Origin: a virus
Virus record (IMG/VR): IMGVR_UViG_3300002835_000507
Location: 1-37,005 of that record
Direction: 5' to 3' (one strand)
DNA: 37,005 nucleotides
The translations under genes were made by a program, and so were the position numbers. The notes beneath the pieces are model-generated. The model was not told where the DNA came from. It did not search any database and saw nothing but the letters and a program-made list of their open reading frames with translations. Shown in pieces: positions 1 through 37,005 of this stretch (the first letter of the stretch is position 1; each line of letters opens with the position of its first letter).

Positions 1-431
1 TCGTCCTTGACGAGGACCTTTTGTTTGAGAAGGAACACACCGTCCACTTGGCTGATGATCTGAGGGTGCAGGTCCTTGTCACAGTCGAGCTCGTAGCGGT
101 CATAGCTTTGTTGGGAGACGGGGTCGGTGACCTCTCTGGTCTTAGCATGTGCTATGAGCAGCACATTCTTACCAGCAGCACGGAAGTTGTGGGCAACTTG
201 TGTGAGGAGGTTGGTGAACTCCTGCCGCCACATCTTTTTACTTCTGCCGTAGTCCAGAGCCTCAATGGTGGTCCATCCCTTCTCCTTGCAGAGCTGGTCG
301 GTGTGGACACGCTCTAGGGCTGTGAGGCTGTCAATGACCAGTGTGGTGAACTCTGCCCCATGCAGCGTGTTGAGTGCCTCTTTGAGGTCCTGGCCTTCTA
401 GCGTGAGGCGAGCCACATCAAGGAGGTCTGT
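1..431. repeat. Terminal direct repeat, left copy (identical to 36575-37005)
   Basis: The first 431 bases are repeated exactly at the right end of the window. Joining the copies closes the genome into a circle of about 36,574 bp and restores an uninterrupted ATPase gene. The break lies inside a coding region, so it is more likely redundancy from linearising a circular or circularly permuted genome than a dedicated terminal repeat. A true direct terminal repeat is not excluded. Confidence 0.95.
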
Positions 432-554
432 GCCGCGTTCCAAGTCCAAGAACACAGGATCGGGCGCTAGAGATGCTAGCGTGGTCTTGCCGACACCTGG
501 TGCACCATACAGTATTGCGAACCATGGAGTGTGCTTCTTGCCTCGTGTGATCAT
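1..554 (-). CDS. Sak4-like RecA-fold ATPase, N-terminal part (cut by window end)
   Basis: This is a phage RecA-fold ATPase of the Sak4-like type, whose relatives are single-strand annealing or recombination ATPases. The chosen start (ATG at 554) has a good ribosome site, GTAGGAG, 8 bases upstream; an upstream in-frame ATG at 587 has none. Residues 17-24 form a Walker A loop (GAPGVGKT) and the later run TTLVIDS is Walker B. Across the circular junction the gene continues from 36574 to 36442, giving 228 residues in all. It lies in a leftward cluster with a DUF669-like protein, an HTH protein and a PD-(D/E)XK exonuclease, which fits a replication/recombination module. The family name rests on motifs, length and neighbours. 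Confidence 0.85.
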   Translation of the reverse strand, partial: MITRGKKHTPWFAILYGAPGVGKTTLASLAPDPVFLDLERGTDLLDVARLTLEGQDLKEALNTLHGAEFTTLVIDSLTALERVHTDQLCKEKGWTTIEALDYGRSKKMWRQEFTNLLTQVAHNFRAAGKNVLLIAHAKTREVTDPVSQQSYDRYELDCDKDLHPQIISQVDGVFLLKQKVLVKD

Positions 555-607
555 GCGTGGAACTCCTACATTGTGAGACTCGGTCATCACACATTGTGGG
601 GAGGGTG

Positions 608-1087
608 TCAAGAAAGTTTCTCGACGATGACGCGGGAGCCAATGGTGTCATGATCAAGCGCGATGGCTGAATTGATCGTTAACGTGATGGCTTTGGTGTT
701 GCGCTTGAACGCGAGAAACGATGTGTCTGTGGCATGGGCAGCGCGGGTCACAAGACCAAGTAAAGGACAGGATGTTGGCCTTGTCATGATGTTGGTGCTC
801 GCAAAGTCATCAACAAGGACCTTGGGAGGGAGATGGATGTTGAGATAGGTCAATGGGTTGTTGACCCTGATATCACTGATGACGTCTGGGAACCCGTCTT
901 TGATATGGTGCCGGTGGAATCCTAGTATCTCAAACTTATCATCAACCATGGTGCCGTCACCCTTGCACATGAAATAGCGGCAAAAGAGCAGTACAGCGAA
1001 GAAGTCATCCGACACGCCTACAAAGGCATGGAGCCCCGATGTGATAGGACCCCTAGAATAAGGGTCGCTGTCTTTTGTTGAATTCAT
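608..1087 (-). CDS. Hypothetical protein (159 aa)
   Basis: I do not recognise this protein. It is soluble-looking, with no membrane segment or signal peptide; an aromatic, Cys-containing stretch (DDFFAVLLFCRYFMC) lies near the N-terminus. I chose ATG 1087 because AGGAGGT sits just before it, at the short spacing of 3 bases; an in-frame ATG at 1099 would add four residues. Its start overlaps the end of the upstream gene (1053-1628) by 35 bases, and the Sak4-like ATPase follows, so it belongs to the leftward replication cluster. A role in DNA metabolism is inferred only from position. Confidence 0.7.
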   Translation of the reverse strand: MNSTKDSDPYSRGPITSGLHAFVGVSDDFFAVLLFCRYFMCKGDGTMVDDKFEILGFHRHHIKDGFPDVISDIRVNNPLTYLNIHLPPKVLVDDFASTNIMTRPTSCPLLGLVTRAAHATDTSFLAFKRNTKAITLTINSAIALDHDTIGSRVIVEKLS

Positions 1088-1628
1088 GCACCTCCTCATA
1101 CTCCTTAAGAGTTTGGGTCATGTAGGTTTGTATGGTGTTCTTGGTGTTCAAAGACGGTCTAGACAAGGTGTAGTCGGGGGTCAGTGCTCCAGGGTAGTCG
1201 TGCCGCAGGAGACGCCCCAAGACCTCATTGAGATGCTCGTTGCGCTCTGTCCATGTTGGTGCATGGGTTGTGATATCGATAAGGGGGGCAACCTTCTGCT
1301 TGAAGGAGCTTGCAAATCTGTTGTCGTCAATCTCCTTGCCGGTGATGACCTTATCGATCATCTGAGACATGAGACTATGAGGGCAGAAGATGACCGTTTT
1401 ATGGTGGTCATATCGGTCCAGTATGGGGTCAGACAAGGCAAGTTGGTAGGCTGGCAAGTGGATCTGGTTTGAGGAGCTGCCCACATGACTACGAAGTGGT
1501 GACGAGTAGGTTGATATGTACTGGTCTGACCTTGGGTCAAAGATGCGGTAGGCGATGCGAAACTCTGTTGGCGTGACGCCCTTTTCTCGTGGCCATGATG
1601 ATGCGTGTGCAAAGATAGCAAGATGCAT
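1053..1628 (-). CDS. Hypothetical protein (191 aa), first gene left of the origin region
   Basis: Unrecognised protein beginning MHLAIFAHASSW. The start at ATG 1628 is supported by AGAGGAG five bases upstream; a longer reading to 1676 runs into an inverted repeat and has no ribosome site. It is rich in His, Arg and aromatic residues in the first 110 positions and has a Lys/Glu-rich C-terminus. It is the first gene after the 538-bp non-coding region and probably shares a transcript with 608-1087 and the ATPase gene. No catalytic motif could be named. Confidence 0.7.
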   Translation of the reverse strand: MHLAIFAHASSWPREKGVTPTEFRIAYRIFDPRSDQYISTYSSPLRSHVGSSSNQIHLPAYQLALSDPILDRYDHHKTVIFCPHSLMSQMIDKVITGKEIDDNRFASSFKQKVAPLIDITTHAPTWTERNEHLNEVLGRLLRHDYPGALTPDYTLSRPSLNTKNTIQTYMTQTLKEYEEVHEFNKRQRPLF

Positions 1629-1666
1629 AAAGGCTCCTCTAAAATGGGAGTTGATGGGAAGGGTTT

Positions 1667-1694
1667 GTTGACACAAGGTGTGCGGTGTGTCAAC
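1667..1694. promoter_or_regulatory. Inverted repeat GTTGACACA / TGTGTCAAC
   Basis: Perfect 9-bp arms (1667-1675 and 1686-1694) with a 10-bp spacer lie 39-66 bases upstream of the gene starting at 1628. On the minus strand the repeat carries TTGACA, a perfect -35 hexamer, but the sequence 17 bases on (CAACAA) is a poor -10. It may be an operator over an activator-dependent promoter, or a protein site of the origin. Confidence 0.5.
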
Positions 1695-1701
1695 ATGAGT
1701 T

Positions 1702-1717
1702 TACCACTCAAGTGGTA
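1702..1717. promoter_or_regulatory. Operator-like palindrome TACCACT-CA-AGTGGTA
   Basis: Perfect 7-bp arms with a 2-bp centre form a compact dyad typical of a dimeric repressor site rather than an RNA hairpin. It lies 8 bp from the inverted repeat at 1667-1694, upstream of the leftward gene at 1628. Confidence 0.45.
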
Positions 1718-1760
1718 CCGTTCTATGCTTATGAACTAAGGGCACATGCCCGAACGCCTC

Positions 1761-1786
1761 AGCAGGGGGATCCGATTCCTCCTGCT
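1761..1786. repeat. Stem-loop, 10-bp stem with one wobble
   Basis: AGCAGGGGGA (1761-1770) pairs with TCCTCCTGCT (1777-1786) around the loop TCCGAT. No T-run follows on either strand, so it is not a normal intrinsic terminator. It is one of several stem-loops in the candidate origin. Confidence 0.5.
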
Positions 1787-1844
1787 TAATCGTGTCTAAA
1801 GAACACCTCATCACTTTCACCCAATGTTGTTGCCGATGCCGCTA

Positions 1845-1960
1845 ACCGTTCGGGGTGGCTTGATAGCTCAGTCGGTTCGTGTGGGGTGTGGCTACCAGCA
1901 GCGGCACTTGAGTAGGCCACCCTGACACGCCTGACTGAGCACCTTAGTTGGCTGAACGGT
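1845..1960. repeat. Long nested inverted repeat (116 bp folded structure)
   Basis: Three stems stack in one rod. The outer stem pairs 1845-1853 with 1952-1960 (ACCGTTCGG/CTGAACGGT, one wobble). The middle stem pairs 1866-1875 with 1931-1940 (GCTCAGTCGG/CTGACTGAGC, one wobble). The inner part pairs 1878-1882 with 1925-1929 and 1888-1895 with 1912-1920 (one bulge). The matching wobble pairs in two stems suggest the fold is kept as structure. It could be a DNA cruciform at the origin or a structured RNA in the leftward transcript. Confidence 0.6.
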
Positions 1961-1968
1961 CAAGAGAC

Positions 1969-2151
1969 ATCACCAAAATCACCAAGTCAAAACATCAAAC
2001 TCTTTTCTATATTCTATACATTTTCCATACTATTTTATAGAAAAAGGGTTGGTGATTTTGGTGATCAACTTATTAAGTAAATAACACCATTGAACTATTC
2101 TGTTACATTTGATCACCAGAGACATCACCAAGTCATCACCAAAATCACCAA
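1969..2151. repeat. Iterons: 17-bp ATCACCAAAATCACCAA, three exact copies plus half sites
   Basis: The 17-mer occurs at 1969-1985 and 2135-2151 in one orientation and at 2049-2065 in the other. Each copy is two ATCACCAA boxes 9 bp apart. Further single boxes lie at 2124-2131 (exact) and 2111-2118 (GATCACCA). The AT-rich stretch 1989-2046, with inverted arms TTTTCTATA (2003-2011) and TATAGAAAA (2036-2044), lies between the first two copies and would suit strand opening. The layout resembles Rep-binding iterons of plasmid and phage origins. Confidence 0.7.
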
Positions 2152-2166
2152 AACGCACCAGCAGCG

Positions 2167-3651
2167 TCACCCCTTGGGTGGCTCGTCAACCCTCACCCTT
2201 ACCCTCAGCGTTCTGTTAATAAAGTTATAAAAATCAGAGCCTTCCAATGCTTTAACGTTCACCAACCCCCTTCGCCTGCCCCCTTGATCAACTTCGTAAG
2301 CAAGTACGGAATTCTGATTTTTTTCTTCTGTATTATTGAGAACTTCTAATGTTCGCGCTCGGATGTCGTGTTTAGTAAACTGACTAACCTTTCCGGCCAA
2401 AAAGGCTCCTAGGTCCCTCCTGTCAACAAAACTGCCTTCTTCTATGGCAAGATTATGGAGTATCCACCCGTCAATATCTTCGGCCATGTTCTCGATGGCT
2501 CGTTGAAACTCATGTTCCAACATCGGCACCACACCTTTGTGGTCCCTATAGACTTTTGCTGCATAGTTAAGCACTGATTCAAAATGCTTGTCCAAGTCCT
2601 CGCAAAACTCATCAAAGGTCATGCGCTCATCGACTGACAAGGATTTACTTCTAAGCTCGACCAACCTGCCCTTGGCTGCTTCTGAGTTTTCTATTTCTGC
2701 CTCTCTGTTGGTGGTGAACACCACAACGGCATGGTTCTCAAAAGAGAACTCCCCACGGTACAGCCTCCACGCCTTGAGGGAAGGGGAGCCAATGACACGT
2801 TTAAGGGCTGCTGTGATGAGCTTGCCATGTGTTGGTTCCTCCATGTGGACAAGTCTCCTACCGAGAAAGGCCATCATGCGCTTAGGGTCCTTGACCACAT
2901 CAGGGTCAACATTGGCGTTGCCAGCAGCCCCGAGTTTGCGGCACAGGTAGTGCATTAGGGCTGTCTTGCCGTCGTTGCCCTTTCCGTACCATACAAATAC
3001 AGACTTAGGCGTCTCTGTGGTGCAGATGATAAGGCCAACCAAGCTCATGAGCCTTTCAAACTGCCTAGATTGCCCCGTTTTAGGGTCATAGTCCTCCATG
3101 TGTGTGCGGTACTGTGTCATGACCTTGCCGAGCTCTGAAACGTCGACAGCGCGGTCATTAGACAGGTCAAAGGGCAACCTGTGCATGATTGTATCTTTGT
3201 CACTCTTAAACCCAAGGGGCTTGATGTTGCCCACGATCCTGTCTGGTGCCATACGCCTTGCGTCACTGACAGCCATGGCCATGACGTTCCTAGCGTCCGC
3301 CTCTGTGGTGATCTTGTTGGTCGTGGTGGCAATGGACCTGCTGATGATAGCCATGATCACGGTCTTCTCTGGCAGCCACTTAGCGGTGTTGGTGTCATCC
3401 ACCTCAAACCATAGCGCGTTACTATCCTCGTCAAGCTGCACCACCCAGTTGAAGGGGGGTGCGAACAACATCCACTTTAGCAATGACTCTAAGTGTGCGT
3501 TGAAGGCGCTTTTCTTTTTGCCTTTACCACCAAATGATGCTACATTTCCCATGTTCATGAGATCCCTTTCTGCAATCTCCCATTGACCACCAATGGGGGA
3601 TTTCTTTTTTACCACAGTTTGCCAAGCCCTCTCAAACACCATACAATCCAT
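2167..3651 (-). CDS. SF3 / D5-type replicative helicase (primase-helicase family)
   Basis: Hexameric superfamily 3 helicase of the phage/plasmid D5/P4-type group, expected to unwind DNA at the origin. Residues 223-230 form Walker A (GKGNDGKT), residues 266-273 carry the Walker B-like RLVHMEEP, and VVFTTN at 310-315 is the SF3 motif C region. The roughly 215 residues before the ATPase show no primase zinc finger or clear primase active site, so priming may come from the host. The start at 3651 has no ribosome site and lies two bases from the divergent start at 3654. An internal ATG at 3558, with AGGGA upstream and a possible promoter (TTGAGA, 18 bp, TAAAAA) before it, is a real alternative. 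The candidate origin lies immediately downstream. Confidence 0.9.
   Translation of the reverse strand: MDCMVFERAWQTVVKKKSPIGGQWEIAERDLMNMGNVASFGGKGKKKSAFNAHLESLLKWMLFAPPFNWVVQLDEDSNALWFEVDDTNTAKWLPEKTVIMAIISRSIATTTNKITTEADARNVMAMAVSDARRMAPDRIVGNIKPLGFKSDKDTIMHRLPFDLSNDRAVDVSELGKVMTQYRTHMEDYDPKTGQSRQFERLMSLVGLIICTTETPKSVFVWYGKGNDGKTALMHYLCRKLGAAGNANVDPDVVKDPKRMMAFLGRRLVHMEEPTHGKLITAALKRVIGSPSLKAWRLYRGEFSFENHAVVVFTTNREAEIENSEAAKGRLVELRSKSLSVDERMTFDEFCEDLDKHFESVLNYAAKVYRDHKGVVPMLEHEFQRAIENMAEDIDGWILHNLAIEEGSFVDRRDLGAFLAGKVSQFTKHDIRARTLEVLNNTEEKNQNSVLAYEVDQGGRRRGLVNVKALEGSDFYNFINRTLRVRVRVDEPPKG
3619..3647 (+). promoter_or_regulatory. Sigma70-type promoter for VRR-NUC gene, giving a leaderless mRNA
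   Basis: TTGCCA (3619-3624), a 17-bp spacer and TACAAT (3642-3647) form a good sigma70 promoter. Its expected start, 6-7 bases after the -10, falls on the ATG at 3654, which has no ribosome site. The hexamers lie inside the extreme 5' end of the divergent helicase reading frame. Confidence 0.6.
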
Positions 3652-3653
3652 AC

Positions 3654-4115
3654 ATGACCAAGCGCGACCTCTTTGCAGATGCCATACCGGCTGCAGACTA
3701 TTACAAGTCTAGCGGCAAAAAGTCTCGCGCCTCTACGGTCACTAAGTCACGCCTAGGCTACACCATACACGTTGCAGATTGTGACAAGAGAGACGTTGAC
3801 GAGCAGGTCATCCAGCGTGAGATCTTAGACTACCTCCGTGACCGCGGTGCGTGGTCCCACAAGGCCAAGGCCGTCAACCTCGTGGGCTCTGGTGTCCTTG
3901 CACCCACACAGCAAGGTGTACCCGACATACTGGCCTGCTACGATGGTGTGTTCGTAGCCCTAGAGGTCAAAGCTGCCAAGACTGGCAAGCGTGTCTCTGG
4001 TGAGCAGGTGGCACAGATCCGCATGATCACAGAGGCGGGTGGTGTGGCTGCTGTCGTGTGGACCGTAAGGCAGGTCGAGCAGATCCTTGATGCTATTGAC
4101 GAGTCAGTAGCTTGA
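3654..4115 (+). CDS. VRR-NUC domain nuclease
   Basis: Small nuclease of the VRR-NUC branch of the PD-(D/E)XK fold, a domain common in phage genomes and thought to cut branched or replication-intermediate DNA. The core lies at residues 84-145: GVPD with Asp91, ALEVK with Glu104 and Lys106, and Gln118/Gln121 in the following helix. The first 45 residues are basic and low in complexity. It is read divergently from the helicase, two bases away, and probably from a leaderless transcript. Its end overlaps the convergent peptidase gene by 23 bases. Confidence 0.88.
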   Translation: MTKRDLFADAIPAADYYKSSGKKSRASTVTKSRLGYTIHVADCDKRDVDEQVIQREILDYLRDRGAWSHKAKAVNLVGSGVLAPTQQGVPDILACYDGVFVALEVKAAKTGKRVSGEQVAQIRMITEAGGVAAVVWTVRQVEQILDAIDESVA

Positions 4116-4395
4116 GAAGGGGCTTTAGGCCATGTTCTAGGGCTGTCACTAGGGTCTCCTCCTCCTTGATGCCCATGACAGCACCCTGGCCAGAGTAGTG
4201 CAGTATGGCATGTAGAATCTCATGCAGCAGCGTGCCGTCTTGGTCCACATTTGGTGCCTCTGACAACCAGATCTCTCTCTTGTCAAAGTCGCAGTAGCCA
4301 CACAGTTCAGCCCCGTCGCTGTCAAAGAGTCTGTCTTTGCGTCGCACCCGCATCCTGTGGCCTAGTACGGTCACACTAGATAGCTTGCGAGCCAT
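4093..4395 (-). CDS. Small HExxH metallopeptidase-like protein
   Basis: A 100-residue protein with HEILH at about residues 58-62, the zinc-binding HExxH motif of minimal metallopeptidases such as the ImmA/IrrE and SprT-like groups. A Glu-rich stretch (IKEEETLVTALEHGL) follows and may give the third zinc ligand. I start it at ATG 4395, which has GGGAGG 8-9 bases upstream; the longer frame to 4518 begins with low-complexity residues and overlaps the phosphoesterase gene deeply. With this start it overlaps that gene by 20 bases. Substrate and role are unknown; ImmA-type peptidases cleave repressors, but no such partner is evident here. Confidence 0.78.
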   Translation of the reverse strand: MARKLSSVTVLGHRMRVRRKDRLFDSDGAELCGYCDFDKREIWLSEAPNVDQDGTLLHEILHAILHYSGQGAVMGIKEEETLVTALEHGLKPLLKLLTRQ

Positions 4396-5101
4396 ACCAG
4401 CCCCTCCCGTCACGCACACGGACCACCTGCAGACTAGACACCCCTCTGTCCACGGTGAGCACACCGATGGCCTGTGACCAGCCTGTAGGTGTGGGTGTGT
4501 GGCTTGTGGTCTCCTCAAGGGAGCCGTGGCCTAGTGTGGCTGCAAAGTGCTCACCGTCACTCACATACTGCAGCCTGTGCGTGTGGCCAAAGATTGTGGA
4601 CCTCTTGTACTTGGCAAGGTGTGTCATGGCCACATGCTGGTTGTAGTAGTAGCCGTGCATCAGGTAGCAGTCACCTAGCCTGCATGACTTCCATTTCTTG
4701 TAGGGGTGCCATACAAAGCGCACCTGCTTAGGGAACCGCTCTTTGATGTACTGCTCCACTGAGGTCACAAGCTGGTGTATTGGAGCCGCATGGCTTGCCA
4801 CAAAGCGCCCTAAACGCTCCTCGTGGTTGCCCTCTATCTGGTGCCACACACCAGGCCCCATGGCCTTGCAGAGGCGGCGGACGACCTCTAGGTAGGTGTC
4901 TAGGTCTTCCACAACGGTCTCACGCCTAGATGGGTCCTTGGGGTAGCTTGACACCTGCCAGAAGTCCACAAAGTCACCAAGCTGCACAATGCCTGTGAGC
5001 TGGCCAGACTTGCGTATGATGCGTGTGAGTCTCTCGACCACAGCGATGTAGCTTGGGTCGTGGTAAGGGCAGTGAATATCTGGGATGATAATGTACTGCA
5101 T
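4376..5101 (-). CDS. Calcineurin-like metallophosphoesterase
   Basis: All hallmark metal-binding motifs are present in order: PDIHCPYHD, GDFVDFW, EGNHE, a lone His in YLMHGY and FGHTHR. The fold hydrolyses phosphomonoesters or phosphodiesters; phage members are known but the substrate here cannot be read from sequence. I use ATG 5101 (MQYIIIPDIH, 241 residues), since the beta strand before the first motif starts there; ATG 5119 is possible and the 5185 start adds an unlikely extension. It overlaps the peptidase gene on the same strand and diverges from the plus-strand cassette starting at 5176. Confidence 0.88.
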   Translation of the reverse strand: MQYIIIPDIHCPYHDPSYIAVVERLTRIIRKSGQLTGIVQLGDFVDFWQVSSYPKDPSRRETVVEDLDTYLEVVRRLCKAMGPGVWHQIEGNHEERLGRFVASHAAPIHQLVTSVEQYIKERFPKQVRFVWHPYKKWKSCRLGDCYLMHGYYYNQHVAMTHLAKYKRSTIFGHTHRLQYVSDGEHFAATLGHGSLEETTSHTPTPTGWSQAIGVLTVDRGVSSLQVVRVRDGRGWYGSQAI

Positions 5102-5175
5102 AGGGATATTATGCCCCATGCGTAAGGTTCTCAGTGAGCCAAAATGTTGCCGACACTCAAATGTTAGGAGTTGCC

Positions 5176-5385
5176 ATGCAAGCACACCTCATCTTCGACC
5201 TGCCAGAAGATCGCCAAGAGTACAAGATAGCCTCAGAGGCCACCAACTACCATGCTGCTTTGTGGGAAATATCTATGGCCCTCCGCTCGCTCCGCAAGTA
5301 CACCGAAGGCACTTTAGAGGACCACGCCAAGGCCATCAGTCAAATTGCACAGATACTTGATGCTGTTGACCTCGAAGAAGCTTGA
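5176..5385 (+). CDS. Small conserved-type phage protein (69 aa)
   Basis: An acidic, helical protein beginning MQAHLIFDLPEDRQEY. The pattern of a short strand, LPE, a Glu-rich helix and an ALWEIxxxLRxxxK helix resembles a widespread phage protein of unknown function found near replication and recombination genes. AGGAG five bases before ATG 5176 fixes the start; an upstream in-frame ATG at 5134 lacks a site. It opens the plus-strand accessory cassette. Confidence 0.8.
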   Translation: MQAHLIFDLPEDRQEYKIASEATNYHAALWEISMALRSLRKYTEGTLEDHAKAISQIAQILDAVDLEEA

Positions 5386-5403
5386 CACATCACGACACAT
5401 TAT

Positions 5404-5607
5404 GTGATGACAATGGGCAAGGAGGCTCCCTTGCACCCAACGAAATGCAGCAACTTTCGCCGCAAGGGACCTCCCCAATGCGAGCTCTGCGGCAAGACCT
5501 TGCCCAAGGGCGTCACACCACGCAGACGTTACTGCTCTTGGCGTGAGAACCCCACATGCTACAACAAGCGTGAGAGAGCCAACAGAGTTGAGAGGGAGCG
5601 CAAGTGA
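5404..5607 (+). CDS. Small zinc-finger-like basic protein (67 aa)
   Basis: A very basic protein with CELCGK at about residues 26-31 and two later cysteines (YC and TCY, near 44 and 52), a spacing that could bind one zinc ion. The C-terminus is a charged helix (NKRERANRVERERK). The start is uncertain: GTG 5404, ATG 5407 and ATG 5413 are in frame and none has a strong ribosome site. CATCAC (5388-5393) and GTGATG (5404-5409) form an inverted repeat over the start. The stop overlaps the next gene as GTGA. A nucleic-acid-binding role is a guess. Confidence 0.7.
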   Translation: MMTMGKEAPLHPTKCSNFRRKGPPQCELCGKTLPKGVTPRRRYCSWRENPTCYNKRERANRVERERK

Positions 5608-5897
5608 AGCTTGAGGAGATCTTGCCTGAGATTCGCAAGGGTAGAAAAGCAAGGCGCAAAGATTTCGCAATGGTCGATTTAGATCCAGGCGACAAATACC
5701 TCGACTTGGATGTCGATGATTTGCTAGCCGACGACTGGGAGCTGGTGCCGGAGCTCATCCGCGTTGCTGACTACTTGATCCCGCTCATTCACCCAGACAA
5801 CAAACGAGACTACTTTGTGAAAGAAACCCACCCCATCGGCCAGCAACCTGAGGGGGCTGTGATGGTGCCTGGGAGCGAGAGGGCATCGAATGACTGA
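5604..5897 (+). CDS. Tad2/DUF2829-like protein (possible Thoeris anti-defence)
   Basis: The N-terminal half follows the DUF2829/Tad2 pattern: a start of the MKLEEILPEIRKG type, then KARRKDF, a middle strand region and the closing DLLADDWELV. In the characterised family, Tad2 proteins bind the cyclic-ADP-ribose-type signal of Thoeris defence and block it. The central part is shorter than in typical members and the C-terminus (about residues 53-97) is unlike the family, so the function could differ. It starts at GTG 5604, coupled to the previous stop, with GGGAG upstream. The next gene starts 8 bases before its end. Confidence 0.62.
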   Translation: MKLEEILPEIRKGRKARRKDFAMVDLDPGDKYLDLDVDDLLADDWELVPELIRVADYLIPLIHPDNKRDYFVKETHPIGQQPEGAVMVPGSERASND

Positions 5898-6204
5898 GAA
5901 GAAATATCACCTAGCCCTAAGAGTAACCAACCGCGATGGCGACTCTCATGAGTTTGCGAAGGGCCTAGTTAGAGTGCTTCAACACTTTGACGCTGGTTTT
6001 GAGACTCTCAGCAACCGAAACATATCATACAAGGTTGACGGGACAGAAGTTCCCGAGGACGCCATGATCGTGGCCACACTGACCGTGCCAGATGCATCAA
6101 GGGTGCGCCGGTTTAATCTAGGTGAGGACTTCACAGAAGACCCTGATGGCTTTTGGGTTAGGTGGGTCGACGTAAAGGATCTGATTGATAGGGGCAACAA
6201 GTGA
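5890..6204 (+). CDS. Cassette protein with GFWVRWVDVKDLID motif (104 aa)
   Basis: Unrecognised protein starting MTEKKYHLALRV. It ends with DGFWVRWVDVKDLIDRG, and the same motif (NGEWVRWEDVKDLIDLA) occurs in the N-terminal part of the protein at 6430. GAGAGGG stands a few bases before ATG 5890, and the start overlaps the previous stop through ATGACTGA. The protein is acidic and soluble-looking, with mixed alpha/beta appearance. Confidence 0.75.
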   Translation: MTEKKYHLALRVTNRDGDSHEFAKGLVRVLQHFDAGFETLSNRNISYKVDGTEVPEDAMIVATLTVPDASRVRRFNLGEDFTEDPDGFWVRWVDVKDLIDRGNK

Positions 6205-6437
6205 CTGAAAGGGCCACAGACCCAAAATGGTTCAATGACATCTCAACCGCTAGGCTGCAACATGAATATAAATCGGTCTGTGATTACATCTCTTATTGGG
6301 AAACCGAGGCACAAGAGATGCCTGTTGTGTCTTTTAAAAATGACCCATTCCGCCCAGATCAAAGGCTTACAATTCTGCACATGATACGGGATGAGGTTGG
6401 GCAAGAACTGCTAGCAAGGGAGAGGCCCAATGACTGA
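6201..6437 (+). CDS. Hypothetical cassette protein (78 aa)
   Basis: Small acidic helical protein beginning MTERATDPKWF. Its start is GTG overlapping the previous stop (GTGA) and its end overlaps the next gene through ATGACTGA, the same joint as at 5890. Aromatic residues (SVCDYISYWETEAQE) occupy the middle. No known domain is visible. It begins with MTE like both flanking genes, which points to shared regulatory joints or duplication. Confidence 0.72.
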   Translation: MTERATDPKWFNDISTARLQHEYKSVCDYISYWETEAQEMPVVSFKNDPFRPDQRLTILHMIRDEVGQELLARERPND

Positions 6438-6861
6438 GATCAATCGGTACAGATTAATGACCATTGACCTTGAATACAATCCAGGGATCGCGCGCCCATG
6501 GATGGATGAGAACCCCAACGGCGAATGGGTGCGGTGGGAGGATGTCAAGGACCTGATCGATCTCGCCCGCGATGCGGTAACGCTCAAGGTGTTTCAGGAG
6601 TTTGAGAGGGACAACAATGACCAGACGCCCCATGACGCATACTGCACCCTGCTAGCGTTGGTTTTGTCTGGGTGTTGTCAGCAGCCAGAAATGACCACAC
6701 AACACGCCATAGCAACAGAGGAGCGCATTAGCCCAACTATCACTCGTTTTGAGAACAGCGAGGCGGTCTGCTATGTTTACAGCAACCACAATGCAGGTGG
6801 TCTAAGTTGCAATTGGAAGCCTAACTCGGCACCACAATCCTCACTGAACCAGGCAGAATAG
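6430..6861 (+). CDS. Probable fusion: WVRW-motif protein plus small lipoprotein-like domain
   Basis: The first 60 residues carry NGEWVRWEDVKDLIDLA, as in 5890-6204. From about residue 70 the frame reads CTLLALVLSGCC, a near-perfect lipoprotein signal core and lipobox, followed by a Cys-containing domain (SEAVCYVYS and LSCNWKPN) that would suit a periplasmic lipoprotein. A lipobox in mid-protein is anomalous. One extra C in the CCCC run at 6628-6631 would end the first gene at QTPP-stop and put ATG 6617 (MTRRPHDAYC then the lipobox) in frame, preceded by GAGAGGG six bases away. This is probably two overlapping genes merged by a one-base deletion or sequencing error. Confidence 0.65.
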   Translation: MTEINRYRLMTIDLEYNPGIARPWMDENPNGEWVRWEDVKDLIDLARDAVTLKVFQEFERDNNDQTPHDAYCTLLALVLSGCCQQPEMTTQHAIATEERISPTITRFENSEAVCYVYSNHNAGGLSCNWKPNSAPQSSLNQAE

Positions 6862-6909
6862 ACATCGGAAGTCCTTCGAGAATTGACTCCTCGATAACCT
6901 CCTCGAGGG

Positions 6910-7260
6910 TCATGTGTGCGGAGCTGGTTCTGTGCCAGCAAAAAGCCTACCAGCGCAACCATACCCACCAGGGGCTAAAAACACCAAAGCCTCTTCTGGC
7001 AATTGGCCTGCTACATTGACAAAGTAGCCGATTGCCCTCGTGGGGGGCTCTATTTCATTGCCATCGGAGTCATATTGTCCGGGCGCTGTTACAGGGTCTT
7101 GACCGATGTCATCAATAGCCCAACCGTACCAAGTGCCATCGGTTCGCTGTGACTGCCCACTAACCCTTAAAATATCGTTGTCGACATCCCAAAAACCAAG
7201 AGCGATTGCGGACGCCCTAGCTGTTGTGAAGTTTGGAAATTGCAGAGTAAAAAACCCCAT
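6910..7260 (-). CDS. Tail-associated hypothetical protein (116 aa)
   Basis: Begins MGFFTLQFPNF, with a Trp/Gly/Asp-rich middle (GTWYGWAIDDIG) and a C-terminal GGYGCAGRLFAG. It is the last gene of the leftward virion cluster, 9 bp downstream of a receptor-binding-type protein. Small genes here often encode fibre tips or fibre chaperones; that is inference from position only. It is convergent with the plus-strand cassette ending at 6861. Confidence 0.7.
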   Translation of the reverse strand: MGFFTLQFPNFTTARASAIALGFWDVDNDILRVSGQSQRTDGTWYGWAIDDIGQDPVTAPGQYDSDGNEIEPPTRAIGYFVNVAGQLPEEALVFLAPGGYGCAGRLFAGTEPAPHT

Positions 7261-7269
7261 GTTACCTGC

Positions 7270-8580
7270 CTATGGTGCCGAAATTTGTTGCAATATCGAA
7301 TTGTCAAGACGCCTAGGCCAAAATTCGATCCGCCTAATTGGGGCGTTGATGGTGGAGTTTCCCCCGCTCGTTGACATGCCAATAGTCATCTGCGTCGGCG
7401 TTGGTATTGTGCATGTTGCGTCAGAGCTAACAGCCCCACCATTGACCGAAGATGCAGTATCGTTCGTTTTGTAGCCTACCGCGATTTTTGCAATGCTAAC
7501 TGGTGCCGCTACTGTCTGCACAAAGTTGGTCTGTATCACGTTGTCGTCTTGCATGAGCGTTTGAATTGTCGTCGTTCCATTAAAGCCACAAAACAACCTT
7601 TCGGCTTCGGTCGTGTTGTTAACCTCAAAAAGCCGCCTAGCGGCTCCGCCAATAGGTGATATTGCGTTAAACGCCTCGCCGTAAAAAACACCCTCATCCT
7701 GCCGGTACCAGCGTGAAAAGTTTGCACCAGTTATAGAAACTGCATCGGCGGCCCTGGTTATGGTCGTGCCCGCCGTTGGTATGTAACTGGTTACAAACGA
7801 ACCGGCCTCAAGTTGCGCGCCCCAGGCGAACAGGCCGGAAGTGCCATCGCCTTGATAAATCTGGCCCCCATCCCCTGTCGCTGGGCGAACCTGTAGACCA
7901 GCAGCGCCAGTTGATGCTGCGGTCATGCTGCATGAGATCCTGAACCAGCCATCAGGGAACCGCTGAACAACGATGTTCGACGGGGATCCGACGCTACTGC
8001 CTACCGCTCCGGTTGCTAGGTTGACGTAAAATGCAGTCGTTCCAAACGGCGTACCAGAACCAAAAAGCGCAACCCATGTGCGCTCTGCAGCTTTAACAAA
8101 AACGGACAACGTGTAGCTTACGCCACTGGTGACCGAAGCAGTTTCGTTCGCTGCAATGTGGGCTCCGTTGGCTGTATTTTCAACAAACTTATCTGCTGTC
8201 GTCGCTCCATTCGGCGCAACTGTTGCGTTAGCAGTTACAGAGCCGTTAATCTTGATCCAGCTCGCACTATCAAACTCTTCACTTCTAAGAGCTAAATTTG
8301 TTCTCTGTTCTTCGACTAGAAGCCCTAGACTTTCGAGCGTCACCGGATCATGGGTAAATCTTGCAACGTTAGAGCCGACAGTTTCAACCAGTCCAGCAGC
8401 GTTGACCACTGTGGCGTCACTAGGTCGTGTGGCTGTGATCAGGTTCTGGCCGCTGATCGTGTCGATTAAAGTTCTGTTTTTGGCAAACTGCAGCGAAAGC
8501 GATGGCACACTCCGTGCGCGACGCCACAACTGGTCGCGGACAAAAGGGGGCGTAAGCGCTACTCTAACGCTCGGTATCAT
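7270..8580 (-). CDS. Tail protein with lectin/CBM-like domains (receptor binding)
   Basis: A 436-residue beta-rich protein. Residues about 100-280 resemble the carbohydrate-binding jelly-roll seen in phage tail proteins: an SGVSYTLSVFVKA strand, PDGWFRISCS, and the family-typical LFAWGAQLEAGSFVTSYIPT followed by RAAD. The C-terminal 130 residues look like a second concanavalin/LamG-like sandwich. It is likely part of the tail tip and probably binds host surface glycan. Its start overlaps the previous stop as TAATG. Confidence 0.8.
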   Translation of the reverse strand: MIPSVRVALTPPFVRDQLWRRARSVPSLSLQFAKNRTLIDTISGQNLITATRPSDATVVNAAGLVETVGSNVARFTHDPVTLESLGLLVEEQRTNLALRSEEFDSASWIKINGSVTANATVAPNGATTADKFVENTANGAHIAANETASVTSGVSYTLSVFVKAAERTWVALFGSGTPFGTTAFYVNLATGAVGSSVGSPSNIVVQRFPDGWFRISCSMTAASTGAAGLQVRPATGDGGQIYQGDGTSGLFAWGAQLEAGSFVTSYIPTAGTTITRAADAVSITGANFSRWYRQDEGVFYGEAFNAISPIGGAARRLFEVNNTTEAERLFCGFNGTTTIQTLMQDDNVIQTNFVQTVAAPVSIAKIAVGYKTNDTASSVNGGAVSSDATCTIPTPTQMTIGMSTSGGNSTINAPIRRIEFWPRRLDNSILQQISAP

Positions 8581-9212
8581 TAGCCTAGCTCCACACTGCG
8601 CAAAATGAGCTGGTAAGCCGTGCCGCTTGCAGGTGTGTAGCCTCCAATAGTTTGCAGCACGCCAAAGAGATTTGCTGTGGTCAAACCTAGATGTTTGCCA
8701 ATGTAATCCGATGTTGCGTACAAAAACCCACCCCCAACCGCCGAAATGCTGAGCTCAATAAAGCCCCTATAGTTGGTTCTGTCGGCCGAGTTGGCAGAGA
8801 AGGCCGCATTGTCGAGGATCGCTGTAGGGCTTGCCATGTACAGGTGCAGTCTAAACGAGGTCATGCCTGAGAGTATTGATGTGTCGGCAATGGTCAGGTC
8901 AGCAGAGGTGAGCTGAATCTGGCCTCCCGATCGTCCAATGTTGGCAAACGTGTGGATAGCAGACCCTGCGTTGGCAGGTGTCACAAGGTCAGCAGCACCA
9001 ACCACATCAAGGGCCGTATAGGCCGTCGTGTTGGATGGCCTGTTAAAGCTCACTGTGGAGACGTAGGCCCCGCCGATTACTGGCAGCTTGGTACCAACAA
9101 GGGTCGGCAGTTGTGTGCTGCTTACAGAGACAGCACTTTGGTCACTTGCGATCACGACAGGCATACTCTCTGCCATCGTCTGTTGCGCCCGTATGAATCC
9201 CGTCGTGCTCAC
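8580..9212 (-). CDS. Tail/virion structural protein (210 aa)
   Basis: Starts at GTG 9212 with GGGGGAG six bases upstream. The N-terminus carries MPVVIASDQSAVSVS, a stretch familiar from phage structural proteins of unknown role, then a beta-rich domain with FIELSISAVGGGFLYATSDY. It lies between the tail fibre and the lectin-like protein and is coupled to the latter, so a tail-tip or adhesin-adaptor role is likely. Confidence 0.75.
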   Translation of the reverse strand: MSTTGFIRAQQTMAESMPVVIASDQSAVSVSSTQLPTLVGTKLPVIGGAYVSTVSFNRPSNTTAYTALDVVGAADLVTPANAGSAIHTFANIGRSGGQIQLTSADLTIADTSILSGMTSFRLHLYMASPTAILDNAAFSANSADRTNYRGFIELSISAVGGGFLYATSDYIGKHLGLTTANLFGVLQTIGGYTPASGTAYQLILRSVELG

Positions 9213-9215
9213 AAT

Positions 9216-9380
9216 TCACTCCCCCTTGTCGTCTGGTGTATTGTTGCTTGTTGTCTGTGGTTTTGGCAAGAGCCCTTTGATGACCTTGAGCGCCTCTTGC
9301 AAGGTGTAGTGCTGCTGCAGGGTGCACTGTGCGTTGGCAGCAACTTGGCTGAGGATTTCGAAGGCTTGTTCTGGTGTCAT
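9216..9380 (-). CDS. Small helical protein (54 aa)
   Basis: Reads MTPEQAFEILSQVAANAQ through to a DDKGE C-terminus. GGAG lies 7 bases before ATG 9380 and the stop lies 3 bases before the next start. Two predicted helices with heptad-like hydrophobic spacing are joined by a Gln/His turn. Tiny helical proteins of this kind are common beside phage fibre genes, but the role is unknown. Confidence 0.68.
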   Translation of the reverse strand: MTPEQAFEILSQVAANAQCTLQQHYTLQEALKVIKGLLPKPQTTSNNTPDDKGE

Positions 9381-9393
9381 GTGTAGGCTCCTT

Positions 9394-9492
9394 TTATGGG
9401 TTAGCCCTGGGATTGTACCGCACCTTGTGAGAGGCGCAAGACAGCAAGATGCTGATGTCTTCCGTGGTCACTTGTTCAGTAAGAACACCCAT
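9394..9492 (-). CDS. Tiny ORF coupled to the tail fibre (32 aa)
   Basis: Starts at ATG 9492, overlapping the fibre stop as TGATG, and ends at TAA just before the AAAAGGAG site of the next gene. The product begins MGVLTEQVTTEDISILLS. The exact packing between two genes favours real translation, but no function can be given. Confidence 0.45.
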   Translation of the reverse strand: MGVLTEQVTTEDISILLSCASHKVRYNPRANP

Positions 9493-11837
9493 CATTTCAC
9501 CTCGTATTGGAAATTGACAAAAATATCATGGGCCGATGTGCTTGAGGAGTTCCAAATTATTTCAACATCATCGGTCGCCGTAACGGCTTGCACAAAAGCA
9601 GGGTTACTATTTATCGTGGCCGTCCCTCTGTAGAATATGCCGCTACCACATGCATCGGTCTGAAGTGTAAAGTTCGATGCAATCGGTATGCTGATCCTGA
9701 TTCTTGATAGGGTGGGCGCCCCCGCTGTTGTTGTTGTGCCGTTTACCCTAGCTGCGACCGTGACGATGTTCCCCACCCTAGAATACTGCGATACTTGTGC
9801 CGTTCCTTTGTTGCCGCTAGTAACGTTGGTTACCTCCGTCACAGTAGGCGTATAAGTCCCACTCGTCACATTCCCCGCGCCGATGTTGTGGATTTGAGTA
9901 AATGAAACCGCCCCAAGTCCAGTAACGTCCACAAGTCGGGTTTTCCCCGCAAGTGTTCGTTGCCACAATATAAAACCGTTGTCGCCAGCCCCTGTCGTCG
10001 TGTTGTATATTGCGACATCTCGCCGACCGGAAACGCTATTGCCTCCGAAAGCAATGTTCCAATCCGATCCAGAGTCTGCTGGATCCGATCCTGAGTTGTT
10101 GCCGAGTCTCAGTGTTTGAAAAATCCCTGAAGGATTTGCAGATGGCCCAGCAGTCACGGCCCCCGCATCTGTCTGGCTGAAAATCTCAGTGCCGCTCGTG
10201 TTGTCAACAGCCCATCCCGATGTGCCGCCGCGCTTGCGAAGCACGTTCGATGCAACCCAAATGGAGTTGTTAGCGGCAACACCGCCCGACCATGCTGTGG
10301 CCACAGAAAATGTTTGTATAGCGGTCCAGGTCTGAGCAAGTCCAAGAGCTGCTAGCGTGTGTGTGCCCGCTGGGAATGTGCTGTTGGATATGGCTGTCGT
10401 TGTCAGTGTGTGGGCAAAGTTGCCAGCCTTTACGATGCTACCAAGCGACGTAAACGATATGGTTGACGGCATGGTCACGGTGCCGCTAAAGGTCTTGTTT
10501 CCGGTGAAGGTCTCAACACCGCCTAGTGTGGCCAGTGTGCCTGTGGTCGGTAGCGTGACGTTTGTCGTTCCTGTTGTGGTCAAGGTGAGACCGTGAGCCC
10601 CTGACCTTGCGAAGGTGTTGGCCCCTACCGTGATTGACGCTGGTATGGTGAGGGCTCCGCTGAAAGTCTTGTCGCCCGTGAATGTCTGGGTCGTGCTCAA
10701 ACGACCAACATCAGATCCAAGGAATCCGCTGTCTTTGATGGCCTTGCCCGATGTGCCGTCGAACAGCACCACTCTGTTGTCAACAGATGAGGCGGGTCCA
10801 ACGACGTCACCAGTACCCGACACCGTTGCGTATTCAAGAGCTGTGGCCCCTGCGTTGACACGCAAGACTTGCAGTCCTGTACCAAGTGCCGTGAGGCCTG
10901 TGCCGCCCCTAGCTACTGTCAGCGTGCCCGTGGTGCCTCCTACAATGGGCAGCCCTGTGCAGTTGGTCAGCGTGCCGCTATTCGGAGTCCCAAGGACTGG
11001 GGTTACTAGGGTCGGAGTGTTGGCAAACACCAAGGCACCTGATCCAGTCTCGTCGGTCACTGCCGAGGCAAGGTTTGCCGATGACGGTGTGGCTAGAAAT
11101 GTCGCGATTCCGGTCCCAAGGCCAGCGATACCAGTCGAAACTGGCAGGCCCGTGCAGTTGGTCAGCGTCCCTGAGGCCGGGGTTCCGAGCACCGGCGTTA
11201 CTAGGGTCGGGCTGGTCGCAAATACGAGGGACCCTGTGCCAGTTTCGTTCGTGACCGCTGCAAGCAAATTTGCGCTCGATGGCGTTGCTAGGAATGTCGC
11301 GACACCTGTTCCTAGGCCAGAGATGCCAGTGCTCACAGGCAGCCCTGTGCAGTTGGTCAAGGTTCCCGATGTTGGTGTGCCTAGAGCTCCGCTTTGAAAT
11401 AGCAGGGCACCTGTCCCTGACTCGTCCGTGATAGCAGCCCTGAGGTTGGCGCTTGATGGCGTTGTCAGGAATGTCTGGATACCTGTTGCTGCTGAGGACA
11501 GCACTGGAACACTGTCATAGGTCAGCAAGTTGCTAGCGTTGACAGAAAGGGAGAGGTTGCCTGTGTTGGCTGCGTTGCGCCAAACAACGCCCTCTGTGTT
11601 GCCTAGTCTGAATATGCCAGATGTTGCTGGGGTGCTCCTAGAGGCAAAGCTAAGGGCTGCTAGCCCAAAACTTGGTCCAAAGTCTGCACCTGCTGTTAAT
11701 GTAAAGGCCCCGCCTGCCTTAGTGAGGACACCGGTAGGGAGGGCAACAAGGAAAGAGGACAAAGACGGACCCCAACCCGAATCCCCCGTTGCTGGGATGC
11801 TGAAAGAGACTCCGTTAAGCGTTACGTTAGTCGCCAT
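9492..11837 (-). CDS. Tail fibre with tandem 65-residue repeats
   Basis: A 781-residue fibre. The N-terminus (MATNVTLNGVSFSIPATGDSG) is of the type that anchors fibres to the tail. Residues about 120-300 hold three tandem units containing FLATPSSANL, ETGTG and GTLTNCTGLP. A second repeat class follows (TFTGDKTFSG and TFTGNKTFSG, each followed by a TTGTLATL-like stretch), then a C-terminal beta domain of about 130 residues, probably the receptor-binding tip. The site AGAGGAGG precedes ATG 11837. Repeats of this kind form trimeric shafts and recombine easily, changing fibre length. Confidence 0.88.
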   Translation of the reverse strand: MATNVTLNGVSFSIPATGDSGWGPSLSSFLVALPTGVLTKAGGAFTLTAGADFGPSFGLAALSFASRSTPATSGIFRLGNTEGVVWRNAANTGNLSLSVNASNLLTYDSVPVLSSAATGIQTFLTTPSSANLRAAITDESGTGALLFQSGALGTPTSGTLTNCTGLPVSTGISGLGTGVATFLATPSSANLLAAVTNETGTGSLVFATSPTLVTPVLGTPASGTLTNCTGLPVSTGIAGLGTGIATFLATPSSANLASAVTDETGSGALVFANTPTLVTPVLGTPNSGTLTNCTGLPIVGGTTGTLTVARGGTGLTALGTGLQVLRVNAGATALEYATVSGTGDVVGPASSVDNRVVLFDGTSGKAIKDSGFLGSDVGRLSTTQTFTGDKTFSGALTIPASITVGANTFARSGAHGLTLTTTGTTNVTLPTTGTLATLGGVETFTGNKTFSGTVTMPSTISFTSLGSIVKAGNFAHTLTTTAISNSTFPAGTHTLAALGLAQTWTAIQTFSVATAWSGGVAANNSIWVASNVLRKRGGTSGWAVDNTSGTEIFSQTDAGAVTAGPSANPSGIFQTLRLGNNSGSDPADSGSDWNIAFGGNSVSGRRDVAIYNTTTGAGDNGFILWQRTLAGKTRLVDVTGLGAVSFTQIHNIGAGNVTSGTYTPTVTEVTNVTSGNKGTAQVSQYSRVGNIVTVAARVNGTTTTAGAPTLSRIRISIPIASNFTLQTDACGSGIFYRGTATINSNPAFVQAVTATDDVEIIWNSSSTSAHDIFVNFQYEVK
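10957..11541 (-). repeat. Tandem 195-bp repeats inside the tail fibre gene
   Basis: GTGCAGTTGGTCA recurs at 10957, 11152 and 11347, exactly 195 bp (65 codons) apart, with similar flanking sequence. The protein-level units are 59, 65 and about 58 residues, and the N-terminal one lacks a short PTLVTP-type insertion. Synonymous differences between copies show the duplication is not recent. Confidence 0.85.
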
Positions 11838-11853
11838 GGGGTGCCGCCTCCTC

Positions 11854-12399
11854 TTAGATGCCTAGCGAGTATACCACAGCCGCGTCGTTTCCACCGCCTG
11901 TGCCACCAGCCAAAAAGGCACCGCTTGCGGTGATGCTCGTGCCCGTCTCGCTGATGGGGATCAGGTTGCCGATGAGACCTGGCACCTTGCTTGTGACCGT
12001 GACCACAGCAGCAGCGCTAGTTGCCTCTACAACAAGGCCAAGGACCGAATGGGCGTTGATGACAGCAGCAAGGCTCGCAGCGTCCTGTGTGTTGGTGCCA
12101 GCTTGGGACCACTCGTTTTCGTTAGCTGGTGAGGCTTTGGCGGTCAGCGTCACGCCACCAATAACCACGGTGTCGTCTGCAGGCACAGAGGACAGAGTGA
12201 ATGTTCCAGATGCAGCAACAGGGTTGCCAGCACCTGTGCGGACAGACACCGAGGCGGACTTGGTGCCGATAGCAAGCTCTTTGAAGTAACCAGCAAGGGC
12301 AATGGCCTCCTCTTTTGGCTCCCCTGCAGTCTTCTTGAGAGTCTGTTGGAGGTAGGCTTGTGTCTCTTCGGCGTTGATGACGATAGCAAGAGTCGACAT
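11854..12399 (-). CDS. Capsid decoration-like / virion structural protein (181 aa)
   Basis: Starts at ATG 12399 with AAGGAG 7 bases upstream. After a helical N-terminus, residues 60-175 form a beta-rich domain with TVVIGGVTLTAKASP, SLAAVINAHS and KVPGLIGNLIPIS, a pattern seen in phage structural proteins encoded just downstream of the major capsid gene. A decoration role is inferred from position. Hairpins between this gene and the capsid gene may set their expression ratio. Confidence 0.72.
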   Translation of the reverse strand: MSTLAIVINAEETQAYLQQTLKKTAGEPKEEAIALAGYFKELAIGTKSASVSVRTGAGNPVAASGTFTLSSVPADDTVVIGGVTLTAKASPANENEWSQAGTNTQDAASLAAVINAHSVLGLVVEATSAAAVVTVTSKVPGLIGNLIPISETGTSITASGAFLAGGTGGGNDAAVVYSLGI

Positions 12400-12412
12400 T
12401 TGTTGTCTCCTT

Positions 12413-12477
12413 AAAAAGTAAGGCCCCAGGCACACATGCGCCTAGGGCAGCGTCAAGGGCTCCGTCCCTGGTGCCCT
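12413..12477 (-). terminator. Double hairpin between capsid and decoration genes (attenuator-like)
   Basis: On the leftward transcript a first hairpin pairs 12444-12449 with 12472-12477 (AGGGCA/TGCCCT). A second, alternative one pairs 12440-12447 with 12424-12431 (CCCTAGGC/GCCTGGGG type, one mismatch or bulge), followed a few bases later by a run of five Ts (12413-12417). The two share bases and cannot form fully together. Partial termination after the abundant capsid message is a reasonable guess. Confidence 0.5.
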
Positions 12478-12484
12478 AAACTCC

Positions 12485-13723
12485 TTAGCTGTTGGTGATG
12501 CCCGTGTAGAGCACGCACTTGGCAGGCTGAGGGATGAGCATCTGGTAGCTGTAGCGCCCAGTCATTTGGTAGGCTGCAACAGCTTCGAGGACCTCGAACA
12601 CTTCCCCGTCTTTGCCTGGCACACCGAAGGTGATGTCGGTAGCGCCAACCTTGCGGAGGGCAGCCTTTGGCATGAGGTAGGAGAAACCTTCCATGCAGTA
12701 GGGGTGTGCCACGATATCGATGGCACCAAACTGTGCATGGTAGGTGATGGCCTTTGAGCCAATCTCAGCCTTGGAAGCGCGGTAGCTTGAGTCCTGCGAA
12801 CGCAGAGCAGCCATATCGCTATTAAGGCCTTCCCATGTGGTTGGCGAGGTCAGCAGTACGCAGTCTTCGTCCAAACCGCCCTTACCAACGGCACGGGCAG
12901 CGCCTTTGAGGACCTTAGCCAAGGTCAGAGCTCCGCCAACAGCGTACTCGTTGCCCTTCCAGAGGCCGTAGGTGCTGTTGTTGATGCCGAACACCGTGCC
13001 GCTTTCGTCAAGCTGATAGTGCAGGCCATACTGACCGTTGGCGTAAGCACCCTTGAAGAAGTACACATCATTGGCAGCAAGAGCGGCAATGTCTGTGCTG
13101 TTGCCTGTTACGCGAACCGTCTTGGTGTCAAAGTTGACCTGGGAGATGACAAGGTCAGCGTTGGTGTTGACCAGAACACCAGCGGCACGAGCTTCGAGCT
13201 TAGCGCCTTCCATGCCTGCCCAGATACCAGGAGCCCAAGTTGCAGCAGTGAAGGTGATGTCTTCAATGGTTGCGCCGATGTTCGATGTGGATGCAGCAAC
13301 ACCGATACCAACAGCAGAGCGGCCATAAAGGCTGTCCACTTCGGCAACCTTCACAAGGCTCATTTTCATCTGGCCAGAGCGAAGAGCAACATGGTTGATG
13401 ACAGCCTTGTCACTCTTGGCCATGCGGTCAGCAGCTTCAATGGAGATACGGGATTTCAGGACCACAGGATTAGGGTCAATCTCGATCTCTTCATAAACGC
13501 CTGCAACGTCATCGTTGTAGCTGAAAGCTGTGCCGTCACCGAAGGTGATGCCAAGCTCATAGGACAGACACACGGGCCACAAGAATTTGCGACCAAGTTG
13601 GTCTGCACCCTTCAAAGGACCGGCGAGATCTTGAAGGATAGCAGAGTTGGGCTTGAGGTCATTGAGGGTATTTTTCTGGACATACTTAAACGCAGTTTCT
13701 AGAGACGCTTTGGTATTTGGCAT
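12485..13723 (-). CDS. Major capsid protein
   Basis: A 412-residue protein in the canonical place after terminase, portal and scaffold. Features fit a HK97-fold coat: a helical N-terminus, an extended YNDDVAGVYEEIEIDPNPVVLKSRISIE segment like an E-loop, a mixed central domain, and a C-terminal domain containing DIVAHPYCMEGFSYLMPKAAL. No domain signature names it outright, so the call rests on length, order and fold impression. CTAGGAG precedes ATG 13723, and a perfect TTGACA lies in the upstream gap, hinting at its own promoter. Confidence 0.85.
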   Translation of the reverse strand: MPNTKASLETAFKYVQKNTLNDLKPNSAILQDLAGPLKGADQLGRKFLWPVCLSYELGITFGDGTAFSYNDDVAGVYEEIEIDPNPVVLKSRISIEAADRMAKSDKAVINHVALRSGQMKMSLVKVAEVDSLYGRSAVGIGVAASTSNIGATIEDITFTAATWAPGIWAGMEGAKLEARAAGVLVNTNADLVISQVNFDTKTVRVTGNSTDIAALAANDVYFFKGAYANGQYGLHYQLDESGTVFGINNSTYGLWKGNEYAVGGALTLAKVLKGAARAVGKGGLDEDCVLLTSPTTWEGLNSDMAALRSQDSSYRASKAEIGSKAITYHAQFGAIDIVAHPYCMEGFSYLMPKAALRKVGATDITFGVPGKDGEVFEVLEAVAAYQMTGRYSYQMLIPQPAKCVLYTGITNS

Positions 13724-13831
13724 GAATAGGCTCCTAGTTGTAGTGATGTAAACAAGTAAACTCGTGTCAACTTGGATATCACTCTAGGATAGCCTAAGGC
13801 GTCCTTTGGCGAGTAAGTCCTTTCTGCCTAA

Positions 13832-13855
13832 CACTTTAGCACATGCGCTAAAGTG
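13832..13855 (-). terminator. Perfect hairpin at end of scaffold gene
   Basis: CACTTTAGC (13832-13840) and GCTAAAGTG (13847-13855) pair perfectly around a 6-base loop. The hairpin covers the scaffold stop codon and no T-run follows, so it is more likely an RNA stability or processing element, or a weak attenuator, than a strong terminator. It separates the scaffold message from the capsid message. Confidence 0.45.
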
Positions 13856-14879
13856 ACTCAAGCATCTGGTCAGGACTAGAAAAGCGCCGTCTAGGTTTTG
13901 GCTCTGATGGCTCCACTGCTTTTGCGCCTTGTGGCTGTGGTCTTTTGCTTGTGAGCTTGGCCACATCAGCCTTTCTAATCTTCTCGGCGATGTTGGGTCC
14001 TAGCATCTCAATGAGCTTGTCACCGTCAAGCTGTCCGTAAAGATCAGCCTGTGCCTGCTGCCAGTCTTTTTTGACCAGATGTGCCACATCTTGCGGTGTC
14101 ACATTGCTCATGCCCTGCTGCAGAGCTTGCCGCATGTACTGCGCCATGCGCGTGACAGCCCAATCACTTTTGGGGATACCACCAGCATTGAGGGCATCGA
14201 TAAACTGCCGCTCATAGTCCTGTCGGTACTTGTTCTTGAGCTCCTCGCGCTGCTTGGTCTCTTCTTGGGCTTTGCGCTCCTGCTCACCTCTACGGTAACG
14301 CTCGAGCTCTTCGCGCTCCTGCAAGCGAGCCCGCTCCTCTGCTGTCATCTGCTCAGATTGGATCTGCTCGAATATGAGCTCCTGGGCAGCTTCAAGCATC
14401 TTGTCCCTGAGGGCAGGGTGTCTGAGGATCTCGATGGGGTTGTCTTTGAGTGTGGCAACAAGCTGCTCAGCGGACTTTCTGATGTTGGCAGCCTCTTGGA
14501 ACTTACGCTCAGCGCCGAGACCCTTTTGTGCAATCTTGGTCAGTTGGTCAAGGCTTGTAACCTCAATCTCCTGATCGCCTAGTTTGAGCTTCACAGGCTC
14601 GAAGTCTGGCTTGGCTTTAGGTGCCTCAGCGTCTGTGTCCACATCCGCCGACTCAGCCTCAGACTCAGCCTCGGGCTCTGCTTCTGCCTTGGCCTTGCTC
14701 TTAGACTTCTTGCCACCTTCACGCCTGGCCTTGAAGTCCTCAAAGCTCTCACCGTCCATGGGCTCATCGGAGCTCACATCGGCATCTGCCACATTGGGTA
14801 ACACTCCTTCGTTTGGGGTGTCTGCTGCAGGGGCTGCATCAACTACGGGGGTAACGGTCACACTAGCGTCAACGGTCAT
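13848..14879 (-). CDS. Scaffolding protein
   Basis: A 343-residue, highly charged protein. Residues 1-90 are acidic and low in complexity (Asp, Glu, Ala). Residues about 170-230 form a long Glu/Arg/Gln coiled coil (RARLQEREELERYRRGEQ), and the C-terminus is basic (KPRRRF). Acidic, helical composition between portal and capsid is typical of phage scaffolds that guide procapsid assembly and leave or are cleaved. It is coupled to the portal by an ATGA overlap. Confidence 0.85.
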   Translation of the reverse strand: MTVDASVTVTPVVDAAPAADTPNEGVLPNVADADVSSDEPMDGESFEDFKARREGGKKSKSKAKAEAEPEAESEAESADVDTDAEAPKAKPDFEPVKLKLGDQEIEVTSLDQLTKIAQKGLGAERKFQEAANIRKSAEQLVATLKDNPIEILRHPALRDKMLEAAQELIFEQIQSEQMTAEERARLQEREELERYRRGEQERKAQEETKQREELKNKYRQDYERQFIDALNAGGIPKSDWAVTRMAQYMRQALQQGMSNVTPQDVAHLVKKDWQQAQADLYGQLDGDKLIEMLGPNIAEKIRKADVAKLTSKRPQPQGAKAVEPSEPKPRRRFSSPDQMLESL

Positions 14880-16987
14880 AACTGGGCTCCTGTCATTTGT
14901 TCGAGTGCGGCTTGGGCTTGCGCTGGTGCACCAGGTGGCAGGCTCGGAAGGCGCGGTTCATTAGGCATCTGTTCAGGTGGTGCTGATGGGTTGCTGAGCT
15001 GTGGTGGTGGTGTGACCCCTCCTTGTGGCTGCTGTTGTGGCGGCATCTGTGGTTGCATCTGCATGGGCTGCATACCTTCTTGCATGGGCTGCTGTTGTTC
15101 TTGCAAAAGGGTCATGTTGTTAGGTGGCGGTGGTGGCTGCTGCCCTGTGATCATAAGAAGGGCTGCATCGGCTGTACGCCACAGGTTCAGGTGCTCCTGA
15201 ATATGGGTCAGCACCTGGGTCACAAAGTTGGGGTCTTTTCTTGCGTCAGGGTCTGCGATGATGCCCTTATGCTCCACGATGTGTGCTGCATGGTTGTCTG
15301 TGATCAAAGCGATGACAGGCTCACCGCGACGCAACGCCTCATTCTCTGCCCTGATGTTGAGGTTTTCATGGTCCACACCCTCGGTGGCCTGATCAAGCTG
15401 CCCTGTCTGCAGTACGGTCATATACTGCCTAGCGTTTTCGATCATGCCCCGCTCCATGAGCTGGTTAGCAATCTCGATCTTACCGGCTGCAGTCTTGCTA
15501 AGGGCTGACACGGGCTCAATGGTCACGCGGTTGATAAGTGACAGGTCATCACTTGAAAACTCTTGCTGCAAGGGTCTGTTGGCGATGCCGATGATGGCAG
15601 CCACGCGCTTGGTCTGTGAGAAGTCACGGAGCTGGTTGATGATGGCCATGCACACACGTTCCATGGTGGTGATAAGAGACGCCTCAAGCATGGAGCTGAA
15701 CTGCACAGACTGCGACACAACAAGGGCAAGGGCTGATCCTGACTTGAGGTTGGCCTCTGGGTTACCCCTGACAGTGGAGCTAATCCCTGACAGCGTTTCC
15801 ATTTCACCGATGACTGTGCTACGAAAGTTGAAAATCTCAGGAGCAGTGGCGGTCAGTTGGAGGGCTTGGGGCATCTCGTTGCTCGAGATGTGCTTCATAC
15901 CCCCTGTAAGGTCCTTGATGCTGAGGTCATCGCCTTTTTGTGTCCAGACGTTCTGCACACCGTTGGTTGCTTGGTTGGTCATGATTGTAGAGGTCAGGAT
16001 ATCTAGGGCCTGCTGTGGCCCAAGGAGCTCCACTGCAGGGCTGTAGCCGTATGGTGTTCCAATGAGTCTGTCTGGTGAACATTGGTACAACGGGATCTCT
16101 CTGTATGGTATGGGTCCGTCAAAGAGGACCACTTCACCCGTGAAGCTAATCATGCGTCCGTCTGGGAGGGCATCGGTTGGCTTATGGTAAAAGACCCAGG
16201 TTACAACGTAGTCACCGGCTGATGAGTTGTTGAGCCCCTTCCTCAGACTGAAGTTGAACGATTCAAAGTCCTCGTAGTCAAACGAGTCCCTTGTCTCTCC
16301 TAGGATCTTGTCAGCCATCTCAGGGTAACGGGCAGCAAGCGCCCATTTGTTTTCGTACTTGCGGCAACACAGCCAATCGTGCTGCTGTTCTTTGAGGCTG
16401 ATATCACGCACCACATCGGTGATCGTGAGCACAGAGAACTCCAGATCCCCTTCTCTAATAGGAGCTCCTGTCTCTGGCTGCACAGCGATGACCTCACCAC
16501 CTTCAGGGTCCCAAGGGCAATGGATCCAGCCTTCCAAGAGCACGAGGCCATTTTCCACAGCCTCAGCAAACTTGCGCGTTAAGCCCTTCTCTCTGGTGTA
16601 GTAGTCCAGGATGCCGTTACCAAGGTAAGCCTGTGTCTGGCTCTTGTGGTCACTGTTGGTTGACCTGCAGAGGAATGAGTGACGGTTACTGGTGGCAAGC
16701 TGCAAGGTGTGCTTGAGGAGGTTTCTGAAGTGGTTGGTCTTGAAATTGACAACCTCCCCTTGCTTGCCGCCCCTACTGAGTCTTGAGCTTTCAAACAGCA
16801 GGCCAGAGCCACCACGGTCCTTGAGGTCACCACCGTAGTAAGCGGCATAGGACTTCTGGATTAGGTAGAAGAGCTCTGTATCTCTGATGTCATCGTAAAA
16901 GTCCCTGATACGCTGGTGCACCTCTTGGAGAAAATCCTGTGCTGGTGCCCCTGCCCAATAGCTGTCTCTGTTCTCTTTGATCCTCAT
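14876..16987 (-). CDS. Portal protein
   Basis: A 703-residue portal of podovirus type, forming the dodecameric DNA entry pore. A helical wing region, the conserved stretch SPDRLIGTPYGYSPAVELLGPQQALD (only the Pro/Gly-rich core is diagnostic) and a long helical stem lie in the expected order. The last 85 residues are a Pro/Gln/Met-rich tail. The ATGA overlap with terminase and scaffold places it in the packaging block. The size is close to the P22-type class and larger than T7-type portals. Confidence 0.9.
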   Translation of the reverse strand: MRIKENRDSYWAGAPAQDFLQEVHQRIRDFYDDIRDTELFYLIQKSYAAYYGGDLKDRGGSGLLFESSRLSRGGKQGEVVNFKTNHFRNLLKHTLQLATSNRHSFLCRSTNSDHKSQTQAYLGNGILDYYTREKGLTRKFAEAVENGLVLLEGWIHCPWDPEGGEVIAVQPETGAPIREGDLEFSVLTITDVVRDISLKEQQHDWLCCRKYENKWALAARYPEMADKILGETRDSFDYEDFESFNFSLRKGLNNSSAGDYVVTWVFYHKPTDALPDGRMISFTGEVVLFDGPIPYREIPLYQCSPDRLIGTPYGYSPAVELLGPQQALDILTSTIMTNQATNGVQNVWTQKGDDLSIKDLTGGMKHISSNEMPQALQLTATAPEIFNFRSTVIGEMETLSGISSTVRGNPEANLKSGSALALVVSQSVQFSSMLEASLITTMERVCMAIINQLRDFSQTKRVAAIIGIANRPLQQEFSSDDLSLINRVTIEPVSALSKTAAGKIEIANQLMERGMIENARQYMTVLQTGQLDQATEGVDHENLNIRAENEALRRGEPVIALITDNHAAHIVEHKGIIADPDARKDPNFVTQVLTHIQEHLNLWRTADAALLMITGQQPPPPPNNMTLLQEQQQPMQEGMQPMQMQPQMPPQQQPQGGVTPPPQLSNPSAPPEQMPNEPRLPSLPPGAPAQAQAALEQMTGAQL

Positions 16988-18405
16988 GGCAAAAGCATCC
17001 TTTCAATCGATGAGGTTTCTTTATGGCTCATATCGACGTAGTGCGTGTCCTTATGCACCCGCCACCTGTCTGGATAAGGGTTGTCCGTCCTCTGGTGTCT
17101 CAGAAAATAAATGAGCGCTGCTATCATATCACAATGCCCTAGGGCTTCGGTACGGGCAAAGTCTGTCCGTGTCTTGTTGAACTGGCCGTAGTTGAGGGCT
17201 GCAATAAGATTGACGCATCTTTCGTGGATCTCTATTTCGTCTTTCTTAAAGATCGTCCGTGTGTAGTTGACACCAGCCTCAAAGCTGCCCTGCTTCTTTT
17301 TGGGACTAAAGGCATAGAGACCAAGGTTAGCAAGGTCCACACGCACTTGTCCCGGCGTGTCAGCGACGATGCTGTGCTCGTGGTCTTGGGGGACTTGTTC
17401 TATGAGCTTGTGGACCATAGGGACAAGGTCCTTGCTTGCGGTGTTGACTGGCAAGAGAAGCTCGTCAACGATGACATGCTTAGCCTTTGCAAAGTCATAA
17501 TAGCCTATCAGGATGCCGTGCTTGTCCTTGATGCCACCTTGGTCAAGGGACAAGGTCCAATGGGCTCTGTCTGGTATTTTGATCTCTTGCACCACATGCC
17601 GAGGCTCGAACTCTGGTACCACCGTGAGCACCGTAGAACGCACAAGCTCCACAAGGTACTCTCTGCGCCAATCCTCTTCTGTTAGGCACCTGTCCCTAGC
17701 CTCTTTGATCTGCTCAGCGGTCAGTTGCGGATTGTCGTGTATAGTAAATCTAGCAAGGGCACCTTGCAGGGCAAGTTTAGGAATGAGGTCCGCGTGCACT
17801 GAGTGGTTGAGGTCTTTGGAGGGTGTGGTGATGTGGACCATGCGCCAACTCTTTGACCGTAGCAGCATGGGGCCAATGACTGAGCTGATGGCGTAGCGGA
17901 ACTGGTCAGAGGAGCAGGCTGCAGCCCCCTCCTCAATGAGCACAAGGTTGCAGTTGCGACCGCGTGTGGCGTCTGGTTCTTCAAGGGAGCCAATGCGTAG
18001 TTGTGACTCGTTGGTCAGGAACCACCGTCGTTCGGTCTTGTGGCGGAGCAGCCACCCTTGGGGCGCTAGCCTTTGGATGACACTCAGGTTGTCGTTGACG
18101 ATGTCCATGGCATCCTTGTTGGTGCCAGCAAAGATGTAGGCTTTGGTGCGGGGGTTCTTCTGCAGATAGGTCAGGGCATAGACGAGTCCAAAGAAGCTCT
18201 TGCCAAACTGCCTTGAGCACAGAACAAGGAACTCCTTGGAGCCACTACCTTCAATGGTCCGTGCTATCTTGCGTTGTCCGTCATGGAGCATGAAGTGCAA
18301 CTCACCACGACGAAAGAGCTCATGGACACCTGCTGCTAGTTTGGGGTTTGCCCCCATGCGGATCTCAAGGCTGAGCAGAAACTCCGGATCGTTAGCCGGG
18401 TTCAT
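16984..18405 (-). CDS. Terminase large subunit
   Basis: DNA-packaging motor ATPase and nuclease of 473 residues. Residues 63-70 (CSRQFGKS) are the Walker A variant of terminases, and LVLIEE (154-159) is Walker B with its catalytic Glu. The RNase H-like nuclease half has Asp288 (SLDQGG), Asp349 (IVADTP) and Asp426 (GHCDMIAAL). ATG 18405 is chosen because it overlaps the end of the small-subunit gene by 14 bases and has GGGA upstream; the longer frame to 18468 is an antisense-like extension. It overlaps the portal start as ATGA. Confidence 0.95.
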   Translation of the reverse strand: MNPANDPEFLLSLEIRMGANPKLAAGVHELFRRGELHFMLHDGQRKIARTIEGSGSKEFLVLCSRQFGKSFFGLVYALTYLQKNPRTKAYIFAGTNKDAMDIVNDNLSVIQRLAPQGWLLRHKTERRWFLTNESQLRIGSLEEPDATRGRNCNLVLIEEGAAACSSDQFRYAISSVIGPMLLRSKSWRMVHITTPSKDLNHSVHADLIPKLALQGALARFTIHDNPQLTAEQIKEARDRCLTEEDWRREYLVELVRSTVLTVVPEFEPRHVVQEIKIPDRAHWTLSLDQGGIKDKHGILIGYYDFAKAKHVIVDELLLPVNTASKDLVPMVHKLIEQVPQDHEHSIVADTPGQVRVDLANLGLYAFSPKKKQGSFEAGVNYTRTIFKKDEIEIHERCVNLIAALNYGQFNKTRTDFARTEALGHCDMIAALIYFLRHQRTDNPYPDRWRVHKDTHYVDMSHKETSSIERMLLP

Positions 18406-18697
18406 GACTATCCCAATCAGAGAATATGGTCTCTTGTATGATCTGGCCTGTTGGCTTGCGGGCTGCATCTGCTAGCCACTTGTCTGAGGGCTTGATCTCG
18501 ACTTGCTTGGGCTCCATGTACTTAAGCAGAGACTCCCACCCCTTGAGGCGGTCTCTGTCTTGGAGCTCCCCCATGCGCAGTAGGGCTACAATCTCAGCAG
18601 CAGGGTTGACCTTGAGCTCCGCTAAGATTTCTCGGACAGTCTTGGGCTGCTCTTCGAGGACCTCAGGAGTCTTTGGCTCGTCACTTTGTCCAGCCAA
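18392..18697 (-). CDS. Probable terminase small subunit
   Basis: A 101-residue protein just upstream of the large terminase. The core TVREILAELKVNPAAEIVALL, then RDRLKGWESLLKYMEPKQVEI, matches a common small-terminase-like pattern of a helix, an LxxNP turn, and a helix ending in YxxPKxxxI. No separate DNA-binding HTH is obvious. Position and pattern support the call. Confidence 0.72.
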   Translation of the reverse strand: MAGQSDEPKTPEVLEEQPKTVREILAELKVNPAAEIVALLRMGELQDRDRLKGWESLLKYMEPKQVEIKPSDKWLADAARKPTGQIIQETIFSDWDSHEPG

Positions 18698-18890
18698 GGG
18701 ACACCTTCATGCTGTTGATCTCGTCCTTGAGGGTGTGGAGGGCTTTGGTCTCACGGTGCATAGCATCAAGCCTGGCTATCATTTCAGCGTTGACCTTGCG
18801 GGTCTGTTCAAGCTCTTTCCTTGGCACAGACAGCCACATCCACAAGGCGACTAGGACAGTGACGCAGACAATGGCAACCTCTGCGATCAT
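18681..18890 (-). CDS. Small membrane protein with coiled coil (69 aa)
   Basis: One N-terminal membrane helix (residues about 3-22, AEVAIVCVTVLVALWMWLSV) is followed by a charged coiled coil to residue 60. The layout resembles an inner-membrane spanin or a small accessory membrane protein. Its location among packaging genes rather than beside the lysin is odd for a spanin. It overlaps both neighbours by a few bases. Confidence 0.7.
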   Translation of the reverse strand: MIAEVAIVCVTVLVALWMWLSVPRKELEQTRKVNAEMIARLDAMHRETKALHTLKDEINSMKVSLGWTK

Positions 18891-19102
18891 TTTAGGAACA
18901 CCTCGTTGTAAATCTGTTCTCTAACCTTGCCCTCAATGACGGCAAAGATGTCCTCAGACAAAGTAACCCATGTGTTACCGTCTAGCCTTGACAGCTTTAC
19001 CTCTCCCGCTCCCACCCGCTGCAGCCCTAGCACGAGGTTTGGCCTTGGCTGCTGCTCGGGTTGGCTTGGTGATACGGTCTTCGATTTCTTTTCTAGTGGC
19101 AT
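18887..19102 (-). CDS. Hypothetical protein read in long overlap with its upstream gene (71 aa)
   Basis: Ends VTLSEDIFAVIEGKVREQIYNEVFLK. ATG 19102 has a perfect AAGGAG seven bases upstream, so the first 43 codons (18975-19102) overlap the 3' end of the upstream gene in another frame. The overlapped part is Lys/Pro/Gln-rich and the unique part is an acidic helix. A shorter start at GTG 19015 has no ribosome site. Function unknown. Confidence 0.65.
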   Translation of the reverse strand: MPLEKKSKTVSPSQPEQQPRPNLVLGLQRVGAGEVKLSRLDGNTWVTLSEDIFAVIEGKVREQIYNEVFLK

Positions 19103-19415
19103 CGATGCGCTCCTTGGATTTGACCCTGTTTTGCATAGCGTCTGCTAGTTTGTTCTCAGCCATCTGCCTCATTTTGATGACAACAGCAGACTCTAAGGCT
19201 TGGAGCCTCGATAGGGAGACTTCGAGCATAACGCCAATCTCGTCTGTCATGTAGTGCGGGTTGTTCAAGAACCAGAAGGCTAGGTCATCGATGTCCGCGA
19301 TGGTCTCTTGCACAAACTTGTGCTTTTCAGAAAGGTCTTTCACTCTTTGCTCCTTGGCTGCATGTGGCCACAGGTCAAGACTGCCTAATGGTGAGTCTTG
19401 TATCAAGAGTATCAC
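18975..19415 (-). CDS. Hypothetical protein with basic Ala/Lys/Arg tail (146 aa)
   Basis: Starts at GTG 19415, overlapping the previous stop (GTGA). Residues 20-105 are helical with coiled-coil character; the last 30 are a histone-like tail (KPTRAAAKAKPRARAAAGG and onward). The tail could bind DNA. It lies between ejection-type proteins and terminase, so a virion or packaging role is possible but unproven. Confidence 0.72.
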   Translation of the reverse strand: MILLIQDSPLGSLDLWPHAAKEQRVKDLSEKHKFVQETIADIDDLAFWFLNNPHYMTDEIGVMLEVSLSRLQALESAVVIKMRQMAENKLADAMQNRVKSKERIDATRKEIEDRITKPTRAAAKAKPRARAAAGGSGRGKAVKARR

Positions 19416-21100
19416 TGACTTTCTTGCTCGTCCATTTCCTGCATCATACGCCTGTACTCTGGGTCCTTAGCAAACAGTGTGTGGTGCATGACGGCTGCAG
19501 CGTTGCCGCCTTTTTGTGAGGCCCTGTCGAACACAGCCTGATACTGTGGTGGTAGTCTTGGCACACGCTTGCCGAGGTCAACGCCTTTGGGCTTCTTGTC
19601 TTCTTGCTCTTTTACTTGGTCCATAACCTGTGAAGCAGTTGACGCACCAACAAGGGAAGCCATGCGCTGTGCTGCACCGTCAAAGCCATACTGCCTCACA
19701 AGGTCACTAGCCTTACGCAAGAGCACAGCCGATGTGCTTGCTCCGTAGTTGGTGATGGCCTTGTTGGCAGCAATCCCAAGACCAATGCCAGCCATGGCAC
19801 CAGGGCCACCAGTGACAGCGCCAATAGTCGCACCAGCGCCACCGCTAAGAAGGTCCGTTAGGCCAAAGGTCTTGTTAGCTGTCTCTCTGGCTTTAGCTTG
19901 CTCAAGGGCGCTCCTTGCAGACATCAGCCGACTAGCACCGGTTCTTGCCTGCTCATAACGTGACGCAACAGATGGGTCAGCAATCTGAGAGATGACGTCA
20001 TCGATCTGTCTCTTGATGCCGCCCCTGGCTGTGCGGGCAGCTTCAACGGACGCAGCTTCAGACAAGGGGCTCTGAAACTTGCCGCCTTGGTCAAAAGCTC
20101 TCTTGAGCTCTGTGGCCTCTTTGAGACCAATAGTGGACCGCCCCTTAGCTAAATAGACCTCCTCTAGGATGTCTGCCTCTTTGGCTAAGGCATTGGCGTA
20201 GGACCTATTGGAAGCGCCACCCATGTTGATGTAGTCATCAACCTGTTCTCTTAGCTTCTTAACCGTCTCAGAGACGTTGAAAGATTGCGGAGCACCTTCA
20301 TCTAGGGTGTTTAGCAACTTGTCTTGACCAGAGCTGAATTTAGCTAGCTCATCATCAACACGACCCGCTAGAGCCTCCGAGCCCCGCTTGGTGCCAAGTT
20401 TCACTAGACCACGGTCTAGGAGCTCGTTGCCAATATCTTCGGGTGTCATGTTGTAGAGCTTGTTGATGTCGGTCTTAAGGCCACCTGTGGTGCGGTAGGC
20501 TTGTCTTGCTGCAAGGTCTCTTGCGCCTTCTGCTAGTGGCTTGACGGTGTTGGCAGCCGCCTGGAAGGCACCACCAAGAACACCGCCTGCAGCGGCTGAC
20601 TTAGCTGTGTCAACAAGCTGATCCTGAAGCTCCCCTTCTGCAGCCCCAAAGCCCTGGACACCTGCTAGAGCTGCACTAACCTTAGCGCCCTCTGCGATGG
20701 TCTTTGGAGACTTGACAGGCACAGCAAGGCTACTGACCACGTTGCCTGCTAGGTTGGTTGCTGCAAAGGTCGCTGGGTTGTCAGCTTGCGCTTTTTGGTA
20801 GGCTGCTCTCTTGGCGTCTCTTGCCTGTTCGTAGATCTCTTTGAGACTTTGTGTGTCTTCTGCGTCTGATTCTAGTCTCAGGTCAGAGAACGACCCGCCA
20901 GCACCACGGACACCCAGGAGGCTACCGGCTGCCTCTAAGCCACCTGCAATCTCATCGATGTAGTTTTGCGAAAGGCCTTGGATGCCTCCAAGTATCGCGC
21001 TCTCTGCCTGGCTTGTCTCAGGAACAACAGGAGTAGCCCTGTCACGCCATGATGACCTGGGAGCTTCTGTTACAGGTGTCGCCCTATCACGCCAGCTCAT
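19412..21100 (-). CDS. Internal virion / DNA ejection-type protein 1 (562 aa)
   Basis: The N-terminus repeats SWRDRATPV twice (residues 2-10 and 17-25). The rest is mostly helical, with Ala/Gly-rich segments (LLSGGAGATIGAVTGGPGAMAGIG near residue 420) that could insert in membranes, and a charged C-terminus. In podoviruses the large helical proteins between nozzle and terminase are usually ejected into the host to form a conduit. No lytic domain is evident. ATGA overlap joins it to the gene at 21097. Confidence 0.72.
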   Translation of the reverse strand: MSWRDRATPVTEAPRSSWRDRATPVVPETSQAESAILGGIQGLSQNYIDEIAGGLEAAGSLLGVRGAGGSFSDLRLESDAEDTQSLKEIYEQARDAKRAAYQKAQADNPATFAATNLAGNVVSSLAVPVKSPKTIAEGAKVSAALAGVQGFGAAEGELQDQLVDTAKSAAAGGVLGGAFQAAANTVKPLAEGARDLAARQAYRTTGGLKTDINKLYNMTPEDIGNELLDRGLVKLGTKRGSEALAGRVDDELAKFSSGQDKLLNTLDEGAPQSFNVSETVKKLREQVDDYINMGGASNRSYANALAKEADILEEVYLAKGRSTIGLKEATELKRAFDQGGKFQSPLSEAASVEAARTARGGIKRQIDDVISQIADPSVASRYEQARTGASRLMSARSALEQAKARETANKTFGLTDLLSGGAGATIGAVTGGPGAMAGIGLGIAANKAITNYGASTSAVLLRKASDLVRQYGFDGAAQRMASLVGASTASQVMDQVKEQEDKKPKGVDLGKRVPRLPPQYQAVFDRASQKGGNAAAVMHHTLFAKDPEYRRMMQEMDEQESQ

Positions 21101-22194
21101 GGCAACCTCCTGAAGCCCTCAGCGGCTGCCTCTGCCTCATCTGCGGGGTCAATCTCTAGCGTCTCTGTTCCGTTGGAGACACGGATCTTAGATGGCTGAT
21201 TGCCACCGCTAATGCTTGAGGCAAAGTCAACGCCCTGCCTATTGCGGTACTCTTGGATGATTTCAGGCTTGAATCCTGCTTCAATGTTCTTGATGACCTG
21301 CTGAAGTCTAGCCTTGTATTGTGCAATACCTTTGCGCAACTGGTCGTCTGACTTCCAAGAGCCTTCACCGAACTCTCTTTTGAGCCTGTTAAGCTCTTGG
21401 TCTGTGACAGCAGCACCCGACCTGTCTTTGAGCTCGATGTTGAACATCTGAGAGATGGCCTGCCTAACATCTTCGCCCTTCTGAGATACAGCGAAGTCTG
21501 GCAGCATACCGGCCACACGGCCATAGCCTGGGATGTCACCATCTTTAGGCACTAGGGCATCAACATTTTGGATCACTGCTGCAGCCGATGGGACACCAGA
21601 TTTGTCATAGGTGTTGGACAGCTTGTTAACGTCACCCTCGAACCGAGCCTCTTTCTTCTCTGCCACCTTAGTCTCTGCTGCTGTCTGCTTCTCGCGTTGG
21701 CGCTCCTCTAGCGCCATGCGTTTAGCCTCTGCAGCCTCCCTTGCTGCCTGTTCTCTAGTCTTGCGCTGTTCTTGCAAGGACAAGATCTTGTCTGGTGGCA
21801 TAATGGAGTTGAGCTGTGCTGCTGAGAACTTGGACAGGTCACGACCAGGCAGCACCTGCGACGCTATCTCTCTGGTGGTCCTGCTCATCTCACTGTTAGG
21901 GTCATCGTACTCATACTGCATCTTATTCTTGCGCTCAGACTCAGCCTGCTCAGCCTCAAACTTGGCTTGTGCCCTGGCCTCATCTTTAGCCTTGTAGTCG
22001 TCTAGGACCTTTTGCCTGACGGCTTCCTGTTTAAGGCGCTCTTGTTCTAAAGCTCGTTCCTCTCTCTTGTTACCTGCATCTGCTAGGGTCTGGTAAAACT
22101 GGCCACTGTTGCGCTGTGCTCCTCTGGCAACAGCAGGAGCACGCCCGATGTCTTCAAGGGCACTTGCCAAGGCTAGGAACGTGTCGCGGTCCAT
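21097..22194 (-). CDS. Internal virion-type protein 2, long coiled coil (365 aa)
   Basis: Residues about 30-100 and 140-190 are heptad-rich coiled coils (EERALEQERLKQEA, EAKRMALEERQREK). A compact domain at about 215-315 contains IPGYGRVAGMLPDF and REFGEGSWKSDDQLRKGIAQY, a pattern recurring in phage structural proteins of unknown function. Probably a capsid-internal or ejected protein, by composition and position. Confidence 0.7.
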   Translation of the reverse strand: MDRDTFLALASALEDIGRAPAVARGAQRNSGQFYQTLADAGNKREERALEQERLKQEAVRQKVLDDYKAKDEARAQAKFEAEQAESERKNKMQYEYDDPNSEMSRTTREIASQVLPGRDLSKFSAAQLNSIMPPDKILSLQEQRKTREQAAREAAEAKRMALEERQREKQTAAETKVAEKKEARFEGDVNKLSNTYDKSGVPSAAAVIQNVDALVPKDGDIPGYGRVAGMLPDFAVSQKGEDVRQAISQMFNIELKDRSGAAVTDQELNRLKREFGEGSWKSDDQLRKGIAQYKARLQQVIKNIEAGFKPEIIQEYRNRQGVDFASSISGGNQPSKIRVSNGTETLEIDPADEAEAAAEGFRRLP

Positions 22195-22197
22195 GTG

Positions 22198-23352
22198 TTA
22201 CCTCCTCTTTCCTGCCTCAGATGCTGCCATAGCGGGAGCCATGTAGGGAGCTGCAATAGCAGTGCCCGCTTTAAGCACCCCTCCAAAGGTCTCGGCTGCT
22301 GCCTGTTGTTTGCGGTCAGCCTTCTGTCCAAGATAGCCTGCCTGCTGCTGCATACCACTTGATACGCCTTGGGTTTTGTTTAGGTCATTCTCAAAGCCTT
22401 GCTGTGGGATATTGAAGCGGTTGAACTGTTGGGCTTGGTTGCTTGTGTCTGTTCGCCTGCCGTAGACATCTTGAAGGCGGTTGATGTTGCCAGTCTGGAC
22501 GTCAACACCTCTGTTGGCGTTACCTGTGGCAGCTTGCTGTCCTTGACCAGCGTTGAACTGGTTAGTGGCCATCTGGTTGCCGATGTTGAATTGGCCTGTT
22601 TGCATCTGGTTGCCAATGTTGAAGCGCGAGGCGTCGTTAGCGATACCTGTGTTGAATTGGCTGTTTTGCGTGAGGTTGCCTGTGTTAAACTGGTTGATGA
22701 TGTCTTGAGCTTTTGCGATATCGGCTTGCTCGCCAAAGTCTTGTGCTCTGACTTGGCCACCTAGTTGACCACCTTGGATCATAGCCTGTAGGGCTCTGTC
22801 CTGTGCCATGCCAGCAATATCAAGGGAGCCTTGGGCTGCATCCGTTGTGGCAGCTTGACCACTTTGGAGCTGCGCTAGGAGCTCAAGTCCTGAGCCGCCT
22901 TGACCGCGCATCTGCATGTTTTGAAGGATGGCCTCACGACGGCCACGGTCAGCTTGGGCAACAGAGCTTTGAAGCTTGCCTAGGTTGGCCTCATCGGCAA
23001 GGGTCAAGCCCCCGCCTTCAGCGATGCCACTCAGGGCATCCAAGGCACCAAGCTGCGCGTCGCGTAGCCTAGGGTCTGTGGTGATGCCTGCCATCTCGGT
23101 GTCACCTTGGGTGAACACATCGGCAAGCCTAGGGTCCATTTGGTCAACTTGAAGCTGGTCAGGGTCAGCGACGAGGAATGGGTTGACGTCAATGCTCTGG
23201 ACGTCACCGGCGTACTTAAGTTCCTCTGGGGTGAGCTGCTGGAACTCAGGGGATTCTAGGCTTCTGAACTGCTCAACGGAGCCCCTTAGTAGGCGCTCTG
23301 CTTCTGCGTCTTCTGCGTCTGTGTTGCCGCCAAATAGGTCTAGTATGCTCAC
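22198..23352 (-). CDS. Internal virion-type protein 3 with QFN repeats (384 aa)
   Basis: Starts at GTG 23352 with GGGGG upstream. The middle (about 215-290) is Asn/Gln-rich with short imperfect repeats around QFNTGN, RFNIGN, QFNIGN and QFNAG, spaced 10-14 residues. The N-terminus is acidic and the C-terminus is Ala-rich with a possible membrane helix (AGTAIAAPYMAPAMAA). Low-complexity, disordered proteins here are plausible ejection proteins. Confidence 0.7.
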   Translation of the reverse strand: MSILDLFGGNTDAEDAEAERLLRGSVEQFRSLESPEFQQLTPEELKYAGDVQSIDVNPFLVADPDQLQVDQMDPRLADVFTQGDTEMAGITTDPRLRDAQLGALDALSGIAEGGGLTLADEANLGKLQSSVAQADRGRREAILQNMQMRGQGGSGLELLAQLQSGQAATTDAAQGSLDIAGMAQDRALQAMIQGGQLGGQVRAQDFGEQADIAKAQDIINQFNTGNLTQNSQFNTGIANDASRFNIGNQMQTGQFNIGNQMATNQFNAGQGQQAATGNANRGVDVQTGNINRLQDVYGRRTDTSNQAQQFNRFNIPQQGFENDLNKTQGVSSGMQQQAGYLGQKADRKQQAAAETFGGVLKAGTAIAAPYMAPAMAASEAGKRR

Positions 23353-23362
23353 AGTTGCCCCC

Positions 23363-25033
23363 TTAATACCTTACCGCTAGATTTCTCTCGGCGTCTGCTA
23401 GTTCTTCGTCGTCACCATAGACCGCATCAAAACGCTCTTTTCTAATTCTAGCAGCTTCCTCGTCAGCTTTCTGTCTTGCTAGTTCAGACTGCCTAAAGAC
23501 CTCCTCACCTTGTGCGATCAGGTCCCTAATCTTCTGCGCGTTGCTAAAGCGAACAGCGCCGCCCTCTTGCTGTGTGTCAGCAAAGTTGGTGGTGTCTCTG
23601 TTGCCTAGAACCCGCATGAGGTTGGTCCACTGTTTGCGCTCGGCGTCTGTGGTGACGTCTCCTAGGTTCAGCTTTGAGCCCTCATCAAAGGACAGCAAAC
23701 TAGGGTCAATAGCGACACCGCCATAGTTGCCGCGTCTTGCTAGCTCGAATTCACGCTTTGTTAGTCCTGTGAGCTTACCGATCTCATCGTTATAGATGCC
23801 ACCCCTAGCAATATGATCTTGAAGGCGCTGGAACTCCAAGGCCCTCTTGTTGTTGGCGTCTTTGACCGCTTGGGCTTTGGCATCTCTAAGAGCCTTGGCC
23901 TCTTTGCCAGCATTGACGATATCGGTCTTGACGGCTGTTGCCTGTTGCCCTGCCTTGGACGGGTCAAAGGAGAACTGTGACTCTCTGTCAGCAAGGGACA
24001 ACAGAGCTTCGTATTGTGCCTTCTGCTTAGGGTCCACAATATTGCCAAGGTTCAGATCACCAGAGTAGCTGGCTATCTGTTGCGGTGTGAAGCCAATGCC
24101 ACGGAGATACTCTAGGGCTGCTGTGTCGATACCAAGACGCTTGGCTGCAGCAGCCCTCTTGGCGGCGTCTTTGTCACCAAGGGCAGCCACATTGGCGCCA
24201 TACTCTTTCTTACGCTGTGCGTTGGTCTCTGTGGTTCTTGTCTGCGCTTGCTTGATGGCGTTAGTGGAGCCACCAAATGCCTGCTCATAAGCTGCCATGG
24301 TGTCAGCAGCCGTCTTCTCAGTGGTGCCACGGGCAGACTTGAAGCCCTCATTGAGGCTACCCATGAGGTTGTCCCAGTCTTGGGATGTGTTGCCATACTG
24401 CTGTCTGGTGTCTTGCAGGGCTTGTTTACCTTGCTGCCCTGCTGAGAGAATAAATTGGTCAAGGTTACCTAGGCCCTGTGTGTAGTTCTGGCCAGCAATA
24501 CCCCTGATGAGTGCGTTCCTGCCTTCTTCGGTTTGGGTCTTTGCCAGCTTCTCATCAAGCTGAGATCTGGCACTTTGACCCTTGGCGTAGTCCTCATAGG
24601 CTGACACATCATCGGGACCTTGGTACTGCGCTCCCACCTGTGATGTGAAGGAGTCTTTGCTGACCTTTGTTGGGTCTGTCTGCAGTCCTTGGATGACGCC
24701 TTGGTCCGTGACGGTGTTCCTAGCGATGTCCTCTTGTGCTTTACCCTGGACAGAGCCCTTAGCTTGGGTGACTTCTGAAGCTGTGTCGCCAATGCCTTGG
24801 GCAATCTTCTGCCCCATGGCAGCATCGTTGCCTTGGTTGGCTGTGATGTAGTTTTGGAGGTTGGACCAGCCCGATGTGCGGGTTTTTTTGGGCTCTGCTG
24901 AGCCACTAGAGGAAGAGGCTTGTGCGTTGCCCTGGATGACACTAGAGCCACTGCCTGAAGTGACCACGCCACCAGGTTGCTGTTGCTGTTGCCCTTGGTT
25001 CTCATCCTCTTCAAACTCTTGTACAAAAGCCAT
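23363..25033 (-). CDS. Internal virion-type protein 4 (556 aa)
   Basis: Gln/Ser-rich disordered N-terminus (GQQQQQPGG, residues 14-22) followed by a long helical body rich in Ala, Gln, Lys and Asp, with a charged coiled coil near the end (ARQKADEEAARIRKERF). No enzymatic motif. It sits between the tail nozzle block and other internal proteins; the start overlaps the previous stop as TGATG. Likely a structural or ejected protein. Confidence 0.7.
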   Translation of the reverse strand: MAFVQEFEEDENQGQQQQQPGGVVTSGSGSSVIQGNAQASSSSGSAEPKKTRTSGWSNLQNYITANQGNDAAMGQKIAQGIGDTASEVTQAKGSVQGKAQEDIARNTVTDQGVIQGLQTDPTKVSKDSFTSQVGAQYQGPDDVSAYEDYAKGQSARSQLDEKLAKTQTEEGRNALIRGIAGQNYTQGLGNLDQFILSAGQQGKQALQDTRQQYGNTSQDWDNLMGSLNEGFKSARGTTEKTAADTMAAYEQAFGGSTNAIKQAQTRTTETNAQRKKEYGANVAALGDKDAAKRAAAAKRLGIDTAALEYLRGIGFTPQQIASYSGDLNLGNIVDPKQKAQYEALLSLADRESQFSFDPSKAGQQATAVKTDIVNAGKEAKALRDAKAQAVKDANNKRALEFQRLQDHIARGGIYNDEIGKLTGLTKREFELARRGNYGGVAIDPSLLSFDEGSKLNLGDVTTDAERKQWTNLMRVLGNRDTTNFADTQQEGGAVRFSNAQKIRDLIAQGEEVFRQSELARQKADEEAARIRKERFDAVYGDDEELADAERNLAVRY

Positions 25034-25434
25034 CAGCCTGTCACTCCAATAATAGTAACCTGGTGCTGGTCTGTGCTGCTTGAAGTCAGCCCAACGGTGT
25101 CCAGGATCTCAATTTGTCCAGTGTAAGTCCATTCCAGAGTGACAGCGGTTGACAGGCCTACTGTTGCTCCGTCAACCCGTGTGATCTGGCCTATCCAAAG
25201 AGCGATAGGTTTGCTCGGTCTGTCCCACCTCAACTTGACAGGGAAGGTGCCGTCACTGGTGAAGGTGATGACCTGTGCATCCATGTTATCAGAAAACGTG
25301 AGCTGTTTGTTAAGAGCCCTCGTCACAGACTCCATAAAGTTGTTAAGAGGCGAGATCATGAGCTCAGCGAGGTCTGGGTAGTCCTTTGCTAGGACGTCTG
25401 CAGCAATGCGCCTGAATGAGGGGAGTTTTGCCAT
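25033..25434 (-). CDS. Tail/virion structural protein (133 aa)
   Basis: Starts at ATG 25434, overlapping the nozzle stop as TAATG; the longer frame to 25494 lies in the upstream gene. A helical N-terminus (FRRIAADVLAKDYPDLAELM) precedes a beta sandwich (QVITFTSDGTFPVKLRWDRP to the end). Similar small proteins follow nozzle genes in podoviruses, perhaps plugging or decorating the tail; this is inference. Confidence 0.72.
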   Translation of the reverse strand: MAKLPSFRRIAADVLAKDYPDLAELMISPLNNFMESVTRALNKQLTFSDNMDAQVITFTSDGTFPVKLRWDRPSKPIALWIGQITRVDGATVGLSTAVTLEWTYTGQIEILDTVGLTSSSTDQHQVTIIGVTG

Positions 25435-27905
25435 TATCTGTCCGTCTTCTCTGTGCCTGGTGTGAAGTGAACAGATGCCCCTTGCATCTGCCAAAAGCTA
25501 AAGCCAAAAGCATGACGGAAGCCAAAGGTCAGAGTTGAGCATCGTTGCTTGTCACGAGGGACCCACTGCCTTAGTGGCTTTCTTATGGTGATGCCACCCC
25601 ACGGGGTGTTACCCCAAGTGAACAAGCCCCAAGGTCCATACTCACCGCCTTGGATGGCAACCTGTTCCTCACTTTGGACCACATCACTCTCGAAGGTCAT
25701 GTAGCCGGTCTCTGCAAACTCCGACTTGAACATGAGCTGTGCTGTGTGGAACTGCTTGGTGATGCCTGGGTTGCCTGCTGCTATGGGCACCCATTTGACG
25801 ATGGTGCTAATAGAACCAAACACCGTCCATGTTCCCGCCGAGAAGCCTGGGTTGGTGATGACGGTCACTGTGCTGTTGATGGAGTCAATGGAGTCTATTG
25901 CGCTGTAAACTGTGGCGCTCTGGTAAATGACGTCACCAACAGCAAGGCCAGACACGCTTGATAATGTCAGCGTGTTGCCAGAAACAGAGCTGACAGTAGT
26001 TGTTTGTTTGTAGTCGCCATAGTCCGTGTTGTTTCCCGAACGCCTGTCTTTGAGCAGAAAGTTGCTCGTTGGATCTCCTAAATAGAGCTCTGTCGTGGTG
26101 CTTGCTGCAGCGGTGGCCGCCTTGGTGTGCCGTGTCCATGCTTGCGTGAAAACGTTATAAACAAAGGCCTGTGTGGGGTAGGTGTCCGTTGCTAGGGTTG
26201 GGAGCCAGAGATAGTACCGGCGCTCCACTTCGTAGGCACAACCAACAGCAACTTGCTTAGTGAGGGCTAGGGCGCCTGTCACTAGGCTAAGGATACTGCC
26301 TTCAATGGGGCGGCTTATGATCTTCACGGAGTCTGCAACAACCGTAACGCCTTGGTCCGTGAGGCAGTAGATCTGGTTGTTCAGAATAGCTGGTGTCTCG
26401 GAGCCAATGAGCCTTGCTGAGGAGTCCAGGAGCTCGATATCAAAACTAGGGTAGAAGCCTGTGAGCCTAAAGATGCCGTCCTCTTTGAATATGATCAGAG
26501 AGTCTTTTAGCGGCACAATGCGCAAGATGGCAGCGGACTTGGTGCCAACCTGCACCTGGTTGGGTAGCGGTACACTCTCTGGTTGAAAGGGCTTGGACCA
26601 TGACAGTCCGTTAGGGAAGTTGTCATTGCTTGAGGTCTCTGTGGTACCCGATGTGGGAATACCACTAGGAGACCAGGCAGCGGGTCTGCTAACAGTGATG
26701 ACAAAGGCAGCCCCACCGATGCTACGTTCCTCAAGGAGGATCTGACCTGGCAGGTCATTGGGTCCACTAAGATAGTAGGCATACACGGTCGATGTTGACC
26801 GCCTGTTGATGACACGCACAAGGCTTAGGGCTGTGTCCCTGATGTTCTCGGAGGCCGTGCCTGTGGTTGTTAAAAGGAACTCGCCTGAGGCAATGGTCTC
26901 TGCCGCTTTAGCTGTGTAGGTGATGCCTCCAAAGCTCACGGTGTCATTGAGAACAAGGCCAGCACCAGAGACAGCCAAGAGGGTGATGCGGTAGCGGTGT
27001 TTGCTTGTGGTGTTGGCATAGAACATCACATCGCGGAAGGTGGCTAGGTCCTTAGCTAGTGGGGCTCTCTCATTAGCAAAAGCGATGCCCTCCTGTGAGG
27101 GTGCTGTGTAGATGGTTGCGCCCCTTAGGGAGTCTGGCACGATGTCGGTTAGGGTTATGGTGCCTGCTGTGATCTCGCCGCTCGTGGGGTTGCCCTCATA
27201 GACTAGCTGCAACTCATCGTTGGGTGTTGCTGGTGTGGCCACTTGGGCTGACCTGTAGATCTGGTAGACCCAGGTGGTTGTCACTCCTGAGGGGATAGTG
27301 AAGGTGACGTCAATGTCTCTTGTGCCACCTGCGGTGTTGGTGATCTCAAAGCGAGCTGAGGGAGCCCCTAGGATAAGGTTCTTATTAGCGTCTTCAAAGC
27401 CCCAAACAAGTCTGTAAGCCACCGAATGATTATGGGACAAGAATCCGGAAGCCCCATCAATGGCAGCCTCAAGGTCAAGAGCCTTGAAGGCACCTGACAG
27501 CGTTGGTGTGCCGTTGAAGGCTGCTAGTTTTTGCACCCCTGTTGATGTGGTGAAGTAAAGGTTCTGGTTGCTCTGTGCCGTGCGGATGCGGACACCGCTA
27601 GGAGCTGTGAAGCTGCCAGAGTTGCTCCATGCGCCTGAGTTGAAATAGGAGACTGTGCTAGCTGAGTAGAGGGTTGTGCCGTTGTGGGTGAAAGGCTTGT
27701 CCTGGTAAAACCAGATCTGATCGGTGCGACTCCCGCCATTGCTGTACCCTGCTGACAGCCTTTCAAAGCCACGCCGAGGCTCGATGATGTTGTCTGAACT
27801 GATGTTGACGTCATCGGCTGTGATCAGTGCGCCGTCTGGGATCTCGGCGAACTCGGACCAGCTCGTGAACAATCCTTTAGCTCGGAGGGTTAGGACCTGT
27901 GACAT
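25434..27905 (-). CDS. Tail nozzle / tubular tail protein B-like (823 aa)
   Basis: Large beta-rich protein. Early residues (ADDVNISSDNIIEPRRGFERL) and the mid block LKDSLIIFKEDGIFRLTGF then LTDQGVTVVADSVKIISRPIE match the beta-propeller of podovirus nozzle or DNA-stabilising tail proteins. Beta insertions lie at about 330-420. It closes the tail channel below the adaptor encoded next to it. A separate domain of its C-terminal region (PWGLFTWGNTPWGG) is Trp/Gly-rich. Confidence 0.82.
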   Translation of the reverse strand: MSQVLTLRAKGLFTSWSEFAEIPDGALITADDVNISSDNIIEPRRGFERLSAGYSNGGSRTDQIWFYQDKPFTHNGTTLYSASTVSYFNSGAWSNSGSFTAPSGVRIRTAQSNQNLYFTTSTGVQKLAAFNGTPTLSGAFKALDLEAAIDGASGFLSHNHSVAYRLVWGFEDANKNLILGAPSARFEITNTAGGTRDIDVTFTIPSGVTTTWVYQIYRSAQVATPATPNDELQLVYEGNPTSGEITAGTITLTDIVPDSLRGATIYTAPSQEGIAFANERAPLAKDLATFRDVMFYANTTSKHRYRITLLAVSGAGLVLNDTVSFGGITYTAKAAETIASGEFLLTTTGTASENIRDTALSLVRVINRRSTSTVYAYYLSGPNDLPGQILLEERSIGGAAFVITVSRPAAWSPSGIPTSGTTETSSNDNFPNGLSWSKPFQPESVPLPNQVQVGTKSAAILRIVPLKDSLIIFKEDGIFRLTGFYPSFDIELLDSSARLIGSETPAILNNQIYCLTDQGVTVVADSVKIISRPIEGSILSLVTGALALTKQVAVGCAYEVERRYYLWLPTLATDTYPTQAFVYNVFTQAWTRHTKAATAAASTTTELYLGDPTSNFLLKDRRSGNNTDYGDYKQTTTVSSVSGNTLTLSSVSGLAVGDVIYQSATVYSAIDSIDSINSTVTVITNPGFSAGTWTVFGSISTIVKWVPIAAGNPGITKQFHTAQLMFKSEFAETGYMTFESDVVQSEEQVAIQGGEYGPWGLFTWGNTPWGGITIRKPLRQWVPRDKQRCSTLTFGFRHAFGFSFWQMQGASVHFTPGTEKTDR

Positions 27906-27914
27906 GAGCCCTCC

Positions 27915-28787
27915 TTAAAACCAAAGATCAGGCATCATCGTTCTAGAGGCACCATGGACACGAGGTGACAGCATACGGATGCCAGCCTCTAGGCTCATCA
28001 CGGCAGTCTCTGCCATCTTCTCAGCCCCTGGCTGGTTCTGTGCTTCAAGTAGCCTTGCCGCTGTAAACTGGCTAAGGACAGCCCGCATGTTGCGAGGGAG
28101 CTGCACGAGTACCGAAGTTTCTGCAATGGTCACATAGTCCCCAACTTCTAGTGTGGTGGGGAGGCTTGAGAACTGTATCGTGTTGGAGCTCACCGTGCCT
28201 GTGTTGTCTAGTCCCTTGTAAGCCTGGGAGCCCTTGGAGCTTGCAAAGTCAAAGCTCTGGCCAGTTGCCCAAGTTGAGGGGATCGTTGCTAGGGTCACGA
28301 TGTTGTTGACGGTGTCTATGGTGCTAATAACGCCACTTTCTGTGACGTCCACAAGTCTGCCTTGTTCAATAAAGAATGAGATCTCAAGGGTGCTGTCTGT
28401 GCTGTTGGGGATGGGGTACAAGGCCACCGACTCCCCTTCCAAATAAAACTGTGTGGGGCTGCCTGTGCTTTGACTCTGCACAGCCTCAGGCTCGATGCGC
28501 TCAAGATCAAGGTAGGTGCCCTGAGCATTGATGAGCCTTACCTCTCTAACCATGCCGCCAATGGACCTAGGCGGTATGGGGTACAGTCTTTTGTTTGCGG
28601 TGACTGCTGTGGTGTAAGGGTAAACAAAGAACTCTTCTCGGATGGCCATCAGACGAGGCATGATCTTGGTCTGTGTCTCTTCGTCTGCGATGGCTAGGAT
28701 CTCAGCGTTGGAGAACGTCACTTGACCCGCTGGAATGAAGGCCAGACGGTTGACTGAAGCCAAGAGATCGCTTGTAGTGTAGGCCAC
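27915..28787 (-). CDS. Head-tail adaptor / tubular tail protein A-like (290 aa)
   Basis: Helix-rich ends flank a beta insertion, as in podovirus adaptors that form the ring between portal and nozzle. Key stretches are AEILAIADEETQTKIMPRL in the N-terminal helix bundle, YPIPPRSIGGMVREV, and a C-terminal helix (FTAARLLEAQNQPGAEKMAETA). It lies 9 bp upstream of the nozzle gene. Confidence 0.78.
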   Translation of the reverse strand: MAYTTSDLLASVNRLAFIPAGQVTFSNAEILAIADEETQTKIMPRLMAIREEFFVYPYTTAVTANKRLYPIPPRSIGGMVREVRLINAQGTYLDLERIEPEAVQSQSTGSPTQFYLEGESVALYPIPNSTDSTLEISFFIEQGRLVDVTESGVISTIDTVNNIVTLATIPSTWATGQSFDFASSKGSQAYKGLDNTGTVSSNTIQFSSLPTTLEVGDYVTIAETSVLVQLPRNMRAVLSQFTAARLLEAQNQPGAEKMAETAVMSLEAGIRMLSPRVHGASRTMMPDLWF

Positions 28788-28790
28788 GCT

Positions 28791-28982
28791 TTAGCCCTTT
28801 TTCTTGATCTCGATGGCCATCACTGCGGGTTTGAGCTTCTCACCAACAGAGCCTTGCATGGTCTCGATGAGCTCAGACAACACAGAGTCCTTGGCTGCCA
28901 CATCGTCACCCATATCAGACTCCATGGACTCGTCTTCGTACTCGCTGTCCATGATCTCAGCGCCACATTTTTTGCACTTCAT
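28791..28982 (-). CDS. Small acidic zinc-ribbon-like protein (63 aa)
   Basis: Begins MKCKKCGAEIM with one CxxC pair, then an acidic Asp/Glu/Met stretch and a basic end. Only one CxxC is present, so zinc binding would need a partner or a dimer. GGAGG lies 5 bases before ATG 28982. It is the first gene of the virion cluster, just after the candidate leftward promoter. Confidence 0.72.
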   Translation of the reverse strand: MKCKKCGAEIMDSEYEDESMESDMGDDVAAKDSVLSELIETMQGSVGEKLKPAVMAIEIKKKG

Positions 28983-29005
28983 GCTTGCCTCCAGTTTTGC
29001 AAGTC

Positions 29006-29034
29006 ATGGTATCATAACACAGTCACCGCTTAAA
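29006..29034 (-). promoter_or_regulatory. Candidate leftward promoter for the virion cluster
   Basis: On the minus strand TTTAAG (29034-29029), 17 bp, TACCAT (29011-29006) precede the 28982 gene. The -35 is weak. The sequence GATACCATGAC resembles GATACAATGAC and GGTACAATGAC at the two other candidate leftward promoters (31027, 34779). Confidence 0.4.
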
Positions 29035-29048
29035 GGAGCACTGGACCA

Positions 29049-29207
29049 ATGACAGACAAGCCCACGGATCAGTCAAAAACATGGTTGCGAGGCGCTGTCC
29101 TCGCTCTTAAGGCTGCTATTCCTGTTGTGGTTAGGTTTGTGCCGCAACTAGCCATCTGGTCTGGGTTCCTTTATGCGGCTGTCGATATCCTTCTAAGACT
29201 TATTTAA
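29049..29207 (+). CDS. Small membrane protein (52 aa), holin-like candidate
   Basis: Reads MTDKPTDQSKTWLRGAVLAL and continues as one or two hydrophobic segments ending DILLRLI. AAAGGAG lies 10 bases before the ATG, and the stop is directly followed by the AAGGAG site of the next gene. One long hydrophobic stretch (residues 13-52) with a central Arg could form a hairpin. Size and topology allow a holin, but the lysin is over 2 kb away on the other strand, so this is only a possibility. Confidence 0.7.
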   Translation: MTDKPTDQSKTWLRGAVLALKAAIPVVVRFVPQLAIWSGFLYAAVDILLRLI

Positions 29208-29216
29208 GGAGCACAC

Positions 29217-29462
29217 ATGCCTGGTATCAAAGAGACACAAGAAGTTATTGCAGCCATCAGCGAGATCAAGAAAATCGTCGTGGTGGAGCTTGGAGACGGC
29301 TTTCAGTGGGATGACGTTGCAGACATTGCCGAGAAGCTCGCTGCAAGCCCCAAGGTCCTTGCCGCTATTGAAGGCGCTGACCAGGTGCTACCAGAGCTCA
29401 AAGACCTGGACCTTGGCGAAAAGATCAGCCTCGTTGTTGGACTGCTGAGGGCTGTTGTCTAA
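29217..29462 (+). CDS. Small soluble protein, conserved type (81 aa)
   Basis: Begins MPGIKETQEVIAAISEI. Amphipathic helices alternate with short turns, and LPELKDLDLGEKISLVVGLL near the end is familiar from small phage proteins of unknown function. AAGGAG six bases upstream fixes the start. It shares a short plus-strand operon with the membrane protein before it and is closed by a strong terminator. Confidence 0.75.
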   Translation: MPGIKETQEVIAAISEIKKIVVVELGDGFQWDDVADIAEKLAASPKVLAAIEGADQVLPELKDLDLGEKISLVVGLLRAVV

Positions 29463-29494
29463 GTTTGACGGGTTCAATCCTTGCTGTAAAAGAG

Positions 29495-29521
29495 AAGGGC
29501 ACCTTGCAGGGTGCCCTTTTT
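29495..29521 (+). terminator. Strong intrinsic terminator
   Basis: AAGGGCACC (29495-29503) and GGTGCCCTT (29510-29518) pair perfectly around TTGCAG and run into TTTTT on the plus strand. It ends the 29049-29462 operon. The next gene starts only 23 bases later, so that gene depends on read-through or its own promoter. Confidence 0.92.
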
Positions 29522-29543
29522 ATTCTTTTGCAATGAGGCTTTT

Positions 29544-30137
29544 ATGACAGATCTTACCATACAAATCAAACCATACTACATTGATGAAATTGGATGCGAC
29601 GGATTATCTAACCACGACATCGCTCAATGCTTGGGTGCGTCTGTTGGTCACATCAACCGCAAGATAAAGACAATTTTATCAATCATTCCCGAACTAAGCC
29701 CGATTGGGATACCAACAACAAGAAAGGGCTCTACGGCAAAGATTTATCTCCCAACACACACAGCTAAGCTGATTGTAGCAAAATATGACAACAAGATTGG
29801 CCTTGGGTATCTTCGCTTTCTGCTGATGTGCGAGAAGATTGCACAAGAAAGAATCAACAGCATTGAAGCACCATACAAACCAAAACTACTAGACAAACCC
29901 AAGACGGCAAGAATCACCGAAAGTGTGCAGAAGATTGACACCCTGTTTGGTGAGACGATCTTTAAGCGGACCATGACAAGGGTCAGCGAGGAGATGCTAA
30001 CGCCGCTTGAGAGGCTTCAAGCAAAGAGGTTCAACCTCATCTTGCAGGCCGAGGGCGTCATGAGAAAGGTCAAGAAGCTTGAAGCCGAGATCGACTACCT
30101 GCAGCAACCAGCATCGCTTAGGTTGATCAAGTCCTAA
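29544..30137 (+). CDS. DNA-binding regulator-like protein (197 aa)
   Basis: Residues 20-40 (GLSNHDIAQCLGASVGHINRKI) look like a helix-turn-helix. Residues 60-95 (STAKIYLPTHTAKLIVAKYDNKIGLGYLRFLLMCEKIAQE) recall the core of Rha/antirepressor-type proteins, and the C-terminus is a coiled coil. GAGG five bases before ATG 29544 sets the start. The gene is AT-richer than the virion genes and overlaps the convergent gene at 30127 by 11 bases. A regulatory role is inferred; the family is uncertain. Confidence 0.68.
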   Translation: MTDLTIQIKPYYIDEIGCDGLSNHDIAQCLGASVGHINRKIKTILSIIPELSPIGIPTTRKGSTAKIYLPTHTAKLIVAKYDNKIGLGYLRFLLMCEKIAQERINSIEAPYKPKLLDKPKTARITESVQKIDTLFGETIFKRTMTRVSEEMLTPLERLQAKRFNLILQAEGVMRKVKKLEAEIDYLQQPASLRLIKS

Positions 30138-30453
30138 TCTTCCTCTCAATAGCTTCTAGCACCTCATCTAGTGCCTCTTTGACCTGCCTGCTTGTCATAA
30201 AGAACTCGGTGTGTAGGTCTTGTCTGAGGATGCCACGGACAGCCTTGTTTTCGAGTCTGTTGTGCTCAGCGATAGAATCGAAATACCAACCATCTTGACC
30301 ACACATGAGACGGTGGTCGATGATGCGCTTGAGTATAAAGGCTATGATGCTAGGGTCTGTTTTCTTGGGCTTGTTCAAGTTTATCAAGCCTCTTTTCGAT
30401 AGCGTCAATGGTGACTCGGACCACCTGTCCTTGGGAGCTAAGCTCATAGACAT
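30127..30453 (-). CDS. Hypothetical basic protein (up to 108 aa, start uncertain)
   Basis: The well-behaved part is IIAFILKRIIDHRLMCGQDGWYF and the helical tail to KIRT. ATG 30453 has only a weak site and would overlap the upstream gene by 104 bases; TTG 30378, with AGAGG upstream, gives 83 residues with a short overlap and may be the true start. No domain recognised. Last gene of the leftward host-takeover/lysis block. Confidence 0.6.
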   Translation of the reverse strand: MSMSLAPKDRWSESPLTLSKRGLINLNKPKKTDPSIIAFILKRIIDHRLMCGQDGWYFDSIAEHNRLENKAVRGILRQDLHTEFFMTSRQVKEALDEVLEAIERKIRT

Positions 30454-30595
30454 TGTGGCTCAGGGTCTTGATCTCTTCATTCATGGATTGCAATGAGTGA
30501 ACAGCAAAGCCCAACAGCAGCGTTATGGCACCAACAAAGGCCTTGACCACAAGGTCAGAGATCCAGTCAATATTTGCCCGTGATCCGCTGTCCAT
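30350..30595 (-). CDS. Membrane-anchored coiled-coil protein (81 aa), spanin/holin-like candidate
   Basis: ATG 30595 has GGAG about 8 bases upstream. A membrane helix at residues about 14-33 (VVKAFVGAITLLLGFAVHSL) is followed by a coiled coil to the end. An N-terminal anchor plus coiled coil near a lysin resembles an inner-membrane spanin or an XhlA-type lysis accessory. No outer-membrane lipoprotein partner overlaps it. Confidence 0.7.
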   Translation of the reverse strand: MDSGSRANIDWISDLVVKAFVGAITLLLGFAVHSLQSMNEEIKTLSHNVYELSSQGQVVRVTIDAIEKRLDKLEQAQENRP

Positions 30596-30639
30596 GAACG
30601 TCACTCCACACCTGCATGGGAATAGCATAACGCAAGCCC

Positions 30640-31002
30640 TTACTTTTCAACAAGGATGGGTCGCTCGTGTGTGTCAACTTTAAGCACCCTTTGCCCTGCT
30701 GTGTTCAGAGCCACATTGAGCACCATGCAATCGGTCGTGTTGTCATGCCACATTGTGCCTAAAAAGTGCGTGTCAATGTACAGCTTAGTGTTCGCCTTAT
30801 AAGGCACACAGTAGGTCACAAGGAACGACTCGCCAACCTTAGCTGTGTCTGGTGCGAACAACACAGGCTTTGGCGTAGGGCTAGGCGTTGGCTCTGGTGT
30901 GGGGCTAGGCGTTGGCTCAGGTGTTGGTGCTGGTGTTGGAAAGAAAAACACCACAAGACCTGCGGCGATGGCTGCAAACACTGCGAGAATAGCTTTGAAC
31001 AT
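30640..31002 (-). CDS. Signal-anchored protein with Pro-Thr repeat linker (120 aa)
   Basis: Residues 3-21 form a signal peptide or anchor (KAILAVFAAIAAGLVVFFF). Residues 22-46 are PTPEPTPS repeats encoded by a 24-bp tandem DNA repeat near 30880-30935. The rest is a beta-rich domain with two Cys, likely exported. TTGGAG precedes ATG 31002. It would place a small domain in the periplasm or outside; the role is unknown, perhaps envelope or superinfection related. Confidence 0.75.
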   Translation of the reverse strand: MFKAILAVFAAIAAGLVVFFFPTPAPTPEPTPSPTPEPTPSPTPKPVLFAPDTAKVGESFLVTYCVPYKANTKLYIDTHFLGTMWHDNTTDCMVLNVALNTAGQRVLKVDTHERPILVEK

Positions 31003-31026
31003 AGGTGCGCTCCAAGGTGTTGGGTC

Positions 31027-31054
31027 ATTGTATCATGCTCGTTTTATGGTACAA
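31027..31054. promoter_or_regulatory. Promoter pair between 31002 and 31119 genes
   Basis: On the minus strand TTGTAC (31054-31049), 16 bp, TACAAT (31032-31027) drives the 31002 gene. The same bases read on the plus strand give TTGTAT and TACAAG about 16 bp apart, a weaker rightward promoter for the HNH gene. The hexamers of both directions overlap almost completely. Confidence 0.5.
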
Positions 31055-31118
31055 GAAAGCGCCGCTTCTTCTTCGATCGAAGCCTAGCGGTAGCAATATC
31101 GTTAGGGAGGATTAAGCG

Positions 31119-31880
31119 GTGATCAAAACTTGCTTTTACTGCTTAAAAGAATACGACGCTGGTAAGTACTCAAACAATCTTAGAAAATTCTGTTCGGCTG
31201 TATGTAAATGCAAGGCCACTCCAAAGAAAAATCCAAAGAAGAGGCTGTCAGATCGGACTTTCTCTTGCCATCATTGTGGCAAGGAGTATAGGCCGCTACT
31301 TGAAAGAGAATCCTTTACAAAACATTGCAGCAGACTATGCCACAACCGCTCAATAGGTGCTGCAAAAATATCAGAGCAGACTATAGAGAGAAGATTGCAG
31401 CTAATTTTAGATCCTGAAAACGAGCACCTTAGAAATCGCGTTTCATTCAATTCTGTCGGTAGGCCTTACATTCAGACGCCAAACGGCCACAAACAAATGA
31501 CAGGTTTAGGGCGTTTTATTATTAGCGCACCAGATGGGCTAGATGTTGACCACATTAACCGAAACTTTATGGACAACAGGAAAGATAATCTTAGGACCTG
31601 TTCTAAATCTGAGAACATGAACAATAGAGGAGAAAATAAGAGAAGAAGCGAAAAAAATAAAGATCTGCCAACTGGGGTTATAAAAGACGGAAACAAATAC
31701 TATGCGGTAATATTTAGAAAGGAAAACGGCAGGTTACTAAGCACTAGGTTAGGATCGCATCACTGCGTTCATGAAGCCAAGAAAGCTTATGACGAAGAAA
31801 GACTAAGAAGATCGGGGCTTACCAAACAACATCAAGAATTTTTGGGTTGTACTTCCGAAGAGCCGCAACAATCCCCTTGA
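31119..31880 (+). CDS. HNH homing-type endonuclease with zinc-finger N-terminus
   Basis: Two Cys clusters lie at the N-terminus (CFYCLKEY with FCSAVCKC; CHHCGKEY with HCSRLCH). The HNH core is at about residues 135-170 (GLDVDHINRNFMDNRKDNLRTCS), and a C-terminal AP2-like DNA-binding domain (KYYAVIFRK to AKKAYDEE) follows. This is the usual build of free-standing phage homing endonucleases. GGGAGG lies 8 bases before GTG 31119. It is AT-richer than its surroundings, opposite in strand to its neighbours, and overlaps the 3' end of the lysin gene by 62 bases: signs of mobile insertion. Confidence 0.9.
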   Translation: MIKTCFYCLKEYDAGKYSNNLRKFCSAVCKCKATPKKNPKKRLSDRTFSCHHCGKEYRPLLERESFTKHCSRLCHNRSIGAAKISEQTIERRLQLILDPENEHLRNRVSFNSVGRPYIQTPNGHKQMTGLGRFIISAPDGLDVDHINRNFMDNRKDNLRTCSKSENMNNRGENKRRSEKNKDLPTGVIKDGNKYYAVIFRKENGRLLSTRLGSHHCVHEAKKAYDEERLRRSGLTKQHQEFLGCTSEEPQQSP

Positions 31881-32964
31881 GGTCGGTCATATTTCGAGCA
31901 CCGAGACATCCCGCTGTTCCATATGCGTTGCCATCGATGTGAATGCCTATTGCTGATCTTCTGGTCTTAAACATCGGTTCTAAGCCAACCCAAACGGGGC
32001 CAATGGCTTCGGACCAATCTGCTTCATAATTGTCTTTCCCGCCTGCAAACTCAATTGAACCTATTTTCCATTTTCCAGCAGGCAATGGGCGCATTGATCC
32101 AGGTACATTGTTCATATTCCCCTGTTCAAACACCTGCGCCCAAGGTTGTCCGCTGCGGCAAATGAATGACTGATCGCCAATGACAAGCTTAAGCTCTTCG
32201 CAACCCTTTGCCTCTTTTTTGCCCGTTCGGCTAAGTGTGGCAACACTAACTGGCGTCGGCTTTACAGCCTCGCCCTCAGGCTCCCAGTCTTCGACGGTCA
32301 CGACGGCTGTGCCTGCAGAGGGTACAGCGGTCAGGAGCTTCACAAGGTCTTCTCTGGACTCCCACACCTGCTCGCTCATGACGTTAGCTGCGTTCATGGC
32401 CCTAAAGATGTTCTTTGGCTTATCACCGCTCTTGCGCGTGAGTGCAATCCAGGTTGGTGTCGTCACGGGTGAAGCTCCTTTGTCTTTGTTCCAGAGCTCA
32501 AGCTCTGCCTTGCGCCTAGCCACAAGACCAGCGAGCACCTTACCACTGCCACCCTTGTTGTACAAAGGCAGGGCTTTAGCAAAGCCCTCTAGTTCTCCTG
32601 CCTCGAGGCGCTCTTTCTGCTTGGTGTTGGGGCCTGCGTTGAACACAAAACTCGTTGCCGCATCAAACTGGCTCTGCGTGAGCTTCTTTGTCATCCTGTT
32701 GACCGATGCAGCAGCCACCTCGATGGCTGCCATGAGCTCCTGTTCAGCCTCTTGTCTTGTCAGGGTGTCCTTGAGGTTGATGGTGTGTCTGCCATACTTT
32801 GCTAGACCTGAAGTCCGGTATCTAGTTGACCCCCAACCTATGGTGTAGGGCTTGCCATCAAGGGAGCCTGGGTCAAGGTAGGTCTTGCAGTCACCATTGG
32901 GCAATAGGGTATGGTAGCCTTCAAAGAACTTGATCAGGTCTATGCAATCTTTGCTAGGCTTCAC
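31819..32964 (-). CDS. Two-domain lysin: GH24 muramidase plus L,D-transpeptidase-like domain
   Basis: Residues 1-150 are a T4/P22-type lysozyme: Glu15 (FFEGYH), Asp31 (YLDPG) and Thr41 (YTIGWG) form the catalytic set, with a longer insert between Glu and Asp than usual. The C-terminal domain (about 235-381) ends in RRSAIGIHIDGNAYGTAGCLGA, whose His and Cys match YkuD/DUF2778-like L,D-transpeptidase active sites in a shortened form. There is no signal peptide, so a holin would be needed. The C-terminal third is AT-richer than the muramidase part and touches the HNH gene. Confidence 0.85.
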   Translation of the reverse strand: MKPSKDCIDLIKFFEGYHTLLPNGDCKTYLDPGSLDGKPYTIGWGSTRYRTSGLAKYGRHTINLKDTLTRQEAEQELMAAIEVAAASVNRMTKKLTQSQFDAATSFVFNAGPNTKQKERLEAGELEGFAKALPLYNKGGSGKVLAGLVARRKAELELWNKDKGASPVTTPTWIALTRKSGDKPKNIFRAMNAANVMSEQVWESREDLVKLLTAVPSAGTAVVTVEDWEPEGEAVKPTPVSVATLSRTGKKEAKGCEELKLVIGDQSFICRSGQPWAQVFEQGNMNNVPGSMRPLPAGKWKIGSIEFAGGKDNYEADWSEAIGPVWVGLEPMFKTRRSAIGIHIDGNAYGTAGCLGARNMTDLKGIVAALRKYNPKILDVVW

Positions 32965-34441
32965 GTTTGGTAAAGCTCCTGATAGCTATGGCTGCGTTGA
33001 GTACAGAGAACACAAGAGGCGGTAGCAGTTGCCACAAAGAATTGTACTGCAAGGCGTTGGCGGCACCAAAGGCCAGTAGCGTCAAGATAGTTGCATTGAG
33101 CACAAAGGCCACACGCCTGGCCTTGTGGTAGCGTGAGGGTCCGCCTTTTTGTCCTGTTGGTACCCAGCCATGGATCTTGCCTCTGAGCTTGTCTGTTAGT
33201 GCGAACAGATGGGCGTAGTAGCTAACCTGCCTCAAATAGAGGTAGTTCCAGTCTGGCTTGTAGACGGACCAAGCAAGAATAAACGCTGTCCCAAACAAAA
33301 ACGACGGTGCGTAGAACATGATGTTGATGGCATAGATCTTCTCTGGCAGGAACCACATCATGAACAAACCAGGCGCATGAAGCAAAAACAAAGATAAAGC
33401 TGTGGTGATGTAGTAGAGGAACCCTGATGAGTAGCAGACCTTCTGCAGGGCTGTGAGGTTGCTTTCCCAAAACTGAGAGGACAGCCCGAGGCTAAGGGAA
33501 CCTGAACACCATCGGTACTGCTGGTTGAAATACTGGCTCAGAGAGTCTGGACACCTGCCCTTACTAAGGGCTAACGGCAGATACTCCACACGGTAGCCAT
33601 GTGTCGTTAGGGTGTAGCCTGTCCAAACGTCTTCGCTGTGCTCAATCTGCACAGGGCCACCGATGAGCTCCATGGCTTTGCGGTTGTAAAGAGCGCATGA
33701 GCCAACACAGATGGGTCCTTGGTAGTGGTTGCGGCTGACCTGGATGACTCTGTAAAAGAGCTCCTGCACATAGCCAGCCCCTCGCTCCACCCAGCTCATC
33801 CACGGGGAGACATCGAAGAACTGCGGGCTCTGCACAATGCCTATGCGGTTGTCACTGAGCATGACAGGCATTATGCGCTCGATCATATCGGGCCTCGGGC
33901 AGAAGTCCGCATCGAGGATCAGGATGTGGTCGCCTCGTGTGCGTGTGAAGGCATATTTGAGGTTGCCAGCCTTCTTGTTCTCCCCTCTGTTGGGTCTGCG
34001 GATGTAGTGGAAGCCGTAAGACTCTGCTAGTTCCCTGAGGCTGTCTGTTGGGGAGTCATCAAGCACATAGATGTTGAGAGATGGCCACTGCAGTCTTTTC
34101 GTGTGGGACCAGGCGTTGGCGATGATGTGCTTATCTTCACCACAGACAGGCAAGTAAACGTCAACAGAAGGTTTAAGATGCTTTAGTTGGGCATATATGC
34201 GGTTATATTTGCTTATATCGTAGCTTGGGGAGAACACCCCAATGAGATACGAGACGCTGAGGTAAAACACAGTCAACGCAAAGAACGGCAAGTAGAACCA
34301 TGTGTCCATCAACGTGGCTTGAAGGAACAGCACCATGCCGGCGACAAGTGGCATGAAGGACAACAGGCCAGCCCACACCGCAAGGCCTTTGGGCTTAGCA
34401 ATGTAGGAGGTCAGCTCATTGTCATCAGGAGGGCAGATCAC
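32954..34441 (-). CDS. Polytopic cellulose-synthase-like family 2 glycosyltransferase
   Basis: A processive GT2-type enzyme. Two membrane helices lie at residues 20-70, and the cytosolic GT-A domain carries VLDDS (Asp128/129), DAD (177-179), SED (269-271, the TED position) and QQYRW (307-311). At least four more membrane helices follow (about 340-460). All catalytic motifs of BcsA-type synthases are intact, but no PilZ domain follows. It starts at GTG 34441 (GTGA overlap with the secreted protein) and overlaps the lysin start by 11 bases. It probably makes or extends a surface glycan on the infected host. Confidence 0.9.
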   Translation of the reverse strand: MICPPDDNELTSYIAKPKGLAVWAGLLSFMPLVAGMVLFLQATLMDTWFYLPFFALTVFYLSVSYLIGVFSPSYDISKYNRIYAQLKHLKPSVDVYLPVCGEDKHIIANAWSHTKRLQWPSLNIYVLDDSPTDSLRELAESYGFHYIRRPNRGENKKAGNLKYAFTRTRGDHILILDADFCPRPDMIERIMPVMLSDNRIGIVQSPQFFDVSPWMSWVERGAGYVQELFYRVIQVSRNHYQGPICVGSCALYNRKAMELIGGPVQIEHSEDVWTGYTLTTHGYRVEYLPLALSKGRCPDSLSQYFNQQYRWCSGSLSLGLSSQFWESNLTALQKVCYSSGFLYYITTALSLFLLHAPGLFMMWFLPEKIYAINIMFYAPSFLFGTAFILAWSVYKPDWNYLYLRQVSYYAHLFALTDKLRGKIHGWVPTGQKGGPSRYHKARRVAFVLNATILTLLAFGAANALQYNSLWQLLPPLVFSVLNAAIAIRSFTKREA

Positions 34442-34752
34442 CAGAGCTTGACGTTAACGCGAAAGCCTGGCTCCACATACTGGTCTTGCTCTTCAAGCTT
34501 GAACTCGACCGTGGGACCAAACTTGACAGGACCAACAGTGAAGTCAATGCCATGCTGGCTTGAGCCCCAATGCTCGCCGTCGTCCTGGCCATAGCCGTTC
34601 CAGGTCCAATAGGCTAGGCCCTTGGTGTAGGCTGCAAAGGAGACGCCAAGACTAAACTTGTCCTCCTGCTTAACAGAGCTTGTGATGCTTGCGGTTGTGC
34701 CTGCAAGGGCAGCAGATGGCAACAACAAGGCAGAGACGAGTAGCGCGCGCAT
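34438..34752 (-). CDS. Exported small beta-rich protein (104 aa)
   Basis: Residues 1-17 are a signal peptide (MRALLVSALLLPSAALA). The mature 87 residues show alternating strands (FSLGVSFAAYTKGLAYWTW, FTVGPVKFGPTVEFKLE) and a terminal aromatic, as in short outer-membrane barrels or periplasmic sandwiches. GGAGGT lies 8 bases before ATG 34752 inside a perfect inverted repeat. Coupled to the glycosyltransferase, so it may act with its product at the cell surface. Confidence 0.8.
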   Translation of the reverse strand: MRALLVSALLLPSAALAGTTASITSSVKQEDKFSLGVSFAAYTKGLAYWTWNGYGQDDGEHWGSSQHGIDFTVGPVKFGPTVEFKLEEQDQYVEPGFRVNVKLW

Positions 34753-34755
34753 AGT

Positions 34756-34780
34756 ATGACCTCCGTGGTGTGGAGGTCAT
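34756..34780 (-). promoter_or_regulatory. Inverted repeat over ribosome site of 34752 gene
   Basis: ATGACCTCC (34756-34764) and GGAGGTCAT (34772-34780) are perfect 9-bp arms with a 7-bp spacer. In the leftward transcript the GGAGGT arm is the ribosome site, so pairing would hide it. The other arm begins inside the -10 hexamer, so in DNA it could equally be a repressor operator at the start point. Confidence 0.6.
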
Positions 34781-34814
34781 TGTACCTTGGGGCTAGCGGT
34801 GGCGCAAATTGCGC
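34779..34814 (-). promoter_or_regulatory. Leftward promoter of the secreted protein/glycosyltransferase operon, with palindrome
   Basis: TTGCGC (34807-34802), 17 bp, TACAAT (34784-34779) on the minus strand. The -35 is one arm of GCGCAA-A-TTGCGC (34802-34814), a perfect odd palindrome. The palindrome lies in the 3' end of the small membrane-protein gene. Confidence 0.5.
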
Positions 34815-34957
34815 TGGTGTTCTTGACGCATGAACTCAACGGCCCGCTTAAGCTGCCTCATCTCTGCCGTCTCGTTGCGGTGGTAGGTGACCTCTGCCCA
34901 TAGGGCTATAAGAAAGAAGACGATGACCAGGGCTAGTGTTGCTAGAACCCACAACAT
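34793..34957 (-). CDS. Small membrane protein (54 aa)
   Basis: Begins MLWVLATLALVIVFFLIALW, a single membrane helix, and continues as a charged, amphipathic helix (HRNETAEMRQLKRAV to LRHR). The start overlaps the exonuclease stop as TGATG. The layout fits a small inner-membrane accessory or lysis protein; no family can be named. Confidence 0.68.
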   Translation of the reverse strand: MLWVLATLALVIVFFLIALWAEVTYHRNETAEMRQLKRAVEFMRQEHQRNLRHR

Positions 34958-35712
34958 CAAAAGGGTCCTCCCTTAGGCTTAGGGTGCTTACGGTCAGCAT
35001 AGAGCTTGATGGCCTTGTTGCGGGCAATCAGACCTAGGTCTATGACTGACCGGCTGAGCTGCTCAAGCTCCACCCTGTACGGTGGCACCGATTCTATCCA
35101 TACAATGGCATGGTCATTAGGCTTCTGGATGCAGAGGTCTGCATAGTGTGCAAGCTGGCAGTGGTAGTTAGCTGAGAACAGCACATCGACCCGCTTAGCC
35201 CAATCGGATATGGTCTTAAGGTCAATGAGGGTGCAAGAGAGTGCGTCGGTGTGCAGCCAGTCGAGTTTGCCCTTGAGACTAATGCCATCCACATTGCCGA
35301 AGACCTCCAGCTCAACAGTGTCTGAGCAAGGTGGGGTCATGGCGTTGTCTATTATCATACGCTCGAAGTTGCGCTTGATGTGGTCCAGTGCCCAATTGTG
35401 CTCGTGGCGTATGACAATGCTGCCACGGTACTCTGCGAGAGTCTCTGCCTCAGCCTTGGTTTGCTTGCCCTCTTTAAGGGCGAAGCTCTTGACGTAGGGC
35501 ATCACGACGTCGTCCACGTGCTTCCAAGGCTCAAGGAGGGCACGGTGCACTAGGGTGCCAAACTCTGCAGCAGGGCTTGGGTCACGCTGCATCCACTCGG
35601 GCAGGGTGCCTGCTTCCACAAGTTGCCGCTCGAACCACCAACGCTCAAAGTCTGCGACCATGTTGCGGATGTCGGAGCCACCAAGGGCAAGACTCTTGCG
35701 ATACTCGCTCAT
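34957..35712 (-). CDS. PD-(D/E)XK exonuclease (RecB/Cas4-like fold)
   Basis: A 251-residue nuclease with the phage exonuclease layout: GTLVHRALLEP (His56), Glu136, Asp151 (KGKLDW), then IDLKTI (Asp164, Lys166) and QLAHY (Gln186, Tyr190). Members resect DNA ends for recombination, often with an annealing protein or ATPase. Here the Sak4-like ATPase and DUF669-like protein are upstream in the same run, supporting such a system. Overlaps the HTH gene by 4 bases. Confidence 0.88.
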   Translation of the reverse strand: MSEYRKSLALGGSDIRNMVADFERWWFERQLVEAGTLPEWMQRDPSPAAEFGTLVHRALLEPWKHVDDVVMPYVKSFALKEGKQTKAEAETLAEYRGSIVIRHEHNWALDHIKRNFERMIIDNAMTPPCSDTVELEVFGNVDGISLKGKLDWLHTDALSCTLIDLKTISDWAKRVDVLFSANYHCQLAHYADLCIQKPNDHAIVWIESVPPYRVELEQLSRSVIDLGLIARNKAIKLYADRKHPKPKGGPF

Positions 35713-35930
35713 GCCGCGTCCTGTGGGTCTTTGGCTTGGGGCTTGGCACGTTTGAGGACTTGGGGGGTGTAGGGCAGCATGACCCTAAAGTTGCGATCGA
35801 TTTCCCAGTGCTTGCCGTTGCGTACAGCTCCAACGATACGGCCTTCGAGCAGCCACCGGCACATGGTGCCGTGGTGGATGCCAAGCCTAGCTGCAGCTTG
35901 CGTTGCCGATAGCTTCTTTGTGACTCTCAT
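35709..35930 (-). CDS. Excisionase/MerR-type helix-turn-helix protein (73 aa)
   Basis: LSATQAAARLGIHHGTMCRWLLEGRIV and KHWEIDRN form the winged-helix pattern of excisionase-family DNA-binding domains, in which an AxxLGV-type helix is followed by a wing. With no integrase in the genome an excisionase role is unlikely; a transcription or replication regulator is more plausible. TGATG overlap with the upstream gene. Confidence 0.8.
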   Translation of the reverse strand: MRVTKKLSATQAAARLGIHHGTMCRWLLEGRIVGAVRNGKHWEIDRNFRVMLPYTPQVLKRAKPQAKDPQDAA

Positions 35931-36403
35931 CAGAAGGGTGTCCTTACAGAGACTTTCTTGACTGTGCTCTTAGCTGCCTTGGGAGCCTTCACAGACTTGA
36001 TGTTGTTGTAAATCTTGCCTTGGTACTCACGCTGAGAGACCTTAGCAACAGCAGACAGGCCAATGAGCTTAGCGCAGAGCATGTCGCTGTCCAGGTCCTT
36101 GTCTGTGTCAATGCCGCCGATGGCAGCAATGCGAGCGAGCTTCTCTAGGCCAATTTCGACAGACTTTGCTGAGACAGTGCGACCATTGATGTAGCAGGTG
36201 TCGAATATGAGCCGCTCATGGAAGGGGCTGCCTGGCTGATCGATGCACCAGCGGAGCCGTATGCGGTCGCCCTTCTCATCTGACTCTGCCTCAGCTTCTG
36301 AGATGCAAACAGGGTACTCACCTTCGGGGATTGGCGCGTACTTGGCCGTTTCTTCTTCTGTTGGTTGAAACTCGATGACAGAACCTTTGATCGTAAAACC
36401 CAT
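35930..36403 (-). CDS. DUF669-like single-strand-binding/recombination protein (157 aa)
   Basis: The pattern PIPEGEYPVCISEAEAE, RIRLRWCI, a LEKLARIAAIGG helix and LIGLSAVAKVSQREYQGKIYNNI resembles DUF669, a phage family linked to single-strand DNA binding and found next to Sak/Sak4 ATPases. ATG 36403 is chosen for AAAGGAG seven bases upstream. The Sak4-like gene ends 38 bases before it. Confidence 0.78.
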   Translation of the reverse strand: MGFTIKGSVIEFQPTEEETAKYAPIPEGEYPVCISEAEAESDEKGDRIRLRWCIDQPGSPFHERLIFDTCYINGRTVSAKSVEIGLEKLARIAAIGGIDTDKDLDSDMLCAKLIGLSAVAKVSQREYQGKIYNNIKSVKAPKAAKSTVKKVSVRTPF

Positions 36404-36441
36404 GTGCGTGCTCCTTTGTTGTGACACGTTGTGTGAATAGC

Positions 36442-37005
36442 TTAATGCTTAAGACTTGTCCAGAACTCTTGATCAGGGTTGGGTATTTCTTCCGCAATGG
36501 GCCACCTAGACTTGGCTACATATTGGGGCTTGTCTGTTGTGAGCAGCACGCGGGTGCCGTTGCCTATGGCCTTGTCGTCCTTGACGAGGACCTTTTGTTT
36601 GAGAAGGAACACACCGTCCACTTGGCTGATGATCTGAGGGTGCAGGTCCTTGTCACAGTCGAGCTCGTAGCGGTCATAGCTTTGTTGGGAGACGGGGTCG
36701 GTGACCTCTCTGGTCTTAGCATGTGCTATGAGCAGCACATTCTTACCAGCAGCACGGAAGTTGTGGGCAACTTGTGTGAGGAGGTTGGTGAACTCCTGCC
36801 GCCACATCTTTTTACTTCTGCCGTAGTCCAGAGCCTCAATGGTGGTCCATCCCTTCTCCTTGCAGAGCTGGTCGGTGTGGACACGCTCTAGGGCTGTGAG
36901 GCTGTCAATGACCAGTGTGGTGAACTCTGCCCCATGCAGCGTGTTGAGTGCCTCTTTGAGGTCCTGGCCTTCTAGCGTGAGGCGAGCCACATCAAGGAGG
37001 TCTGT
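36442..37005 (-). CDS. Sak4-like RecA-fold ATPase, C-terminal part (cut by window end)
   Basis: Continuation of the gene that begins at 554. This part holds Walker B (FTTLVIDS), a TNLLTQVAHNFRAAGKNVLLIAHAK strand region with a sensor-type His, and the C-terminal TTDKPQYVAKSRWPIAEEI stretch typical of Sak4-like ATPases. Walker A lies in the missing N-terminal part. Bases from 36575 on duplicate 1-431. Confidence 0.85.
   Translation of the reverse strand, partial: TDLLDVARLTLEGQDLKEALNTLHGAEFTTLVIDSLTALERVHTDQLCKEKGWTTIEALDYGRSKKMWRQEFTNLLTQVAHNFRAAGKNVLLIAHAKTREVTDPVSQQSYDRYELDCDKDLHPQIISQVDGVFLLKQKVLVKDDKAIGNGTRVLLTTDKPQYVAKSRWPIAEEIPNPDQEFWTSLKH
36575..37005. repeat. Terminal direct repeat, right copy
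   Basis: Exact copy of 1-431. It makes part of the ATPase gene appear twice in the window. Confidence 0.95.

Follow-up and report, generated by a model that had tools for sequence, protein, structure and literature searches.

This locus raises the question of what a bacteriophage would do with a polysaccharide-synthase-like membrane enzyme of the GT2 type and with the small exported protein encoded directly upstream of it. The DNA analysed here (the window) comprises all 37,005 nucleotides of the virus record IMGVR_UViG_3300002835_000507 and represents a complete phage genome of 36.6 kb with an exact terminal repeat of 431 bp (bases 1-431 = 36575-37005), in which terminase, portal and major head genes were found. 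The gene order on the minus strand is exonuclease, 55-aa membrane protein, 104-aa exported protein, GT2 and phage lysozyme, and the elements of the locus are as follows.

34793..34960, minus strand: 55-aa protein with a single transmembrane segment, encoded on the same strand immediately upstream of the pair
34756..34780, minus strand: hairpin ATGACCTCC-ACACCAC-GGAGGTCAT, the 3' arm of which contains the Shine-Dalgarno sequence of the 104-aa gene
34438..34752, minus strand: 104-aa exported protein, a predicted six-stranded mini outer-membrane beta-barrel or barrel subunit, with the C-terminus ...FRVNVKLW
34702..34752, minus strand: predicted Sec signal peptide of the 104-aa protein, MRALLVSALLLPSAALA (from reading of the sequence and A-x-A type sites in relatives)
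34438..34441, minus strand: GTGA overlap of the stop of the 104-aa gene with the start of the GT2 gene, which has no strong Shine-Dalgarno sequence of its own
32954..34441, minus strand: GT2 polysaccharide-synthase-like membrane enzyme, 495 aa, GTG start (open reading frame, profile and structure model)
31819..32964, minus strand: phage lysozyme (endolysin), the gene of which shares 11 bp with the 3' end of the GT2 gene

An HNH endonuclease gene (31119-31880, plus strand) lies on the opposite strand in an AT-rich patch and overlaps the 3' end of the endolysin gene; a relative of it is located just downstream of the pair in another viral contig (L009). The portal and terminase proteins of the window (14876-18468, minus strand) are both closest, at about 30 %, to those of a Silvanigrella aquatica phage (CP017838), hinting at a Bdellovibrionota-like host.

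The preliminary description of this DNA had read the larger gene as an intact, polytopic GT2 of the processive type, and profile and structure searches agree with this reading. The protein matches the Pfam family Glycos_transf_2 at 2e-22; among NCBIfam models BcsA/CelA (TIGR03030, 1.5e-46) scores best, and the top matches among solved structures are BcsA (9e-36). It is regarded as intact and polytopic because the AlphaFold model is confident (pLDDT 91, pTM 0.90) and places two membrane helices at the N-terminus and several at the C-terminus. The folds nearest to this model are BcsA (TMq 0.68-0.70), followed by plant CesA and hyaluronan synthases. The enzyme carries the motifs DD128-129, D177xD179, SED269-271 and QQYRW307-311, and DD, DxD, ED and QxxRW are invariant across 27 aligned GT2 relatives. 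A loss of motifs in relatives, which had been named beforehand as an argument against the reading, did not occur, since DxD, [ST]ED and QxxRW are retained in all 18 viral GT2s found. Sequence and model together identify an intact BcsA-like enzyme of putatively processive type. With BcsA it shares DD, DxD, [ST]ED (TED appears as SED here), QxxRW, the fold and the processive-type topology; it differs in the lack of BcsB, of a PilZ domain (no PF07238 match in a Pfam search) and of the FxVTxK gating loop, the position of which is occupied by W426-V-P-T-G430, and it reaches only 158.8 bits compared with the TIGR03030 cut-off of 699.1. An assignment as cellulose synthase proper was rejected on the grounds of PilZ, gating loop and score; without PilZ and with W-V-P-T-G in place of FxVTxK, the product can therefore not be called cellulose.

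The 104-aa protein had been proposed as an exported beta protein acting as a partner of the GT2. Its AlphaFold model, calculated with six relatives, shows a six-stranded meander after the signal peptide (pLDDT 82), with strands of 10-14 residues each, and thus upholds the beta structure. Among solved structures the model matches portions of the outer-membrane barrels of invasin, intimin and OmpU (probability 1.00), hits that are suggestive only because E is about 0.02; among viral structures it matches outer-membrane-like proteins of cyanophages (9e-5). The alternation of hydrophobic and polar residues in the strands scores 19.4 in the window protein compared with 7.6 ± 2.3 in shuffled sequences, none of 5000 shuffles reaching the observed value. 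In the 17 small proteins the C-terminus is aromatic, with tryptophan last in 15, phenylalanine last in one and tryptophan penultimate in one, and this residue is retained also in genes where it is not imposed by an overlap with the GT2 start. The hydrophobic residues near the C-terminus stand at -2/-4/-6/-8 rather than at the usual -3/-5/-7. By inspection, the signal peptides of the family follow the n/h/c pattern, with A-x-A type sites in the relatives. The protein therefore combines a predicted Sec signal, amphipathic strands of membrane length and an aromatic C-terminus, all traits of outer-membrane barrels, and has six predicted strands compared with the minimum of eight for a closed monomeric barrel. 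The resemblance to outer-membrane barrels is suggestive. No Pfam family matched the small protein, searches of isolate phages with it gave no match, nor did a search of viral contigs with the window protein as query, and the alignment of the family is too divergent for a pattern search.

Scans of viral contigs, keyed on the GT2 alone, yielded 17 further distinct viruses with relatives (18 with the window). The coupling by GTGA at 34438-34441 had also been pointed out in the preliminary description, and 17 of the 18 viruses encode a small beta protein with a signal peptide upstream of the GT2. This co-occurrence is not circular because the loci were found without using the small protein. In 15 viruses the small gene overlaps the GT2 gene or ends at most 12 bp from it; in L107 a 61-aa HTH-like open reading frame and in L109 a DNA methylase gene is placed between the two, and only in the divergent L117/L118 is the small protein missing. 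Upstream of the GT2 it was found in none of the 80 chromosomal relatives checked, which are mostly actinobacterial, as expected for a component of the outer membrane. Apart from the pair the phages are mostly unrelated, and their other flanking genes are mostly not common to the 18 viruses; the pair consequently moves as a unit. Its sites differ from phage to phage (next to lysis genes in some, next to sugar genes in others, or between terminase and portal), and in this it resembles the morons, mobile cargo genes of phages, in that the same cassette sits at different places in different phages. A sigma-70-type promoter site was not found near the pair. The pair is best read as a mobile two-gene phage module, and its co-inheritance is recurrent and not due to chance. 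In virus pairs close enough to be tested both genes are under purifying selection, with dN/dS values for L008/L009 of 0.04 (GT2) and 0.13 (small protein) and similar values for two further pairs. That the two genes are passenger DNA with no function in the phage has the usual prior and nothing beyond it in its favour, and is scarcely credible in view of this selection and the repeated co-inheritance.

The two genes could also be independent surface tools with no joint export route, the mini-barrel blocking or mimicking a receptor and the GT2 modifying a host glycan. Cyanophages possess outer membrane protein-like beta-barrel proteins (e.g. Q6SL64) which are close to the small protein in size and fold, and we know of no pairing of these with a GT2 in the matched records; neither Pfam nor tblastn revealed a link between them and the small protein. 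The single gene separating the partners in L107 and in L109 would fit such independence as well. However, co-occurrence in 17 of 18 viruses, mostly with overlapping genes or gaps of at most 12 bp, in phages with few other genes in common, speaks against independence, which we consider unlikely.

UDP-sugar 6-dehydrogenase genes adjoin the pair in 4 of the 18 viruses, in three of these together with an epimerase gene. TviC-like and TviB-like genes lie directly downstream of the pair in L107/L108, a TviC-like epimerase and a short dehydrogenase beside it in L116, an epimerase and a dehydrogenase beside it in L114, and a fragment of a UDP-sugar dehydrogenase upstream of it in L001 (PF00984, 6e-19). 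Among the genes beside the pair two epimerases are closest to TviC and one dehydrogenase is closest to TviB. This likeness to the Vi-antigen enzymes, seen in L107 (TviB-like 437 bits, TviC-like 234 bits) and for TviC in L116, stays below the equivalog cut-offs and has no counterpart in the window. The Vi polymer itself is made by enzymes other than TviB and TviC. Members of the dehydrogenase and epimerase families were found only beside the pair and nowhere else in those viral contigs. In 14 of the 18 viruses, window included, no sugar-nucleotide gene was detected, several of these contigs being incomplete. Of 81 mostly actinobacterial loci, 23 have a UDP-glucose dehydrogenase gene at a distance of about 3 kb from the GT2. 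The dehydrogenase and epimerase neighbours suggest an acidic polymer.

Some of these dehydrogenases have peculiarities of their own. The one of L114 (8325-10106) is split by an intein (Intein_splicing and LAGLIDADG matches), which seems to sit at the catalytic cysteine (GGK-C...HN-CFPKD). Those of L116 (2555-3430) and L001 (1-327) stop soon after the catalytic motif, and no C-terminal UDP-binding domain was matched in the L116 protein. A weak dehydrogenase match in G004 was rejected, as it represents a ThiF protein. L096 (468-2115, the contig of L010) contains a phage ThiF/E1-like gene, the neighbour of which shows by eye a JAMM-like HSH motif for which Pfam gave no match.

As judged from their gene content, phages with the pair probably give the infected cell a coat or an altered surface. 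The explanation preferred here, to which we give an even chance, is a phage module of GT2 and mini-barrel which makes a trans-envelope glycan and thereby limits superinfection and the loss of progeny; the glycan perhaps contains uronic acid and the hosts are perhaps Gram-negative. The GT2 would polymerise UDP-sugars, taken from the host pool in the case of the window phage, which has no sugar-nucleotide gene, and in some relatives UDP-hexuronates provided by a dehydrogenase and an epimerase that the phage itself encodes. It would push the chain over the inner membrane without control by c-di-GMP, and the mini-barrel in the outer membrane of a Gram-negative host may act as exit, guide or anchor. 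Expression of the pair would probably be late, beside the lysis genes. Masking of receptors on the infected cell and on debris, by which superinfection and progeny loss would be limited, is the least certain step. Of the preliminary description, the anatomy (GT2 of processive type, exported beta protein, coupling) thus holds, and more strongly than was claimed, whereas the roles put forward there, a coat, a block of superinfection or a change of the receptor, are inference; the barrel resemblance, the sugar-nucleotide genes in four relatives and the lysis genes nearby had escaped it. A periplasmic partner of the BcsB, BcsC or TPR type was not found for the pair. In a stricter form, which we regard as rather doubtful, the pair would be a minimal secretion machine of the phage, in which an oligomer of the mini-barrel is the exit for an acidic GT2 polymer made from phage-supplied UDP-hexuronates, giving the phages a capsule of their own on infected cells. 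An oligomer would be needed for export because known glycan exit pores are wider than a single barrel of six strands.

A different role is suggested by the genes next to the pair, which are a lysozyme in the window, an amidase in L008 and L009, a CHAP protein in L010 and possibly, by inspection, a holin-like protein in L001. Glycan and barrel, made late, could destabilise the outer membrane and so replace or help the spanins. The translation signals point in the same direction. The small gene of the window has a strong Shine-Dalgarno sequence (GGAGGT) inside the stem of the hairpin at 34756-34780 (z -3.4), which resembles the hairpins that block early translation of T4 lysis genes and so delay them (PMC3014915). 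Of the 17 barrel genes (that of the window among them), 11 have a mostly paired Shine-Dalgarno sequence, compared with 26 % of 140 other starts in the same loci, an enrichment (p 6e-4, uncorrected) noticed after the fact. Against a lysis aid stand the copies outside lysis cassettes, such as that of L094 between terminase and portal, and the dedicated UDP-sugar genes, which would be costly for a last-minute effect on lysis; we consider this role distinctly unlikely.

The trans-envelope glycan module has its closest parallel in kind, by analogy and not in identity, in the hyaluronan system of the chloroviruses. Chlorovirus-infected algae produce hyaluronan or chitin fibres of unknown benefit, and the synthases are likewise virus-coded membrane GT2s, accompanied in some viruses by an own UDP-sugar dehydrogenase (PMC7019647). 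They differ in that they are early genes of viruses of eukaryotic algae, that the fold of the window GT2 is nearer to BcsA (TMq 0.68-0.70) than to chlorovirus hyaluronan synthase (TM 0.62 at best), and that an outer-membrane-type partner is present here, whereas a hyaluronan synthase produces its GlcA-GlcNAc polymer as a single polypeptide. The fibres would also be a precedent for a polymer that holds progeny or infected cells together in an extracellular matrix, shielding virions or aiding spread, but the present data hold no specific support for such a matrix and we judge it improbable. Among phages the closest parallel is the differently built pair gp157-gp158 of cyanophage S-CBWM1, in which the gene of an envelope-spanning partner also precedes a phage GT2 gene with a 4-nt overlap. 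However, gp158 is a true BcsA type with PilZ and falls outside the GT2 clade described here, and gp157 is an HlyD-like membrane-fusion protein instead of a mini-barrel. The S-CBWM1 locus (L098, 2373-5725), with its HlyD-like gene and its PilZ-bearing putative cellulose synthase, represents a second phage pair of synthase and export protein. From the phage gtr clusters for serotype conversion the window differs in that the flippase GtrA and the bactoprenol transferase GtrB were found neither beside the pair nor among the larger open reading frames scanned. Nothing of the GT2/small-protein subfamily was detected among 50,697 isolate phage records, and a literature search of open-licence papers revealed no description of a phage module of this kind. 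If the trans-envelope reading is true, bacteriophages, as the chloroviruses do, make extracellular polysaccharide during infection, and the two-protein system they use for it is far smaller than the Bcs or Pga machines. The export of glycans could then be studied on the pair as a simple model, and the pair would represent a testable cell-surface strategy of phages that is missing from the isolate collection searched.

In phylogenetic trees, a check proposed in the preliminary description, the viral GT2s cluster with a gene of a Leptolyngbya plasmid and a truncated copy from a metagenome-assembled genome (MAG), adjacent to Actinobacteria; E. coli BcsA and PgaC as well as S-CBWM1 gp158 are located outside the group. 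A virus-only clade is neither established nor contradicted by the trees (AU p 0.365 with the first seven viral GT2s, support 81 with all 18). The IMG/VR contig L012 falls among actinobacterial genes and is treated here as bacterial. The truncated copy (L051, 7989-8972) encodes 327 aa with 52 % identity to the window GT2, in a MAG labelled Akkermansia. A chromosomal origin in Verrucomicrobiota was rejected, as only 1 of 388 genomes has such a gene, this one being truncated, and no full-length relative at E <= 1e-100 is present among the 388 genomes of that phylum. The related plasmid gene (L097, 6980-8491, Leptolyngbya boryana plasmid pLBA) lies among PHROG-matching genes and after a holin-like 55-aa open reading frame, so that pLBA may be a phage-plasmid. 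Finally, L011 contains on its minus strand (9566-12036) two adjacent genes which, by reading only, resemble NAD salvage enzymes (NadV-like and NMNAT-like).
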